Shown here: in pieces, positions 1-64,000 of the stretch
How positions within the stretch are numbered: position 1 is the first letter of the stretch
How the letters are laid out: every line of letters begins with the position of its first letter
Source of the DNA: Gammaproteobacteria bacterium
GTDB taxonomy: Bacteria; Pseudomonadota; Gammaproteobacteria; GCA-001735895
Direction: 5' to 3'
Assembly: GCA_030066085.1 (NCBI GenBank)
Contig: JASJCI010000014.1
Span: 1-64,000 of the forward strand
Length of the DNA: 64,000 nt
Notes under the pieces: model-generated
Told to the model about the DNA's origin: nothing
The model's database searches: none
Seen by the model: the letters and a program-made list of their open reading frames with translations, nothing else
Made by a program: the position numbers and the translations under genes

Positions 1-75
1 CTCAGTGCCGACAAGCGGCAGGTCCACCTGTACCAGGTGATCGACAACGGCGGGCGCAGCGCTGGCCGTCACTGA
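1..75 (+). CDS. corC: CorC-like CBS-domain transporter accessory protein, C-terminal end (partial)
   Basis: Only the last 24 codons of this gene are present; frame 1 is open from the window edge to the TGA at 73-75. The tail ADKRQVHLYQVI resembles the end of the CorC/HlyC transporter-associated domain. The position directly upstream of lnt is where corC sits in most gammaproteobacteria, and corC and lnt overlap or abut in many of them. CorC proteins are cytoplasmic CBS-domain proteins linked to Mg/Co efflux. With so little sequence the call rests mostly on context. Confidence 0.5.
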   Translation, partial: LSADKRQVHLYQVIDNGGRSAGRH

Positions 76-1552
76 ACGCGCAACCCTGTCGCGCTACGCG
101 GCCGCCCTGCTGCTCGGTTGCCTGCTACCCCTGGCGTTCGCGCCCTTTTTCCTGTGGCCGCTGGCGATACTGCTGCCGGCGCTGCTGATCTACGTCCTGC
201 GACGCGAAACTTCTCCGCGCCGCGTGTTCGCCGCGGGCTGGTTATTCGGCACCGGGTACTTCGGCTTCGGCGTCTACTGGATCTACAACTCGCTGCACGT
301 ATTCGGCCAGGCGCCGCCGGTGGTTGCCGCTGGCCTGACCGGGCTGCTGGTGATCTACCTGGCGATCGCGCCGGCCATCAGCCTGTGGCTGTGGGCGCGT
401 CTGCGCCGGCGCCTCGGCGCCCGCGCCGACTGGCTGCTGCCGCTGTGCTGGTTTGCGCTGGAGTGGTTCAAGGGCTGGTTCCTGACCGGCATGCCCTGGC
501 TCAGCCTGGGTTATGCGCAAACGGACTCGCCGCTGTCCGGGTTTGCGCCGCTGATCGGGGTCTACGGTATCGGCGCTCTCTGTATGCTGGCCGCGGTTGC
601 GCTGTATCACGGCATAACCCTGCGCCGCTGGCGCTGGCTTGCGCTGCCGCCGGCAGTGGTGCTGGCGGGCTGGCTGCTGCAGCAGGCCAGCTGGACGGAA
701 CCCGTTGACGAACCGCTGGACGTCGCCATGGTGCAAGGCAGCATCCCGCAGGAAGTCAAGTGGCGTTACGACCAGCGGCAGAATATCTTCAATACCTACT
801 GGCGCGAGACCGAGCCTCACTGGGGCAGCGACCTGATCGTCTGGCCGGAAACGGCGCTGCCGGGAAGTTCCGAGGATATCGAGCAGTCCGTGCTGCAGCC
901 GCTGGCCGAGGCGGCGACGGAGCGGGGCACGCCGATCCTGACCGGTCTCGTGGTCAGCGAGGACGACGGGGCCCGCTTTTACAACAGCGCGATGCTGCTG
1001 GGTGCCGAAACGGCCGTTTACCACAAGCGGCATCTCGTGATATTCGGCGAGTATTACCCGATGCGCTGGTTGCTCGATGGATTCAGCGACCTGATCAGTA
1101 TTCCGCATTCCGACCTGACCCCGGGACCCGACGAGCAGCCACCGATTACGGTCCAGGGCCAGCGGCTCGGCATCACCATCTGTTTCGAGGATGCCTTCAG
1201 CCGCGACGTGCTGCTCGACCTGCCCGAGGCCAGCCTGCTGGTCAACCTCAGCAACGATGCCTGGTTCGGCGACTCCACCGCACCGCACCAGCACCTGCAG
1301 ATCGCGCAGATGCGCAGCCTGGAGACCGGGCGGCCGATGCTGCGTTCGACCAATACCGGCGTGAGCGCCTTCATCGATCACAAGGGCCGGATCGGTCGGC
1401 AGACCGCGCAGTTCACGACCGAAACCATCCGCGCCGAGGTGACCGGCCGCAGCGGCGCGACACCGTTTTATTATTTTGCCGCGGTACAGGGGTATCTCGC
1501 CGCGGTCATCCTGGCCCTGCTGCTGTTCACCGCCTTGCGCCGGGCGACATGA
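62..1552 (+). CDS. lnt: Apolipoprotein N-acyltransferase Lnt
   Basis: Inner-membrane enzyme that adds the third acyl chain to the N-terminal cysteine of lipoproteins. The N-terminal half is hydrophobic (about six to seven membrane spans). The second half is a nitrilase fold with the catalytic triad in recognisable motifs: Glu263 in WPETALP, Lys322 in YHKRHLV and Cys374 in ICFEDAF (counted from 62), close to Glu267, Lys335 and Cys387 of E. coli. A C-terminal hydrophobic helix follows. The start is unusual. The first in-frame ATG, GTG or TTG after the upstream stop at 38-40 is GTG 224, which would delete the first membrane helix. The conserved N-terminus is encoded upstream of it, so a CTG start at 62 (496 aa) or 86 is proposed. 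It overlaps the end of corC. Confidence 0.93.
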   Translation: MAVTERATLSRYAAALLLGCLLPLAFAPFFLWPLAILLPALLIYVLRRETSPRRVFAAGWLFGTGYFGFGVYWIYNSLHVFGQAPPVVAAGLTGLLVIYLAIAPAISLWLWARLRRRLGARADWLLPLCWFALEWFKGWFLTGMPWLSLGYAQTDSPLSGFAPLIGVYGIGALCMLAAVALYHGITLRRWRWLALPPAVVLAGWLLQQASWTEPVDEPLDVAMVQGSIPQEVKWRYDQRQNIFNTYWRETEPHWGSDLIVWPETALPGSSEDIEQSVLQPLAEAATERGTPILTGLVVSEDDGARFYNSAMLLGAETAVYHKRHLVIFGEYYPMRWLLDGFSDLISIPHSDLTPGPDEQPPITVQGQRLGITICFEDAFSRDVLLDLPEASLLVNLSNDAWFGDSTAPHQHLQIAQMRSLETGRPMLRSTNTGVSAFIDHKGRIGRQTAQFTTETIRAEVTGRSGATPFYYFAAVQGYLAAVILALLLFTALRRAT

Positions 1553-4084
<2,532 letters not shown>

Positions 4085-4088
4085 CGAC

Positions 4089-4583
4089 GTGCAGTTGATC
4101 GCTCGCCGCCACTGCCTGCCGCTTTTACTGGCAATCGGCCTAGCGGGCTGCGGTTTTCGCCTTGCCGGCAGCATCGAGCTGCCGCCTGAATTGGCAGTGA
4201 TTCAGCTCGAAACCAGCGGCTTCGATCGCCGCGAGCGCGAGGCCCTGCAAGACCGCCTGCGCGCCGCCGGCAGCCGGCTGGTCGAAAACCCGGGCCCGGG
4301 CATCCACCGGCTGAGCGTGCGCCTGCAGCGGACCGACGACCGCCGCCTGGTAACCGGCGCCAGCAGCGGCAGCAATGTCGTGCGCCTGGAGCGCAGCCTG
4401 GTCTTCAGCCTGCGCGACGCGGCCGGTGAAATCACCGTGGCCGACACCACCCTGGTGCAGCAGAAAGACTTCCGCGTCGACGACGATAACCTGCTGGCAT
4501 CGACCGCGGACCGCGACAATGCGCTGGCCGATCTCGAACGGGCCCTGTTCGACCAGCTGATCCGGCGCCTGGCCCGGATCTGA
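4089..4583 (+). CDS. lptE: LPS-assembly lipoprotein LptE
   Basis: Outer-membrane lipoprotein that plugs the LptD barrel in LPS export. GTG 4089 gives 164 aa with a short basic N-terminus, a hydrophobic stretch and a lipobox LAGC ending at Cys21, followed by the family-typical CGFRLAG. An upstream GTG at 4047 would place a long polar stretch before the signal peptide and overlap leuS, so it is not chosen. The order leuS-lptE is conserved in gammaproteobacteria. The usual next gene holA is displaced here to 9540 by the cassette starting at 4698. Confidence 0.93.
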   Translation: MQLIARRHCLPLLLAIGLAGCGFRLAGSIELPPELAVIQLETSGFDRREREALQDRLRAAGSRLVENPGPGIHRLSVRLQRTDDRRLVTGASSGSNVVRLERSLVFSLRDAAGEITVADTTLVQQKDFRVDDDNLLASTADRDNALADLERALFDQLIRRLARI

Positions 4584-4596
4584 ATCGGTTCGAACG

Positions 4597-4645
4597 GGTA
4601 AATTTGCACGCGGAAATTTACCGCCCGGGGACAAGCGTTTATAAT
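4597..4645 (+). promoter_or_regulatory. Sigma70-type promoter with an inverted repeat over the -35 region
   Basis: A -35 element TTTACC (4617-4622) and a consensus -10 TATAAT (4640-4645) are separated by exactly 17 bp, with a predicted start near 4652. A perfect 9-bp inverted repeat, GGTAAATTT (4597-4605) and AAATTTACC (4613-4621) with a 7-nt spacer, covers the -35. It is not followed by a T-run, so an operator is more likely than a terminator. It would drive the cassette beginning at 4698 independently of leuS-lptE. Confidence 0.65.
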
Positions 4646-4697
4646 CCCGCAATTCCTGTCCAGGTCAGCCGGAGAGACCTCATCGCACGCACGTATT

Positions 4698-5285
4698 ATG
4701 TCCGCACCGAGTGATTCCGCGCCGCCGCCGTCCCGCAAGAACCCGCTGATCTGGATCGCAATCGCGGTCGCGCTGTTGATCCTGTTCCTGGTGGTCGGCG
4801 GCGAGCGGGGCCTGTCGCGCATCGACCCGGCGCCGGAGCCGGTGCCGGAGCAGGCGGAAGAGTCGGCCGGCACCATCGAGCGCAGCCTGCTGGTGCCGCC
4901 GGGCATGCGCGCGCGCCAGTACATCGAGCAGCTGCGCGCCGCGGGCGGACCCTACCCGTTACAGGAGATCCATGCAAAGGCGTTGAGTTACAGCAGCGAG
5001 GGCAGTCTCGCCGATGCACACCTGCTGTACTTTTTCGCCGCGCGCGAAGACCACTTGCCGTCCATCCTGGTGATGGCCGAAATGTCCGATCCGACCCGCT
5101 TTCGCGCGCAGGATTCCCTGCTCGATTACGCTGACGTGATCCAGGCCTACAAGTGGTACCAGCGCGCCGCGGATCTCGGTGACGAGACCGCGCTCGCGCG
5201 CGTCGAGGAACTGCAGACCTGGGCGCGCGACGCGGCCGGGGATGGCGATCCGCAGGCGCGCCAGCTGCTGCTGAATTACCAATAG
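4698..5285 (+). CDS. Membrane-anchored Sel1-repeat protein of unknown function
   Basis: A 195-aa protein with a short cytoplasmic Pro/Ser-rich head, one membrane helix (about residues 16-34, PLIWIAIAVALLILFLVV) and a helical periplasmic part. The motif AYKWYQRAADLGDETALARV near the C-terminus is a Sel1-type TPR repeat, with one or two degenerate repeats before it (SYSSEGSLADAHLLYFFAA). It is the first gene of the four-gene cassette, after its own promoter, and is 8 bp from the vWA gene. Sel1 repeats usually mediate protein-protein contacts, so a scaffold role for the cassette is an inference. I do not recognise a named orthologue. Confidence 0.75.
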   Translation: MSAPSDSAPPPSRKNPLIWIAIAVALLILFLVVGGERGLSRIDPAPEPVPEQAEESAGTIERSLLVPPGMRARQYIEQLRAAGGPYPLQEIHAKALSYSSEGSLADAHLLYFFAAREDHLPSILVMAEMSDPTRFRAQDSLLDYADVIQAYKWYQRAADLGDETALARVEELQTWARDAAGDGDPQARQLLLNYQ

Positions 5286-5293
5286 GAGAACCA

Positions 5294-7246
5294 ATGGCGA
5301 AAGTCCCGACCAGGCGGATTTTGCAGGCGCTGCTCGCCTGGATGCTAGTCGCGCTCACCGGGCCGGCGCTTGCCGACGACAAACCGCTGCTGATGGAGGG
5401 CAAGAAGACCCTTTATCAACGCGTGCTCAGCGTGCCCGACGCGCGTCTTTACGAGGCGCCGTCCGATACCGCCGCGTCGAGCGCCATCGTGCCCTTCAGC
5501 GTGCTCTACGTCTACGACAAGGGCGAAGACTGGCTCAAGGTGGGTTACGACAGCTTCGGTCGCATTGCCGGCTGGGTCGAGCGTGAGAGCGCGATCGCCT
5601 GGAACCAGGCGCTGACGGTGTCCTTCAAGGACCCGCAGGACATCCAGCGGGTAATGCTGTTCAACAGCAAGGACGCGCTCAAGACCATGGTCGAGGGATA
5701 CGACACCGCGGGTTACCAGCAACTCTACGACGCCGTGGTCGCCGGACAGCCGCCGGAGAAGTCGCCGGTGATCGCGATCCAGCCCGAGGCGCACCTCGAA
5801 ATACGCGACAACTTTTACCTCGTGCCGATCAAGCAGCACGAGGACGTTTACCTCGGCAACGAGCAGGCGCGCCTGCTCGAGATCGCCAGCGTGCCGCTGG
5901 AAGATTCCAGCGACATCGATGCGCTGGCGCAAAGCGGCGAGAGCCGCAGCTATCGCAGCGGTATCCATTTCGTCATCGATTCGACCCAGTCGATGGGGCC
6001 CTATATCGACCGCACCCGCGAGGCGGTTGCGCGCGTGTACGAGGCGATCGAACGCCAGGGCCTGACCAACCAGGTCAGCTTCGGCCTGACCGCCTACCGC
6101 GACAATCTCGACCAGGTGCCGGAGCTCGAATACCTGACGCAGCGCTATGTCAGCCTGGAGCAGGGCACCGACGTGGAGCAGTTTTTCAAGCGCGTCAACA
6201 GCCTGAGCGCGTCCGAGGTGTCCAGCCGCGACTTCCGCGAAGACGCCTATGCCGGCATCAAGTCCGCGATCGACGATTCCGACTGGGAGCGATTCGATGC
6301 GCGTTACGTGGTGCTGATTACCGATGCCGGGCCGCGGGAAAGCTTCGATTCGCTCGGCGCCACGCGCCTCGGCGCGCAGGCCCTGCGCCAGCTGGCTTAC
6401 GACAAGGGCGTATCCATCTGGGTGCTGCACCTGCGCACGCCGTCGGCCGCCGCCAATCACGAAAAGGCCGAGAAGCTGTACAAGCAGGTGTCCTATTACC
6501 CCGGAATCGGCGATTTTTACTACGGCGTCAGCCTCGGCCAGGTCGACGAGTTCGGTACCGTGCTCGAGGTGCTCGCCAACCAGATCACGCAGCAGGTGCT
6601 CGCCACCACCAACGGTGTACCGCCGCTGCCGTTGCCCGAGCGCGACGAATCCCAGTCGCAGCTGGCGCAGTTGCAGGACCGGGTCGCCAAGCTCGGCAAC
6701 GCGCTGCGCATGCGCTACGTGCAGCGCGAGTCGGGCCAGCCGCTGCCCAAGGTGTTCGATGCCTGGATGGTGGACCGCGATTTCGTCAATCCCGAACGCT
6801 CCGCGGTCGACGTGCGCGTACTGTTGACCCGCGATCAGCTCAGCGATCTCAAGGATGTCATGCAGCAGGTGCTCGAGCTTGCCGAGGAAGGCGTATTGAG
6901 CCCGCAGAATTTCATCGACGACCTCAAGAGCCTGGCGGCGACCGTCAGCCGCGATCCGTCGTCGGTCGCGAGCAGCACCTCGGGCGCCGGCGCCAACCTC
7001 GCCGAAATGGGTTACATGCGCGAATACATCGAGGACCTGCCCTATACCGGCGAAGTCATGAACCTGACGCTCGAAACCTGGGAAGAATGGTCGGCCAAGA
7101 CGCAGATCGAGTTCATGCACCGGCTCGAAAGCAAGATCAACTATTACCAGGCGCTGCACGACCATACCGACCTGTGGGTTACCCCGGGCGGCGGGCCGGT
7201 CAGTGGCAGCTCCGTGTTCCCGGTAGCGCTCGAACTGTTACCCTAA
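5294..7246 (+). CDS. Secreted SH3b + von Willebrand factor A domain protein, PpkA C-terminus-like
   Basis: A 650-aa protein with a Sec signal peptide (cleavage after GPALA, about residue 27). An SH3b-like domain follows (residues about 35-105, VLYVYDKGEDWLKVG). A vWA domain spans about 222-430: a DxTxS metal site at Asp229-Ser233 in FVIDSTQSM, then LTAYRD and LITDAGPRE, then an unusual VLHLRTPSAAANHEKAEK segment. The SH3b-vWA pair, the DAGPRE motif and the HLRTP segment recall the extracytoplasmic half of PpkA of the Pseudomonas T6SS threonine-phosphorylation pathway, but no kinase domain is present. A C-terminal helical region of about 200 aa ends the protein. A clear GGAGA ribosome site precedes ATG 5294, and GTG of the ABC ATPase abuts the stop. 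Confidence 0.85.
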   Translation: MAKVPTRRILQALLAWMLVALTGPALADDKPLLMEGKKTLYQRVLSVPDARLYEAPSDTAASSAIVPFSVLYVYDKGEDWLKVGYDSFGRIAGWVERESAIAWNQALTVSFKDPQDIQRVMLFNSKDALKTMVEGYDTAGYQQLYDAVVAGQPPEKSPVIAIQPEAHLEIRDNFYLVPIKQHEDVYLGNEQARLLEIASVPLEDSSDIDALAQSGESRSYRSGIHFVIDSTQSMGPYIDRTREAVARVYEAIERQGLTNQVSFGLTAYRDNLDQVPELEYLTQRYVSLEQGTDVEQFFKRVNSLSASEVSSRDFREDAYAGIKSAIDDSDWERFDARYVVLITDAGPRESFDSLGATRLGAQALRQLAYDKGVSIWVLHLRTPSAAANHEKAEKLYKQVSYYPGIGDFYYGVSLGQVDEFGTVLEVLANQITQQVLATTNGVPPLPLPERDESQSQLAQLQDRVAKLGNALRMRYVQRESGQPLPKVFDAWMVDRDFVNPERSAVDVRVLLTRDQLSDLKDVMQQVLELAEEGVLSPQNFIDDLKSLAATVSRDPSSVASSTSGAGANLAEMGYMREYIEDLPYTGEVMNLTLETWEEWSAKTQIEFMHRLESKINYYQALHDHTDLWVTPGGGPVSGSSVFPVALELLP

Positions 7247-7978
7247 GTGACTGTCGTCTACAACCTCAAGAACGTCGTCAAGCAGCGCGTCAGCGATGAC
7301 GGCATCGGCTTTCGCCTGGTAGTGCCCGACATCCAGATCAGTGCGCAGGAGAATATCGCGCTGGTGGGGCACAGCGGCTGCGGCAAGAGCACGCTGCTCG
7401 ACATGCTGGCGCTGATCCTGGCGCCGGACGAATCCGAGCAGTTCGACCTGCACCCGGTGGGCGGCAAGGACGACAATATCGGCCAGCTGTGGAAGCGCAG
7501 CCGGCAAAGCCACCTGTCGCAGATCCGTAAACGTCACATCGGTTACGTGCTGCAGTCCGGCGGATTGCTGCCTTACCTCACCGTGCGCGAGAACATCGAG
7601 CTGCCGCGCAAGCTGCTCAAGCTGCCGGACGACGATTCGATCAACTCGCTGTCGCGCGTGCTCGGGATCCATCGCCAGCTCGACAAGCTGCCGGGCCTGC
7701 TTTCGGCCGGCGAACGCCAGCGCGCGGCCTTTGCGCGTGCTCTGTCGCACCGCCCGTCGATCCTGCTCGCCGACGAACCGACCGCCGCGCTCGATCCCAT
7801 TACCGCGCAGAAAATCATGGCGGTGGTCATGGAAGTCATCCGTGGACTCAAGATCACGCTGATCACGGCGAGCCATGACTGGGCCCACGTGTACAAGATG
7901 GAGCTGCGCACGCTGCGACAGGAATCGGAGCCGGTCGCGGACGGGCGCATCTACGAATCGAGGTTTAGCGACGGATGA
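7247..7978 (+). CDS. ABC transporter ATP-binding protein, TagT/LolD-like
   Basis: A 243-aa cytoplasmic ATPase of the MacB/LolD type. Walker A GHSGCGKST is at residues 41-49, the Q-loop at about 103, the signature LSAGE (a variant of LSGGQ) at 152-156 and Walker B ILLADEP at 172-178, with the switch His in ITASHDW. It starts with GTG 7247 directly after the TAA of the vWA gene and overlaps the permease by 4 bp, so the three are translationally linked. An insertion of roughly 25 residues between Walker A and the Q-loop (HPVGGKDDNIGQLWKRS) is unlike typical LolD. The neighbouring PpkA-like gene suggests the TagT role, which is inferred. Confidence 0.88.
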   Translation: MTVVYNLKNVVKQRVSDDGIGFRLVVPDIQISAQENIALVGHSGCGKSTLLDMLALILAPDESEQFDLHPVGGKDDNIGQLWKRSRQSHLSQIRKRHIGYVLQSGGLLPYLTVRENIELPRKLLKLPDDDSINSLSRVLGIHRQLDKLPGLLSAGERQRAAFARALSHRPSILLADEPTAALDPITAQKIMAVVMEVIRGLKITLITASHDWAHVYKMELRTLRQESEPVADGRIYESRFSDG

Positions 7979-9186
7979 CCCAGTTACCCAGCATCATACG
8001 ACTCAGTTTTCGCGACTACAGCCACGAGTGGCGCATGTCAGGCTGTTTCATTCTCGCGCTGGCCTCGGTGCTGGCGCCGATGCTGATCCTGTTCGGGCTC
8101 AAGTTCGGGGTGGTCAGTAGCATGGTGCACGAACTGGTGGAAAACCCGGTCAACCGCGAGATTCGGCCGGTCGGCAGCGGCCGTTACGACGACGCCTGGA
8201 TCGACGCTTACCGCGCGCGCGGTGACGTCGAGTTCGTGATCCCGAAAACCCGCGCGCTGGCGGCGACCATCCAGCTCAAGAGCGAGACCTCGGCGCGCAT
8301 CCTGTCGACCGAGATGCAGGCCACGGACAGCGGCGATCCGCTGCTGGCCCGCATGCCGCGGGTGCCGCGCGGCTACGGCGAGCTCATCCTGAGCCAGGCC
8401 GCGGCCAGCAAGCTCAACGTGGCGGCCGGCGATCGCATCGATGCCAGCCTGGCGCGCCAGTTCCAGGGCAAGCGCGAGCGCGTGCACCTGCCGCTGGACG
8501 TCATCGCGATTGCCGACGCGACCGTGACCACGCGCGCGGTCGCCTTCGTCAGTCTCGACCTGCTGATCGCCAGCGAAAACTTCAAGGACGGTCGCGCGGT
8601 GCCCGAACTCGAGTGGACGGGCAACAACGAAGACGGGGGCGAGCGGGTATACCCGTCGTTCCGGCTGTACGCGCGCTCGATCTACGATGTCGAGGGGCTG
8701 GTCAACGCCCTCGAGGCCGAGGGCGTGCGGGCCAAGGCGAACGTGGCCGAAATCACTACCGTGCAGTCCATCGACCGCAACCTGTCGGTGATCTTCTGGA
8801 TCATCGCCTGTGTCGGTGCGGTCGGCTTCTCGTTTTCGCTCGGCGCCAGCCTGTGGGCCAATGTCGATCGCAAGCGCAAGGAGCTCAGCGTGCTGCGGCT
8901 GGTGGGTTTCAAGAGCGGTCGCATCGTGTTGTTCCCGGTACTGCAGGCCTGCTACACGGCGCTGCTGGGGTGGTTACTCGCGGTGCTCGTCTACCTCGCG
9001 TTCGAGCACGTCATCAATTTTGTACTGGCGCCGTCGCTCAAGCTTGAGCGCGAACTGTGCTACCTGCTGACCGAGCATTTCATGTGGGCGCTGGGCCTGA
9101 CCGTTACCATCGCCATCTACGCGGCTATTCTCGGCGGCCTGCGCGCGGCCCGCATCCAGCCGTCGGACGGCCTGCGCGAGATCTAG
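7975..9186 (+). CDS. FtsX/MacB-family ABC permease, TagS/LolC-like
   Basis: A 403-aa inner-membrane permease with the four-helix FtsX topology: one helix near the N-terminus (residues about 21-46), a periplasmic domain of about 200 aa, then three helices. The last part contains WANVDRKRKELSVLRLVGFK, the cytoplasmic coupling segment typical of FtsX-like proteins, and it ends with RAARIQPSDGLREI, the usual MacB-family tail. ATG 7975 overlaps the ATPase stop. Such permeases work as mechanotransmitters or lipoprotein extractors rather than classical importers. With the ATPase it forms a complete exporter-type pair, and the PpkA-like neighbour points to a TagTS-like signalling role by inference. 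Confidence 0.87.
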   Translation: MTQLPSIIRLSFRDYSHEWRMSGCFILALASVLAPMLILFGLKFGVVSSMVHELVENPVNREIRPVGSGRYDDAWIDAYRARGDVEFVIPKTRALAATIQLKSETSARILSTEMQATDSGDPLLARMPRVPRGYGELILSQAAASKLNVAAGDRIDASLARQFQGKRERVHLPLDVIAIADATVTTRAVAFVSLDLLIASENFKDGRAVPELEWTGNNEDGGERVYPSFRLYARSIYDVEGLVNALEAEGVRAKANVAEITTVQSIDRNLSVIFWIIACVGAVGFSFSLGASLWANVDRKRKELSVLRLVGFKSGRIVLFPVLQACYTALLGWLLAVLVYLAFEHVINFVLAPSLKLERELCYLLTEHFMWALGLTVTIAIYAAILGGLRAARIQPSDGLREI

Positions 9187-9206
9187 CCGGGCGGGCGCCG
9201 GGCAAC

Positions 9207-9224
9207 TGTAGGAAAGATCCTACA
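9207..9224 (+). promoter_or_regulatory. GacA-type upstream activating sequence (candidate)
   Basis: A perfect 6+6+6 palindrome, TGTAGG-AAAGAT-CCTACA. The known GacA box upstream of rsmX/Y/Z genes is TGTAAG-N6-CTTACA; this site differs by one symmetrical base per arm. Its centre lies about 87 bp upstream of the predicted start of the GGA-rich RNA, within the range seen for rsm promoters. A partial second half-site (CCTACAG) lies at 9241-9247. Confidence 0.7.
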
Positions 9225-9290
9225 AAAACTGTTGCCAACCCCTACAGTAACAGCCGTTGCCCGGCCTGTATGCGGCCGGGGTGTAATGCT

Positions 9291-9296
9291 TATAAT
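9291..9296 (+). promoter_or_regulatory. -10 element of the GGA-rich small RNA
   Basis: A consensus TATAAT with no good -35 at 16-18 bp upstream (GTATGC or TGTATG). That is expected for a promoter that depends on an upstream activator such as GacA. The predicted transcription start is near 9303. Confidence 0.6.
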
Positions 9297-9302
9297 TTCA
9301 CC

Positions 9303-9445
9303 CGTACCCGCAGGACTCGGGTCATGGACGATGTGGATACGGAGCTACTCCCCGCATCACAGGCAGGATGCCTGGCAGGACGCTGCTGGATGAAATAGCA
9401 GGTAATCTTTGGCCCCCAGGTCTCCCCGGACCGGGGGCCTTTTTC
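9303..9445 (+). ncRNA. RsmY/RsmZ/CsrB-type CsrA-sequestering small RNA (candidate)
   Basis: About 143 nt between a TATAAT box and a strong terminator, with no convincing ORF. Seven GGA triplets occur before the terminator hairpin, at 9313, 9326, 9335, 9341, 9366, 9378 and 9388. Several sit in loops of small perfect hairpins: ACCCG/CGGGT around CAGGACT (9306-9322), CAGGC/GCCTG around AGGAT (9360-9374) and CTGCT/AGCAG around GGATGAAAT (9383-9401). CATGGACG at 9323-9330 matches the CANGGAYG motif of Rsm RNAs exactly. These RNAs titrate the translational repressor CsrA/RsmA. The GacA-like box upstream supports the call. It lies between the vWA/ABC cassette and holA. Confidence 0.8.
9411..9445 (+). 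terminator. Rho-independent terminator of the GGA-rich small RNA
   Basis: The stem is GGCCCCC (9411-9417) with GGGGGCC (9433-9439), extended inside by GGTC/GACC after a bulged A, and followed by a T-run at 9440-9444. It would end the small RNA and separate it and the cassette from holA. Confidence 0.9.
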
Positions 9446-9539
9446 ATGGATCCCTTTTTATGGAGCTCTTTTTTATCGGGCCTATGCGCACCGCGCTCGA
9501 CTGCGGCAAAGCACCGCTGCTGTGGTAGGATTCGCCTCC

Positions 9540-10547
9540 ATGAGCAGGCCCCTCGACGCGCAAGATCCACAGCCGCTATACCTCGTTACCAGCAACGAAC
9601 CGCTGCTGTTGCGCGACTGGCTGGACCAGGCCCGCCGCGGACTGCGTGATGCGGGATTCGAGGACATCGTGACGCTGGCGGTCGAGTCCGGCTTCGACTG
9701 GAACGAGCTGGCCGGCGACAGCGACATGATGTCGCTTTTTTCCAGCCACAAGTGCCGGGTTCTGTCGCTACCCGGGGGTAAACCGGGTAGCCAGGGCGGC
9801 AAGGCGATCCAGGCCCTGTGCGCCGATCCGCCGCCGGGCGATGTCTACATCTTCGCGATGCCGGCGCTCGATCGCGCGAGCCGCAACGCGGCCTGGTTCA
9901 AGGCGATCCAGCAAGTGGGCGAGGTGGTCGAGATTCCGCCGGTATACGACAACCAGCTGGTGGACTGGCTGCTGCGCCGCGCCACGGACAAGGGTATCGC
10001 GATCGAGCCGCAGGCCGCGCAGTTTCTCGCCGAACGCACCGAGGGCAACCTGCTGGCCGCCGACCAGGAACTGGAAAAACTCGCGATTCGTTTTGCCGGC
10101 GACTCCGCGATCGGGTTCGACGCGATCGAGGACTCGGTGGCGCAGTCCGCGCGCTACAGCCATTTTGTACTGGTCGATGCCTGCCTCGCCGGCAAGGCAA
10201 AGCGGGCGTTGCGCATCCTGCGCAGCCTGCGCGGGGAAGGTTACGCCACCGGCCAGCTGCGCTGGGCCCTGCAGTCCACGCTGGAACAGCTCGGCCGCCT
10301 CAAGCAGGCCGAGCAGCGCGGCGGCATCGGCGATCGCCTGTGGCAATCGATGCGCATCTGGCGCGGCAAGCAGCGCCTGTACGAGGCCGCGTTGCGGCGC
10401 CTGACGCTGCCGCGAATAGAGCGTTTGCTGCAAAGCTGTGCTAAATTAGACCGCTTGGGCAAAGGTCAGGAAGAGCGCGAGTTCGCCGACAGCGACTGGC
10501 TCGAGGTCGAAATCCTGGTGGCCGATTTCAGTAGCAGGATTCAGTAG
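9540..10547 (+). CDS. holA: DNA polymerase III delta subunit
   Basis: Clamp-loader subunit that opens the beta sliding clamp, 335 aa from ATG 9540. Family signatures are [16 protein letters not shown] near the N-terminus, [16 protein letters not shown]-like sequence in domain I ([12 protein letters not shown]), and [18 protein letters not shown] with the alanine-rich C-terminal helical domain ([11 protein letters not shown]). The N-terminus is about 15-20 residues shorter than E. coli HolA, lacking the first helix; a GTG at 9522 would add only six residues. It normally follows lptE directly but here stands 4.9 kb away. The proA ATG lies 18 bp downstream. Confidence 0.92.
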
Positions 10548-10564
10548 CAGGAAATGAAACAGAT

Positions 10565-11854
10565 ATGAGCGTGGCGTTACCCGACGAAGGCAATACCGAC
10601 CTGGCCGGTTACATGGGTGAACTCGGCCGGCGCGCGCGCGTCGCGGCGGCGCAACTCGCGGCGGTCGAACCGGCGCAGAAAAACGCGGCGCTGTTGGCAA
10701 TCGCGCAGGCGCTGGACACGGGACGCGAACGCATCGCGCGCGAAAACCGCAAGGATCTCGAGGCGGGTGCCGCCAACGACCTCGGTGCGGCGATGCTCGA
10801 TCGCCTCGAGCTTGGCGAGGCGCGCATCGATGCGATGATCGAGGGCCTGCAGCAGGTTGCCGCGCTGGCGGACCCGGTCGGAGAAATCAGCGATCTGCGC
10901 TATCGCCCGTCCGGCATCCAGGTCGGCAAGATGCGGGTTCCGCTGGGTGTGATCGGCATCATCTACGAATCGCGTCCGAACGTGACCATCGACGCCGCGG
11001 CCCTGTGCCTGAAATCCGGCAACGCCACGATCTTGCGCGGCGGCAAGGAAGCGCTGAATTCGAACCTGGCAATCTTCGACTGCATCCGCGCGGGACTCGA
11101 GCAGGCGGGTATCGATCCCGCCGCGGTCCAGGTCGTCAACACCATCGATCGCGCCGCGGTCGGCATGATGTTGCGCATGGACGACAGCATCGACGTGATC
11201 ATTCCGCGCGGCGGCAAATCCCTGATCGAGCGTATTGCCGGCGAATCGTCGATCCCGGTGATCAAGCACCTCGACGGTGTCTGCCATGTTTACGTCGACG
11301 GACACGCCGAGCGCGACAAGGCGCTCGAGATCGCGTTCAATGCCAAGACGCGGCGCTACGGCGTATGCAACGCGATGGAAACCCTGCTGGTCGACGCTGC
11401 CATCGCGGATGAATTCCTGCCCGTGATGCTGCGTCGTTTGCTCGATCACGGGGTAGAGTTGCGCGGTTGCGAGCGCAGCCGAAGCTACGATCCGCAACAT
11501 GTTGCCGGCGCGAGCGAGGACGACTGGTACACCGAGTACCTCGGGCCGATCCTGTCGATCCGGGTCGTCGACGGCCTCGACGCGGCCATCGCCCACATCA
11601 ATCACTACGGCTCTCATCATACCGATGCGATTGTCAGCGAGGACTATGGCCGCGGTCGCGAATTCATGCGCCGGGTCGATTCGAGCTCGGTCATGGTGAA
11701 TGCTTCCACCGGCTTCGCCGACGGCTTCGAATACGGTCTCGGCGCCGAGATAGGCATCAGTACCGACAAGCTGCACGCGCGCGGTCCGGTGGGGCTGGAA
11801 GGCCTGACCTCGCAAAAATTCGTGGTCCTGGGAGACGGCCAGATTCGTCCCTGA
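10565..11854 (+). CDS. proA: Gamma-glutamyl phosphate reductase
   Basis: Second step of proline synthesis: NADPH-dependent reduction of glutamyl-5-phosphate to glutamate semialdehyde. It is 429 aa, a typical length. The aldehyde-dehydrogenase fold shows [16 protein letters not shown] near residue 125 and the catalytic Cys268 in [15 protein letters not shown]. The C-terminal signature [27 protein letters not shown] is intact in pieces. It is followed by nadD after one base, which is the common holA-(proA)-nadD arrangement of several gammaproteobacteria. Confidence 0.97.
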
Positions 11855-11855
11855 C

Positions 11856-12503
11856 ATGGCATCCTCGATCAGCGGGATTCTCGGCGGCACCTTCGACCCG
11901 GTGCACCGCGGGCATTTGCACGTGGCGTTGCAGGTGCTGACCCTGCTCGACCCGGCGGAAGTCCAGTTCATGCCCTGCGCGCAGCCGGTGCATCGCGATC
12001 CGCCGCGCGCGTCGGGTGAACATCGCCTGGCGATGCTCGAGCTGGCGCTCGCCGGTCATCCGCGTTTGCGGGTCAACCCGCTCGAAATCGAGCGCGGCGG
12101 TCCGTCCTACAGCGTCGATTCCCTGCGGCAACTGCGTGCCGGCGGCGAGGCGCCACTGGCCCTGATCCTGGGCAGCGACGCGTTCAACGCGTTCCCGCGC
12201 TGGAAAGATCCCGAGGAAGTGATCGAGCTCGCGCACCTGGTGGTTTGCCACCGGCCGGGCGCACCGCTCGACGAAGCGCTGTATCGCGAGCGCCGGGTTG
12301 CCGCGGCCAGCGAACTCGCTAAGCGCGCGGCGGGATCGATCCTGGTACTCGAAATCGAGGCCAATCACTGCGCCTCGAGCGATCTGCGCGCGCGGATTGC
12401 CGCCAACGACAGCACCGAGGACTGTCTTGCCGCCGGAGTCGCCGGGTATATCGAGCAGCATCATTTGTACCGCCAGGCGCGGTCTAACGAGGTCAACCGT
12501 TGA
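11856..12503 (+). CDS. nadD: Nicotinate-nucleotide adenylyltransferase
   Basis: Converts nicotinate mononucleotide and ATP to deamido-NAD, 215 aa. The nucleotidyltransferase motif GGTFDPVHRGH lies at residues 10-20. YSVDSLRQL, LGSDAFNAFPRWK and the C-terminal ISST-like CASSDLRARI (ATP binding) follow in the expected order. Its TGA overlaps the TTG start of rsfS. Confidence 0.96.
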   Translation: MASSISGILGGTFDPVHRGHLHVALQVLTLLDPAEVQFMPCAQPVHRDPPRASGEHRLAMLELALAGHPRLRVNPLEIERGGPSYSVDSLRQLRAGGEAPLALILGSDAFNAFPRWKDPEEVIELAHLVVCHRPGAPLDEALYRERRVAAASELAKRAAGSILVLEIEANHCASSDLRARIAANDSTEDCLAAGVAGYIEQHHLYRQARSNEVNR

Positions 12504-12859
12504 ACGAAACGCCCCCCGCATCACTCCAGGTCGAGGCCGTGCGCAAGCTGGCAGTGGCCGCGTTGGAGGAACTCAAGGCGCTGGACGTGTGCCAGGTCGA
12601 TGTGCGCCCGCGCGCCAGTTTTACCGACTACATGATTTTTGCCAGCGGCAGCTCGACGCGCCACGTCGGCGCGATTGCCGACGCGGTCATCGAGGCCGCG
12701 AGCGCACACGGCTGCCCGGCGCTCGGCGTGGAGGGCGCCGAGATCGGCGAATGGGTGCTGGTCGATCTCGGTGACGTCATCGTGCATATCATGCTGCCGG
12801 ACGTACGCGCATACTACGAGCTCGAGAACCTGTGGAGCGAGGCCGGCGCGGAAGACTGA
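12500..12859 (+). CDS. rsfS: Ribosomal silencing factor RsfS
   Basis: A 119-aa RsfS/Iojap protein that binds L14 on the 50S subunit and blocks subunit joining in starvation. Family motifs are ASFTDYMIFASGSSTRHVGAIAD (read in two halves), EGAEIGEWVLVDLGDVIVHIM and YYELENLW. The start is TTG 12500, overlapping the nadD stop; no other start would keep the conserved N-terminal helix. rlmH begins directly after its stop, as in E. coli. Confidence 0.94.
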   Translation: MNETPPASLQVEAVRKLAVAALEELKALDVCQVDVRPRASFTDYMIFASGSSTRHVGAIADAVIEAASAHGCPALGVEGAEIGEWVLVDLGDVIVHIMLPDVRAYYELENLWSEAGAED

Positions 12860-13327
12860 ATGCAGCTGCAGATCGTCAGCGTTGCGCAGAAGCTGCCCGC
12901 ATGGGTCGAGCAGGGCTGCGACGAGTATCTCCGGCGAATGCCGCGCGAGGTCACCCCGCGTTTCGTCAACCTGCCGCTGGCGCGCCGTGGCCGCCAGTCG
13001 GCCGACGCCTGCAAGCAGCGCGAAGCCGAGCAGATACTGCCGAAGCTGGCGCCCGATGCGTGCAACCTGGCGCTGGACGAAACCGGCGAGCCCTGGTCGA
13101 GCCAGGACTGGTCGCGCCAGCTCGAGGGCTGGATGCGGCAACAGCCGCGGGTCAACCTGGTGATCGGCGGTCCCGACGGACTCGCCGCGGCGGTGCGCGA
13201 ACGCTGTCGGCATACGGTCTCGCTGGGTCGGTTGACCCTGCCGCACGGGCTGGTGCGCGTGGTCCTGGTCGAGCAGCTTTATCGCGCCTGGACGATCCTG
13301 CAGGGGCATCCCTACCACCGCGAATGA
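12860..13327 (+). CDS. rlmH: 23S rRNA pseudouridine-1915 N3-methyltransferase
   Basis: SPOUT-class methyltransferase that methylates pseudouridine 1915 on assembled 70S ribosomes, 155 aa as in E. coli. The SAM-binding knot is seen as LVIGGPDGL, SLGRLTLPHGLVRVVLVEQLYRA and the C-terminal GHPYHRE. It abuts rsfS with no gap. Confidence 0.96.
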   Translation: MQLQIVSVAQKLPAWVEQGCDEYLRRMPREVTPRFVNLPLARRGRQSADACKQREAEQILPKLAPDACNLALDETGEPWSSQDWSRQLEGWMRQQPRVNLVIGGPDGLAAAVRERCRHTVSLGRLTLPHGLVRVVLVEQLYRAWTILQGHPYHRE

Positions 13328-13382
13328 GACGCTACAGGCACGATCGCCGCACCGACGCGCGGATTCGGACTATTATCGAGGT

Positions 13383-13958
13383 ATGATCCTGCTTGCCTCC
13401 AGTTCGCCGCGCCGGGCCGAGTTACTACAACAGATTGGCGTTGCCTTCGATGTTTACCCGGTCGATATCGACGAGTCGCGCGAGCCCGGCGAGGCGGCCG
13501 CTACCTACGTGCTGCGCATGGCGCGGAGCAAGGCCCTGGCCGCGCTGGAACGGCTCGACGATGAGCGGGCGCGGCAGCCGGTACTGGCAGCCGATACGAC
13601 TATCGCCATCGATGATGATATTATTGGCAAGCCTTCGGAGCAGATCCCCTGTGGCGAAATTCTCGCCCGACTCTCGGGTCGCTGTCACGAGGTCCTGAGC
13701 GCGGTGGCATTGGCGTCAGCTGCCGGCCTCGACTGGCGCCTGTCGCGTAACCGGGTTTGTTTCCGCCACCTCGACACGGCGGAAATCGAGGCCTACTGCG
13801 GCGGTGACGAACCCCGCGACAAGGCCGGAGCCTACGCCATCCAGGGTTTCGCCGCCGTGTTCGTCGAACGGCTCGAGGGCAGCTACTCGGGTGTCATGGG
13901 ATTACCGTTGTTCGAGACCGCGGAACTGCTGCGGGGCGCCGGAATCAAATTGTTGTAA
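13383..13958 (+). CDS. maf: Maf-family nucleotide pyrophosphatase (YhdE type)
   Basis: A 191-aa house-cleaning enzyme; the YhdE subgroup cleaves dTTP and UTP. Motifs are LASSSPRRAELL at the N-terminus, a DIDESREPGE-type loop, VLAADTTIAIDDDIIGKP with the catalytic Asp pair, GRCHEVLSAVAL, and DKAGAYAIQGFAAVFVERLEGSYSGVMGLPL in pieces. The last motif fits the dTTPase/UTPase group better than the YceF group. It sits 2 bp from rng, the usual yhdE-rng pairing. Confidence 0.95.
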   Translation: MILLASSSPRRAELLQQIGVAFDVYPVDIDESREPGEAAATYVLRMARSKALAALERLDDERARQPVLAADTTIAIDDDIIGKPSEQIPCGEILARLSGRCHEVLSAVALASAAGLDWRLSRNRVCFRHLDTAEIEAYCGGDEPRDKAGAYAIQGFAAVFVERLEGSYSGVMGLPLFETAELLRGAGIKLL

Positions 13959-13960
13959 CT

Positions 13961-15439
13961 ATGTCCTTGAACGAAGAAATACTGCTCAATATTACCCCGC
14001 AGGAAACCCGCGTCGCGATCGTCGAAAACGGGGCCCTGCAGGAAGTCTGCATCGAGCGCCAGCGCAGCCGGGGTATCGTCGGCAACATATACAAGGGCAA
14101 GATCAACCGCGTGTTGCCCGGCATGGAGGCCGCGTTCGTCGATATCGGCCTCGAGAAGGCCGGCTTTCTGCACGTTTCCGATATCGACCTCGGCGACAAC
14201 GGCGATGGCGAAGACGCCAATACCGAGCGCCCGCCGATCAACGAACTGTTGCGCGAAGGCCAGACCCTGCTGGTGCAGGTGGTCAAGGATCCGATGGGCA
14301 CCAAGGGTGCCCGCCTGACGACCAGTATCTCGGTACCGTCGCGCTACCTGGTGTACATGCCCAACTCGTCGATCGTCGGCATTTCGGTCAAGATCGAGGA
14401 CGAGTCTGAACGCGAGCGCCTGCGCAGCCTGCTCGAAACCTGCCGTGCCGAGGGCGATATCGGTGGCTGCATCATTCGTACCGCGGCCGAGGGCGCGGAC
14501 GAAGCCGAACTGCGGCGCGACATCAAGTTCCTGTCGAAGCTGTGGAATTCACTGCTGGAGCATGCCGAAACGGCCGCGCCCGGCAACATGATTCACGAAG
14601 ACCTGCCGCTGTCGATCCGCACCCTGCGCGACATGGTCAGCGGCGAAACCGTGGTGGTCAAGGTCGATTCGCGCGAGACCTACCAGAAGATGACCAGCTT
14701 CGCCTCGCGCTACCTGTCCGACCTGCCGACCCGGATCGAGCACTACCCGGGCGAGCGCCCGCTGTTCGACCTGTACAACATCGACGACGAACTGCAGCGC
14801 GCGCTGGCGCGCCAGGTCGGTCTCAAGTCGGGCGGTTACCTGATCATCGACCAGACCGAGGCGATGACCACCATCGACATCAATACCGGCGCCTTCGTCG
14901 GTCACCAGAATCTCGAGGAGACCATCTTCAAGACCAACATGGAAGCGGCCCAGGCAATTGCGCGGCAGCTGCGGCTGCGCAATCTCGGCGGCATCATCAT
15001 CATCGACTTCATCGACATGGAGCACGAGGACCATAAACGCCAGGTGCTCAAGACGCTCGAAAAGCACCTCGACAAGGATCATGCCAAGACCCAGATCTGC
15101 GAAGTCTCGCCGCTCGGCCTGGTCGAGATGACGCGCAAGCGCACCCGTGAAAGCCTCGAGCACGTGTTGTGCGAGCCCTGCCGGGTCTGCCATGGCCGCG
15201 GATCGATCAAGACGACCGAAACCGTCTGCTACGAGATCTTCCGCGAGATACTGCGCGAGGCGCGTATCTACGACGAAGCCCAGCAGTTGCTGGTGATGGC
15301 CAACCAGGATGTCGTCGATCGCCTGCTGGACGAGGAAGCCGCCAGCCTGGCCGAACTGGAAACCTTTATCAGGATACCGGTCAAACTGCAGGTGGAAGCC
15401 CATTTTTCGCAGGAAACCTATGACGTGGTACCCGTCTGA
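13961..15439 (+). CDS. rng: Ribonuclease G
   Basis: Endoribonuclease that matures the 16S rRNA 5' end and takes part in mRNA decay, 492 aa (E. coli 489). An S1 domain is near residues 38-115 (GNIYKGKINRVLPGMEAAFVDIG). The catalytic metal-binding aspartates lie in TIDINTGAFVG and IIIIDFIDME. The zinc-link CEPCRVCHGRG lies near the C-terminus. There is no RNase E-type C-terminal scaffold. Confidence 0.97.
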   Translation: MSLNEEILLNITPQETRVAIVENGALQEVCIERQRSRGIVGNIYKGKINRVLPGMEAAFVDIGLEKAGFLHVSDIDLGDNGDGEDANTERPPINELLREGQTLLVQVVKDPMGTKGARLTTSISVPSRYLVYMPNSSIVGISVKIEDESERERLRSLLETCRAEGDIGGCIIRTAAEGADEAELRRDIKFLSKLWNSLLEHAETAAPGNMIHEDLPLSIRTLRDMVSGETVVVKVDSRETYQKMTSFASRYLSDLPTRIEHYPGERPLFDLYNIDDELQRALARQVGLKSGGYLIIDQTEAMTTIDINTGAFVGHQNLEETIFKTNMEAAQAIARQLRLRNLGGIIIIDFIDMEHEDHKRQVLKTLEKHLDKDHAKTQICEVSPLGLVEMTRKRTRESLEHVLCEPCRVCHGRGSIKTTETVCYEIFREILREARIYDEAQQLLVMANQDVVDRLLDEEAASLAELETFIRIPVKLQVEAHFSQETYDVVPV

Positions 15440-15457
15440 CCCGGGCTGGTTGACCTG

Positions 15458-18400
15458 ATGCGGTCGGTCATACGCTTTTTTCTGGGCCTGGTCGCTGGCG
15501 GGATCATTCTGCTCGCGCTCGCGCTCTGGGGCCTGCGCCTGGCGATGGTCAACATCGACTATTTCAAGCCCGAGATCGAGTACCTGCTGACCGGTGACGA
15601 GGCTTCCGGCATCGCTTTCACCGGCCTCAGTGGCGCCATGAACCGCTTCAACCCGGTAGTGCGGGTCGAAAACGTGTCGATCACGTTGCCGGATCGAAGC
15701 CAGCCGCTGTTCATCGATTATCTCACCGTCGAGTTCGATTTCTGGGCCAGTATCGTCGAGATGAACCCGGTGATGCTCGACGTCGAGGGTGCGCTGGAAA
15801 AGATCGAGCTGACGCGAGACGAAGCCGGCGACTGGTGGGCCAACGAATACGAGCTCGGGGCTGGCGATGGCGGCGCGCGGCTCGACGACCTCACGCGCAC
15901 GCTGGTGTTCGTACCGCGTTACCTGCGGATCGACCTGCGCCGCCTGGTGCTCAACGACATGGTCAATCACGAGGTCCACCAGCTGGAACGAGTGTCCGCG
16001 CGCATAAATCACCGCGGCGACCAGTTCGAGGTGCAGCTCAGCGCCGCGCTGCCAGAGCAGCTCGGCCGGGGTATCCTGGTCAAGTCGTTTATCGGACCCG
16101 AGCGCAGCCAGCTGTACGTGAATACCTCGGACCTGCGCCTGCAAGCGGCCGCGGCGCTGCTCGGCCTCGACGATTTCGACCTGCGCCAGGGCGCGCTCGA
16201 TGGCGAACTGTGGATTAACCTGGCCGGGTTAAAACTGCTGGCAATCAATGGCGATATCGTTCTCAAAAACGCCGAGTTCCGCTCGCGCACCGACGACCGT
16301 CCTCTCGGGGTGGACTTCCACTCGCGCTTCAACGCGATCCAGCACAGGGATCACTGGCGCGTGGTCAACGAGGTCGAACGGGTTCGTATCGACGGCCGCA
16401 ACCTGCCCGGGTTTCGCAGCCAGATCGAGATCGATAGCGGCGGCGGGCCGCTGCTGTCGGCCTGGATCGATCGCCTCCAGCTCGACAAGATTGCGCCGAT
16501 CGCGGCTTACCTGCTGCCGCCGGATACCGCCGCGCAAATCGAACAGATGCAGCCCGCGGGACTGGTGCGCAACCTGACCCTGCTGATCGATCCGGAACAG
16601 GCGGAAAACCTGAGCGTGGCCGCGCAGCTGGACAGGGTCGACTACCGACCGTTCGGCGAAATTCCGGGTATGACCAACCTGAGCGGTGATTTCGTCGTCG
16701 GCAAGCGAAAAATGGCGCTCAGGGTCGGTGGCGAGAAAGTCCTGATCGAGGCGCCGAAACGACTGCGGGCGCCGGTCGAGCTCGATCGCCTGCAGCTGGA
16801 AGCCGTCGCGCGGCGTGACGGCGAACATACCGTAGTGGCGGTCGATCGCGTGGAGCTGGTCAATCCCGATCTGCGCGCCAGCGGACGCCTGTGGCTGGAG
16901 TCCGATCAACACGAGCGACCGTTCGTGTTCATACGTGCCGAGTTCGGCGACGTGCAGGCACGCAACAAGCACAAGTACCTGCCGCTCGACCTGATGCCCG
17001 CCGGAACCTTTGCCTGGCTCGATGCCGGAATCATCGACGGTCGCGTACCGCGCGGTGAGCTGCAATACCATGGCCGCCTGCGCGACATCCGCCAGCTGAA
17101 TCGTGAGCAGGCGGTCAATTTTTTCGTCGACTTCGAGGTGGAGGACGCCGAACTCAAATTTGCGCCGGACTGGCAGCCCGCGCGCAATGGCTACGGGCAA
17201 ATACTGTTTCATAACGTCAGCCTCGATATCGAGCTCGATCGCGTCGATTACGATGGAATCGAGCAGGCGCGCGTCAGCACGCGCATCGCCAACCTGGAAT
17301 CTCCGCTGCTCGAGCTGACGGTAGCGGCGCGCGCGCCCGCCGGGCGCGCGGTCGAGAACTGGCTCGCGATGCCGGTAGGCGCGGCGTTTCGCGAACCGTT
17401 GAGCAGCCTGCGGGATTTCAGCGGCCAGGTCGATACCACGGTCGAACTCGCCATTCCGCTCAAATCCGGCGGCGGTCCACCGCAGGTCCGCGTTGCCGTC
17501 GATCTCGACAAGGTCGGCATGCGCTCGGATGAATGGGGGGTCGATCTCACCGAGGCTGATGGCCGTCTGCTGATCGAGGACGAGCGCGTCAGCGCGAGCG
17601 GCATCAATGCGCGTTTTTACGGTGATCCGGTTACCCTGGACGTTGCTCCCGAAACGGACGGGAACAGGACCCTGGTGAACGCGCGCGGCCGAATCCAGAC
17701 CGGGCGCCTGCTGCAGAAGCTGCCGGAGAACGTGGTCGAACGCGTGCGCGGCAAGAGCGACTGGCAGGTTCGCCTGGGCCTGCCGGGGCCGAACAGGAAC
17801 GAGGACGAAGCGTTGCTGTCGATCAATGCCGCCAGTAACCTCGTGGATACCGAGATGTCGCTGCCCGCACCTCTCGCCAAATCGGCCAGCGACGATCAGC
17901 GCGTGGCAGTCGACCTCGAGCTGTTCGCGCGCTCCCTGCAAATCGAGGTGGCTTACGCCGATTCGGTGCGCGCGCGCGGTGGTTTCGGGATTGCCGATGG
18001 AGAAAAGCCGGTGATCGAACAACTCGATGTCGCCTTCGGTACAGCGCTGAAGCGGACCAGGCACGAAGGCATAAACCTCTACGGTACGATCCCGGAACTG
18101 GTGCTCGAAGACTGGGAAAAACTGCTCGACTCGGCCGCGGCCGGCGATCCTGGCCTGTTGCGCTCGGTGGACCTGGCGCTGGGCGGGGTCGATCTGTATG
18201 GCCGCCGGCTGGACCAGGTGGAACTGTCGGTCAATCGTGTTGATGGCGGGCTTATCGGCCTGGTCGATGCCGAACAGGTGCGGGGCGTGTTCGAGGTACG
18301 CGAAGGTGAGCCGGCGCGAGTCGAGCTGGATTACCTGCGGATCGACCAGGTCGAACAGCGTGCGGACTATTCGGCTTTCCGACCGACGCAATTTCCGCCG

Positions 18401-19225
18401 TTCGTGCTGACCAGCAGGCAACTCGACTTCCACGATATGCAATTTACCGATCTGCGGATGGATATCCGGGTGGCTGACGAGGTTTTCTACATCGACCGGT
18501 TTTTACTGCGGCGTGACGGGCTGCTGCTCGAAACCACGGGTCAGTGGCAGTATGACGATAGCAGTCAATCCCACCTGACCCGAATGAACACGACGCTCAA
18601 GGGTGAGCAGTTGGGCGAGGCGGTCGAAGGCCTCGGCCTCGGCAATGGCATGCGCGGCGGCACGATCGATTTCGACGGCAGTTTCTCCTGGCCGGCGCCG
18701 CCGTTCGCGTTTGCCCTTGAAACCCTGGCTGGCAGCGGCAAAATGAGGATCGAGGACGGCTTTCTGAACAACGTTGAACCGGGTAGCGGTCGGCTGGTCG
18801 GGCTGCTCAGCCTGAGTGCACTGCCGCGACGCCTGTCGCTGGATTTCAACGACCTGCTGGTCGAGGGCATGGCGTTCGAAAAGATCTCCGGCATATTCAG
18901 GCTGGAAGCGGGCAATATCTACACCGACAACACCCGCATGGAAGGCCCCGCGGCCACGATCAAGATCCAGGGCAGGACCGGGTTCATCGAGCGCGACTAC
19001 GACCAGCTCATGCAGATAACGCCGCGTATTCGCGACGTGCTGAACCTGGCCTTGCTGTTGCAAACCAACTGGGCCTTGTTATTGTTGCAGAACCTGTTTA
19101 AAAAGCAGATCGACGAGGCGGCCGAGATCGAGTACCAGATCACCGGCAGCTGGGACAACCCGGAGATCGAACTGATAAAGGCGGTCGATGAAAACCAGGT
19201 CGAGTTACCGAATATCGAGAAGTAG
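15458..19225 (+). CDS. yhdP: YhdP family AsmA-like phospholipid transport protein
   Basis: A 1,255-aa protein with one N-terminal membrane helix (residues about 6-28) and a very long periplasmic beta-rich region. It ends in the AsmA-like C-terminal module (RVEGFSWPAPPFAF-like FSWPAPPFAF, EDGFLNNVEPGSGRLVGLLSLSALPRRL in pieces, TDNTRMEGPAATIKIQGRTG). Length and position after rng match YhdP (TIGR02099). YhdP, TamB and YdbH are thought to carry phospholipids to the outer membrane. The start at ATG 15458 lies 18 bp after rng. The last 38 bp overlap the next ORF. Confidence 0.94.
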   Translation: MRSVIRFFLGLVAGGIILLALALWGLRLAMVNIDYFKPEIEYLLTGDEASGIAFTGLSGAMNRFNPVVRVENVSITLPDRSQPLFIDYLTVEFDFWASIVEMNPVMLDVEGALEKIELTRDEAGDWWANEYELGAGDGGARLDDLTRTLVFVPRYLRIDLRRLVLNDMVNHEVHQLERVSARINHRGDQFEVQLSAALPEQLGRGILVKSFIGPERSQLYVNTSDLRLQAAAALLGLDDFDLRQGALDGELWINLAGLKLLAINGDIVLKNAEFRSRTDDRPLGVDFHSRFNAIQHRDHWRVVNEVERVRIDGRNLPGFRSQIEIDSGGGPLLSAWIDRLQLDKIAPIAAYLLPPDTAAQIEQMQPAGLVRNLTLLIDPEQAENLSVAAQLDRVDYRPFGEIPGMTNLSGDFVVGKRKMALRVGGEKVLIEAPKRLRAPVELDRLQLEAVARRDGEHTVVAVDRVELVNPDLRASGRLWLESDQHERPFVFIRAEFGDVQARNKHKYLPLDLMPAGTFAWLDAGIIDGRVPRGELQYHGRLRDIRQLNREQAVNFFVDFEVEDAELKFAPDWQPARNGYGQILFHNVSLDIELDRVDYDGIEQARVSTRIANLESPLLELTVAARAPAGRAVENWLAMPVGAAFREPLSSLRDFSGQVDTTVELAIPLKSGGGPPQVRVAVDLDKVGMRSDEWGVDLTEADGRLLIEDERVSASGINARFYGDPVTLDVAPETDGNRTLVNARGRIQTGRLLQKLPENVVERVRGKSDWQVRLGLPGPNRNEDEALLSINAASNLVDTEMSLPAPLAKSASDDQRVAVDLELFARSLQIEVAYADSVRARGGFGIADGEKPVIEQLDVAFGTALKRTRHEGINLYGTIPELVLEDWEKLLDSAAAGDPGLLRSVDLALGGVDLYGRRLDQVELSVNRVDGGLIGLVDAEQVRGVFEVREGEPARVELDYLRIDQVEQRADYSAFRPTQFPPFVLTSRQLDFHDMQFTDLRMDIRVADEVFYIDRFLLRRDGLLLETTGQWQYDDSSQSHLTRMNTTLKGEQLGEAVEGLGLGNGMRGGTIDFDGSFSWPAPPFAFALETLAGSGKMRIEDGFLNNVEPGSGRLVGLLSLSALPRRLSLDFNDLLVEGMAFEKISGIFRLEAGNIYTDNTRMEGPAATIKIQGRTGFIERDYDQLMQITPRIRDVLNLALLLQTNWALLLLQNLFKKQIDEAAEIEYQITGSWDNPEIELIKAVDENQVELPNIEK

Positions 19226-19568
19226 CCTGTACGCGGTTGTGCTGTTGCTGGGCTTCGCCAGCGCCGAAGCCAACACGGTGCGGATATTCTCCCTGAGCGC
19301 CGACGAATGGGCGCGGCCGCGCAGCGGCGCCGTCATCCCGGAACTGGAAGCGGTGCGTGCCGCGGTCCGCTACTGGGAACAGGTCACGCCCGGCCTGATC
19401 GTGATCCGGCACCCCGGCGAGGATACCGGCGAGATCTGGGCGGCGGAGTTGCGCGACTGGCTGATCTCGCTCGGCGTGGCCGCCGATTACATCCGCCTGC
19501 GGGCGGGCAATCAGGACGCGGACGAAATCGACCTGCTGGTCGGCGGTCGCGACGAACTGGAGCAATAA
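19188..19568 (+). CDS. Small exported protein of unknown function
   Basis: A 126-aa product with a basic N-terminus, a hydrophobic stretch (LYAVVLLLGFASA) and a likely signal-peptidase site near residue 28. The mature part of about 98 residues is mixed alpha/beta (ELEAVRAAVRYWEQVTPGLIVIRHPGEDTGEIWAAELRDWL in pieces) and resembles the C-terminal half of an OmpA-like fold only loosely. It overlaps yhdP by 38 bp in another frame and ends 3 bp before tldD, where many relatives carry a nitrilase gene. I do not recognise the family. Confidence 0.7.
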   Translation: MKTRSSYRISRSSLYAVVLLLGFASAEANTVRIFSLSADEWARPRSGAVIPELEAVRAAVRYWEQVTPGLIVIRHPGEDTGEIWAAELRDWLISLGVAADYIRLRAGNQDADEIDLLVGGRDELEQ

Positions 19569-19571
19569 AAC

Positions 19572-21014
19572 ATGGCATCAAACCTGGACACGGTTACTCA
19601 CAGCCTGCTCGAGCCGAGCGGCATCGAGCTGGATCAGCTCGGCAACTACCTGGGGGCACTGATGGGTCCGCAAATCGATGCCGGCGATCTCTATTTCCAG
19701 GTCAGTCAGCAGGAATCCTGGGTCATGGACGACGGCATCCTGCGCGAAGGCAGTTTCAGTATCGAAAAAGGTGTCGGCATCCGCGCCATGTCGGGCGAAA
19801 AAACGGGTTTTGCCTACTGCGACGACCTGCAGGGTAATTCGATCACGCAGGCGGTGGGTAACGCCCGCGCAATCGTGCGCCAGGGGCAGTCGGGCAGTAC
19901 CGCCATAAGCCTGCGCAACGCGCCGGCGAAAGCGCTGTACGGCGCGATCAACCCGGTCGAGAGCCGGAGCGCCGACGACAAGGTCGAGCTGCTCAAGAAA
20001 CTCGACGCCTACGTGCGCTCGCTCGACGCACGGATCGACCAGGTCATCATCTCGCTTGCGGGCGGCGTCGACCAGGTGCTGGTGGCCGCCACCGACGATA
20101 CCCTGGCGGCCGACGTCCGGCCGCTGGTGCGGCTCAACGTCACCGTGCTGATGCACCAGGACGGCCGCCGCGAGCAGGGCAGCGCGGGCGGCGGTGGCCG
20201 CCACAGCTACGATGTATTCTTCGATACCGATCGCGCCTATGAACTGGCGCGCGAAGCCGTGCGCCAGGCCAGCGTCAATCTCGAGTCGGTGGCAACGCCG
20301 GCCGGCGGCATGCCGGTGGTGCTGGGACCGGGCTGGCCCGGCGTGCTGCTGCACGAAGCGGTAGGCCACGGGCTCGAGGGCGACTTCAATCGCAAGGGCA
20401 CCTCCGCCTTCAGCAATCGCATGGGTGAGCAGGTCGCCTCGCCGCTGTGTACCGTGGTCGATGACGGCACGCTGGCCGACCGTCGCGGTTCGCTCAGCGT
20501 CGACGACGAGGGCGTGCCGGCGCAGTGCACCACGCTGATCGAGAACGGCGTGCTCAAGGGTTACATGCAGGACAAGATGAATGCACGCCTGATGGGAACT
20601 CAGTCCACGTCGAACGGCCGCCGCGAGTCGTTCGCGCACCTGCCGATGCCGCGCATGACCAATACCTACATGTTGCCGGGCGACAGCGACCCGGGCGAAA
20701 TCATCGCCTCGGTGGACAAGGGCCTGTACGCGGTCAACTTCGGTGGCGGCCAGGTCGACATCACCTCGGGACGCTTCGTGTTCTCGCTGTCGGAAGCTTA
20801 CCTCATCGAGCAGGGCAAGCTGACCGCGCCGGTCAAGGGAGCGACGCTGATCGGTTCCGGCCCCGAGGTCATGGGCCGCATCTCGATGGTGGGCAACGAC
20901 CTCGAGCTCGACCAGGGCATCGGCGTCTGCGGCAAGGAAGGGCAGGGTGTGCCGGTAGGCGTGGGCCAGCCGACCCTGAAAATCGACGAGATCACCGTCG
21001 GCGGCACCGACTAG
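19572..21014 (+). CDS. tldD: Metalloprotease TldD
   Basis: A 480-aa subunit of the TldD/TldE(PmbA) metalloprotease, which degrades unfolded peptides and processes microcins. The zinc motif HEAVGH lies at residues 261-266 (HExxxH), preceded by [13 protein letters not shown]. The third ligand region near the C-terminus ([19 protein letters not shown]) is present. The partner pmbA/tldE is not in the window. It converges with the RND gene 37 bp downstream. Confidence 0.97.
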
Positions 21015-21051
21015 GGCAAGGCTCCCCGCATACTTCCACACGCGCCGCGAA

Positions 21052-24000
21052 TCAGGCCTCCGGGCGGGCTTCCGCCGCCGGTGAAAGGGCCTGCTGGGCA
21101 TCTTCGTACAGCGACAGCAGGACCGGAATCACCAGCAGGATCAGCAGCGTCGCGAAGGCGAGGCCAAACGCGATCGACACCGCCATCGGGATCAGGAATT
21201 GCGCCTGGCGCGAGGTTTCGAACAGCAGCGGGGTCAGGCCGGCAATCGTCGTCAACGAGGTCAGCAGCACCGCGCGCAAGCGCTGGCAAGCGGCCTCCAC
21301 CAGCGCTGCGCGGATGGCCATGCCGCGTTCGCGCAACTGGCGGTAGAAAATAACCAGGATGATGGAGTCGTTGACGACGATGCCCGACAGGCCGAACATG
21401 CCGAAGACCGACAGGATGGTCATATTCATTCCCATCAGCCAGTGACCGAGCAGCGCGCCGGTGAGCCCGAGCGGAATCGCCAGCATAACCAGTAACGGCC
21501 AGCCGTAGGAAGCGAATACCCAGGCCAGCACCAGGTACATCAGTAATACCGCCACGGCCGCGCCGATCCGCATGTCGGCGAAGGTTTCGCGCTGGCTGGC
21601 CGAGCGCCCCTCGATGCTGTACTCGATGCCGTAGCGGCCGGCGAGTTCCGGCAGCGTCGACTGCGCCAGCGTGGCGACGATGTCGTCGATGCTGTTCGCC
21701 GCGGCGTCGACGTCGGCGCTGACGTCGATCGACAGCTTGCCGTTGAAGTGACGCAGGGTTTCGAAACCCTGGCCGGAGCGCCAGTTGGCGACCGACTCGA
21801 GCGGCACGAAATCGCCGTTGGGCAGGCGGATCGGCAGGTTCAGCAGGCTGCCGAGACGCCGTTGCTCGTCGTCGGGCAGCTGCAGGCGAACCTCGACTTC
21901 GTCGGCGCCCTGTTGAAACCGCTGCAGCACGATACCGTCGTAGGCCGCGCGCAGCTGGCGGCCGATGTCGCTGATCGACAGCCCCATGGCTTCACCGGCG
22001 GCGTTCAGTTCGTAAATCATCTGTTCACGGCCGTAGGGCATGTCGTCGTCGATTGCGCTGATGCCGGGAATACCCTCCAGCGTCTGCGCCAGATCGAGTG
22101 CCGCGGACTTGAGCGGCTGCGGCGAGGTCCCGGTCAGGCGAAGGTTCAGGTCGCGTCGCGGCGGACCGGCGCGATGCGACGTGATCTGGAAATTCTCGAT
22201 CCCGGGCGGCAGCTGGATTCGATCCCGCCAGCTGCGAATGAAACTGACGTTGTCGGTCGCGCGTTGATCGGAGCCGACCAGCTCGACGTACAGGCCGCCG
22301 ACGCGCTCACCGGTAATGGCCCGTCCCCGGCCCACCGTGGAACCGTGCACGCGGTAATAGGTATCCACCACGGTTTCGTCAGTGTCGGCGATGGTGTTTT
22401 TAAGCTCCTGTTCGACCTGGTCGACAAACCGATCGACCACCTCCGACGATGTCCCGGAAACGAAGCGCACGTTGGCGTAAACCGTGGTCGACTCGGGCGA
22501 CGGGAAGAACTGCCAGCCGGTTTTACCACTCTGGAACAGGCCGACCGCAAACACCAGGAAAGCGATTGCGCAGGCCAGGGTCGTCCAGCGATAGTCGATG
22601 GCGGAAGTTACCAGGCCGCGAAACCAGCGATCGCGCAGATGGCTGAAACCGCGGTTCAGCTTTTGTTTCAACGCCGACTCGGCCTGTCCGCGGCCCTGGA
22701 CGAAGGCATGCCGCAGGTGGCCGGGCAGGATCAGGAAACTCTCGATCAGGGAGGCAACGATCACGCACACGATAACCATCGGGATCGCCAGCATGATGGC
22801 ACCCATGGGACCGCCGATCAGCATCAGCGGTAAAAAAGCCGCCACGGTGGTCAGCGATGACGCCATCACCGGCGCCAGCATGCGGCGGGCGCCGCCCTCG
22901 GAAGCCATCAGTGGATCTTCACCCATTTCGAAGTGGGCCTGGGCGTCTTCGCCGACGACGATGGCATCGTCGACGATGATGCCGAGCGCCATGATCAGCG
23001 CGAACAGGCTGATCATGTTGATCGAGCCGCCGACGAGGTAGAGCACCGCGAGGGTAGCCATGAAGGACACCGGGATACCGACCGCAACCCAGAACGCCAC
23101 CCGCCCCGACAGGAACAGGTACAGGATCAGCAGCACCAGCGCCAGTCCACCGACCCCGTTCTTCACCAGCAGCATGATGCGTTCCTTGATCAGCTGCCAG
23201 CGTGCGCTGAATACCTCGACCTGGATGTTCGGCGGCAGCTGTGGCAGCGTCCGATCCAGCCAGTCCTGCAGGATTCCCGCCGCTTCCAGCGAGTCACCGT
23301 TTTCGGAGCGGCGCAGCGCCAGCACCACCGCGGTTTTCCCGTCGACGGTCAAGGTGGTCGAACCGGGCAGGGCGCGCTGCCCGATCGATGTTATGTCGCC
23401 CAGGCGAATGTTCTTGTCGGGCTCGCTGACTACCGCGAGACTGGCAAAGTCCTGCGGCGTACGCCGCTGGTTCTGCCCGCGAATCTCGCGCGCGCCGTCC
23501 TCTTCGCCGATCAGGCCGGCCGGCAAATCGAGACTTTCCGCGTCGATCCGGCGCGCCAGTTCGTCGAGGCCGAAGCCGAGGCGCTGGACCTGCTCGGCGC
23601 TGATCTCGATCTGCAGCTGCTGCTCCGGTAGCCCCTGGATGTCGATATTGTCGATACCCGCCGCCAGCAGCTCGCGCTCGAAACGCCGCGCCAGCGAGCG
23701 CAGTTCGTCGATCTGCTCCGGCCCGGTGATGAGCAGGCGCGCAACCGGTTCGTAGCGCAGTACCTGGGTAACGCGCGGTTCTTCCGCGTCCTCCGGCAGG
23801 CTGGTGAAGTCGTCGACCTGCTTGCGAATCTCGTCGAGGGCAAAATCGAGATTGGCGTTTTCCTCGAACTCGAGCGAAATGGCGGAGACCCCGGTGGTCG
23901 AGGTCGATGTCATTTGCTCGAGACCGTCGATACTGCGCAGGCGCTGCTCGAGCGGAATGGTGACGCCGGTTTCGACGTCTTCGGCGCTGGCGCCGCTCCA

Positions 24001-24153
24001 GATCGTGGTCACGGTAACCAGGTCGAGCTCGAAATTCGGAAAAAACTGGACGTTGAGCTTCTGCAGCGCGATGACGCCGGACAGGATCATCATCGCCATC
24101 AGCAGGTTGGCCGCCACCTTGTGGCGGGCAAACACGCCGAGCAGGCTAGTCAT
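21052..24153 (-). CDS. RND-family multidrug/heavy-metal efflux permease
   Basis: A 1,033-aa inner-membrane RND pump of the AcrB/HAE1 superfamily, with 12 predicted helices and two large periplasmic loops. The conserved Asp motif of the proton relay is in MALGIIVDDAIVVGEDAQAHFE-type sequence (helix 4). The N-terminal QFFPNFELDLVTVTTIWSGAS and the C-terminal GLSGIVVNDSIILV repeat are present. It overlaps the upstream membrane fusion protein gene by 8 bp. Its sequence looks closest to the divergent marine subgroup rather than AcrB itself. Substrates cannot be predicted. Confidence 0.92.
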   Translation of the reverse strand: MTSLLGVFARHKVAANLLMAMMILSGVIALQKLNVQFFPNFELDLVTVTTIWSGASAEDVETGVTIPLEQRLRSIDGLEQMTSTSTTGVSAISLEFEENANLDFALDEIRKQVDDFTSLPEDAEEPRVTQVLRYEPVARLLITGPEQIDELRSLARRFERELLAAGIDNIDIQGLPEQQLQIEISAEQVQRLGFGLDELARRIDAESLDLPAGLIGEEDGAREIRGQNQRRTPQDFASLAVVSEPDKNIRLGDITSIGQRALPGSTTLTVDGKTAVVLALRRSENGDSLEAAGILQDWLDRTLPQLPPNIQVEVFSARWQLIKERIMLLVKNGVGGLALVLLILYLFLSGRVAFWVAVGIPVSFMATLAVLYLVGGSINMISLFALIMALGIIVDDAIVVGEDAQAHFEMGEDPLMASEGGARRMLAPVMASSLTTVAAFLPLMLIGGPMGAIMLAIPMVIVCVIVASLIESFLILPGHLRHAFVQGRGQAESALKQKLNRGFSHLRDRWFRGLVTSAIDYRWTTLACAIAFLVFAVGLFQSGKTGWQFFPSPESTTVYANVRFVSGTSSEVVDRFVDQVEQELKNTIADTDETVVDTYYRVHGSTVGRGRAITGERVGGLYVELVGSDQRATDNVSFIRSWRDRIQLPPGIENFQITSHRAGPPRRDLNLRLTGTSPQPLKSAALDLAQTLEGIPGISAIDDDMPYGREQMIYELNAAGEAMGLSISDIGRQLRAAYDGIVLQRFQQGADEVEVRLQLPDDEQRRLGSLLNLPIRLPNGDFVPLESVANWRSGQGFETLRHFNGKLSIDVSADVDAAANSIDDIVATLAQSTLPELAGRYGIEYSIEGRSASQRETFADMRIGAAVAVLLMYLVLAWVFASYGWPLLVMLAIPLGLTGALLGHWLMGMNMTILSVFGMFGLSGIVVNDSIILVIFYRQLRERGMAIRAALVEAACQRLRAVLLTSLTTIAGLTPLLFETSRQAQFLIPMAVSIAFGLAFATLLILLVIPVLLSLYEDAQQALSPAAEARPEA

Positions 24154-25387
24154 CCTGCACCCGGACCTTGAGGCCGGACACCGCGTTGGGCAGGTGGGTT
24201 ACCGCGATCGCGTCGCCGGGCGCGATCTGGTCGCTGCGCACGAGTACCTGCATTTCTCCTCCCGCGCCGCGAGCCTGTCCGACCGTGCGCACATCAATCG
24301 CGTCGAGCCGTTCGTCGACCACCCGGTACAGGCGGGAATTGCCGTAAATCGCCTGGTAGGGAACCGCGTACACCCCGTCCAGCGGCGGCAGGGCCAGGCT
24401 GATCGTCAGTAATTCCCCGGGGCGCATCTGTTCGCTGGAACCACCGATTTCGAAAAAAGCGTCGATGCCGGTGGCCTCGGCTTCGCCGGCGAGTCGGCGC
24501 AACTCGAACGGGCCCAGTTCGGGCCGGTCGATGACGCTCGCCTGCAGGCCGACATCGAGCGCCAGCGCCTGCTGCACCGCGGCTATGTGCGTGCTGGGCA
24601 AATGCGCCCGGATTTCGAGGTTGTCGACCGGAAACAGCGAAATCAGGGTCTGGCCGATAGCGACGCGGTCGCCGGCGGCAACGCCGACATGGCTGACGAT
24701 CGCGTCGAACGGAGCGCGCAGTTCCGAGCGCGACATCGCCAGGCGGGCTTCGTCGAGCTGCGCCCGTGCGCGATCGAGCCGGGCCCGCAGGATCTCGAGC
24801 TGGGCCGGGTGGCGGTCTACTTCCAGCTGGCGCGACATCACCGCCAGCTCCTGCCGGCCGTATTCGCTGCGCGCGCTGTTGAGCGCCGATTCGGCGGTCA
24901 GGTTCTGCTGCTGCAGCTTCTGCAGCCGCTCGACCTCGGCGCGTGACAGCGCCAGCAGTTCGCGTTCGGTTTCGAGCGATGCGAGGTTGGCGCGATGCCG
25001 GATTTGCAGTTCGGCGATCTGGTTTTCGAGGTCGCGCAGGTCGGCCTCGAATTTCAGCGTGGCGGCAGCAAAATCGCGTTCGTCGAGCGTGACCAGCAGC
25101 TGGTCGGTGGCGACCCGCGCCCCGTCGCGGACGTAGATTGCATCGACGATACCGCCGCCGGGCGCGGCCGCCTGCAGTTGCCCCGGGGATTCGACCCGTC
25201 CGTAGAGCGTCAGGCTCGGCGCCAGTTCGCGCGGTATGGCGTCGATTGCCCTGATCTGCCAGACTTTTTCCCGCAGTACCGGCTTTTCCGGGTCGGGTTT
25301 GCTTGCCAGCAGCACGTGGTAAATCCCGCCGGCCAGCAGCAGGATCAAGATCGGCACGAGGTACTTGAGGCTGAATCTGAGGGTCAT
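24146..25387 (-). CDS. RND efflux membrane fusion protein
   Basis: A 413-aa periplasmic adaptor: an N-terminal membrane anchor (residues about 9-27), a lipoyl half-motif, then a long coiled-coil hairpin rich in Leu, Glu and Arg (about 110-215). The second lipoyl half is SELRAPFDAIVSHVGVAAGDRV, with the beta-barrel and membrane-proximal domains after it. It is translated just before the RND pump gene. No outer-membrane factor lies in the cluster, so a shared TolC is expected. Only 6 bp separate it from the asparaginase-like gene upstream, so they may be cotranscribed. Confidence 0.92.
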   Translation of the reverse strand: MTLRFSLKYLVPILILLLAGGIYHVLLASKPDPEKPVLREKVWQIRAIDAIPRELAPSLTLYGRVESPGQLQAAAPGGGIVDAIYVRDGARVATDQLLVTLDERDFAAATLKFEADLRDLENQIAELQIRHRANLASLETERELLALSRAEVERLQKLQQQNLTAESALNSARSEYGRQELAVMSRQLEVDRHPAQLEILRARLDRARAQLDEARLAMSRSELRAPFDAIVSHVGVAAGDRVAIGQTLISLFPVDNLEIRAHLPSTHIAAVQQALALDVGLQASVIDRPELGPFELRRLAGEAEATGIDAFFEIGGSSEQMRPGELLTISLALPPLDGVYAVPYQAIYGNSRLYRVVDERLDAIDVRTVGQARGAGGEMQVLVRSDQIAPGDAIAVTHLPNAVSGLKVRVQDD

Positions 25388-25393
25388 GGAATA

Positions 25394-25906
25394 TTACCCG
25401 TCCGGCGTCGGGTTGTGGCCAGGCTCGACCGCCTCGAAACGGGACTTGTCGCGGTTCTTGCGCACCTCGCGCGGGTCGAACACGAGGCCGTTCATGGCAA
25501 TGTACACGCCCGCCGGTAACAGCTGCACCGCGGCGCAGGCGGCGCCGAGATTATACATCGCGTCGCCGTAGCGCATCCTGGCGGGTTGCATGGCGCCGAA
25601 CAGCACGACCGTCTTGTCGGTCACGTCGAGCAGGCAGTTGGCGGTCTCGACCATCGAGTCGGTGCCGTGCACTATCAGGATCCTGTCCTCGGTTACGCGC
25701 GTGACCGCATCGCGGATCAACTGCCGGTCACCGGGGGTAATGTCGAGGCTGTCTTTTTGCATCAGCGATTCGATTTCATAGTCGAAACCGACATTGGCTT
25801 CGCGCAACAGTTCCGCAACGACCGGGTCGCCGAAGTGAAATTCGCTCATGGCATCGAAGTAGGCCTTGTCGAAGGTTCCGCCGGTGTTCAAAATCCGGAT
25901 GATCAA
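25394..25906 (-). CDS. Half-size asparaginase-family protein
   Basis: A 170-aa protein matching only the N-terminal domain of L-asparaginases (family length about 330 aa). Both catalytic threonine motifs are present: LNTGGTFDK near residue 7 and HGTDSMVETA near residue 80. The C-terminal domain that completes the substrate site in classical enzymes is absent, and the ORF ends cleanly with a polar tail, so it looks like a standing short family rather than a fresh truncation. It starts with TTG after a GGAG ribosome site. Activity on asparagine is not certain. Confidence 0.8.
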   Translation of the reverse strand: MIIRILNTGGTFDKAYFDAMSEFHFGDPVVAELLREANVGFDYEIESLMQKDSLDITPGDRQLIRDAVTRVTEDRILIVHGTDSMVETANCLLDVTDKTVVLFGAMQPARMRYGDAMYNLGAACAAVQLLPAGVYIAMNGLVFDPREVRKNRDKSRFEAVEPGHNPTPDG

Positions 25907-25998
25907 GCTGGGCTCCGTGACATCGTTATGGACAAAAGACTCGCATTCAGGAGACTATTGTAAACCCTGGCGCGGCGCGCGACATATCCCGTTGGTAG

Positions 25999-27225
25999 AT
26001 GAATTCTGACAGCCTGGTTCGGCAGCAGGTGCCGGTGTTAGCCATTACCTGTGCCTGCATCATTTCGCTGCTGGCCTTCGGCCCGCGTTCGGCGATGGGA
26101 TTCTTCCAGCTGCCGATCCTGCAGGAGCAGGGCTGGGACCGGGCCACCTTCGGCATGGCGATGGCGCTGCAAAACCTGCTGTGGGGTATCGGGCAACCGC
26201 TGTTCGGTGTGATCGCCGACAAGTTCGGTACCTGGCGCGTGCTGATGACCGGCGCGCTGCTGTACGCGGCGGGCCTGGTCGTCATGGCGATCGCGCCTAC
26301 GCCGCTGTGGCTGCACGTCGGCGGCGGCATCATGGTCGGGCTGGGAGTTGCGGCCTGCTCCTTTGGCGTGGTGCTGGCCGCCATTGCGCGGCGGGTCAGC
26401 GCGGAAAAACGTTCCTTTGCCTTCGGTCTCGGTACCGCCTCGGGCTCGGCGGGCATGTTCCTGTTCGCGCCGATTTCGCAAGGCCTGATCGACGCGCTGG
26501 GCTGGTCCGACAGCCTCGTGGTCCTGGCCGTGATCATGCTCGTGATACCGGTTCTGGCGGTTCCGCTGCGCGGCAATTCGAGCACCACGGCGGGTGCGCA
26601 GCCCGACTTCGAGCAAACGGTGCGCGAGGCTCTCGGCGAGGCTTTCGCGACGCGCGGCTACCTGCTGTTGACGGCCGGGTTTTTTGTCTGCGGATTCCAG
26701 GTGGCTTTCATCACCGCCCATTTCCCGGCCTACATCAGCGATCTCGGCATCGCCGCGCGCTGGGCGGTGGTGGCGATCAGCCTGATCGGCTTTTTCAACA
26801 TCCTGGGTTCGCTCGCTTCCGGCGTACTCGGGCAGCGCTACTCCAAGCCGATGCTGCTGGTGTGGATTTACCTCGCGCGCTCGGTGGCGGTGACGGTGTT
26901 CATGCTGGTGCCGGCCAGCCCGGCCTCGGTGGTGCTGTTTTCGGTCGTGATCGGCATCCTGTGGCTGTCGACCGTGGCGCCGACCAACGCCATCGTGGCG
27001 ATCCTGTTCGGAACGCGTTATCTCGGTATGCTTGGCGGTATCGTATTCTTTTCGCACCAGGTCGGTTCGTTTCTCGGCGTCTGGCTCGGCGGGCTGCTGT
27101 ACGACCTCACCGGTGCCTACGACGTAGTCTGGTGGCTCGGCGTTGCGCTCGGTATATTTGCTGCAATCGTGCACTGGCCGATCCGCGAGGAACCCGTTGC
27201 TCGGCCCGCCCCCCAGGCGGCCTGA
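25999..27225 (+). CDS. MFS transporter, monocarboxylate/oxalate-antiporter-like
   Basis: A 408-aa inner-membrane carrier with 12 predicted helices and the MFS loop-2 motif in FGVIADKFGTWRVLMTG. The N-terminal FGPRSAMGFFQLPILQEQGWDRATFGMA resembles the MCT/OFA branch, which transports small organic acids. It is divergent from the asparaginase-like gene (92 bp apart) and convergent with the aspartoacylase-like gene. The substrate is unknown. Confidence 0.9.
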   Translation: MNSDSLVRQQVPVLAITCACIISLLAFGPRSAMGFFQLPILQEQGWDRATFGMAMALQNLLWGIGQPLFGVIADKFGTWRVLMTGALLYAAGLVVMAIAPTPLWLHVGGGIMVGLGVAACSFGVVLAAIARRVSAEKRSFAFGLGTASGSAGMFLFAPISQGLIDALGWSDSLVVLAVIMLVIPVLAVPLRGNSSTTAGAQPDFEQTVREALGEAFATRGYLLLTAGFFVCGFQVAFITAHFPAYISDLGIAARWAVVAISLIGFFNILGSLASGVLGQRYSKPMLLVWIYLARSVAVTVFMLVPASPASVVLFSVVIGILWLSTVAPTNAIVAILFGTRYLGMLGGIVFFSHQVGSFLGVWLGGLLYDLTGAYDVVWWLGVALGIFAAIVHWPIREEPVARPAPQAA

Positions 27226-27245
27226 CCCGGAGGAATTCGCGCCCG

Positions 27246-28307
27246 TCAGACGATAGGCGGTTCGTCGGAGTCCGCGGCGTCGCCGTTGGGCGCCAGTTCC
27301 TCGTGGTAAGCCTCGATGTGCCCCGATACCTCGTCGGCCGCTTCGTAGGCGGCGATGTTGAACACCGCTTCACCGGCGAACACCAGCGGCAGGTTGGTCT
27401 TGCCGATCACGACGCCGTCCAGCGTGCTGGTGACCTCGCACAGGAGATTGCCGAGCGGATCGTTGATATACGCCAGCGTATCGCCCTCGTTGACCAGCAT
27501 ACCGGTGCCGCAAACCATCCGCAAAATGCCGCTTTGCGGGGCGCGCATCCAGCGGCTGGCGTTGGCGATCATGGTTTTCGGCTGGCGGCGCTGTTTTTTC
27601 AGCGTCCGCATCCCGAGCGCGGCCATCACGTTGAGTACACCCCGGACGCCGGCGCGGATCGCCAGCTCGTCGAAGCGCAGCGCTTCGCCGGCCTCGTACA
27701 GCACGACCGGAATGCCGAGCTCGTGCGCGGCCGCGCGAAACGAACCTTCCAGCAGGCTGGAGTCGAGAATCACCGGCACGCCGAAGGCACGGGCAAGCGC
27801 CTCGGTCGCGGGATCGTCGCGCAGCGTGGCCCTGATCTGCGGCAGGTTCTCACGGTTGACCGCGCCCGTGTGCAGGTCGACGACGTGGCTGCAGTGGGTC
27901 ATGATTTCGGTCATCAGCACATGCGCAAGCCGCGCGGCCATGGAACCGGTTTCGGAGCCCGGAAAGGCGCGATTCAGATCGCGCCGGTCGGGCAGGTAGC
28001 GCGACTTGGAAACGAAACCGTAAACGTTGACCACCGGGATCGCGATCAGTGTTCCGCTGATGCGGTTGACCGCGCGGTTCGCCAGCAGGCGGCGGATGAT
28101 TTCGGTGCCGTTGATTTCGTCGCCGTGCAGGGCCGCGCAGACCAGCAACACGGGTCCCGGTTTGCGCCCGTGCACGACGTGAACCGGCATGTTGACCTGG
28201 CTGTGCGCGTAAAAACTGGGCAGCGGGATGTCGATCGATTCGCGGCTGCCGGGGCTGACGCTGACGCCGGCAATCTCGATCGACGGTCGGGACCTAGCCT
28301 TTGCCAC
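27246..28307 (-). CDS. Succinylglutamate desuccinylase/aspartoacylase family protein
   Basis: A 353-aa M14-type zinc carboxypeptidase-like amide hydrolase. The zinc motif is seen as [12 protein letters not shown] and DLHTG, with the arginine region [16 protein letters not shown] between them. The GTG 28305-28307 start overlaps the rimK stop by 14 bp, and rimB lies upstream, so these three form one operon. Genes of this family next to rimK are common in marine gammaproteobacteria. It may deacylate the same class of product that RimK or ArgE handle, but the substrate is unknown. Confidence 0.88.
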
Positions 28308-29196
28308 GGGTGCGGGTTTTGCCGGGCGTCAGTTTTTCCAGGTTGGCAATGATCATGCCGGCGATATCCTTGCCGGTGGCGCCCTCGATGCCTTCGAGGC
28401 CGGGACTGGAGTTGACTTCCATAACCACCGGCCCGTGATTGGAGCGCAACAGGTCGACGCCGGCCACGTTGAGGCCCATGATGCGTGCCGCGCGAACCGC
28501 GGTGGAGCGTTCCTCGGGCGTGATCTTGATCAGGCTGGACGACCCGCCGCGATGCAGGTTCGAGCGAAACTCGCCCTTGGGCGCCTGGCGTTTCATCGCC
28601 GCGGCAACCTTGCCGTCGATGACAAAACAGCGGATGTCGGAACCGCCGGCTTCCTTGATGAATTCCTGTACCAGGATATCGGCCTTGACCCCCATGAAAC
28701 CCTCGATGACGCTTTCGGCGGCCTTCTGCGTTTCCGCCAGCACCACGCCGATACCCTGGGTTCCCTGCAGCAGCTTGATCACCAGTGGCGCACCGCCGAC
28801 CATCTTGATCATGTCCTTGATGTCGTCCGGTTTGCTCGCATAGCCGGTCAGCGGCATGCCGATGCCGCGACGCGACAGCAGCTGCAGCGAGCGCAGCTTG
28901 TCGCGCGAGCGGGTAATCGCGACCGATTCGTTGAGCGACACCACGCCCATCATTTCGAACTGGCGCAGCACCGCGGTACCGTAGGCGGTCACCGAGGCGC
29001 CGATGCGCGGTATGACCGCGTCGAAACCTTCGAGGGGCTCACCCTTGTAGTGAATCGACGGTTTGTGCGCGGCGATATTCATGTAAGCGCGCAGAACGTC
29101 GATGACGACAATTTCGTGACCGCGCTCCTCGGCGGCCTCGATGATTCGGCGGCTGGAGTAGAGTTTTCGGTTGCGTGACAGCAGTGCTATTTTCAT
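28294..29196 (-). CDS. rimK: Ribosomal protein S6-L-glutamate ligase RimK
   Basis: ATP-grasp ligase adding glutamates to the C-terminus of ribosomal protein S6, exactly 300 aa as in E. coli. ATP-grasp motifs: [18 protein letters not shown] (lysine and glycine-rich loop), [18 protein letters not shown], and [14 protein letters not shown] with the Mg ligands. It follows rimB by 4 bp on the minus strand. Confidence 0.97.
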
Positions 29197-29200
29197 TGTT

Positions 29201-29671
29201 CTATCTCCTCGGCAGCCCGTAGAGCTTGCGTGCCGGCAGCCTGCCGTTCACGTAGGAGGCGCCCGGATCGACCAGGAAACGGTTTTCCATCGCCCGGCGG
29301 CCGAGCAGCATGCGAAATCGCATAGTATCACGGTTGGTCAGGGTCAGTTCAATCGGCCAGCGGCCGTTGCCGATCGCCACCGTGCTCTCGATGACGTAGC
29401 GCATTTCGCGGTGTCCGCCGGAATCGGTAACCTCGCGATAATCGATGACCGGCGCGTGACATTCGACGAAAAAGTCGTTCTCGCCCTGCACCGGGTGAAT
29501 CTGGAAGCGCACCATGCCGACGCCGTTATCGCTGTAAGGTTCGAGCAGGAAGGCGTGCAGCGCGGAAGTGCGCGCGCCGGTATCGACCTTGGCCTTGATT
29601 GCCGGCAGGTCGAGATCGGGCAGCGCGACCCACTCGCGCCAGCCCAGCGTGGTTACCGAGTCAGTGGACAT
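29201..29671 (-). CDS. rimB: RimK-associated retropepsin-like protease RimB
   Basis: A 156-aa protein of the family often annotated ATP-dependent zinc protease (COG4067) and shown in Pseudomonas to act with RimK on S6. The aspartic-protease-like motif [13 protein letters not shown] lies near residue 25 and [16 protein letters not shown] near the end. ATG 29671 ([11 protein letters not shown]) is the start; the open frame extends 27 codons upstream without homology. Order rimB-rimK-aspartoacylase-like on the minus strand. Confidence 0.9.
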
Positions 29672-29691
29672 CCAACGGCCTGTATCCTCGC

Positions 29692-30861
29692 CTAGCCAAG
29701 TTTCGTGCCGTCGCGGCAGCTGCGTATCAGGTTTTTCAGCATGCGATCGCACAATTCGAGCTGGTCGCGCGCGATGAACTCGTCCGGCTTGTGTGCCTGC
29801 TCAATGCTGCCGGGGCCGCAGACCAGGCAGCCAATACCGATTTCGTCGAACAGGCCGGCCTCGGTGCCGAAACTGACGTTGTCGCCGAGCGTGTCGACCG
29901 GGTTGATCCCGCGCGTGTAGCGCACGATCGCCGCGTCCGGGGCAGTGTGCAGGCCGGGATAGTGGGAGGTCTCCTCGAAGCGAATATCGGCCGCGGGATG
30001 GCGTTCGCGCATGTCGGGCAGCAGGACCTCGTCGGCATAGTGGCGGATATCGTGCGCGAGCCGGTGCAGGTCCTGTTGCGGCAGGTTGCGGATCTCGAAC
30101 TCGAACTCGCATTCGCGCGGTACGATGTTGAGCGCGGTGCCGCCGCGCACGTTGCCCACGTGGAAAGTCGAGTGCGGCACCGAATAGCTCGGATCGGTCA
30201 GTTCCGCCTGCGCGCGCTGATTCATGCCACGGATGAAGTCGATCAGCGCGGCGGCGTATTCGACCGCGTTGACACCGCTGTCGATGTAGGCGGAATGGCA
30301 GGAAAAACCGCTGACCGTCACGCGGTAAGACAGCTTGCCCTTGTGGCCGAGCACCATCTGCATCGATGTCGGCTCACCGATGATGCCGAGGCGCGGGCGC
30401 ACTTCGAAACCCGCCAGCGCGTCGACCAGCCGACGCGCACCGACACAGCCGACTTCCTCGTCGTAGGAAAACGCGAAGTGCAGCGGGGTCTCGAGCGCGC
30501 CGGCCGTGATATCGGGCAGGGCCGCCAGCGCACAGGCTATGAAACCTTTCATGTCGCAGGCGCCGCGCCCGGTCAGCAGTTCGTCGCCGATCTTCATTTG
30601 ATAGGGGTCGCTGTGCCAGTCCTGTCCCGTGGTGGGCACGACGTCGGTATGGCCCGACAGCATGACGCCGCCCCGGTCGTCGGGGCCGACTGTGGCGTAC
30701 AGGTTGGCGCGTGCGCCGTCCTCGCTCGTTACCAGCTGCGACTCGATAGCGTGATCGTCGAGCAGGTTGCGCACGAAGTCGATCAGCGCCAGGTTCGATT
30801 GCCGGCTGGTGGTATCGAAAGCGATCAGGCGAGCGAGAATTTGCTCGCTGTTCATGGCCAT
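29692..30861 (-). CDS. argE: ArgE/AcyI-type N-acetylornithine deacetylase
   Basis: A 389-aa M20 metallopeptidase. The zinc motif LSGHTDVVPTTGQDW, the GRGACDMKGF motif, DEEVGC (catalytic Glu) and the C-terminal GTEAGLF region are intact. Acetylornithine deacetylase is the best fit (length, FDTTSR near the N-terminus), though M20 substrate prediction is uncertain. ATG 30861 (MAMNSEQIL) or ATG 30855 are equally likely starts; the frame runs further upstream through the DUF1028 gene without homology. The DUF1028 stop lies 3 bp upstream. Confidence 0.88.
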   Translation of the reverse strand: MAMNSEQILARLIAFDTTSRQSNLALIDFVRNLLDDHAIESQLVTSEDGARANLYATVGPDDRGGVMLSGHTDVVPTTGQDWHSDPYQMKIGDELLTGRGACDMKGFIACALAALPDITAGALETPLHFAFSYDEEVGCVGARRLVDALAGFEVRPRLGIIGEPTSMQMVLGHKGKLSYRVTVSGFSCHSAYIDSGVNAVEYAAALIDFIRGMNQRAQAELTDPSYSVPHSTFHVGNVRGGTALNIVPRECEFEFEIRNLPQQDLHRLAHDIRHYADEVLLPDMRERHPAADIRFEETSHYPGLHTAPDAAIVRYTRGINPVDTLGDNVSFGTEAGLFDEIGIGCLVCGPGSIEQAHKPDEFIARDQLELCDRMLKNLIRSCRDGTKLG

Positions 30862-30863
30862 GT

Positions 30864-31535
30864 TCAGGGGTCTCCCGGTACGCCGTATGCCGGCGCGCCG
30901 TCGGGACGATAAGCGCGCATGACGTACTCGTCGACCTGCGGTTCGTATACCCGCCAGCCATCGCGCAGCATGCGGATCGGTTCGTCCGCCCAGTCGATGC
31001 GCAGTTCGGCCAGCGGCCACGACGGGTCGCCGCCGAGTAACAGGCCGGCCGAGTGGACCGGGCCGGCCTCGCCGCCGGCGTCGATGCCGGCAACCAGGGC
31101 GTCGAGTACGCGCGAAGCGAAGCTGCCGGCGGCGTTTTCGAACGCCTCGATCATGGCCGCGGGCACCGCATCGTGCGCGAGCAGGTTGCCGGCGGCGATG
31201 CAGTGTTGGCCGCTGGCCGTGGCATGACAACCGAGCGCGCCCGCGCCGGTATAGAGCGCGGACTGTCCCTGCGTGTCGATGACGCCGAGCTGGCGATAAT
31301 CGTGACAGGCCGTGCTTGCGACCACCGCGTCCATGGCCGCTCGCGGGTCGACGCCGTCCTGCAGCAGCGTAAGCAGGCGCGGCCCGAGCCGTGGGTCGGT
31401 AATGTTCTGGCTCAACGCGATACCCACGCCGCTGCGCCAGTGCAGGCAGCGGCTGGCAACGCTGATGCTGGACGAAGCTATCGCGGCGCCAAGCTGGCCG
31501 CTGGCGTGATCCCAGGCGGCGATGGATAAGGTCAT
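30864..31535 (-). CDS. DUF1028 Ntn-hydrolase-like protein
   Basis: A 223-aa protein of the DUF1028 family with an N-terminal nucleophile hydrolase fold. MTLSIAAWD and AAIASSSISVASRC lie near the start, with TARITACHDYRQLGVID-like STACHDYRQLGV and GNLLAHDAVPAAMIEAFE further on. It is translationally close to argE (2 bp apart), suggesting a shared role in amide or peptide breakdown. The reaction catalysed is unknown. Confidence 0.85.
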   Translation of the reverse strand: MTLSIAAWDHASGQLGAAIASSSISVASRCLHWRSGVGIALSQNITDPRLGPRLLTLLQDGVDPRAAMDAVVASTACHDYRQLGVIDTQGQSALYTGAGALGCHATASGQHCIAAGNLLAHDAVPAAMIEAFENAAGSFASRVLDALVAGIDAGGEAGPVHSAGLLLGGDPSWPLAELRIDWADEPIRMLRDGWRVYEPQVDEYVMRAYRPDGAPAYGVPGDP

Positions 31536-31840
31536 AACACGGCGTCCCGTGGTTGGCTAACGGATCCGGTACCGGTTGAACCGGCAGGGCAATGATCGAA
31601 GCATACCACGATCGCAGGCCTGCGCCGCAGCGGCGCGAGTTTGCCTGTGCTTTGCTGGTCGGCGCTACCTGGTTTATTTTTTTTGACTCAAACAGAATAA
31701 AAATAGTAGTTTACATGAGGCAGGTGCCCCGGCAGGATCGTCAGAGCGGGATCAGGACCGGGCGCCAGCCGAACCGCATCGTCGCGGACGCCGTCGATGC
31801 GGTTGCCGGGTAGCGCCCGCGTCCGCCACGGGGGAGACCG
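31536..31840. promoter_or_regulatory. 305-bp divergent intergenic region with AT-rich promoter island
   Basis: Contains a 13-bp palindrome CCGGTT-G-AACCGG (31572-31584) close to the DUF1028 start and a small hairpin GCGCC/GGCGC (31622-31636). An AT-rich island (about 31668-31713) contains TTGACT at 31683-31688 as a candidate -35, but no clean -10 at the right spacing. The short open frame of 73 codons in it has no recognisable features. This region probably holds the promoters for both the argE/DUF1028 and the ridA groups. Confidence 0.45.
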
Positions 31841-32254
31841 ATGCCGACACATACACGCCTGCGCATGTTCAACACGCGCGATACCTATCCGAACCAGGCG
31901 CTCGACAATGACCTCTGCCAGGCCGTGATTGCCGGCAATACGGTCTACCTGCGCGGCCAGGTCGGTACCGATTTCGACGGCCAGCTGGTCGGTCTCGGCG
32001 ATCCGGGCGCGCAGGCCGAGCAGGCGATGAAGAACGTCAAGCAACTGCTGGAGGAAGCCGGCAGTGATCTCAGCCACATCGTCAAAACCACGACCTACAT
32101 CACCGACCCGCGCTATCGCGAACCGGTATACCAGGCGGTCGGTCGCTGGCTCAAGGGGGTTTACCCGATTTCGACCGGGCTGGTGGTCGCCGGCCTCGGC
32201 CAGCCCGAATGGCTGATGGAAATAGACGTGATCGCGGTCATCCCGGAAGACTGA
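31841..32254 (+). CDS. RidA family enamine/imine deaminase
   Basis: A 137-aa YjgF/YER057c/RidA protein. The conserved YLRGQVGTDFDG, the LLEEAGSDLSHIVKTTTYITDPRYR core and a C-terminal MEIDVIAVIPED with the substrate-binding Glu are present. RidA proteins hydrolyse reactive 2-aminoacrylate-type enamines and often accompany amine catabolic genes. The order ridA-LysR-flavoenzyme-cupin suggests a role in clearing an imine product of the flavoenzyme. Confidence 0.9.
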   Translation: MPTHTRLRMFNTRDTYPNQALDNDLCQAVIAGNTVYLRGQVGTDFDGQLVGLGDPGAQAEQAMKNVKQLLEEAGSDLSHIVKTTTYITDPRYREPVYQAVGRWLKGVYPISTGLVVAGLGQPEWLMEIDVIAVIPED

Positions 32255-32262
32255 CTTGCGCG

Positions 32263-33186
32263 GTGCAGTTTACCCTCAAACAACTGGCCTATTTTGTCGC
32301 CGCCGGCGAAGCCGGCAGTATCCTGCGCGCGGCGGAAAATATTCACGTATCGCAACCCTCGATATCCAACGCGATCGCGCATCTCGAGGAGGTCTTCCAG
32401 GTCCAGTTATTCATCCGTCATCATGCCCAGGGCATGAGCCTGACGACGGCGGGTGGGCAGATCATGGAAAAAGCCAAGGCGCTGTTGCGTGACGCCGAGG
32501 AACTCAGGAGTTTCGCCGGCAAGCTGTCCGACCGGATATTCGGCTCGATCAACGTGGGCTGCTTCATCCCGATCGCGCCGGTGGTTACCCCGGAACTCTG
32601 CCACGCATACATGCAGTCGCACGGCGGCGTCGAGGTCAACGTCAGCGAGGGCAACCAGGCGGAGCTGCTGAGTGCACTCAAGAAAGGCGCCATCGACGTG
32701 GCGCTGACCTACGATATGCAGCTCGAAAGCGACGTCGGCTTCATCCCGCTGGTCGAGCTCAAACCGCATGTCCTGCTCGCCGCGGGGCATCGGCTGGCGG
32801 CGCGCGACGAGATATCGCTGGCGGCGCTGACCGAGGAAAAGTTCATCCTGCTCGATTTGCCGCTGTCGGATAACTATTTCATGTCGCTGTTCGCCAGCGA
32901 TGACCTCAAGCCGCGCATCTACGCGCGCACCCGGCATATCGAGGTGCAGCGCGCGCTGGTTGCCAGGGGCTATGGTTACAGCCTTGCCAACCTGCGCCCG
33001 ATCAACCGCCATTCGCTCGACGGCAGCGAGCTCGTGTACCGGCCACTGGCCGGCGTCAACCGGGGGCTGACGCTCGGCATTGCAACCCTGAACCAGGTGC
33101 GCAAAACCATTGTCGTCGACAGCTTCAGCGAGTTTTGCCGGGAGCAGATCAGCAGCGAAAAAATACCCGGCATGACTCAGCCGTAG
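32263..33186 (+). CDS. LysR-family transcriptional regulator
   Basis: A 307-aa regulator from GTG 32263 (VQFTLKQLAYFVAAGEAG, the canonical LysR N-terminus; the frame extends 18 codons upstream without homology). The helix-turn-helix spans about residues 16-55 (SILRAAENIHVSQPSISNAIAHLEE in pieces), followed by the periplasmic-binding-type effector domain. Placed on the same strand between ridA and the TMADH-like gene, 8 bp after ridA, rather than divergent as is usual. Its likely targets are the ridA and flavoenzyme genes. Confidence 0.9.
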   Translation: MQFTLKQLAYFVAAGEAGSILRAAENIHVSQPSISNAIAHLEEVFQVQLFIRHHAQGMSLTTAGGQIMEKAKALLRDAEELRSFAGKLSDRIFGSINVGCFIPIAPVVTPELCHAYMQSHGGVEVNVSEGNQAELLSALKKGAIDVALTYDMQLESDVGFIPLVELKPHVLLAAGHRLAARDEISLAALTEEKFILLDLPLSDNYFMSLFASDDLKPRIYARTRHIEVQRALVARGYGYSLANLRPINRHSLDGSELVYRPLAGVNRGLTLGIATLNQVRKTIVVDSFSEFCREQISSEKIPGMTQP

Positions 33187-33205
33187 GATCACCAGGGAGT
33201 ATCAC

Positions 33206-35275
33206 ATGAGCCGCGACCCACGCTACGATGTCCTGTTCGAACCGCTGCGGATCGGACCGGTTACCGCGAAAAACCGTTTCTGCCAGGTGCCGCACTGTAA
33301 TGGTGGCGGCTACCGTGATCCGTCCGCGGCGGCCGAGATGCGCCGTACCAAGGGCGAGGGTGGCTGGGGCATCATATTCACCGAGCAGACCGAGATGCAT
33401 CACAGCTCCGAGATCGCGCCCTATATCGAGCTGCGCCTGTGGGACGACGACGACGTGCCGATCCTGGCGCGCATGGCCGATGCCATCCACGAGCACGGCG
33501 CGCTTGCCGGCACCGAGCTGACCTATGCCGGGGTCAACGGTCCCAACCTGTACTCGCGCGAGGTACCGCTGGCGCCGAGCGCGATGCCGATTCGAACCTA
33601 TACCAGCGATCCGGTCAGTGCGCGCGCGATGACCCGGCGCGATATCCGCGACCTGCGCCGCTGGCACCGCATTGCCTGCGAGCGCGCCAGGACCGCCGGT
33701 TACGACCTGATCTGCCTGTACGCCGCGCACGGGCACGGCATCTTCCAGCATTTTCTCTCCAGCGCCACCAACCAGCGCAGCGACGAGTACGGCGGCAGCC
33801 TCGAAAACCGCACGCGCCTGCTGCGCGAGGTCGTCGAGGAGTGCCGCGACGCGGTCGGCGACAGCTGCGGCATCACGCTGCGACTGTCGCTGGTCGAAAC
33901 CATCGGCGAACTCGGTTTCAGCAACGTCGAGGTACGCGACCTGATCGAGATGCACGCCGAGCTGCCCGACCTGTGGGACCTGGCGCACGGGACCTGGGGC
34001 GAGTGTTCCGGCCCGTCGCGTTTCAAGGCCGAGGCCGCGCAACAGGAGCTGGTCGAGGGGATCAAGCAACTCACGCCGCGTCCGATTGTCGGCGTCGGCC
34101 GTTTTACCTCGCCCGACGTGATGGCGAAACAGGTTCGCACGGGCGTGCTCGACCTGATCGGCTGCGCGCGGCCATCGATCGCCGATCCCTTTTTGCCACG
34201 CAAGATCGACGAGGGCCGGGTCGAGGATATCCGCGAGTGTATCGGCTGCAACATCTGCATCAGCGGCGACATGACCATGTCGATCTCGCGCTGTACGCAG
34301 AATCCGACCTTCATGGAAGAGTGGCGCAAGGGCTGGCACCCGGAAAAGATGAATCCCAAGGGCGACAGCAACAGCGTGCTGGTGGTCGGTGCCGGGCCGG
34401 CCGGGCTCGAAGCCGCGCACGCGCTCGGCAAGCGTGGTTACCAGGTGGTGCTGGCGGAAGCCGGCACCGAACTCGGCGGTCGGGTTGCACGCGAGCGCAA
34501 GCTGCCCGGGCTGTCGGCCTGGGGCCGGGTCGCCGATTACCGCGAGTACCAGTTGAGCCAGCTGGCCAATGTCGACATTTACCTCGACAACCGGCTCGGC
34601 GCCGACGATATACTCGACTTCGGTTTCGAGCACGTCGCGCTCGCGACCGGTTCGAGCTGGCGTGCCGACGGCGTATCGCGCTACCACGTCGTGCCGGTAC
34701 CGTCCGACGGCTCGCTGCCGGTGTCGACACCCGACGACGTCATGGCGGAGCGATATCCGCGGGGGCATGTCTTCCTGTTCGACGACGACCATTACTACAT
34801 GGGGGGCGTGATTGCCGAGCGCCTGGTGGAACAGGGTTGCCGCGTGACGCTGCTGACGCCGGCCGCGCAGGTTTCGGCCTGGAGCAACAATACGCTGGAA
34901 CAGCCCTACGTGCATGCGCGCCTGCTCGAACTCGGGGTATCAATCGAGCTCAACCGTGCCCTGGTTCGAATCGAGGCCGGCGAAATAGAAACCGAATGCG
35001 TATACAGCGGGCGGCGAACGCGCCAGCCCTGTGATGCCGTGGTCATGGTCGCGTCACGCGTCGGCGATGACAGCCTGTGGCAGGCACTTGTTGCGCGTGA
35101 AGACCAATGGGCGGCGCGCGGTATCGCGTCGGTGCGGCTTTTCGGCGATGCCGAGGCTCCGGCGCCGATTGCCTGGGCGACTTACGCCGGTCACCGCTAC
35201 GCGCGCGAACTGGATACCCCCGCTATCGGCGATGCGTTACCATTCCGCCGGGAAGTTACCGGACTGAAAGACTAG
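33206..35275 (+). CDS. Trimethylamine/dimethylamine dehydrogenase-family iron-sulfur flavoprotein
   Basis: A 689-aa enzyme with the full TMADH architecture: an N-terminal old-yellow-enzyme TIM barrel, a 4Fe-4S site and a C-terminal FAD/NAD-like domain (VLVVGAGPAGLEAAHAL). Cys31 in NRFCQVPHC matches the cysteine that covalently holds FMN in TMADH. Fe-S ligands Cys345, 348, 351 and 363 match C345/C348/C351/C364. The substrate bowl differs: the position of TMADH Tyr60 is Gln61 (FTEQTE) and that of Trp355 is Asp355 (CISGDMT), while the Trp in DLWD is kept. It probably oxidises another amine. It is in line with ridA, LysR and a cupin. Confidence 0.9.
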   Translation: MSRDPRYDVLFEPLRIGPVTAKNRFCQVPHCNGGGYRDPSAAAEMRRTKGEGGWGIIFTEQTEMHHSSEIAPYIELRLWDDDDVPILARMADAIHEHGALAGTELTYAGVNGPNLYSREVPLAPSAMPIRTYTSDPVSARAMTRRDIRDLRRWHRIACERARTAGYDLICLYAAHGHGIFQHFLSSATNQRSDEYGGSLENRTRLLREVVEECRDAVGDSCGITLRLSLVETIGELGFSNVEVRDLIEMHAELPDLWDLAHGTWGECSGPSRFKAEAAQQELVEGIKQLTPRPIVGVGRFTSPDVMAKQVRTGVLDLIGCARPSIADPFLPRKIDEGRVEDIRECIGCNICISGDMTMSISRCTQNPTFMEEWRKGWHPEKMNPKGDSNSVLVVGAGPAGLEAAHALGKRGYQVVLAEAGTELGGRVARERKLPGLSAWGRVADYREYQLSQLANVDIYLDNRLGADDILDFGFEHVALATGSSWRADGVSRYHVVPVPSDGSLPVSTPDDVMAERYPRGHVFLFDDDHYYMGGVIAERLVEQGCRVTLLTPAAQVSAWSNNTLEQPYVHARLLELGVSIELNRALVRIEAGEIETECVYSGRRTRQPCDAVVMVASRVGDDSLWQALVAREDQWAARGIASVRLFGDAEAPAPIAWATYAGHRYARELDTPAIGDALPFRREVTGLKD

Positions 35276-35289
35276 ATGGAGAATCCAGC

Positions 35290-35646
35290 ATGAAACCCGT
35301 TGAGCCCGGCGAGCGACTCGTCGTCAATATCTACGATGCCGAATACGAACCCTTCATCACCGATAACGGTGAAACCGACGGCTACACCCTGCAGCTCGAT
35401 CGCAGCAAGCCGCTGGGTACCGGGTTTCACGTGTACAAGATGGCGCCCGGTTACACCACCATTGCGCACGAGCATACCGGCAACGAGGAGTTCCTGCTGA
35501 TCAGCGGCGATCTGCGCGACAACGACGGCACGGTATATCGCGAAGGCGACCTGGTATGGATGAAGGCGGGCACCCAGCACAACTCCTACAGCGAAAACGG
35601 TTGCCTGCTGGCGGTTTACATCGAAACCACCGAGGAGTCGGTCTGA
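35290..35646 (+). CDS. Cupin-domain protein
   Basis: A 118-aa single-domain cupin. The metal motif HEHTGNEEFLLISGDL fits motif 1 with the spacing H-x-H-x4-E, and motif 2 is GDLVWMKAGTQHNS. It starts 14 bp after the TMADH-like gene with an ATG at 35290, in the same direction, so it is the last gene of the ridA group. Cupins of this kind often act as small metal-dependent isomerases, dioxygenases or binding proteins; the role here is unknown. Confidence 0.85.
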   Translation: MKPVEPGERLVVNIYDAEYEPFITDNGETDGYTLQLDRSKPLGTGFHVYKMAPGYTTIAHEHTGNEEFLLISGDLRDNDGTVYREGDLVWMKAGTQHNSYSENGCLLAVYIETTEESV

Positions 35647-35655
35647 GCGCCGCCG

Positions 35656-35895
35656 TCAGGCGTCGCGAATCATGCGGTACAGCTCGTCCTTGAGAAAAAG
35701 CCGCCGCTTTTTGCGCTCCTCGAGATAATCGTCGGAAGTGTTTTCGACCCCGGTCTCGATGCGGTGGATTTCGTGGTCGAGGTCGTGATACTCGTCGAAC
35801 AGGCGCGCGAAGTGATTGTTGCCGACCTTGAGATCGTGAATGCGATCGCGGTGTTCGGGAAATTCGTGGATCAGGTCGTGTTTTTCGGTCAGCAT
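35656..35895 (-). CDS. DUF465 family protein (YdcH type)
   Basis: A 79-aa, highly charged helical protein of the YdcH/DUF465 family. Hallmarks are HDLIHEFPEHRDRIHDLK near the start, HFARLFDEYHDLDHEIHRIE in the middle, and RKKRRLFLKDELYRMI at the end. ATG 35895 (MLTEKHDL) is chosen because the longer frame to 35994 has no homology and would overlap the DksA-like gene. Function unknown; many are next to dksA-like genes. Confidence 0.88.
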   Translation of the reverse strand: MLTEKHDLIHEFPEHRDRIHDLKVGNNHFARLFDEYHDLDHEIHRIETGVENTSDDYLEERKKRRLFLKDELYRMIRDA

Positions 35896-35906
35896 TGGGG
35901 ATCCTG

Positions 35907-36236
35907 TCAGGCTTCTATTTTTTCGGCGCAGGCAACGCAGTGGGCGGTAAAGGGCAGCAACTCCAGGCGTTCCTCGGGAATGCTCGTGCCGCACTCGTCG
36001 CAGTGGAAGTAGATACCTTCATCCAGGCGTAACAGCGCGGCCTTGATCTGCGCGAGTTCTGCCTCCGAACTGTTGCCCAGTGATTCCAGCACTTCGTCGT
36101 TTTCGCGTTCGCTGGCCTGTTCGCTCCAGTCGGCCGTCATGCCCTCGTGGCGGATGTCCCGGTCGATGGCACGAATGCGCCCGCTGACTTCCGCTTTCAG
36201 ATCGAGCAGTCGCTGCCTGATTTTTTCTTCGTCCAC
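35907..36236 (-). CDS. DksA/TraR-type zinc-finger protein
   Basis: A 109-aa small relative of DksA with a C-terminal four-cysteine zinc finger, CDECGTSIP and CVACAEK, and a coiled N-terminal half (about residues 1-70) with DWSEQASERENDEVLE. Shorter than DksA (151 aa). DksA-like proteins enter the RNA polymerase secondary channel. GTG 36236 follows a GAGGAG ribosome site. It is 11 bp from the DUF465 gene, so they are probably one operon. Confidence 0.88.
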   Translation of the reverse strand: MDEEKIRQRLLDLKAEVSGRIRAIDRDIRHEGMTADWSEQASERENDEVLESLGNSSEAELAQIKAALLRLDEGIYFHCDECGTSIPEERLELLPFTAHCVACAEKIEA

Positions 36237-36266
36237 CGCGATATTCTCCTCGTCGTATTTCTATAC

Positions 36267-36282
36267 CGGGTAAAGCTACCCG
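36267..36282. repeat. Short perfect inverted repeat
   Basis: CGGGTA (36267-36272), spacer AAGC, TACCCG (36277-36282), upstream of the DksA-like gene on its coding strand. There is no T-run on either side, so a terminator is unlikely. It could be an operator. Confidence 0.4.
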
Positions 36283-36370
36283 AACTGAACCTAGTATCGA
36301 CCCGGGGAGCCTGAAAATCATTGATGTGGGACAAGTGCAGCCGTGTCCCGCGCGCTGTCGCGGCGGCGCT

Positions 36371-37327
36371 TCAATAGTCGATCTGTGCCTGCCGGGCGAC
36401 CCGTCGTCGCGAACGGTTCTCGAGCATGACCACGAGCAGGCCACCGCCGATGATCAGGCCGCTGCCGGCGAGCGCGATCCAGTCGGGCCAGTCACCCCAG
36501 AGGATAAAACCCGCCGCCAGCGCGAACGGCATGGACGCGTATTCGAACGGCGCAACCACCGGCGCCTCGCCGAGCCGGTATGCCTGCGACAGCAGGTAAC
36601 CGCCGAAACAGACGAGTACGCCGCATGCGACCAGTAATCCCCACTCCTGCGGCGTCGGCCAGCGCCAGGCCCGCAGCAGGAATGCGAGTGCGGGATCGTC
36701 GAAGCGGTCGAATTCGCCACTGCCGATTACGCCGCCGATCGCAATGCTGACCGCGATGAAAGCGACCTGGATGTAGAAGGTCATGGCACCGGCGGTCTCC
36801 CGCAGCCCCAGCTTGCGCGTCATCATCGTCATCGCGGCGTAGCACAGTGCCGCCAGGATCGGCAGCAGGCTGACGAGACGAAAGACGTCGCTGCCGGGTC
36901 GTACCATGATGATTACGCCGATACCGCCCAGCCCGATCGCGAACCAGCGCGGCAGGCCAACCCTTTCGCCGAGCACGGGTTGCGACAGCAGGCAGATGAA
37001 CAGGGGCGCGGTGAAGAACAGCGCGACCGTCTCGGCCAGCGCCATCGCCGACAGGCCGACGAAGAAAAAGATATTGGCCAGCGTCAGCAACAGGCCGCGC
37101 GCGAGATGCATCCCCGGACGGCGTGTGCGCAGTGTCCCGACGCCACCCTCGAACTGGACGATAACCAGCACTACCGCGAGCGCAACCAGCGAGCGCACCA
37201 GCGTTATCTCGTGCAGCGGCAGGCTCGGGCTCAGCCACTTGATGATCGAGTCGCTGGCGGTCAGGATCACGAGCGCGCCGAGCAGGCACAGGATGCCGCG
37301 CGTATTGGCGAGCGCCGCGTGTTTCAT
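36371..37327 (-). CDS. EamA/DMT-superfamily transporter
   Basis: A 318-aa inner-membrane protein with ten predicted helices in two EamA repeats, starting at ATG 37327 (MKHAALANTRG); an ATG at 37354 nine codons upstream is possible. First-repeat motif EITLVRSLVALAVVLVI and second-repeat motif AGFILWGDWPDWIALAGSGLIIGGGL. This is the RhtA/YdcZ-like 10-TMS drug/metabolite branch; the substrate is unknown. It has no operon partner in the window; the APAH gene lies 86 bp upstream on the same strand. Confidence 0.88.
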   Translation of the reverse strand: MKHAALANTRGILCLLGALVILTASDSIIKWLSPSLPLHEITLVRSLVALAVVLVIVQFEGGVGTLRTRRPGMHLARGLLLTLANIFFFVGLSAMALAETVALFFTAPLFICLLSQPVLGERVGLPRWFAIGLGGIGVIIMVRPGSDVFRLVSLLPILAALCYAAMTMMTRKLGLRETAGAMTFYIQVAFIAVSIAIGGVIGSGEFDRFDDPALAFLLRAWRWPTPQEWGLLVACGVLVCFGGYLLSQAYRLGEAPVVAPFEYASMPFALAAGFILWGDWPDWIALAGSGLIIGGGLLVVMLENRSRRRVARQAQIDY

Positions 37328-37413
37328 GCGTACCGCCAGCCGGTCGATACGCACACAGCGCCGGCGAACAGGAGCTGCATGGCCAGGTCAGTCACTGGCG
37401 CCAGCCGTGCCGG

Positions 37414-38442
37414 CTAATCGCCTTCGAATCCCTGCAGGACGTTGACCGCGTTGACGCCGATTTCCTCCACCGCGTAGCCGCCTTCCATGATAAACAGGGT
37501 CGGCAGCCCCAGGGATGCGATGCTGGCGCCGTAGCGGCGAAAATCGTCGCTGGTCAGCTTGAAAAACGAAATGGGATCGTTTTCGAAGGTATCCACGCCG
37601 AGCGAAACCACCAGCGCGTCGGGCGCGTAGCCGCGGATCTTCGCGCAGGCATCGTCGAGCGCCGCGCCCCAGGTATCGAACGCGGTGCCGGGGCCCATCG
37701 GGTAGTTGTGATTGTAGCCCTGGCCCGCGCCATGACCGGTTTCATCGGCATAGCCGAGGAAATGCGGAAAAGCCTCGGCCGGGTCGCCGTGCAGCGACAG
37801 GAACAACACGTCGTCACGATCGTAGAATATGGCCTGCGAGCCGTTGCCGTGATGAAAATCGACATCCAGCAACGCCACCCGCGCAGCGCCCTGGTCGAGA
37901 AAGGCCTGCGTGGCGACCGCGGCATTGTTGATGAAGCAGTAGCCACCGAACATGTCGCCGGCCGCGTGGTGTCCCGGCGGGCGGCACAGCGCAAACGCCG
38001 AGCTGCTGCTGTCGGCTACCGCCGACTGCGCGGTCAGCGCGACATCGACGCTGGCCCGTGCAGCCTGCCAGGTACCGTCGGTAATCGAGGTTTCGGCCGC
38101 CAGTGCGTAGTAACCGATCTTGCCCTCGATATGGTGGGGCGCGCGCTGCTGCATGCCGCGCGCCGGCCAGTTGGCCGCGATCGCTTCGCCCTTGAAACCC
38201 GCCGCTACCCATTCCTGCCAGCAATGCTCGAGAAAGTGAATAAATCCCGGGTCGTGGATGCGTGTCACCGGCTCGAGCGAGAATTCGCGCGGCGCGATCA
38301 CCTCGCCGAGGCCGACCTCGCGTACGCGTCCGAGTATGTGCTCGGCGCGCACCGGGCACTCGAAGGGGGGCACCAGTTCGCCGCCGTAGAGTTCGGTGCG
38401 GGCGTCGCGCAGGGCGTGTTTGTCGCTGTAGACGGTCAACAT
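37414..38442 (-). CDS. aphA: Acetylpolyamine amidohydrolase
   Basis: A 342-aa zinc hydrolase of the histone-deacetylase fold that removes acetyl groups from acetylputrescine, acetylcadaverine and similar polyamines. Nearly every residue known from the Mycoplana ramosa enzyme is at the same number: His158/His159 (PPGHHA), zinc ligands Asp195 and His197 (DVDFHHGN) and Asp284 (GVDTFE), Tyr323 (GGYAVEE), plus the entrance Glu106 and Glu117. ELYGGELVPPFE near residue 20 is a family signature. It lies 4 bp from the amidase, on the same strand. Confidence 0.95.
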   Translation of the reverse strand: MLTVYSDKHALRDARTELYGGELVPPFECPVRAEHILGRVREVGLGEVIAPREFSLEPVTRIHDPGFIHFLEHCWQEWVAAGFKGEAIAANWPARGMQQRAPHHIEGKIGYYALAAETSITDGTWQAARASVDVALTAQSAVADSSSSAFALCRPPGHHAAGDMFGGYCFINNAAVATQAFLDQGAARVALLDVDFHHGNGSQAIFYDRDDVLFLSLHGDPAEAFPHFLGYADETGHGAGQGYNHNYPMGPGTAFDTWGAALDDACAKIRGYAPDALVVSLGVDTFENDPISFFKLTSDDFRRYGASIASLGLPTLFIMEGGYAVEEIGVNAVNVLQGFEGD

Positions 38443-38446
38443 GATT

Positions 38447-39880
38447 CTATTCTCCTGCGATGATTCGGGGATCGAGGCGCCAGCGCGGCTGCTCGAAGGC
38501 GCGTTCGTAAGCCAGCGCGAGACTGAAAACGCGCTGATCGTCGTAACTGCGGCTGACGACCTGGATACCGGTCGGCACGCCGTTGGCGGCCAGGCCGCTG
38601 GGCAATGACAGCACCGGGCAGCGGCTCAGCATGTTGAACGGAAAGGTCATCGACCAGTACTCCTCGCTGACCAGCAGGGTTTGACCATTGACGATCACCT
38701 CGTTCTTCGGCCAGGTGCTGTCGGCCGGCACGGCGCTGGTGGTCAGCGTCGGACAGACGAAGATGTCGTAGTCGTCCAGCAGCGGGCCCAGGCGATCGTA
38801 CATCGCGACCGCGGTCTCGAGCGATTCGAAGTACTGCTGGCGGGTCGACCGATCCGCGTTCTCGATAAACCAGACCGTGTAATCACAGAGCTCGTCGCGA
38901 TGGTCCTGCAGCAACGGGGCCATCGATGCCGCCCAGCCCTGCGCCCAGTAGTGGTGAACCGCGTCGATGATCGACTCGTCCCAGCCGATCTCGACTTCCT
39001 CGACTTCGGCGCCGAGGTCGCGCAGCAACTCGAGTGCCGCCATGGTGTTGCGACTGATGCTGTCATCCACCTGCATGAAGCCGAGGTCCATCGACCAGGC
39101 GATCTTCCAGCCGGCGAGGCTGTCCGCTGCCCGGGTGTCGAGCACGACGCGTTCTCGCAGGCTCGCGATGTCGCGGTTGTACACGCCGGAGATCTGGTTT
39201 TGCATCAGCGCGGTGTCGGCAACGCTGCGCGCCATCGGTCCGGAGTGGCTGTAAAAGTCGAGGTTGAAGACCGGGATTTCCGGGTTACGGCCGTAGGGCG
39301 GTTTGTAACCCACCACGCCGCACAGCGCCGCGGGTATGCGAATCGAGCCGCCGATATCGGTACCGGTGGCGATGGTGGTGGTGCCGGCGGCAAGCGCGGC
39401 GCCGGAACCGCCCGAGGAGCCGCCCGGCGTTATATCCAGGTTCCACGGATTACGGGTAATCCCCCACAGGCGCGAATGGCAGGAGCCGAGCAGGCAGAAT
39501 TCCGGCGTGGTCGTCTTGGCATGCGCAATTGCGCCGGCATCGAGCAGGCGCTGAACCAGCACGTCGCTGTCGTCGTCGACGCGGTCACGGTAAACCAGGC
39601 TGGCCGAGGTGCGTCGTTTGCCGGCGAGGCGAAACTCGTCCTTGACCGCCAGCGGTATCCCTTCCAGCGGGCGCGCGCTGCCGGCGCGGTAGCGCGCCTC
39701 GGCGGCGGCCGCGGCCGCCAGCGCTTCGTCGTGCCATTGCTCGGTGAAAGCGTTGACCGCGGGTTCGACCGATGCGCTGCGCTCGATCAGCGCCTGCATC
39801 AGCTCGACCGGCGACAGCTCCGCCGACGCGAAGCGCGCAATCGCCTCGGTAGCGGTCAGGTAACACAGTTGTTCGGACAT
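38447..39880 (-). CDS. Amidase (amidase signature family)
   Basis: A 477-aa amidase-signature hydrolase from ATG 39880. The Ser-cisSer-Lys triad is intact: Lys in LAVKDEF, the cis-Ser in GGSSGGSGAALAAG, and the nucleophile Ser in TDIGGSIRIPA. The ORF starts 46 bp from the divergent FAD oxidase. The substrate is unknown; in context with APAH it may act on an amide from polyamine or amino acid catabolism, for example an aminoalkanamide. That idea is inference only. Confidence 0.9.
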   Translation of the reverse strand: MSEQLCYLTATEAIARFASAELSPVELMQALIERSASVEPAVNAFTEQWHDEALAAAAAAEARYRAGSARPLEGIPLAVKDEFRLAGKRRTSASLVYRDRVDDDSDVLVQRLLDAGAIAHAKTTTPEFCLLGSCHSRLWGITRNPWNLDITPGGSSGGSGAALAAGTTTIATGTDIGGSIRIPAALCGVVGYKPPYGRNPEIPVFNLDFYSHSGPMARSVADTALMQNQISGVYNRDIASLRERVVLDTRAADSLAGWKIAWSMDLGFMQVDDSISRNTMAALELLRDLGAEVEEVEIGWDESIIDAVHHYWAQGWAASMAPLLQDHRDELCDYTVWFIENADRSTRQQYFESLETAVAMYDRLGPLLDDYDIFVCPTLTTSAVPADSTWPKNEVIVNGQTLLVSEEYWSMTFPFNMLSRCPVLSLPSGLAANGVPTGIQVVSRSYDDQRVFSLALAYERAFEQPRWRLDPRIIAGE

Positions 39881-39988
39881 AAAGCCAATCCTCCCACGCA
39901 CTGATTCTCGGGTATTTCATTCGGCTTGGCTAGCATAAAACCCTGCGATCGCGGAAAATGGCACTGCCGTCAAACTGCCCGCCAGACG

Positions 39989-41287
39989 ATGTCGGAACAC
40001 CTGCCCGAAGACAGCGGCGAACGCTCCCTGTGGGGTGCCACCGCGATCGCCAATCCGGTCGAATCCCGCCTGCGGGAATCGCTCGACGCCGACGTGCTCG
40101 TGGTCGGTGGCGGCTACACCGGCTTGTCGAGCGCGCTGCACCTGGCGGAGCGGGGACTATCGGTAGTCCTGCTCGAGGCCCGCAGCATCGGCTTCGGCGG
40201 CTCCGGCCGCAATGCCGGGCTGGTCAACGCCGGCGTCTGGCGCAACCCGCAGCACGTGGTCGAAGTGCTGGGCGCGGAGGCCGGGCAGAAATTCAATCTC
40301 GCCCTGCGCGATTCGCCGGCGCTGGTGTTCGAGCTGGTCGAACGCTACGGCATGGACTGCGAGGCGCAACGTTGCGCCACGGTCAACATCGCGCACGCGC
40401 CGGCCGGCATGCGCCACCTCGAGACGCGCTGCCGCCAGCTGCAGGATCTCGGTGCCGGCGTGGAACTGATCGACGGTGCCAGGGCGCAGGAAATATCGGG
40501 ATCACCGGTTTATCGTCACGGCGGTATTCTCGACCCGGGTGCGGGCACGATCCAGCCGCTCAGCTACGTCCGTTCGCTGGCGCTGGCGGCCCGGGTGCTC
40601 GGCGTCGGCCTGTACCAGGAATCCGGGCTCGAGGAACTACGTCGGCACGGCAGTCGCTGGCAGGCCACGACCGGCAGCGGTTCGGTCACGGCCGACCAGG
40701 TTATTCTCGCCACCAATGCCTATGCCGACGGCGACAGCCAGGGCGTGCGCGAATCGACTTTACCGGTGTACATCTTCCAGTGTGCCACCGAGCCGATGGA
40801 CGAGACCCTGGCCGCCGAGGTCATCCCCGGGCGCCAGGGCCTGTGGGATACCCAGGCGCTGATGACGTCGGCACGGGTCGACGGCGGCCGCCGGCTGGTA
40901 ATGAGCAGTGCCGGCAGCCTGCACGGTGTCCAGCGCAGCGTGCGCGAAGACTGGATGGCGCGCAACCGCAAGCGGCTGTTTCCGCAGACCAGGGGTTTGC
41001 GCTGGCAGTATCGCTGGAGCGGGCGAGTCGGTGTTACCTCCAGTAAAATTTTGCGCGTGCAGCAACCGGCGCCCGGGATCTACGCACCGGCCGGCTTCAA
41101 CGGCCGCGGCATCGGTACCGGCACCGTGCTGGGCAAGCACCTGGCCGAACTGATCGCCAGCGGTGACCGCGAATCCTTCCCGTTCCCGCTCGAGGCCCTG
41201 CAGCGCGAGCAGTGGCGCTCGCCGCGCGCGGGCTATTACCAGTACGGCACGCTTGCATTACAGCTGGTAGACCGCCGCGGGGGCTAG
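39989..41287 (+). CDS. FAD-dependent amine oxidoreductase (PuuB/DadA-like)
   Basis: A 432-aa flavoprotein of the DAO family, with a Rossmann FAD motif VLVVGGGYTGLSSALHL after an N-terminal WGATAI patch. The C-terminal GFNGRGIGTGTVLGKHLAELI is typical of gamma-glutamylputrescine oxidase (PuuB) and related amine oxidases. ATG 39989 is chosen; an upstream ATG at 39926 adds 21 residues without homology. It is divergent from the amidase/APAH pair, so the three could share a regulatory region. The acceptor and amine are unknown. Confidence 0.9.
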   Translation: MSEHLPEDSGERSLWGATAIANPVESRLRESLDADVLVVGGGYTGLSSALHLAERGLSVVLLEARSIGFGGSGRNAGLVNAGVWRNPQHVVEVLGAEAGQKFNLALRDSPALVFELVERYGMDCEAQRCATVNIAHAPAGMRHLETRCRQLQDLGAGVELIDGARAQEISGSPVYRHGGILDPGAGTIQPLSYVRSLALAARVLGVGLYQESGLEELRRHGSRWQATTGSGSVTADQVILATNAYADGDSQGVRESTLPVYIFQCATEPMDETLAAEVIPGRQGLWDTQALMTSARVDGGRRLVMSSAGSLHGVQRSVREDWMARNRKRLFPQTRGLRWQYRWSGRVGVTSSKILRVQQPAPGIYAPAGFNGRGIGTGTVLGKHLAELIASGDRESFPFPLEALQREQWRSPRAGYYQYGTLALQLVDRRGG

Positions 41288-41381
41288 GCGAAAAATTCGG
41301 CCGCGGGCAGCAAAAACGGGCTGACAGCGGGCGGATGTCCCGCTAACATGTGATCACAAAAATGACCGAGTGCATTCGACC

Positions 41382-42566
41382 ATGACCCAGAGCAAACGCA
41401 CTGTCTTCGACTGGCAGGACCCGATGTTTTTCGAGCAGCAGCTCGACGACGAAGAACGCATGATTCGTGATGCCGCGCGTGACTATTGCCAGAGCCGACT
41501 GGTACCGCGCGTGCAGCGGGCGAATCGCGACGAGGTATTCGATCGGGAAATCATGAACGAGTTCGGCGAGCTGGGTTTGCTCGGTTCGACGCTGCCGGAG
41601 GAATACGGTTGCGCCGGAGCCAGTTACGTCGGCTACGGGCTCGCCGCGCGCGAAGTCGAACGCGTCGACAGCGGCTACCGCTCGGCGATGAGCGTGCAGT
41701 CGTCGCTGGTGATGTACCCGATCTACGCCTACGGTAACGAGGATCAGCGGCAAAAGTACCTGCCGTCGCTGGCTAGCGGCGCAAAGGTCGGCTGTTTCGG
41801 ACTGACCGAACCGGACGCCGGCTCCGATCCCGCCGGCATGCTGAGCACCGCGACCCCGGTGGATGGCGGCTACCGGCTCAAGGGTGCCAAGATGTGGATC
41901 ACCAATTCGCCGATCGCTGACGTGATGGTGGTCTGGGCCAAGCTCGACGGCGTGATCCGCGGATTCATTCTCGAACGCGGCATGGACGGCCTGTCGACAC
42001 CTAAAATCGAGGGCAAGTTTTCGCTGCGCGCCTCGACTACCGGTGAAATCGTGATGCAGGACGTATTCGTACCGGCGGAGAACCTGCTGCCCGGCGTCGA
42101 GGGGCTCAAGGGACCGTTCGGCTGTCTCAACCGCGCGCGCTTCGGCATTGCCTGGGGCGCGATGGGCGCGGCCGAGTTCTGCTGGCACGCCGCGCGCCAG
42201 TACACGCTGGACCGCAAGCAGTTCGGTCGACCGCTGGCGGCGACCCAGCTGGTGCAGAAGAAGCTGGCCGACATGATGACCGAGATCACGCTCGGCCTGC
42301 AGGGCTGCCTGCAGATGGGCCGCCTGATGGATGCCGACAATTGCCCGGTGGAACTGATTTCGCTGATGAAGCGCAACAACTGCGGCAAGGCGCTGGAGAT
42401 CGCGCGAGTCTCGCGCGACATGCACGGTGGCAACGGGGTGGCCGACGAATACCAGGTCATTCGCCACGTGATGAATCTCGAGGCGGTCAATACCTACGAG
42501 GGCACGCATGACATCCACGCGCTGATCCTCGGCCGCGCCCAGACCGGCATCCAGGCGTTCATGTAA
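41382..42566 (+). CDS. gcdH: Glutaryl-CoA dehydrogenase
   Basis: A 394-aa acyl-CoA dehydrogenase that oxidises and decarboxylates glutaryl-CoA to crotonyl-CoA. Family markers are [48 protein letters not shown], and the catalytic Glu373 in [18 protein letters not shown] 41382 is chosen over GTG 41370. The next gene, a class III CoA-transferase, starts directly after its stop; the pair is a well-known glutarate catabolic unit. Confidence 0.96.
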
Positions 42567-43781
42567 ATGGCGGGGCCGCTGGCCGGCATCCGGGTACTCG
42601 ATCTGAGCCGCATCCTGGCGGGCCCATGGGCCAGCCAGATGCTTGCCGATCTCGGCGCCGAGGTGATCAAGATCGAACGACCGGGCAGCGGCGACGACAC
42701 GCGCGGCTGGGGGCCGCCCTTCATGCCCGACGAGGCCGGTGAACCCACCAGCGAGGCGGCATACTTCCACGGCGCCAACCGTGGCAAGTACTCGGTGTGT
42801 ATCGACCTGGCGCAAACCGAGGGCCAGGACCTGCTGCGTGCGCTGGCGGCGGAGAGCGACGTGCTGATCGAAAACTTCAAGGTGGGCGGGCTGGCGAAGT
42901 ACGGTCTCGACTATGCCGGCCTGCGCGAGTCCTGCCCGCGCCTGGTTTACTGTTCGATCACCGGTTTTGGCCAGGACGGCCCCTATGCCGGGCGGGCCGG
43001 TTACGATTTCATGATCCAGGCCATGGGCGGCATGATGAGCGTGACCGGCGAAGCCGAAGGCCAGCCGATGAAGATCGGCGTTGCGCTGGCCGACATACTC
43101 ACCGGGCTTTACGCGGCCAACGCGATCCAGGCAGCGCTGCTGCATCAGCGCGTCAGCGGGCAGGGGCAGCATATCGACATGGCGCTGCTCGACGTGCAGG
43201 TGGCGACGCTTGCCAACCAGGCGATGAATTACCTCGCCAGCGGTGACAACCCGCGCCGCCTCGGTAACGCGCATCCGAACATCGTGCCCTACCAGGCGTT
43301 CGAGACCGCTGACGGTTTCATCATCCTGGCAGTTGGCAACGATTCCCAGTTCGCGCGCTTTTGCGAACTCGCGCAACGGCCCGGGCTGGCGGCGGACGAG
43401 CGCTTCGTGCGCAACCGCGACCGGGTGCGCAACCGCGACACGCTGATACCCGAGATCGAGCAAATCATGCGCGGGCGCAGCAGCCAGCAATGGCTCGCGG
43501 CGCTCAACGAACGCGGCATTCCCTGCGGTCCGATCAACCGGATCGACGAGGTGTTCGCCGATCCGCAGGTGCGTCACCGTGGACTGCGGCTCGAACTCGA
43601 TCACCCGCTCGCCGGCAAGGTCGCGAGCGTGGCAAACCCGATCCGGCTGTCGCAGACGCCGATCGAGTATGAGCGCGCGCCGCCGACCCTGGGGCAGCAT
43701 ACCGACCAGGTGCTGGCGGACTGGCTCGGTCTCGACGCAACGCGGCTCGCCGCGCTGCGCAAGGCGCGGGTCATCGACTGA
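42567..43781 (+). CDS. Class III CoA-transferase, glutarate CoA-transferase-like
   Basis: A 404-aa CaiB/BaiF-family enzyme. The N-terminal LAGIRVLDLSRILAGPW, the catalytic-loop GANRGKYSV, and SVTGEAEGQPMKIGVALAD are typical, with an Asp nucleophile expected in the DADL-type region (LADILTGLY). It abuts gcdH, the arrangement seen with succinyl-CoA:glutarate CoA-transferase (SUGCT), which would feed glutaryl-CoA to GcdH. Assignment to glutarate is inferred from context. Confidence 0.9.
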   Translation: MAGPLAGIRVLDLSRILAGPWASQMLADLGAEVIKIERPGSGDDTRGWGPPFMPDEAGEPTSEAAYFHGANRGKYSVCIDLAQTEGQDLLRALAAESDVLIENFKVGGLAKYGLDYAGLRESCPRLVYCSITGFGQDGPYAGRAGYDFMIQAMGGMMSVTGEAEGQPMKIGVALADILTGLYAANAIQAALLHQRVSGQGQHIDMALLDVQVATLANQAMNYLASGDNPRRLGNAHPNIVPYQAFETADGFIILAVGNDSQFARFCELAQRPGLAADERFVRNRDRVRNRDTLIPEIEQIMRGRSSQQWLAALNERGIPCGPINRIDEVFADPQVRHRGLRLELDHPLAGKVASVANPIRLSQTPIEYERAPPTLGQHTDQVLADWLGLDATRLAALRKARVID

Positions 43782-43783
43782 GG

Positions 43784-44815
43784 TTAACGCCGGGCGGGCC
43801 AGGTATCGGCGATCCGGTAACCCTGTGGCCAGGGATCTTGCGGGTCGAGCATGAGCTGGTGGGTGCCGGTAATCCAGCCGCGGCCGCGGATCGACGGTAC
43901 GATTGCGTCGCGCGTTCCGACCCGGGTCTGCTCGACGATGCTGCAGTCGAAACGCGAATCGATGATCGAACGACCGATCATGCGATCACCGACCTGCATC
44001 AATCCTTTTGCCGCGAGTATCGCCATGCGCGCCGAACAGCCGGTACCGCAGGGCGAGCGATCGAGTTTACCCGGATCGATCGCCACCGTGTTCTTGCTCA
44101 CCGGGATGCCGTTTTCCTCGAACAGCGGCAGCGCGAACTCGCAAAACGATATGTGCGCCCAGTTTGGGTTGGTCGGATGCACGAAACCCAGCTGCTCGTT
44201 GGCCGCGGCGGTAATCCGGGTTCCAGCCGCGGCCAGGTCGGCAGCCTCGTCGGGGGTGAGGGCAAAGCCCAGCGCGGCCGCGTCGACCAGGACGAAGCTG
44301 TCGCCGCCGTAGGCGGTATCGACGGTCAGACTGCCGTAACCTTCGACTTCGAGGGGTACGGCGATTCGATCGGCGAAGGACGGTACATTGTGAATCTCGA
44401 TCGATTCTGCCTTGCCGTGCGCGCAGTAGGCTTGCACCGCAACCAGTCCGCCCGGCGCTTCCAGGACGAACTCGGTGATCGGCTCGGACATCGGCAGGAT
44501 CCCGCTGTCGAGTAATACCGTCGCGACGCAAATCGAGTTCGAACCCGACATGGGTGGCGTGTGCTCCGGTTCCATGATGATGAAACCGAAGGCCGCGCGC
44601 GGATCTTTCGCCGGTACCAGCAGGTTGACGTGCTTGAACACGCCGCCGCGCGGTTCCTGCAGCACGAAACGCCGCAGGCTGTCATCGCGCGCGATCCATT
44701 CGGCCTGTTGCCAGAGGCTGTCGCCGGGCGGCGGCGCGACGCCGCCGACGATGACGTTGCCGACTTCACCTTCGGCATGGCAGGAAACCAGGTGAACAAT
44801 GTTTTGACTTCTCAT
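43784..44815 (-). CDS. Proline racemase-superfamily enzyme (trans-3-hydroxyproline dehydratase or 4-hydroxyproline epimerase)
   Basis: A 343-aa enzyme of the DapF/PrpR fold. The first catalytic position, Cys in true proline racemases, is Ser90 ([10 protein letters not shown]), and the second, Cys256, is kept ([11 protein letters not shown]). The Ser/Cys combination excludes a classical two-cysteine proline racemase and fits trans-3-hydroxy-L-proline dehydratase or a hydroxyproline epimerase. It overlaps the DUF1648 gene by 4 bp and converges with the CoA-transferase. Confidence 0.85.
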
Positions 44816-45294
44816 GGGCGACGAAAATACAGGTAGAAATGCAGCAGCCAGGCGATGACGAGCAGGAGATAAATCGCCAGCGCCCAGAATATGGACCCAT
44901 GCAGGCGTGGCTCGGTGGCGAAATTGGCCAGGATCGCGAGCTGCATGACGAACACGGCCAGCGCCAGGTGCACGATTCCCATCAGCACCATCTGGCGCCG
45001 GAAAAAGGTCCTGGTGTGCGCGATCCGTTCGGGTGCGAGCCAGTATTCTGCGTGCGGAATTTTCATCCGTTTGCCGCGCAGACCGAAGCGGGGCACAAAC
45101 TCGAACACCAGTATGACCATGGCGACGATCGCGAGGTAGCCGGCGAAGAATGCGGTGCGTCCCGACCAGGCATCGGCGGCGCCGAGACCGTCCCAGTGCG
45201 ATGCCATGACAGGAGGCATCTGCGGGTAGTAGACCCAGGTCTGCAGCAGCGCGAGCGCGGCGAGGGTGTAAAAGGTTCTTCGAGGCCAGCGCAT
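44812..45294 (-). CDS. DUF1648 membrane protein (SdpI-like)
   Basis: A 160-aa integral membrane protein with four predicted helices. The [20 protein letters not shown] motif (DUF1648 signature: MP followed by HW) lies near residue 26. Related domains occur in SdpI immunity proteins and in uncharacterised transport-like proteins. It overlaps the hydroxyproline gene, suggesting cotranscription, though a functional link is unclear. Confidence 0.82.
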
Positions 45295-45421
45295 GATTAT
45301 CAGTTCAATCCCAGGCAGACGATTTCCCGTGGTGGACGCAGCGATGCCGGGCCGTTATGGTACACGCTTTGAACCCTGGCCGCGCGCCTGCGACTGACCG
45401 CGGCGGGGTATCCTGACTTTC

Positions 45422-46168
45422 ATGTCCTTGCTGCTGCTCGCCATTTGCCTGTTCGTCGGCTTGCTGATCGGCGCCGTCGGTATCGGCGGCGTGCTGCTGG
45501 TGCCGGCGCTGGCGTTTGTCGTCGGCATCGACGTGCATCGCGCGATTCCGGCGTGCATGCTCGCTTACCTGGCAACCGGTATCGTCGGTGGTCTCGTCTA
45601 TGCCCGCCACGGATCGATTCGCCGGCACATGGTGGGTTATCTCTTTGCCGGCGCGGTACCGTCGGCATTCGCCGGTTCCCTGTTACTCGGGGTCATTGCG
45701 CCAGCGGTCGTTTTGATGCTGACCGCGATCCTGATGATAGTCAGCGGCGTGGATGCGCTGCGCAAGGCCTACGCGCGCAATCCGTTGCCGCAAGCGGGGC
45801 AGGCACCGCGCCCACGCTGGCTCGCCGCGATCGGCCTGGTGACGGGTTTCGGCTCCGCGCTGACCGGCACGGGCGGGCCGCTGATCCTGGTGCCGAGCGC
45901 GGTTTACATCGGTCTGCCGGTGCTGACCGCGATCGGCCTCGGCCAGGTCATCCAGATCCCGATCGCGGTTTTCGCCAGCGCCGCCAACTGGCTCGTCGAC
46001 AGTCTCGACGTCGAACTTGGCCTGACCATTGCCGCCGGTATGGTTGTCGGCACCCTCATCGGCGCAAACCTGGCCCATCGGCTGCCGGCGGCGCCGTTAC
46101 GCAAGACCATCGCCTGGCTGCTGGTGATCGTCGGCGGCGCTATAGCGCTGAAACTGATGCTGGCCTGA
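45422..46168 (+). CDS. TauE/SafE family anion exporter
   Basis: A 248-aa inner-membrane protein with eight predicted helices in two halves. Both glycine-rich motifs are seen: GAVGIGGVLLVPALAFVVG and TGFGSALTGTGGPLILVPSA. The family exports sulfoacetate, sulfite or other organic anions. It is divergent from the DUF1648 gene across 127 bp and convergent with the DUF2914 gene. The substrate is unknown. Confidence 0.9.
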   Translation: MSLLLLAICLFVGLLIGAVGIGGVLLVPALAFVVGIDVHRAIPACMLAYLATGIVGGLVYARHGSIRRHMVGYLFAGAVPSAFAGSLLLGVIAPAVVLMLTAILMIVSGVDALRKAYARNPLPQAGQAPRPRWLAAIGLVTGFGSALTGTGGPLILVPSAVYIGLPVLTAIGLGQVIQIPIAVFASAANWLVDSLDVELGLTIAAGMVVGTLIGANLAHRLPAAPLRKTIAWLLVIVGGAIALKLMLA

Positions 46169-46173
46169 CGGGC

Positions 46174-46201
46174 AAAAAAAAGCCCCGCGTGGAGCGGGGC
46201 T
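46174..46201 (-). terminator. Rho-independent terminator of the DUF2914 gene
   Basis: An eight-base-pair GC-rich stem AGCCCCGC (46181-46188) and GCGGGGCT (46194-46201), loop GTGGA, followed on the minus strand by eight T (46181-46174 read as A on the plus strand). It ends the DUF2914 transcript; it lacks a T-run in the plus direction, so it may only weakly stop tauE. Confidence 0.88.
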
Positions 46202-46222
46202 TGTCAGGTTCGTGTTGCGCGC

Positions 46223-46606
46223 TTACTGGTAATCGAAAGTCTGGCTTGCCAGTACGGTGCGATCGTCGTCGAGCACGTTGACGGTCCAGTAACCGGTCCA
46301 GCCCGGCAGCAGAGTCTTGCTGGTCCAGACCCTCCAGCGCGGCCCCTTGACTTCGAAGGTTTTCTCGAACATGACCTTGTCGTTGTAGGTCCACTGGTGG
46401 GTTACATTGTGACCGGCCAGGTCGTTGAGCTCGGTGAAAAACGAGATCGAATTATAGGATTCGCTATTGATACTGTCGACCTGCAGGACAGGTTCGCGGT
46501 TGTCGACGCCAACCGTAAACATCGCGCGGCTCACTTCCCCGGCGGATGCCGGCGCGCAGATGAACAGGGCCAGCGAAGCTAACAGAAATTTGCGTATCGG
46601 ACGCAT
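46223..46606 (-). CDS. Exported DUF2914 protein
   Basis: A 127-aa protein with a Sec signal peptide (RKFLLASLALFICAPASAG, cleavage near residue 22) and a DUF2914 beta-sandwich. Family motifs VTHQWTYNDKVMFEKTFEVKGPRWRVWTSKTLLP (in pieces) and GYWTVNVLDDDRTVLASQ are present. Monocistronic, ending in a strong terminator. Function unknown. Confidence 0.87.
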   Translation of the reverse strand: MRPIRKFLLASLALFICAPASAGEVSRAMFTVGVDNREPVLQVDSINSESYNSISFFTELNDLAGHNVTHQWTYNDKVMFEKTFEVKGPRWRVWTSKTLLPGWTGYWTVNVLDDDRTVLASQTFDYQ

Positions 46607-46665
46607 GGCGCTTTCCTCGGAGTGGATTTGCCAAGAATATAGCAGACCGGCGGGATTCTGCAGCC

Positions 46666-47550
46666 TCAGCCAGCGGCATCGTCGCGGTCAGCGCGCAGCA
46701 GTTCGATCATGGTACTGGAGCCCAGCGATAGCGTGCGCTTGCGCCGGGTGACGATACCCAGCGGACGGCGCACGTCGAAACCCCGCAGCGGCCTTCCGAC
46801 CAGGCTGGCATCGACCATGCTTTGTGGCAGTATGCTCCAGCCGAGGTTGGCCGAGACCATGACCTTGATGGTTTCGAGGTAGTTGGTTTCCAGCGTGATC
46901 TTGAGCGGGGCCTTGCGGGTGGCGAACAGGTTGTTGATGATTCGCCGGGTAAAAGTACCCAGCGATGGCAGGATTGCCGGATAAGCGAGCAGTTCGGATG
47001 GATCGATCTCGGCCGCCGATGCGAGGGCGTGATCGGTCGCCAGCACCGCGATCAGGCGATCGATCCAGATGGCTTCGCAGGCAATTCTCGGATCGGGGTT
47101 TTCGGGCAGGGTGACCACGGCCAGTTCGAGTTCGTTGTTCGCGACTCCCTGGCAGGCATCTTCCGAATCCATGAAGTGGATGTCGAGATCTACCGCCGGG
47201 TAGCGCTGCTTGAAGCCCCTGAGTACCCGCGGCAGGCGATGCAGGCCGATGTGATGACTGGTGGCCAGCGTCAGGCTGCCCGACGGCGCATCCAGTTGAT
47301 GGCTGATGCCGGAACGGAAGGTCTCGAGCTCGTTCAGAATCCTTTCCGCGTGCGGTCTGAAGGCCTGGCCGTTGGGCGTCAGGATGCTGCGTTTGCCGAT
47401 CCGGTCGAACAGGCTGACGTTGACGTTTTGCTCGAGCTGGCGAATACGTTTGCTGACCGCCGGCTGGGTAACGTGCAGGCGCTCCGCGGCGAGTGAAAAA
47501 GACTCGAGTTCCGCAACCGCGAGGAAAGCCCGGATTTGTGCCAACTGCAT
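46666..47550 (-). CDS. LysR-family regulator divergent from leuCDB
   Basis: A 294-aa LysR protein with an N-terminal helix-turn-helix (ESFSLAAERLHVTQPAVSKRIRQLE in pieces, residues about 16-40) and an effector domain with SGSLTLATSHHIGLHRLP, typical of the CysB/CbbR-like branch. The same divergent LysR-leuC pair is found in Pseudomonas. The 98-bp gap holds two inverted repeats; it probably regulates its own gene and perhaps leuCDB. Confidence 0.92.
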   Translation of the reverse strand: MQLAQIRAFLAVAELESFSLAAERLHVTQPAVSKRIRQLEQNVNVSLFDRIGKRSILTPNGQAFRPHAERILNELETFRSGISHQLDAPSGSLTLATSHHIGLHRLPRVLRGFKQRYPAVDLDIHFMDSEDACQGVANNELELAVVTLPENPDPRIACEAIWIDRLIAVLATDHALASAAEIDPSELLAYPAILPSLGTFTRRIINNLFATRKAPLKITLETNYLETIKVMVSANLGWSILPQSMVDASLVGRPLRGFDVRRPLGIVTRRKRTLSLGSSTMIELLRADRDDAAG

Positions 47551-47556
47551 TTATGT

Positions 47557-47571
47557 ATTCTAGTATGGAAT
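47557..47571. promoter_or_regulatory. LysR-type operator candidate 1
   Basis: ATTC-N7-GAAT, a 15-bp interrupted dyad containing T-N11-A, the classic LysR box. It sits 6 bp upstream of the LysR start codon, in the right place for autoregulation. Confidence 0.5.
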
Positions 47572-47597
47572 CAAAACAATAAATATTATGAATTAGA

Positions 47598-47625
47598 GTT
47601 ATTCTTGCGTCGAGCGTAGAATAAC
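47598..47625. promoter_or_regulatory. LysR-type operator candidate 2 overlapping the leuC promoter
   Basis: Perfect 7-bp arms GTTATTC (47598-47604) and GAATAAC (47619-47625), centres 21 bp apart (two helical turns). The right arm overlaps a -10-like TAGAAT (47617-47622). It lies 24 bp before the leuC ATG. Confidence 0.5.
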
Positions 47626-47648
47626 GCCGTTCCAACCGGGTGACTCGC

Positions 47649-49055
47649 ATGGCAGGCAGAACCTTATACGACAAGATCTGGGATTTGCACCAGGTCCGGC
47701 GCAACGACGACGGTACCTCGTTGCTGTATATCGACCGGCACCTCGTGCACGAAGTAACCTCGGCGCAGGCCTTCGAGGGACTCGAACTGGCCGACCGACC
47801 GCTATGGCGACGCGATTCGATTCTCGCGGTAGCCGATCACAACGTGCCGACCGTCGGCCAGGCGCAGGGTATTGCCGATCCGGTGTCGCGCCTGCAGGTC
47901 GAAACACTGGACCGGAACTGCGAACGTTTCGACGTAACCGAATTCAGGCTCGGCGATCCGCGCAACGGCATCGTCCACGTGGTGGGCCCGGAGCAGGGGG
48001 CGACGCTGCCCGGTATGACCGTGGTCTGTGGCGATTCGCACACCTCCACGCACGGCGCTTTCGCGGCACTGGCCTTCGGTATCGGCACGTCCGAGGTCGA
48101 GCACGTGATGGCAACCCAGTGCCTGATTCAGCAGAAGTCGAAAAACATGCGCGTGCGCATCGAAGGCGCGGTCGGCCCGGGCGTTACCGCCAAGGATATC
48201 GTGCTGCACATCATCGGCGTTATCGGTACCGCCGGCGGTACCGGGCACGCGATCGAGTTTGCCGGCGAGGCGATTCGCAACCTGTCGATGGAAGGCCGCA
48301 TGACGGTTTGTAACATGACCATCGAGGCCGGCGCGCGCGCGGGCCTGATAGCCTGTGATCAGACGACGCTGGATTACGTGCGCGGTCGGCCCTACGGACC
48401 ACGTGAAGATCACTGGCAGCAGGCGGTCGCATCATGGCAGGATCTGCACAGCGATGACGATGCGCAGTTCGATCGCGAGGTCGAGATCGATGCCGCCGAC
48501 ATCGCGCCGCAGGTGACCTGGGGTACGTCGCCGGAAATGGTTTGCAGCGTCGCCGATGCGGTACCCGATCCGGCCGCCGAGATCGATACCGTGCGCGCCA
48601 CCGGCATGCGCGGCGCGCTCGAGTACATGGGCCTCGAAGCCGGTACCGCCATTCGCGACATACCCCTGGACAAGGTCTTCATCGGCTCCTGCACCAACTC
48701 GCGCATCGAGGATTTGCGTGCCGCCGCGAAGGTGGCCGAGGGCCGCCGGGTGGCGGGTAACGTCAAGCTGGCGATGGTGGTTCCGGGGTCGGGACTGGTC
48801 AAGCAGCAGGCCGAGGCCGAGGGTCTCGACCGCATCTTCATCGACGCCGGTTTCGAATGGCGCGAACCGGGCTGTTCCATGTGCCTGGCAATGAATGCCG
48901 ATCGGCTCGAACCCGGCGAACGCTGCGCGTCGACATCGAACCGTAACTTCGAGGGCCGCCAGGGCCAGGGTGGGCGCACCCACCTGGTATCGCCGGCGAT
49001 GGCCGCGGCCGCCGCGGTGCATGGCCATTTTGTCGATGTGCGCGAACTGGACTGA
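47649..49055 (+). CDS. leuC: 3-isopropylmalate dehydratase large subunit
   Basis: A 468-aa aconitase-family subunit holding the 4Fe-4S cluster; isomerises 2-isopropylmalate to 3-isopropylmalate in leucine synthesis. Markers are [46 protein letters not shown] in pieces, and the cluster cysteines in [11 protein letters not shown] and [14 protein letters not shown] 47649 matches the E. coli start; GTG 47640 would add three residues. leuD follows after 8 bp. Confidence 0.97.
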
Positions 49056-49063
49056 GCAACGAG

Positions 49064-49711
49064 ATGGATAAATTCGAAACCTTTACCGGCGTAGTTGCGG
49101 CAATCGATCGGCCGAATATCGACACCGATGCGATTATCCCGAAACAATACCTGAAATCGATCAAGCGTTCCGGCTTCGGCGTGAACCTGTTCGATGACTG
49201 GCGCTACCTGGATCCCGGCGCGCCCGGTGATGATCACTCGCGGCGTCGTCCGAATCCGGATTTTGTCCTCAACCAGGACGCCTTTGCCGCAACCAGTATC
49301 CTGCTGGCACGGGAAAACTTCGGCTGCGGGTCGTCGCGCGAACACGCGGTCTGGGCGCTGCTGGATTTCGGTATCCGGGTTGTCATTGCCCCCAGTTTTG
49401 CCGACATCTTCTATAACAACTCGTTCAAGAACGGCCTGCTGCCGATTGCGCTCGAAACCACGCAGGTCGACCGGCTGTTCGCCGCGCTCGGCGCGAGCGA
49501 CGATTACCGGCTTACGATCGATCTCGAGCGCCAGTGTGTCATCGATCCCGAAGGTGTCGAGGCGACCTTCGAGGTAGACGCCTTTCGCCGCCATTGCCTG
49601 CTCAACGGCCTGGACGACATCGGCCTGACGATGCAGTACGCGGACGAGATTCGCGACTTCGAGCAAGCCTACTACGCGCGCTCCCCGTGGCTCGAGCGAG
49701 CGCCGTCGTGA
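49064..49711 (+). CDS. leuD: 3-isopropylmalate dehydratase small subunit
   Basis: A 215-aa subunit that supplies the substrate-binding swivel domain to LeuC. Markers are [37 protein letters not shown] and [21 protein letters not shown]. Its TGA overlaps the GTG start of leuB. Confidence 0.97.
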
Positions 49712-50790
49712 GTGCCAGGATAGCGGTACTGCCGGGCGACGGCATCGGCCCGGAAATCGTCGCCGAGGCCGGCAAGGTGCTCGCCTGCCTGCAGCAGGAT
49801 TTCGGCCTGGTTGCCGAGATCGAGCAGGCCGCGGTCGGCGGCGCGGGCTATGACGCTGCCGGCGATCCGCTGCCGGAGGCCACGCTGGCGTTGTGCCGCG
49901 AGGCCGACGCCATCCTGTTCGGCGCGATCGGCGGTCCCGCGTACGATGGTCTCGAGCGCGAGCTGCGGCCCGAAAAAGGCCTGCTGCGGTTGCGCTCCGA
50001 GCTGGGCCTGTTCTCCAACCTGCGGCCGGCCATCCTCTACCCCCAGCTTGCCGAGGCTTCGAGTCTCAAGCGCGAACTGGTCGCCGGCCTCGATCTCATG
50101 ATCGTGCGCGAGCTGACCGGCGGAATCTACTTCGGGCAGCCGCGCGGCATTCGCGAACTCGACAGCGGCGAGCGCGAGGGGTTCAACACGCTGGTGTACG
50201 CCGAGCACGAAATCGAGCGCATCGCGCGTTCAGCCTGCGAGATCGCGATGCTGCGCGAGGGTAAACTGTGCTCGGTCGACAAGGCCAACGTGCTCGAGGT
50301 TTCGGAACTCTGGCGCGAAGTGGTGTCGGCGGTTGCCGCGGATTATCCCGGGATCGAACTCAGTCACCTCTACGTGGACAACGCGTCGATGCAGCTGGTG
50401 CGCGCGCCGAAACAGTTCGACGTGATGGTTACATCCAACATGTTCGGCGATATCCTGTCGGATACGGCGGCAATGTTGACCGGTTCTATCGGCATGCTGC
50501 CGTCGGCCTCGCTGGATGCCGATGGCAAGGGTATGTACGAGCCGATTCACGGTTCGGCGCCGGATATCGCCGGCGAGGGACTGGCCAATCCGCTGGCCAC
50601 CATCCTGTCGCTGGCGATGCTGATGCGCTACAGCCTCGGCCAGGGCGAGCTTGCGCAGCGTATCGAGGCCGCGGTCGGGCAGGTGCTCGACCAGGGCCTG
50701 CGTACGGCCGATATTGCCGCTGCCGGCGAAGCTGTCGCTACCGCCGTGATGGGTGACGCCGTGGTGGCGGCCCTGAGAGCGCAGACTTGA
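49708..50790 (+). CDS. leuB: 3-isopropylmalate dehydrogenase
   Basis: A 360-aa NAD-dependent oxidative decarboxylase, third step of leucine synthesis. GTG 49708 ([17 protein letters not shown]) overlaps the leuD stop by 3 bp and gives the usual length; the frame runs far upstream inside leuD without homology. [28 protein letters not shown] and the NAD-binding region [17 protein letters not shown] are present. Confidence 0.97.
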
Positions 50791-50812
50791 TCACTATTTC
50801 TGGAGAATCGCG

Positions 50813-51928
50813 ATGAAGCGGGTAGGTTTTGTCGGCTGGCGTGGCATGGTCGGCTCGGTGTTGATGCAGCGTATGCTTGACGAAGGAGACTTCGAGCACA
50901 TCGACGAGCCGGTCTTCTTCACCACTTCGCAGCAGGGCCAGCCGGGCCCGGATATCGGGCGCGAAACGCCGCCGCTGGCGGACGCGCTGGACTTCGATGC
51001 GCTGAGCGCGATGGACGTAATCGTCACCTGCCAGGGCGGGGATTACACCCGGCGCGTTTTTTCCGACCTGCGGGGCAGCGGCTGGGATGGATACTGGATC
51101 GATGCGGCCTCCACCCTGCGCATGGCGGATCACAGCGTAATCGTGCTCGACCCGGTTAACCGCCACGTCATCGACTCGGCGCTGGAGCGGGGCTGTCGTG
51201 ATTTCATCGGCGGTAACTGCACTGTCAGCCTGATGATGATGGGCATGGCCGGGCTGCTGCAGCAGGACCTGGTCGAGTGGGCCAGCGTCATGACTTACCA
51301 GGCTGCCTCGGGCGGTGGCGCACGTCACATGCGCGAACTGCTGGCGGGCATGGGCAGCCTGCATGCCAGCGTCAGCGACCTGCTCGCCGACCCCGCTTCG
51401 GCGATCCTCGATATCGACCGGCGGGTCACCGACTGCATGCGCGCGTCGGAGTTTCCGCATGAACAGTTCGGTGCGCCGCTGGCAGGCAGCCTGATTGCGT
51501 GGATCGATTCACGCCTCGACAACGGCCAGAGTCGGGAAGAGTGGAAGGGTGGCGTCGAGGCCAACAAGATTCTCGGCCTGGCCGACGGGCAACTGCCGAT
51601 CGACGGTCTCTGCGTCCGTATCGGCGCGATGCGTTGCCACTCGCAGGCGCTGACCGTCAAACTCAGGCGTAACCTGCCCATGGACGAGATCGAGCAGATC
51701 CTGGCCGAGGCCAATCAATGGGTCAGCGTGATCCCGAACGATCGCCAGCCGACGATGGATGCACTGTCACCGGCCGCGGTAACCGGCACCCTGGACATAC
51801 CGGTCGGCCGTCTGCGCAAACTCAATATCGGCGACGAGTACCTCGCCGCGTTTACCGTCGGCGACCAGTTGCTGTGGGGCGCGGCCGAGCCCCTGCGGCG
51901 CATGCTCGATATCCTGCGTCAGCGCTGA
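50813..51928 (+). CDS. asd: Aspartate-semialdehyde dehydrogenase
   Basis: A 371-aa enzyme of the gammaproteobacterial long type, reducing aspartyl phosphate to aspartate semialdehyde for lysine, threonine and methionine synthesis. Starts [18 protein letters not shown]; the active-site Cys136 is in [10 protein letters not shown] and the substrate-binding region [13 protein letters not shown] is typical. A GGAGAA ribosome site precedes it. It is one base from the usg gene. Confidence 0.97.
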
Positions 51929-51929
51929 C

Positions 51930-52880
51930 ATGGAAGCGCGCATCGCGCTTGCGCCCGCCGCCGGTCTCGCGGCCGAGGCGATACTCGAGCGACTGGATGA
52001 ATCCGGCCTGCCGCCGGATTCCCTGGTTTTGCTGGACGTTGCGACCCATGCGGGTGAACGACTGGCTTACGGCGGCACCCACCTGCGGATCGAAGACCAG
52101 GCCGAATACGATTTCGGCGACTGTGCGCTGCTGTTGCTGCCGCAGCAGGATCCGGCGCTGGTCGAACGCGCCGCCGCCGCGGGCTGTATCGTACTGAGCC
52201 ATGAATTGCCACGCAGCCTGCCGCTGCTTTTTACCGCTCCCGGCCAGCAAGAGCCGGTGCTCGACTACACCGCCGATCGCTTTCGCGTGGCCGGCCCGGA
52301 ACTCGCCTGCATCCTGCCATCGCTGGTCCTGCTGGAGCGGAATTTCGGCCTCGAGGCCGTCAACCTGGTCACCCTGCGCAGCGCCGAATTTCACGGCCGG
52401 GCAGGCGTCGAGGAACTGGCGGCGCAGACCATCAGCCTGCTCAACGCGCGCGAGGCCGCACACGCGATATTCCCGGCGCAGCTGGCGTTCAACCTGTTGC
52501 CGGAGCGGGGCGACCCGGGCTTGCTGGCGGATCTGCGGGGCATTTTGGTAAATAGTTCATATACTGCCATGCAGCAAAGCGTTAATGTACCGCTGTTCCA
52601 CGGTTTCGTCGCCGCGCTGCAGCTGCGTCTTGCGACCCGCTTCGATCTCGCGGAAGTCGAGGGCTGTCTTGCGGGAGGCGATCGACTGCTGGTCAGGCAC
52701 GAGCAGACGAGCCCGATTTCGGATTGTAATCAATCGTTTAGCGGTATCATTTCGCAACTGGAAACGAATCCCGACCAACCCCCGGACCTGCAGTTCTGGA
52801 TCGTCGCCGATCCGCTGCGTTACGGCCTGGCCAACAATTACGTGAATGTTACAGAGTTTTTGCTAAAATCGTATCTATAA
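51930..52880 (+). CDS. usg: Asd-like protein USG-1
   Basis: A 316-aa paralogue of Asd found between asd and fimV in many gammaproteobacteria. The region of the catalytic GGNCT is replaced by ELACILPSLV, and the NADP-binding N-terminus lacks the GxxGxVG motif. So it is probably not an active dehydrogenase. LFHGFVAALQLRL near the C-terminus is conserved in the family. Role unknown; its constant place in the operon suggests an accessory function. Confidence 0.85.
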   Translation: MEARIALAPAAGLAAEAILERLDESGLPPDSLVLLDVATHAGERLAYGGTHLRIEDQAEYDFGDCALLLLPQQDPALVERAAAAGCIVLSHELPRSLPLLFTAPGQQEPVLDYTADRFRVAGPELACILPSLVLLERNFGLEAVNLVTLRSAEFHGRAGVEELAAQTISLLNAREAAHAIFPAQLAFNLLPERGDPGLLADLRGILVNSSYTAMQQSVNVPLFHGFVAALQLRLATRFDLAEVEGCLAGGDRLLVRHEQTSPISDCNQSFSGIISQLETNPDQPPDLQFWIVADPLRYGLANNYVNVTEFLLKSYL

Positions 52881-53002
52881 TCTATAGTTACCTTTGCTTG
52901 TGAAAGTGCTTTCTTTAAAGTAAATTCTCTGACTGTAATGATAGGTGCATGGAATTCCGGCACTTTATATAAGAATTGGGTTGGGGAGCTGGGAGACTAA
53001 AC

Positions 53003-56000
53003 GTGCGTAATCTGGGACTCATATTGGCATTGTGGTCGGCGGTACTTTTACCGACGAACAGCCTTGCATTAGGTCTGGGCGAGATTGAGGTCAAGTCTTT
53101 CCTGAACCAGCCGCTCAACGCCGAAATCGAAGTCATATCCGCCCGACCCGGCGAGATCGATGACCTGCTGGTCAGCCTGGCGTCGCGCGACGCGTTTACC
53201 CGGGCCGGCCTTTCCAGGCCGCGCCACCTCACCGATCTCCGCTTCGCCGTGCGCAAGGACGAATCGGGAGAAACCGCGGTTGTAGTGGTTACTACCAAGG
53301 ACGCCGTCAAGGAGCCGTTTCTCAATTTCCTGATCGAAGCCGACTGGTCCAAGGGCCGCGTGCTGCGCGAATTCACCATCCTGCTCGATCCACCTTTTTA
53401 CGCCGATCAACCCGCACCGGCAACCGAGACCGCGGCCGCGGTACCCGAGCCGACCTACAGCGACGAGCAGAGCGTCAGCGCCATCGTCGAGCAGGCCGGC
53501 GTTACCACGACCACCGAGCCGGACAGCGCGGTGGCGGAGAGCGAACCCATCGCCGAGCCGATCGCGATGGCGGACGAGAGCCCGCAGCCCGAGCCCGCCA
53601 GCGACGAATACGTCAGTGACGCAACGCAAAACATCATCGAGGGTGATGTTTTGGTCGTTAAGGGCGACACCCTCTGGAGCATCGCGTCGCGCTTCAAGGA
53701 CGATGCCCACAGCATGGCGCAGGTCATGCTGGCATTTCAACGTGCCAACCCCGAAGCCTTTACCGACGGCAACATCAACAACATGAAGGAAGGCGCGATC
53801 CTGCGCGCACCGAGCGCGCTGGAACTCGACGCCATGGGCCAGCAGGAAGCCTATGCCGAGGTGCTGGTGCAAAACGGGCTCTGGGATGAATACGTCGCCC
53901 GCGTCACCGGTACCGAACCCGCGATGGCGACCCAGACCGATGATGTCATGGCAGGTGAGAGCGATGCCGCCGAACAGGTCGGTGAACTCAGCCTGGTGAT
54001 GCCCGCCGAGGGTGATAGCGAGTCGACCGGCATCAGCGATTCGGCCGATGTCGACGAATTGCGCACCAAGCTCGCGCTGGCGGAAGAAGAACTGGATGCG
54101 GCGCGTATCGAAAATGCCGAACTCGAATCGCGCATCGCCGAACTGCAGGCTCGCCTGAGCAAGGTCGAAGAGCTGCAGAAGATGGTCGAAATCGAGGACG
54201 ACAGCCTTGCCCAGCTCGAAGCCCAGCAGGCTGCCGAGGATGAGATGGCTGGCGAAGAACTCGTTGCCGACGAGAGTGTCGACATGGCGAGCGAAAGCGA
54301 GCCGGTCGTGCCCGAGGAGGCCGTCAGCGAGGCTATCCAGGCTGACGAGGAAGCCCTGCTCGAGGAATTGCTGGCCGAGGAAGCAGCGGCACAGGCGGAA
54401 GAGCAGGCGGCGATCGATGGCGGCAGCGCTGCAACCGATAGCGGCGCTGAAGAAGTAGCGGCGCTTGACGAAGCCCTGGTCGAAGACGAAATGGTCAGCG
54501 ACGAGATGGCCGACGACACGATGGCCGACGATGAAATGCTGGACGACGAGCTCGCCGCGGATGAAACCGCCGTGACCGAGGAGAGCGAGACCACCGCTCC
54601 GGCACCGCCTCCCGTAGTCATTACAGAACCGGCCCGCGAGCCCTCGATGCTGGACGGCATCCTGCCGCCCGAGATCGTCGACATGCTGCCCTCGCTGGGC
54701 GGTCTCGGCGCCATGCTGGGCAATCCGATCGTGCTCGCCGCGCTCGGCGGCGTGGTTGTGCTGTTGCTGGTACTGATGCTGCTCAAGCGACGCCGCGCGG
54801 CTGCCGACGAAGACGATACCGTTGTCACGCCGGTCAACGAAGACGACATGTTTGCCGGCGAGGAAGAGGAAGAGCTGACACCGATTCATCTGGCCGACGG
54901 CAGCGGCCCCGACGAGACCGATATCAAGGTTCCGGCCGACGAAGACATGATGCCGGCGCAGCAGCCGGCCGAGGAAGTGGCCGAGGATGATTTCGACCAG
55001 GCTGCCGTCGCGGCGGAAGTCGAGACGCCGGAACCCGAAGCCCCGGCACCGGCGGCCCCGTCCGAGCAGGACGACGTGCTCAACGAGGTCGACGTCTACC
55101 TTGCCTACGGGCTTTACGACAACGCCGAAGAGCTGTTGAGCTCGAACCTGGTCGAAAACCCGGACAGGGCGGATTACCGCGCCAAGTTGCTCGATACCTA
55201 CTTTGCCACCAAGAAGGCCGATGCTTTTGTCGACGAGGCGGAAAAGCTGAAATCGATGGGTGACGCAGCGTCGCCCTACTGGGATCGTGTGCAGATCATG
55301 GGATACGAACTCGCGCCCGACAACGCGCTGTTCTCGGATGCCAAGGATAGCGGACTCAGCGCGGCTGATCTCGAGTTCACCAAGCCGCAGGAGGCCGATT
55401 TCGACCTGGGTGCGGGGGACGAGGACGACACCAATTTCTCGACTACCGACTTCAATCTCGGCGAAGAGGATACCGGCGGAGACTTTACCGATACGCAGAA
55501 CATGGGCGAGGCGGGTGAAATTGCCGAAACCCAGCAGATACCGCAACTCGAGGGGCTGCCGGATCTCGACGAGGACGACGAGACCAATATCGGCGCCGAG
55601 GCCCTGGGCGACTCGAGCGAGACGGAACTCGAGCTGCCCGATGAAATTGGCGACGAGCTCGAGTTTTCGATGGAGGAAGACGAGCCGACCCCTGCCGCCG
55701 AGGCCACCAGCGTACTCGATCTGCCGGACGATCTGGATCTTGGCGGCGAGGAAGACCAGGATCTCGATCTTGACGCGGCCGACGTCGACATGGACGAAAT
55801 TGCTGCCGAGTTCGATGCCGCTGACGACGAAACCGGTAGCGGTGACGAGTCCGAGATGGACCTGGGCGCCGAGTTCGAGGCCGCCCTTGAAGACGCCGAC
55901 GATCTCGATCTCGACGATGCGGAAATGATCCCGTTCGGTGACGACGACGAGGAGCCTACCAGCGTCGAAGCCACTACCGACGAGGACGCGGTCGAGTTGT

Positions 56001-56608
56001 CGCCCCCGGAAGAAACGACAGAATACGAAGCAACGTCGGTGATTACGCCCAACTACGAGGATACCGAGGTCGTGCCGGCCGCGGCCGAGGAAGCTCTTTC
56101 GCTCGACGATGACGCCAGCGAAATCGATCTCGGCATGGACGACACGTCGATGATGGCCGAGGATTCCGAGCAAACGGGTGAACTGAATCTCGATACCGGT
56201 GAGCTGCAGCTGCCGGGCGATGATGATGACGACGACGAAGATATTTCGATCATCGACTTCGGTGGTGATGATTTTGTCGAACCCACCGATGTCGTCGAAT
56301 CCATCGACGACGAAGCGGTCGCGATGGATGTCGACGCTGACGATGGCGAGGAAGTGAAGACCGGGACCTTTGCTCCGGGCGACTTCGAAGAGCCCACCGC
56401 GGCTACCGAATCGATCGCGGATATCGATGACATCGGCGACCTCATGCTGCCGGACGACGTCGACGAGGTTTCGACCAAGCTCGATCTCGCGCGTGCCTTC
56501 ATCGACATGGGCGATACCGAGGGTGCTCGCGGCAGTCTCGAGGAAGTCATCGCGGAAGGCAACGAAGAGCAGAAAACGGAAGCAAAGGCCCTGCTGGACC
56601 AGATCTGA
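53003..56608 (+). CDS. fimV: Pilus/polarity assembly protein FimV
   Basis: A 1,201-aa inner-membrane protein needed for type IV pilus assembly, polar organisation and type II secretion in relatives. GTG 53003 follows a GGGAG ribosome site and gives a signal peptide ending near ALG. The N-terminal FimV domain (LGEIEVKSFLNQPLNAEIEV) is followed by LysM (VVKGDTLWSIASRF, about 214-275) and a coiled coil (about 349-397). A single membrane helix lies at about 573-593 and a TPR at about 690-750. A long Asp/Glu-rich cytoplasmic region follows, and the C-terminal FimV TPR motif (TKLDLARAFIDMGDTEGAR) ends it. It lies between usg and truA as in Pseudomonas. Confidence 0.93.
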   Translation: MRNLGLILALWSAVLLPTNSLALGLGEIEVKSFLNQPLNAEIEVISARPGEIDDLLVSLASRDAFTRAGLSRPRHLTDLRFAVRKDESGETAVVVVTTKDAVKEPFLNFLIEADWSKGRVLREFTILLDPPFYADQPAPATETAAAVPEPTYSDEQSVSAIVEQAGVTTTTEPDSAVAESEPIAEPIAMADESPQPEPASDEYVSDATQNIIEGDVLVVKGDTLWSIASRFKDDAHSMAQVMLAFQRANPEAFTDGNINNMKEGAILRAPSALELDAMGQQEAYAEVLVQNGLWDEYVARVTGTEPAMATQTDDVMAGESDAAEQVGELSLVMPAEGDSESTGISDSADVDELRTKLALAEEELDAARIENAELESRIAELQARLSKVEELQKMVEIEDDSLAQLEAQQAAEDEMAGEELVADESVDMASESEPVVPEEAVSEAIQADEEALLEELLAEEAAAQAEEQAAIDGGSAATDSGAEEVAALDEALVEDEMVSDEMADDTMADDEMLDDELAADETAVTEESETTAPAPPPVVITEPAREPSMLDGILPPEIVDMLPSLGGLGAMLGNPIVLAALGGVVVLLLVLMLLKRRRAAADEDDTVVTPVNEDDMFAGEEEEELTPIHLADGSGPDETDIKVPADEDMMPAQQPAEEVAEDDFDQAAVAAEVETPEPEAPAPAAPSEQDDVLNEVDVYLAYGLYDNAEELLSSNLVENPDRADYRAKLLDTYFATKKADAFVDEAEKLKSMGDAASPYWDRVQIMGYELAPDNALFSDAKDSGLSAADLEFTKPQEADFDLGAGDEDDTNFSTTDFNLGEEDTGGDFTDTQNMGEAGEIAETQQIPQLEGLPDLDEDDETNIGAEALGDSSETELELPDEIGDELEFSMEEDEPTPAAEATSVLDLPDDLDLGGEEDQDLDLDAADVDMDEIAAEFDAADDETGSGDESEMDLGAEFEAALEDADDLDLDDAEMIPFGDDDEEPTSVEATTDEDAVELSPPEETTEYEATSVITPNYEDTEVVPAAAEEALSLDDDASEIDLGMDDTSMMAEDSEQTGELNLDTGELQLPGDDDDDDEDISIIDFGGDDFVEPTDVVESIDDEAVAMDVDADDGEEVKTGTFAPGDFEEPTAATESIADIDDIGDLMLPDDVDEVSTKLDLARAFIDMGDTEGARGSLEEVIAEGNEEQKTEAKALLDQI

Positions 56609-56644
56609 GCTGGCGCTCGACTGCTTTTTCCGCGGAAGAAAACG

Positions 56645-56673
56645 AACCCGCTGCAGCGCAGCGGGTTTTTTTT
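56645..56673 (+). terminator. Rho-independent terminator after fimV
   Basis: Perfect 10-bp stem AACCCGCTGC (56645-56654) and GCAGCGGGTT (56658-56667) with a 3-nt loop and a T-run to 56673. It separates fimV from truA, so the truA-purF genes need their own promoter in 56674-56776. Confidence 0.92.
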
Positions 56674-56776
56674 GGCCGTCCGCCGGTAAACTGGAAAAAA
56701 CCGCCGGATGCCCCATCTAACACGCCGGGAAACAGGCAGGTCGTAGCATGCGCGGACTGGTCAAAGGTAGCTGGAG

Positions 56777-57568
56777 ATGAGATACGCGGCCGGTATCGAG
56801 TACGGTGGCGCGGCCTATTGCGGCTGGCAACGACAGCCGCATTGCGACTCGGTGCAGGCGCGGCTCGAAGACGCGCTCGCTTACGTTGCGAATCACGAGC
56901 TCGAACTGGTATGCGCGGGCCGCACCGATGCCGGTGTACACGCGCTGGAGCAGGTTGTCCACTTCGACAGTAGCGCCGAGCGGGAGACGCGCTCCTGGCT
57001 GCTCGGCGCCAACTGCCGGCTGCCGCGCGACATCCGTATTCGCTGGGTCGAGCCGGTCGCTGACGAATTCCACGCGCGCTTCAGTGCCGAGGCACGGGCC
57101 TATCGCTACATCATCGTTAATCAACCTGTGGCCAGCGCGTTGTTTCACGATCGCGCCAGCTGGGAGTTTCGCCCGCTGTGCGAGCAGAGCATGCACGATG
57201 CCGCGCAGGTGCTGGTCGGTGAGCACGATTTCAGCAGTTTTCGCGCGGTGGGCTGCCAGGCCCGCTCGAGTCGTCGGCACGTTTACTGCGTCGACGTCAG
57301 CCGGCATGCCAACCTGGTTTACATCGATGTAATGGCCAATGCTTTTCTGTACCACATGGTGCGTAACATTGCCGGCAGCCTGATCGCCATCGGCCGCGGC
57401 GAACGCTCCGCCGAATGGCTGGCCGACGTTTTTGCTGCGCGCGACCGCAACCTGGCCGAGGTAACGGCGCCGGCAGCCGGCCTTTACTTCCTGCGCGCCT
57501 GCTATCCGGCGCAATATAAGCTGCCCACGAACGCGCAAAAACCCGTATTATTCCGGGATGATACATAG
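56777..57568 (+). CDS. truA: tRNA pseudouridine(38-40) synthase
   Basis: A 263-aa enzyme that makes pseudouridine at positions 38, 39 and 40 of tRNA anticodon arms. The catalytic Asp51 is in GRTDAGVHAL, ahead of LGANCRLPRDIRI, and FLYHMVRNIAGSLI is conserved. It overlaps trpF by 11 bp. Confidence 0.97.
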   Translation: MRYAAGIEYGGAAYCGWQRQPHCDSVQARLEDALAYVANHELELVCAGRTDAGVHALEQVVHFDSSAERETRSWLLGANCRLPRDIRIRWVEPVADEFHARFSAEARAYRYIIVNQPVASALFHDRASWEFRPLCEQSMHDAAQVLVGEHDFSSFRAVGCQARSSRRHVYCVDVSRHANLVYIDVMANAFLYHMVRNIAGSLIAIGRGERSAEWLADVFAARDRNLAEVTAPAAGLYFLRACYPAQYKLPTNAQKPVLFRDDT

Positions 57569-58205
57569 GACCCGGGTCAAGATTTGCGGTATCACGCGCG
57601 TGCAGGACGCGATCGATGCCGCGCGCGCCGGAGTCGACTCGATCGGGCTGAATTTTCATCGCCCGAGTGCGCGCTTCATCGACATCGGCAGGGCGCTCGA
57701 AGTGCGTGCCGCGCTGCCGCCGTTCGTGACGCTGACAGCACTGTTCCTGGATGAAACCGAGGACTGGGTCAGCGAGGTTATCCATCACCTTCGGCCCGAC
57801 TGCCTGCAGTTTCACGGGCGCGAGCAGGCCGGGTTCTGCGCTGCCTGGCAGCTGCCGTTCATCAAGGCGATACCGATGGGCAGCATCGACGATCCGACGG
57901 CCTACGCGCGCGGGTTCGACACGGCGCAGGGATTCCTGCTCGATAGCAACGCGGCTGGACGACTGGGCGGCTCCGGTGATACATTTGACTGGTCAAGAAT
58001 CCCTGAATCCTTCGCTTACCCGCTGATACTCGCCGGCGGTGTAACGCCGTCCAACGTGGCGGAGGCCATCGTCCAGGCCAGGCCCTGGGGCGTGGACGTC
58101 GCCAGTGGCGTCGAGACCGACAAGGGCATCAAGAGCAGCGAGCTGATCGAACAATTCTTTCGCGAGGTAAGACGTGGCGACCAACAGCTTGACAATGAAA
58201 CCTGA
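57558..58205 (+). CDS. trpF: Phosphoribosylanthranilate isomerase
   Basis: A 215-aa TIM-barrel isomerase of tryptophan synthesis. The general base Cys10 is in VKICGIT, and GLNFHRPSARFI, LQFHGREQAGFC and DVASGVETDKGIKS (catalytic Asp and phosphate site) are present. No trpBA follow; the trpF-accD order is the Pseudomonas type. It overlaps truA. Confidence 0.96.
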   Translation: MIHRTRVKICGITRVQDAIDAARAGVDSIGLNFHRPSARFIDIGRALEVRAALPPFVTLTALFLDETEDWVSEVIHHLRPDCLQFHGREQAGFCAAWQLPFIKAIPMGSIDDPTAYARGFDTAQGFLLDSNAAGRLGGSGDTFDWSRIPESFAYPLILAGGVTPSNVAEAIVQARPWGVDVASGVETDKGIKSSELIEQFFREVRRGDQQLDNET

Positions 58206-58250
58206 TCGGCCGGTCGCGACGACCGCCTCGTCGGGTCGACGGGTGTTTGC

Positions 58251-59114
58251 ATGAACTGGTTCGAGAAACTGCTGCCGTCCAAGATCCGGACATCCGGCGA
58301 AAGCGACAAGAAAAATGTACCGGAGGGATTATGGGCCAAGTGCGACGCCTGCGATGCAATCATTTATCGCGCCGAGCTCGAGCGTAACCAGGAAGTCTGT
58401 ACCAAGTGCAATCACCACATGCGCATCGGCGCCCGGCGCCGCCTCGAGCTGTTTTTCGATGACGACGAGCGGCATGAAATCGCGCCCGGAATCGAAGCCG
58501 AGGACGTGCTGCGTTTTCGCGACGACAAGAAGTACCGGGACCGCCTCGGCCAGGCGCAGAAGCAGACCGGCGAAAAAGATGCCCTGATCGTCATGTACGG
58601 CAAGGTGAACGGTGTCGAAATGGTAGCCGCTGCATTCGAGTTTCGCTTCATGGGCGGCTCGATGGGCTCCGTGGTCGGAGAAAAGTTCGTGCGCGCGGTG
58701 AATGCAGCGCTCGAACACGGCGTACCCCTGATCTGTTTTACCGCCAGCGGCGGTGCGCGTATGCAGGAAGCGCTGTTTTCCCTGTTACAGATGGCCAAGA
58801 CCAGCGCCGCGCTGACCCGGCTGTCGCGCCGAGGATTGCCCTACATCTGTGTGCTGACGGATCCGACCATGGGCGGGGTCTCCGCCAGTTTTGCAATGCT
58901 GGGCGATATTCACATCGGCGAGCCGGGTGCCCTGGTCGGCTTCGCCGGACCACGCGTGATCGAGCAGACCGTGCGCGAAACCCTGCCAGAAGGCTTTCAA
59001 CGCAGCGAATTCCTGCTCGAGCACGGTGCGCTCGACATGATCGTCGATCGGCGCGAGATGCGCGACAAGATCAGCTCGCTGTGCGCGATGCTGACCAGCG
59101 CGCCGGCACCCTGA
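58251..59114 (+). CDS. accD: Acetyl-CoA carboxylase carboxyltransferase beta subunit
   Basis: A 287-aa cytoplasmic subunit that with AccA transfers carboxyl from biotin to acetyl-CoA to make malonyl-CoA. The N-terminal zinc ribbon has Cys31, 34, 50 and 53 (CDAC, CTKC). The carboxyltransferase core includes [39 protein letters not shown] and [18 protein letters not shown]. Confidence 0.97.
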
Positions 59115-59137
59115 ACGGCGGTAGACCTCGCAGTTCC

Positions 59138-60427
59138 TTGACAGCTCCGGTGGATAAGAATCTCGAGCAGTGGCTCGAATGGCAGATGCGCCTGCATGAT
59201 CGCGCGATCGATCTCGGGCTGGAGCGGGTCGCACCGGTGGCCGATCGACTCGGTCTCGATGACATTGCGGGGCGGGTGGTCACCGTGGCCGGCACCAACG
59301 GCAAGGGGTCGACGGTCGCGGCCTACGAGACCTGGTTGAGTTCAGCCGGATTTCGCGTCGCCAGCTATACCTCGCCACACCTTTTGCGCTACAACGAACG
59401 CATTCGGCTGAACCGGCAGCCGGTCGACGACCGCGCGCTATGCGCCGCGTTTGCCGCGGTAGAAGCGGCGCGCGGTGATCTGGCGCTGACCTATTTCGAG
59501 TTTGGCACGCTCGCCGCGCTGCTGTTGATAAAGGGCTGGCAGCCGGACTTCGCCCTGCTGGAAGTGGGTCTCGGCGGACGGCTCGACGCGGTGAACCTGG
59601 TGGATGCGGACCTGGTACACCTGACCCCGATCGGGCTCGATCACCAGGCCTGGCTGGGGGAAGATCGTGAGCAGATCGGGCGCGAAAAGGCCGGTGTGCT
59701 GCGCGCTGGTATCCCGGTGATCGTGAACGATCCGGACCCTCCCGAGTCGGTACTGGCGGAAGTGCGCCGGCGTCGCTGCCGCATGTTGCGAGTCGGCCAG
59801 GATTACCGTATCGAGAATGCACGCGATGACGGTTTCGACTGGTGTGCACAGGCGCGTCGCATCGGCGTTGCCAGCCCGCTGCCGGGACCTCACCAGCAGC
59901 TCAACCTGGCAGGCGTACTCGCCGGGTTGTCCCGCCTGCTCGACTTCGAGCGATACACCGATGCCCGGATAGGCGGGGGATTCGAGGGATTGCGCGTGGC
60001 GGGGCGCTTCGATACCGTCGACACCCATTTGCCCGCACGGGTGATCGTCGACGTCGGCCACAACCAGGACGCGGCGGGCGTACTGGCGCAGTGCCTGGCG
60101 CCGCTGCGCGCCGCGGGCGCGCGGGTCAGCGTGCTGCTGGGAATGCTGGAGGACAAGCGCGCCGATCAGTTTACCGATGCGCTCGCGTCGCAGGTCGATC
60201 GCTGGTGGCTGCTGGGATTGCCGGGTGAACGGGGTTTGTCCGCGCGCGCGCTCGCCGAGCGGCTGCAGGGACGAATCGCGATCGACGCCTGCTTCGACGA
60301 CGTGGCGTCCGCGCTGGCACACGCGTCGTCAACCGTCGGCAATCAGGATATAATCCTCGTTACCGGCTCCTTTGTAACCGTCGAATTGACATTGCGCGAA
60401 CTCGGCCTCTCCGGCGAAGCGGACTAA
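59138..60427 (+). CDS. folC: Bifunctional folylpolyglutamate/dihydrofolate synthase
   Basis: A 429-aa Mur-ligase-family enzyme that adds glutamate to folates. The P-loop VTVAGTNGKGSTVAA, ASYTSPHLLRYNERIR, LLEVGLGGRLDAVN and DVGHNQDAAGVL are in order. The start is uncertain: TTG 59138 or GTG 59150 (MDKNLEQWLEWQ) both come before the conserved LHDRAIDLGLERV, and an upstream GTG at 59081 would overlap accD. The dedD gene begins 1 bp after its stop. Confidence 0.95.
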   Translation: MTAPVDKNLEQWLEWQMRLHDRAIDLGLERVAPVADRLGLDDIAGRVVTVAGTNGKGSTVAAYETWLSSAGFRVASYTSPHLLRYNERIRLNRQPVDDRALCAAFAAVEAARGDLALTYFEFGTLAALLLIKGWQPDFALLEVGLGGRLDAVNLVDADLVHLTPIGLDHQAWLGEDREQIGREKAGVLRAGIPVIVNDPDPPESVLAEVRRRRCRMLRVGQDYRIENARDDGFDWCAQARRIGVASPLPGPHQQLNLAGVLAGLSRLLDFERYTDARIGGGFEGLRVAGRFDTVDTHLPARVIVDVGHNQDAAGVLAQCLAPLRAAGARVSVLLGMLEDKRADQFTDALASQVDRWWLLGLPGERGLSARALAERLQGRIAIDACFDDVASALAHASSTVGNQDIILVTGSFVTVELTLRELGLSGEAD

Positions 60428-60428
60428 C

Positions 60429-61046
60429 ATGGATCAGAACCTCAAGAACCGTCTGGTTGGCGTCGCGGTAATATTTGCCCTGGCGGTAATATTTCTGCCG
60501 ATGATACTGGACGGCTCGGGTGTGCAAAAAGACCAGCTCGAGGTGGTGATTCCGCCGCAGCCGATGGTCGCCGCGGATGCAAGGTTCGAGACGCGCGTGA
60601 TCGAGCTGCAGCGGCGCGTCGAGGAACTGCCGGAACCCGAAGCGCGTTTCGTCGACGAGAGTAGCCCGCCGGCGACGGCACAAGCGGAACCGACCGCGAG
60701 CGCAATCGAAGCCGAACCCGAAACCGCGGCGAAAACTGCGCAACCGGCAGCGGAACCCGAGACGGTCGCCAGCGTCGCGCCCGAAGCGAAGGCGAAGACA
60801 GGCGGCCAAAGCTGGGTGCTGCAGGTCGGCAGCTTCCAGGATCGCGACAAGGCTCTCGTGCAGCGCGATCGGCTGCGCAAGTCTCGCATAGCCGCGGTTT
60901 TTATCGAACAGTTCGCGGTGAATGGCAAAACCAGTTACCGGGTCCGTCTCGGCCCGTTTCTCAGCCGCGACCAGACCCGGGTCGCGCAGAACAAGATCAA
61001 GGCCAAGCACGACATCGATGGCATTATCATGAAGTATGAAAGATAA
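60429..61046 (+). CDS. dedD: DedD-like SPOR-domain cell division protein
   Basis: A 205-aa membrane protein with a cytoplasmic N-terminus, one helix (residues about 9-27, LVGVAVIFALAVIFLPMIL), a long Pro/Glu/Ala-rich periplasmic linker (about 80-120) and a C-terminal SPOR domain (WVLQVGSFQDRDKALVQRDRL). DedD binds septal peptidoglycan denuded of stem peptides and promotes constriction. Its place between folC and cvpA is the E. coli order. Confidence 0.93.
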   Translation: MDQNLKNRLVGVAVIFALAVIFLPMILDGSGVQKDQLEVVIPPQPMVAADARFETRVIELQRRVEELPEPEARFVDESSPPATAQAEPTASAIEAEPETAAKTAQPAAEPETVASVAPEAKAKTGGQSWVLQVGSFQDRDKALVQRDRLRKSRIAAVFIEQFAVNGKTSYRVRLGPFLSRDQTRVAQNKIKAKHDIDGIIMKYER

Positions 61047-61126
61047 TCCGGCGACAGGCTCGATTTTCGACCACGACGGGCAGCGCCGGGTGCGCTCGAA
61101 TTTGCGTGGCGTACAGGGGTAGGTGA

Positions 61127-61615
61127 ATGAGTTGGCTCGACGTCGTCTTTCTGATCATCATCGCGCTTTCCGCGCTGATCAGCCTGATTCGGGGCTTCGT
61201 CAAGGAGTCGATTTCGCTGGTGACCTGGATCGCGGCGGGTCTGCTTGCCTTTCGTTATTTTGCACCCATGTCCGAACTGTTCGAATCCTATCTCGAATCC
61301 CCGGTGGGACGAGCCCTGCTCGGTTTTGGCTGCATATTCGTCGCCACCCTGATTGTCGGTGCGATCGTGAACTTTATCGTCAGCCAGCTGGTGTCGAAAA
61401 CGGGCCTGAGCGGGACCGACAAGACCCTGGGTGTCGTTTTCGGCGCGGCGCGCGGTGTACTGATAGTGACCATGCTGGTTTTGCTGGCCGGGCTGTTGCC
61501 GCTGAGGGATACCGCCTGGTGGCAGGATTCGGCAAGCGTTGGTTTTTTCGAGGATGTCGGCTCGTGGATCAAGAGCGTGATCCCGGACGACGCGGTAGAC
61601 AAACTGGATTTCTGA
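61127..61615 (+). CDS. cvpA: CvpA membrane protein
   Basis: A 162-aa inner-membrane protein with four predicted helices; SWLDVVFLIIIALSALISLIRGFVKE in two pieces at the N-terminus, and GTDKTLGVVFGAARGVLIV in the middle, are family signatures. Best known in E. coli for colicin V production, but its general role is unclear. It precedes purF by 22 bp. Confidence 0.95.
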   Translation: MSWLDVVFLIIIALSALISLIRGFVKESISLVTWIAAGLLAFRYFAPMSELFESYLESPVGRALLGFGCIFVATLIVGAIVNFIVSQLVSKTGLSGTDKTLGVVFGAARGVLIVTMLVLLAGLLPLRDTAWWQDSASVGFFEDVGSWIKSVIPDDAVDKLDF

Positions 61616-61637
61616 ACCTTGAACGGGATGGTGTGAT

Positions 61638-63152
61638 ATGTGTGGAATCGTCGGCATCGTCAGCCGGGAACCCGTGGCGCAGGTCCTGTACGACGCGTTG
61701 CTCGTGCTGCAGCACCGTGGTCAGGATGCGGCCGGTATCGTCGTCTGTGACGGCAACAAGCTGAACCTGCGCAAGAATAACGGCCAGGTTAGCGATGTTT
61801 TCCACACGCGGCACATGCTCGAACTGACCGGCAACATGGGGATCGGACACGTTCGCTACCCGACTGCCGGCTGCTCTTCGTCGGCCGAGGCCCAGCCGTT
61901 TTACGTCAATTCCCCCTATGGCATCACGCTGGCGCACAATGGCAACCTGACCAATGTCGACAAGCTCAAGGCCGAGCTTTACCAGTCCGACCTGCGGCAT
62001 ATCAATACCGAGTCGGATACCGAGGTGTTGCTGAACGTGTTTGCGCACGAGCTGCACAGCTGTGGCAGCCTGCAGCTGAACGCGGAAGAGATATTCACCG
62101 CGATTACCGAGACCCACAAGCGGATCGAGGGCGCCTACGCGGTGGTCGCGATGCTGACCGGCAAGGGAATCCTGGGGTTCCGCGATCCCAGCGGAATCCG
62201 GCCGGTGGTGTACGGCAAGCGCGAGTCCGATTCCGGCACCGAGTACATGATCGCATCCGAGAGCGTTGCGCTGCAGGCTTCCGGATTCGAGCTGATCGCG
62301 GATCTCAGGCCCGGTGAAGCCGTTTTCATCGACGCGGATGGCGAAATTTTCGTGCGCCAGTGTGCCAGCCATACCGAGCTGACCCCGTGTATCTTCGAGT
62401 ATGTTTACCTGGCGCGCCCGGACTCGATCATCGACGACATCTACGTCTACAAGGCCCGCCTGCGGATGGGCGTGAAGCTGGCGCGCAAGATCCTGCGGCA
62501 GATGCCGGAGCACGACATCGACGTGGTGATACCGATTCCGGATACCAGTCGACCGGCAGCGATGGAGCTTGCTTACCACCTGGGCGTCAAGTTTCGCGAG
62601 GGATTCATCAAGAACCGCTACATCGGTCGGACGTTTATCATGCCGGGACAGAAGATGCGCAAGAAGTCGGTACGGCGCAAACTCAACCCGATCGATATCG
62701 AATTCAAGGGCAAAAACGTACTGCTGGTGGACGACTCGATCGTGCGCGGTACCACCTCGCAGCAAATCATTCAGATGGCCCGCGAGGCCGGTGCGAAGAA
62801 GGTTTATATCGCCTCGGCCGCGCCACCGGTGCGCTATCCGAATGTTTACGGTATCGACATGCCGGCCGCGCACGAGCTGGTGGCACACGACCGCAGCGAG
62901 GAAGAAATCGCGGCAGCGATCGGTGCGGACTGGCTGATCTACCAGGATCTCGACGATTTGATCGACGCGGTGCAGAAGGGCAATCGCGGTATCAAGCGAT
63001 TCGACTGTTCCTGCTTCGATGGCAAGTACGTGACCGCAACCATCGACGACGATTATCTCGACCGGGTCAGCAACCTGCGCAACGACTCGGCGCGTACCCA
63101 GGCCGAGGAACGCCTCAACGTGGTCGGCATGGAACTGCACAACAACGCCTGA
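61638..63152 (+). CDS. purF: Amidophosphoribosyltransferase
   Basis: A 504-aa first enzyme of purine synthesis, glutamine PRPP amidotransferase. The processed nucleophile is Cys2 in MCGIVGIV. The N-terminal glutaminase domain is followed by the phosphoribosyltransferase domain with the PRPP loop [13 protein letters not shown]. Its TGA overlaps the ATG of the L,D-transpeptidase gene. Confidence 0.98.
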
Positions 63153-63691
63153 TGTTGTGGCAGGACATCAGTCGGGAAGTTGCCGCGAAACTCTCGGGTA
63201 ATTCGGCGCTGGCCGACGAACGGCCTTTCATCCTGATCGATTCGGCCGGCCAGCAGCTGCACTGGATCGACATCGATGCAGCCAATAATCGGACCTACCC
63301 GGTTTCCACCGCGGAAAACGGCATCGGCAACCGCGTCGACTCGGGCAAAACCCCGTTCGGTATCCACCGCATCCGTCACAAGATCGGCGGTGGCGAGGCG
63401 CGCGGCATGGTGTTCGTCGGACGCCAGCCGACCGGCAAGGTCGTGCAACACTTCGACAACCGCGATCAGGATGAAATCACGTCCCGGATTCTGTGGCTGG
63501 ACGGACTCGAGCAGGGTATCAACCGGGGCGGTGCCCACGATAGTTTCGAGCGCTACATCTATATCCACGGCACCTCGGACGAAAAACGCATCGGCCAACC
63601 CGTGTCGGCGGGCTGTATCCGGATGAATAACGATGACGTCATCGAGCTGTTCGACGAGGTACTGGTAAACGACCTGGTCGTGATTCGCTGA
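63152..63691 (+). CDS. L,D-transpeptidase-fold (YkuD) protein without a signal peptide
   Basis: A 179-aa YkuD-domain protein. The catalytic signature is complete: His139 (IHGTSDEK) and Cys155 in SAGCIRM with the downstream Asn/Asp. The N-terminus, [16 protein letters not shown], is polar, with no signal peptide or membrane helix, although L,D-transpeptidases work in the periplasm. No alternative start nearby would add one: ATG 63152 is the first in-frame start after purF and overlaps its stop. It lies between purF and metZ. Confidence 0.85.
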   Translation: MLWQDISREVAAKLSGNSALADERPFILIDSAGQQLHWIDIDAANNRTYPVSTAENGIGNRVDSGKTPFGIHRIRHKIGGGEARGMVFVGRQPTGKVVQHFDNRDQDEITSRILWLDGLEQGINRGGAHDSFERYIYIHGTSDEKRIGQPVSAGCIRMNNDDVIELFDEVLVNDLVVIR

Positions 63692-63737
63692 GCTGATCCG
63701 GGATATTCCAGCGCGGCCCCCTGTTTCGAACCCGCGC

Positions 63738-63766
63738 TTGACAAGGCTGAAGCCAGGGCATAACGT
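63738..63766 (+). promoter_or_regulatory. metZ promoter (candidate)
   Basis: A perfect -35 TTGACA (63738-63743), with weak -10 options CATAAC (15-bp spacer) or TAACGT (17-bp spacer). The predicted start, about 63772, falls just before the riboswitch-like element. Confidence 0.5.
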
Positions 63767-63774
63767 TCCATTCT

Positions 63775-63845
63775 GGCGCCGATTTGTTACTCGGCTTGCA
63801 GGCGCCCGGGAAGCAATCTTCCCAGTATAAATTTGCTAAAGAGGG
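63775..63845 (+). promoter_or_regulatory. SAM-II-like riboswitch aptamer upstream of metZ
   Basis: Closing stem GGCGCC (63775-63780) with GGCGCC (63801-63806) encloses GATTTG and CTTGCA. The 3' part reads TATAAATTTGCTAAAGAGGG (63826-63845), matching the SAM-II core as I recall it: GAUUU, UUGCA, GAUAAA, GCUAAA. An extra perfect hairpin GGGAAG-CAAT-CTTCCC (63808-63823) is inserted between the closing stem and the GAUAAA-like segment; typical SAM-II RNAs lack it. It sits 65 bp before the metZ ATG, a gene controlled by SAM-II or SAM-responsive RNAs in other bacteria. Confidence 0.75.
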
Positions 63846-63909
63846 TGGTCTCGAATCCTTTCGCTTTCCATGCCCTCCCGAGTTTTTTCTTGACGGGAGA
63901 AACTCCGAC

Positions 63910-64000
63910 ATGATCAATCAACCCGGTTTCGATACGCTCGCGATCCGCAGCGGCCATACGCGCAGCGCCGAACTCGAACACAGTGAACCCATTTTTGCGA
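63910..64000 (+). CDS. metZ: O-succinylhomoserine sulfhydrylase, N-terminal part (partial)
   Basis: The first 30 codons are in the window, cut by its end. MINQPGFDTLAIRSGHTRSA followed by ELEHSEPIF matches the start of MetZ (FDTLAVRAG...EHSDPMF in Pseudomonas), a PLP enzyme making homocysteine from O-succinylhomoserine and sulfide. The order purF-metZ is shared with Pseudomonas. It is preceded by a GGGAGAAA ribosome site and the riboswitch-like element. Confidence 0.85.
   Translation, partial: MINQPGFDTLAIRSGHTRSAELEHSEPIFA

Follow-up and report, generated by a model that had tools for sequence, protein, structure and literature searches.

A four-gene cassette between lptE and holA encodes homologues of the periplasmic half of PpkA and of TagT and TagS in a genome without TssF or VipB

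The window that we analysed, a 64,000-nucleotide stretch of contig JASJCI010000014.1 from the genome (G000, 4.39 Mb) of an uncultured gammaproteobacterium, carries a cassette of four genes, p1 to p4. This cassette is a sister branch of one wider module, and it is neither a remnant nor a direct ancestor of the TagTS-PpkA pathway. Sequence comparison strongly supports p2 as homologous, over its full length, to the periplasmic half of PpkA, and p3 and p4 as homologues of TagT and TagS. There are four settings in which the p2-p3-p4 core was found. In the window it is accompanied by a Sel1-like membrane protein (the Sel1 type), and elsewhere it occurs with SrfABC, in a kinase fusion (PpkA) or in an AAA+ ATPase fusion.

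All four genes are co-directional open reading frames on the + strand: p1 at 4698-5285 (195 aa), p2 at 5294-7246 (650 aa), p3 at 7247-7978 (GTG start, 243 aa) and p4 at 7975-9186 (403 aa). The gap between p1 and p2 is 8 bp, that between p2 and p3 is 0 bp, and p3 and p4 overlap by 4 bp; the reading frames thus bear out the four-gene arrangement given in a preliminary description of this DNA. The flanking genes lptE (PF04390) and holA (PF14840/PF06144) were identified by Pfam, and leuS, upstream of the cassette, by its reading frame and synteny, which confirms the leuS-lptE-holA neighborhood proposed there. On the other hand, the cassette had also been credited with its own promoter. The 114-bp gap between lptE and p1 does hold a sigma-70-like candidate at 4617-4645 on the + strand (TTTACC-17-TATAAT, 10/12), but it is the single match in 4400-9700 as compared to 0.7 expected in shuffles. 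The candidate is therefore weak and not above chance, and the assignment was not upheld. A candidate small RNA lies near 9297-9445.

Compared to PpkA of a T6SS locus (L195), p2 is 33.3% identical over its residues 30-650 (621 residues, E 1e-103). Direct comparison with the same locus, using no profile, gave 46.6% identity between p3 and TagT and 41.5% between p4 and TagS. The genes of L195 are, in order, TssM, TagF, a PP2C phosphatase, a kinase-TM-p2 protein of 1016 aa, the p3 homologue, the p4 homologue and an FGE-type protein. TssM scored 1361 bits and TagF 154 bits (cut-off 41.2), and VipB is present in the genome that carries this locus. L195 is a genuine T6SS threonine-phosphorylation locus with the order PpkA-TagT-TagS-TagR; in L198 a glycine-zipper lipoprotein of the TagQ type comes next. 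The names PppA, TagR and TagQ in loci L195-L199 are assigned by analogy. PpkA-type reading frames of 1017-1189 aa were obtained from six genomes of one family, and their C-terminal ~640 residues matched profile A1, made from 30 p2 homologues, at 667-680 bits. Other vWA proteins reached at most 53.9 bits against this profile, and p2 thus resembles PpkA far more than it does vWA proteins in general. The kinship of p2 with the PpkA C-terminus and of p3 and p4 with the TagT/TagS pair, both suggested earlier, is borne out by these comparisons.

In Pseudomonas, the T6SS needs TagQRST-PpkA in order to respond to damage of the outer membrane, and deletions of tagQ and ppkA in P. aeruginosa led to loss of the T6SS response to indentation and outer-membrane damage (PMC11881912). 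The same report, from 2025, proposes that an unknown signaling molecule connects outer-membrane damage to PpkA. TagQ and TagR are described as essential for TssK assembly in P. aeruginosa, and TagS/TagT as only modulatory (PMC6657622). The window resembles this Pseudomonas H1-T6SS pathway in that p2 corresponds to the C-terminal half of PpkA, p3 to TagT and p4 to TagS, in the same order. In contrast to it, the window has no kinase domain in p2 and no TagR or TagQ at the locus, its genome has neither of the two T6SS markers searched, and a Sel1-type membrane protein precedes p2.

These absences differ in their reach. Pfam gave no Pkinase match in the 650-aa p2, but 12 Pkinase matches above cut-off lie elsewhere in the window genome; the earlier statement that there is no kinase therefore holds for the locus and fails for the genome. 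The statement that there is no T6SS nearby can be widened to the whole genome (96.55% complete) for TssF and VipB, the two markers searched, neither of which was found. As had been observed, TagR and TagQ are missing at the locus: there is no SUMF match (FGE/SUMF1, the TagR type) near p2 within the window, and no TagQ-like gene is evident in the list of reading frames next to the cassette. Of the 62 Sel1-type loci that could be read for 4.5 kb or more downstream, 59 likewise showed no FGE protein. The Sel1 type therefore lacks the front part of the known pathway, which does the sensing, and this speaks against the reading that we favor below.

We also considered the module as a general T6SS accessory and rejected this. 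Eighteen TagF regions, some of them cut by contig ends, contained no relative of p2, p3 or p4 at E<=1e-3 and only one FGE-type and one kinase-motif reading frame, and in this sample the module is therefore not tied to T6SS at large.

p2 begins with a hydrophobic stretch (residues 9-27) that by eye is a typical signal peptide. The C-terminus of PpkA is periplasmic in Acidovorax, as judged by PhoA fusion (PMC12607579). Pfam placed a VWA domain at residues 224-356 of p2 (25.0 bits, cut-off 23.8), and in the predicted model (pLDDT 78.9, pTM 0.72) an integrin I-domain-like vWA domain occupies about residues 218-440 (5945-6613, + strand). Its best structural matches were integrin I domains (Z 18.2 to 1aox_A over 191 residues, rmsd 2.7), in a comparison that effectively covered residues 217-474. 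Residues D229, T231, S233 and D344, which we take to be the metal site known as MIDAS, were invariant in 32 aligned p2 sequences (A4), with DxTxS and the loop-3 Asp kept; in a larger p2 set single rows have S at the T position. A search with profile A1 found no solved relative at E<=1. The model also contains a small beta-rich N-terminal region, and the SH3 Pfam profile had no match in 30 p2 homologues; the SH3b part given to this protein in the earlier description is therefore no more than putative.

p3 is an ABC ATPase (Pfam ABC_tran, 88.9 bits). p4 is an FtsX/LolCE-type permease (Pfam FtsX, 32.5 bits) with transmembrane segments near residues 24-42, 272-290, 325-343 and 369-387 and a periplasmic domain of ~230 aa after the first of these; a crude hydropathy scan also flags residues 176-194, where the model has a strand. 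The predicted model of p4 (pLDDT 87.9) matched LolE, LolC, MacB, YtrF and FtsX, and its best sequence match to a solved structure was YtrF (E 0.016). From its modeled fold p4 is predicted to be a type VII ABC permease (LolCDE/MacB/FtsEX-like). p3-p4 are like the type VII systems LolCDE, MacB, FtsEX and YtrEF in fold, topology and ABC partner, but differ from them in sequence and in being coupled to a vWA protein.

This likeness bears on one alternative, in which the cassette is a machine for export or lipoprotein handling: p3-p4 would be a Lol/MacB-like transporter, p1 would serve it as a scaffold and p2 as acceptor or chaperone in the periplasm, with no signaling. It is consistent with the structural matches of p4 to LolE/LolC with lipoprotein and to MacB, a fold common to lipoprotein exporters, and with the best NCBIfam scores of p3, which include YbbA, LolD and FtsE. 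We nevertheless consider it unlikely, as p4 scored 26.1 bits against the LolCE equivalog (cut-off 362.45), its relatives in T6SS loci are, among the sequences compared, TagS-position proteins (41.5%), and there is no LolA/LolB-like gene in the cassette.

p1 has a short N-terminal tail and, by hydropathy, one transmembrane segment at residues ~17-35 (4746-4802 of the window), after which follows a Sel1/TPR-like domain predicted to be periplasmic. It had been called a Sel1 membrane protein. The membrane segment agrees with this, but the Sel1 part of the name reflects weak scores: the Pfam match is 19.4 bits, below the cut-off of 30.7, and 10 of 24 p1 members matched Sel1 at E<=0.01. The occurrence of p1 in 82 of 82 members of the Sel1-type class is so by definition, the class having been set partly by p1 itself.

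A counterpart of p1 occurs in SrfABC clusters. On Klebsiella, Enterobacter and Cereibacter plasmids these run SrfB, SrfC, kHyp, p2, p3, p4 and a SUMF1/FGE protein; kHyp stood before p2 in 26 of 26 distinct SrfC loci, and the FGE protein after the core in 21 of the 24 with enough sequence. When clean alignments were compared by hhalign, the periplasmic domain of p1 matched kHyp with probability 99.7 (E 3e-26, 110 columns). General Sel1/TPR likeness could inflate this score, but the blocks common to both proteins (DP, QA-KWY / TA-YWYE) and their identical gene position argue for common descent. The clusters and the window are alike in the order kHyp/p1-p2-p3-p4. They differ in that the window has no SrfA, SrfB or SrfC and no FGE protein, and p1 lacks the part of kHyp that lies ahead of the transmembrane segment. 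The SrfABC neighborhood, a part of this wider picture, is already in print: a srfBC-tagQ-ppkA neighborhood, mostly with tagRST, is described in host-associated Deltaproteobacteria, by that account with T6SS machinery genes in one only, and its authors give the name ppkA to the gene in the vWA position (PMC3608642).

As SrfABC clusters carry the same kHyp-p2-p3-p4 block, the cassette might belong, as a satellite, to an SrfABC system at another place in the genome. We give this hardly any credence, as SrfB had no match in the window genome and was found in none of 29 genomes listed as Sel1-type (in G311 and G403 the p1 position is cut off in the loci read, and G174 also has a second, divergent module), while the same search was positive in eight of eight SrfABC-type genomes.

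Among 120 distinct loci that extend 700 bp or more upstream of p2, we found p1 or kHyp in 108. The remaining 12 comprise six PpkA loci, three AAA fusions and three divergent members. In the AAA fusions, from Methylomonas/Methylococcaceae (L251, L254, L267), p2 is part of a longer protein of 1035-1055 aa, in which an AAA_22 domain at the N-terminus and a transmembrane segment precede the whole p2 module. AAA_22 was matched in two of the three fusions scanned, at 57 and 55 bits, and the AAA part of L251 gave 104 bits against the model of the XrtA/PEP-CTERM-associated ATPase, below its cut-off of 324.5. Unlike in the window, p1 was not found in these loci and p3-p4 lie divergently upstream of p2. 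Where p2 has a cytoplasmic domain fused to it, p1 is absent. Most simply, p1 and the fused parts (kinase, AAA) would do the same job, which is to tie periplasmic p2 to the inner membrane. The fused parts, unlike p1 alone, would also link p2 to an enzyme.

Trees with no outgroup were made from p2 alone (65 rows), from p3+p4 (56 rows) and, with bootstrap, from all three proteins (38 rows, a further chosen subset; 1284 columns). The p3+p4 tree left out L059, L060, L061, L116, L117, L119, L205, L250 and L264, which were long, incomplete or oddly sized. The Sel1 type together with the AAA fusions formed one clade (support 100 with p2, 99 with p3+p4 and 100/100 with all three) that spans many families, and PpkA formed another (99, 100 and 100/100, respectively). 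The AAA fusions were themselves one clade (100/100) within the Sel1-type clade. In the 38-row tree neither the Sel1-type nor the PpkA clade was nested in the other, and the earlier proposal that the cassette was derived from, or ancestral to, the PpkA/TagTS pathway is therefore not sustained. In these trees the kinase fusion and the AAA fusion each have a single origin. As the p3+p4 tree repeats the p2 groups, the data suggest that p2, p3 and p4 travelled together. The kinase fusion looks derived in these unrooted trees, since PpkA has p1-p2-p3-p4 arrangements without a kinase on either side of it. The sister of PpkA was a Reyranella-type SrfABC group in the 38-row tree (88/88), a placement that the p3+p4 tree did not resolve, and the truncated L120 joined PpkA in every tree. 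In the 65-row p2 tree the SrfABC-type rows were scattered (6 changes), and L117 and L059 were long branches that meet.

The trees also bear on the possibility that the cassette is a degenerate TagTS-PpkA pathway, its kinase, TagR, TagQ and T6SS having been lost in the window lineage. The gene order is that of PpkA-TagT-TagS, and VipB is present in 7 of the 29 genomes listed as Sel1-type, which would agree with such a loss. It is very improbable, however, that a degenerate pathway would appear as a separate clade (100/100) of many families outside PpkA, with a p1 that is common to SrfABC clusters and was not found in six PpkA loci, and with its MIDAS positions kept.

The reading that we favor, and consider reasonably probable, is that the cassette is a stand-alone vWA-TagTS branch in which p3-p4 set the state of p2 and p2 passes this state to p1. 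p2 would be exported, and its vWA site, which depends on a metal, would bind a ligand or a partner. As a type VII ABC pair, p3-p4 would draw on ATP in the cytoplasm to shift the p4 periplasmic domain and thereby set the state of p2 by mechanotransmission. p2 would then contact p1, which is predicted to sit in the inner membrane with its Sel1-like domain in the periplasm, and would pass its state on to p1. In PpkA and the Methylococcaceae AAA+ fusion the slot of p1 would be filled by a cytoplasmic enzyme and membrane anchor fused to p2, giving a cytoplasmic output. As the cytoplasmic tail of p1 is short, the output of the window type is probably an envelope response (surveillance or remodeling) or goes through a partner encoded elsewhere. 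We infer the envelope-sensing role by analogy with TagQRST-PpkA. A precedent for part of this scheme may be ExoR, which we take to be of the Sel1 kind. This periplasmic protein keeps the inner-membrane sensor ChvG in check (PMC3460628).

More tentatively, and with somewhat less than even confidence, p2-p3-p4 could be seen as a general trans-envelope surveillance chassis into which outputs are plugged (a kinase, an ExeA/XrtA-type AAA+ ATPase, SrfABC or a Sel1-like protein); the T6SS damage sensor would have been co-opted from this older device, of which the window type would be the simplest surviving form. The existence of such a stand-alone, kinase-free relative suggests that the trigger of T6SS firing in Pseudomonas was built on an older and widespread envelope device. 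In the cassette the core device stands apart from what T6SS has added to it, as the vWA protein and the ABC pair are kept without the kinase, TagR, TagQ or T6SS. It points to the vWA MIDAS, TagTS and a membrane partner in the p1 slot as the conserved machinery, and the kinase, AAA+ and Sel1 forms are natural domain swaps. In Sel1-type hosts the module is open to study without a firing T6SS. Searches of an open-access library turned up no published account of the Sel1 type.

In a set of 143 relatives of the window genome, p2 was matched in 44 (E<=0.001), in one case (G131) only by a weak, partial vWA match. p2 is present in 37 of the 41 genomes of the window's own family. The other four (G001, G008, G020, G022) gave no empty site and are uninformative, since holA was not found in three and the contig of G020 ends inside holA. 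Among family loci with flanks, leuS and/or lptE lie just upstream in 19 of 19, and holA or proA downstream in 17, the contigs of the other two ending too soon. In loci read outside the family, including many from gammaproteobacteria, the same four genes are placed elsewhere, and the cassette is thus not private to the lptE-holA site; it was probably placed there before the window's family diversified, and then kept. Outside the family, the flanking gene family that recurred most did so in no more than 14 of the 46 loci of Sel1 or AAA type, and its distance and orientation varied; the module itself is therefore the unit.

A mobile or phage origin and a role in anti-phage defense were also considered and rejected. 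p2 had no match in a phage collection or in viral contigs (searched for close relatives only), and of the four proteins PADLOC picked up only p3, with models for ATPases in general.

With profile A1, 45 of 369 genomes of the class were matched, 26 by module-type proteins (>200 bits) and 19 by generic vWA proteins (<=54 bits), and 43 of 398 genomes of the phylum, 15 of them module-type. Named genomes contributed at least 490 p2 relatives among at least 591 pattern matches. The 80 loci among the matches listed come from Candidatus Thiodiazotropha, Sedimenticola, Chromatiales, Thiolapillus, tubeworm symbionts, Methylomonas, Pseudomonas, Reyranella and others.

The gap between p4, the gene for the TagS-like permease, and holA contains a candidate small RNA at window positions 9207-9445, whose sequence features suggest that it may titrate CsrA in the manner of CsrB or RsmZ. 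Within this interval lie a perfect palindrome, TGTAGGAAAGATCCTACA, which is similar to the GacA box, a TATAAT-like element, a GGA-rich stretch of about 150 nt and an intrinsic terminator. The GGA-rich stretch holds 8 GGA motifs as compared to 2.7 in shuffled sequences, and only one of 500 shuffles scored as high. No Rfam match to the candidate was obtained at the gathering threshold. Using a loose pattern, the box was present in 10 of the 17 loci examined from the window's own family. Elsewhere in the window's genome (G000), the exact form TGTAGGN6CCTACA occurs in a single further copy (L294, G000:C1:34915-34932), the flanks of which have neither a GGA-rich stretch nor an Rfam match.

The block of the periplasmic vWA protein (p2), the TagT-like ATPase (p3) and the permease was found together with SrfB in the SrfABC-type genomes G201, G176, G053, G682, G777, G749, G681 and G436, and the T6SS marker VipB was detected in just three of these eight. 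The SrfABC cluster at L201 also includes a TagQ-like glycine-zipper lipoprotein.

L120 grouped with the T6SS kinase PpkA in every tree, and VipB is present in its source genome, G341. Because the L120 ORF runs past the contig end, a kinase part may lie unseen beyond that point.

Three loci (L060, L119 and L205) form a divergent group of the module, with 27-29% identity; their p4-type ORFs are about 600 aa long and an FGE (SUMF1/TagR-type) protein is present, and the Sel1-like p1 was looked for in these loci and not found.

In the Methylomonas/Methylococcaceae loci L251, L254 and L267, p2 is fused as AAA+ ATPase-TM-p2, with p3-p4 divergent. At five other loci (L105, L230, L235, L276 and L280), an AAA+ ATPase gene lies 0.7-1.7 kb downstream of p4 on the opposite strand; visual inspection of a single member's N-terminus marked it as ExeA-like, and its product is an ATPase of the same general kind as that in the Methylomonas fusion.

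Follow-up and report, generated by a model that had tools for sequence, protein, structure and literature searches.

A predicted GacA-controlled, CsrA-sequestering small RNA upstream of holA in a family of marine Gammaproteobacteria

Results and discussion

A GGA-rich element lies between an FtsX-type permease gene and holA

We analyzed the intergenic region preceding holA in a 64,000-nucleotide stretch of gammaproteobacterial DNA (the window). On its upstream side lies a cassette (5294-9186) that encodes a vWA-domain protein (650 aa), an ABC ATPase and an FtsX-type permease, and on its downstream side lies holA; these are the neighbors that a first-pass annotation had named when it proposed an Rsm-type small RNA in the gap. 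Across the family, permease sequences share 67-82% identity. The region is organized as follows.

7975..9186, + strand: FtsX-type permease gene (upstream context of the RNA)
9207..9224, no strand assigned: GacA/UvrY-type palindrome TGTAGGAAAGATCCTACA, a perfect 18-bp inverted repeat and putative upstream activating sequence
9241..9246, no strand assigned: second, conserved half-site CCTACA (TAC invariant, TACA in most of 25 aligned promoters)
9291..9296, + strand: -10 box TATAAT, with no good -35 (from the sequence and aligned promoters)
9303..9444, + strand: predicted CsrA-sequestering small RNA of about 142 nt, its start inferred from the -10 box (covariance model R1 matches 9300-9444, a match that is not independent because the window's sequence is among the 22 homologues in the model)
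9540..10547, + strand: holA, DNA polymerase III delta (context)

The sequence marks on which the proposal had been built are all present: the TATAAT at 9291, seven GGA triplets (9313, 9326, 9335, 9341, 9366, 9378 and 9388), an exact CANGGAYG match (CATGGACG) at 9323, and a strong terminator, which consists of a G+C-rich hairpin followed by TTTTT (9411-9444) and contains an eighth GGA (9428). Dinucleotide shuffles of the 108 nt that precede the terminator contain 3.3 GGA on average, against the seven observed (p = 0.006), and a count this high is reached in just 0.04% of slices of that length taken from the window. Folding of the 143-nt sequence gives a minimum free energy of -61.3 kcal/mol (z = -2.2); in this structure GGA 9313 and 9388 are loop triplets, the latter in the CUGCU/AGCAG hairpin, and 9366 falls in the hairpin 3 loop or at its edge. 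Single-sequence folds leave about half of the GGA clearly open and no more, which we count against a CsrA-sequestering role. A coding reading was set aside: the overlapping open reading frames are purely mechanical, and the alignment of homologues contains gaps of one and two bases, which argue against coding. As judged from sequence, the element is intergenic and non-coding and has its own promoter and intrinsic terminator, like other members of the Csr/Rsm class.

Stems covary and five GGA sites are conserved

Homologues were collected by BLAST and then with R1 (22 sequences, 33 pairs). In the 22-sequence alignment, 93% of 724 pair cells hold standard pairs. Changes on both sides of a pair occur at 17 of the 33 pairs (80 cells), compared with a mean of 29 after shuffling, which retains relatedness, and at most 29 with slid partners, which removes it; the structure itself was derived mainly from the same alignment. 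The predicted parts of the RNA are listed below.

9306..9322, + strand: hairpin 1, loop GGA 9313 (21/22 loci by inspection of the alignment); all four of its consensus pairs vary on both sides
9323..9330, + strand: linker CAUGGACG, GGA 9326 (22/22 homologues by inspection of the alignment, 21/22 if counted in one alignment register)
9330..9358, + strand: hairpin 2 (GAUG...CAUC), its GGA 9335 and 9341 not conserved or paired
9361..9373, + strand: hairpin 3 (AGGC-AGGAU-GCCU), loop GGA 9366 (20/22)
9375..9383, + strand: mini-hairpin 4 (GC-AGGAC-GC), two pairs only, loop GGA 9378 (21/22)
9383..9401, + strand: hairpin 5 (CUGCU-GGAUGAAAU-AGCAG), loop GGA 9388 (16/22)
9398..9407, + strand: near-invariant GCAGGUAAUC (GCAGGTAATC), from the last hairpin to the terminator and not a GGA motif; GCAGGT in 22/22, a conservation that is partly by construction, the loci having been anchored on that word
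9411..9444, + strand: intrinsic terminator, 9 of 12 pairs with compensatory changes

The two-pair stem of hairpin 4 counts against the reading. The 15 unpaired GGA columns have a mean identity of 0.96, versus 0.72 for the other unpaired columns, and each of the five GGA sites left unpaired by the consensus structure is retained in 16-22 of the 22 loci. The earlier claim that the triplets sit in loops holds for these five (9313, 9326, 9366, 9378 and 9388, in loops or the linker) and fails for 9335 and 9341, which fall in an arm of hairpin 2. GGA positions that varied freely outside loops had been named as the pattern that would contradict an Rsm-type RNA; a search for that pattern returned the five conserved sites instead.

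A GacA-type palindrome stands at a fixed distance from the promoter

The strongest evidence, which the first-pass annotation did not mention, is the palindrome at 9207-9224. TGTAGGAAAGATCCTACA is of the TGTAAG-N6-CTTACA type bound by UvrY/GacA and matches the published UvrY site TGTAAGNNNNNNCTTACA (PMC4682653) except for a symmetrical A-G/T-C change at positions 5 and 14, so that the activator box of the class is present as a symmetrical variant of the published consensus. Exact TGTARG-N6-CYTACA occurs only twice in the 4.39-Mb genome, TGTAGGAAAGATCCTACA being one of the two occurrences, while the same pattern read backwards, used as a control, occurs once. The spacing between palindrome and -10 box is 82-85 bp in every one of the 22 promoters in which both elements could be located; 21 of these are the same-genus loci for which promoter sequence exists, and one comes from another genus. 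The lack of a good -35 is expected of an activator-dependent promoter.

The genome encodes CsrA and candidate GacA and BarA/GacS proteins

We searched the same genome for the proteins through which an RNA of this kind would work, and found candidates for all three of CsrA, GacA and GacS/BarA. There is one canonical CsrA. A response regulator gene next to uvrC and pgsA has UvrY/SirA/GacA as its best NCBIfam match, at 265 bits against an NCBI equivalog cut-off of 280 bits; the assignment was made from the NCBIfam ranking and gene order, and the query, a generic GacA-like sequence, was not its basis. A BarA/GacS-like tripartite histidine kinase with an sCache_4 domain is also encoded, and a search for kinases with this domain matched E. 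coli alone among 14 control genomes.

The computation directly shows where the element lies, how its promoter is built, that its structure and GGA sites are conserved, and that partner genes are present. From them we infer that the element is transcribed, that GacA binds its promoter, and that the RNA binds and sequesters CsrA. In the proposed mechanism, the BarA/GacS kinase would phosphorylate GacA, which would then bind the 9207-9224 palindrome, probably together with the half-site at 9241-9246, and switch on a promoter that has a good -10 box and no good -35. The resulting RNA would offer four GGA in loops and one in the linker to CsrA dimers and draw CsrA off mRNA leaders, thereby relieving CsrA control. 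Conserved GGA, covarying stems, the GacA-box palindrome and the csrA, gacA and barA/gacS genes together support an Rsm-type assignment, and we consider it very probable that 9303-9444 encodes a small RNA that stands on its own and works in the manner of CsrB and RsmZ, switched by GacA and sequestering CsrA. These findings suggest a complete BarA-GacA-sRNA-CsrA pathway in a largely uncultured marine group.

The RNA appears to form a new sequence family within a known functional class

Rapid divergence is typical of Csr/Rsm sponge RNAs, and searches by sequence usually overlook them. Comparison with Infernal models, as the first-pass annotation had recommended, gave no match to Rfam RsmY, RsmZ/PrrB, RsmX, CsrB (RF00018) or CsrC at E values up to 10 for the window's element and 15 homologous loci, while E. 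coli csrB scored 380 bits in the same set-up. Across Rfam, gathering and permissive thresholds produced only unrelated, chance-level matches (anti-hemB and sX13), which we rejected. The open papers that we searched contain Csr RNA predictions for other genera and none for this group or beside holA; most subscription papers were outside the scope of that search. By sequence comparison, the RNA is a new family of a known working type.

Like Pseudomonas RsmX, RsmY and RsmZ, the window's RNA falls in a size class of roughly 110-145 nt, carries GGA in hairpin loops and linkers, follows a GacA-type palindrome and ends in an intrinsic terminator. It differs from them in lacking a match to their Rfam models, in its box (TGTAGG-N6-CCTACA rather than TGTAAG-N6-CTTACA), in its position between ftsX and holA, and in its conserved GCAGGUAAUC tail. 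With E. coli CsrB and CsrC it shares the proposed mode of action and a UvrY-type 18-bp inverted repeat upstream of the promoter (PMC4682653), but it has seven GGA where CsrB has 22 and CsrC 14 (PMC11882849), and its palindrome is centered at about -88 rather than near -183 as in csrB (PMC4682653). The Pf1, Pf2 and Pf3 RNAs of Pseudoalteromonas fuliginea are likewise lineage-specific, occur in several copies and were found by GGA content, promoter and terminator; unlike the window's RNA, they belong to another genus, carry 9-25 GGA and are experimentally verified (PMC11882849).

The conserved 3′ tail and base-pairing

CsrA sequestration does not account for GCAGGUAAUC; the segment may serve in RNA turnover or in base-pairing. 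In the fold of a single homologue, the GCAGGU tail pairs with the 5′ hairpin; others do not keep this pairing, which we rejected. A GacA-controlled RNA whose main activity is to pair with mRNAs via GCAGGUAAUC, with CsrA binding secondary or absent, would explain why the 9398-9407 segment, just before the terminator, is as conserved as the GGA loops, although anchoring of the loci on the segment inflates that figure. Such RNAs exist: Pseudomonas RgsA is GacA-controlled and about 120 nt long, like the window's RNA, and does not sequester RsmA (PMC2375449). However, RgsA has a single GGA and its control by GacA is thought to be indirect (PMC2375449), whereas the RNA studied here keeps five sites in loops and linker across 22 loci, and we regard a mainly base-pairing RNA as improbable.

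The RNA appears confined to one family and is not always closely followed by holA

The same element was found upstream of holA in relatives, as the first-pass annotation had suggested checking. It is present in 23 of the 31 genomes of the genus and scores above 50 bits in 3 of the 5 genomes of two sister genera. Contigs that reach both flanks have it in the gap between the FtsX-type permease gene and holA, with one exception, the Olavius algarvensis Gamma 3 symbiont. A class-wide model search of 274 genomes (11 candidates scored per genome under strict filters, so that distant relatives may be missed) yielded at most 23 bits outside the family, none of those matches having the exact box. When 84,980 species were scanned with a 23-nt pattern, true homologues (68-155 bits by the model) appeared only in this group's records, and the next best match reached 19 bits. 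As far as these searches found, the RNA appears to be confined to one family. The window's own genome gave no convincing second copy (next matches, 17 and 12 bits). One other genome of the set, G011, has the RNA on two contigs, through either a genuine duplication or duplicated assembly or strain sequence. DRLF01000058.1, labelled Thiolapillus brandeum HyVt-458, carries a homologue (69 bits) that scores like those in the sister-genus genomes.

Such regular linkage could indicate a cis-acting leader or attenuator of holA, since the RNA precedes holA in nearly all genomes with both on a contig and ends in a terminator. Against this, the distance between RNA and holA varies between loci, the palindrome is that of Csr/Rsm RNAs, and three relatives have adjacent ftsX and holA with no recognizable RNA between them. 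Moreover, the Olavius algarvensis Gamma 3 endosymbiont has an intact RNA and terminator on contig DS021198.1, with no holA found within 3.7 kb downstream. We judge a holA leader very improbable. A GGA-rich intergenic stretch or permease-operon 3′ UTR without a function of its own is hardly credible given the GGA excess and the conservation of promoter, structure and GGA sites, even if the terminator could serve the upstream operon.

The free-standing, CsrA-sequestering RNA that we favor draws support from roughly two dozen homologous loci, which show covariation and a fixed activator site, and its covariance model is now available for a largely uncultured marine gammaproteobacterial group that includes a symbiont of the gutless worm Olavius algarvensis. 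Counted against it are the missing Rfam Csr/Rsm match, the GacA score under the equivalog cut-off and the absence of the RNA from three relatives. Among these three, G009 retains an ftsX-holA interval of only about 25 nt, and G003 and G018 retain a decayed palindrome (TGTAGGAGCAGTCCTGCA and TGTAGGAAAATACCCACA, respectively); the remaining absences could be assembly gaps.

A second predicted RNA behind a GacA-type palindrome

In most genomes of the family, a palindrome of the GacA type also precedes a second predicted RNA, which is GGA-rich, ends in a terminator and is oriented divergently from a proline-iminopeptidase-like gene (loci L145-L151, L157 and L168-L195, with L180 near position 161,207 of contig G000:C16 in the window's genome). 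It has up to 14 GGA (L177), many members share a conserved UCUCUCCUCGAG segment, and an Rfam search with it gave no match. The copy in the window's genome (L180) has a one-mismatch palindrome and only three GGA, while in the two genomes where the holA-side RNA is lost and the second RNA is readable, the latter has at least four (G003) and eight (G009) GGA, a comparison of two cases that provides a lead rather than a test. The apparent loss of one RNA with its sibling kept makes these genomes a natural setting in which to study how far sibling Csr RNAs are redundant. A dual-function RNA, in which a CsrA sponge also uses its GCAGGUAAUC tail to pair with mRNAs or set RNase-dependent turnover, and in which the second RNA is its partner, with both lost or eroded in different genomes, is a speculative extension that we think unlikely.

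The other exact palindrome in the window's genome (G000:C1:34915-34932; about 1916-1933 of L034) lies approximately 100 nt before a 69-residue open reading frame that has no Pfam match and carries CACAGGGACGTC, a sequence similar to a CsrA site, ahead of its start; the same palindrome and reading frame are paired in a second genome (G001, L154).
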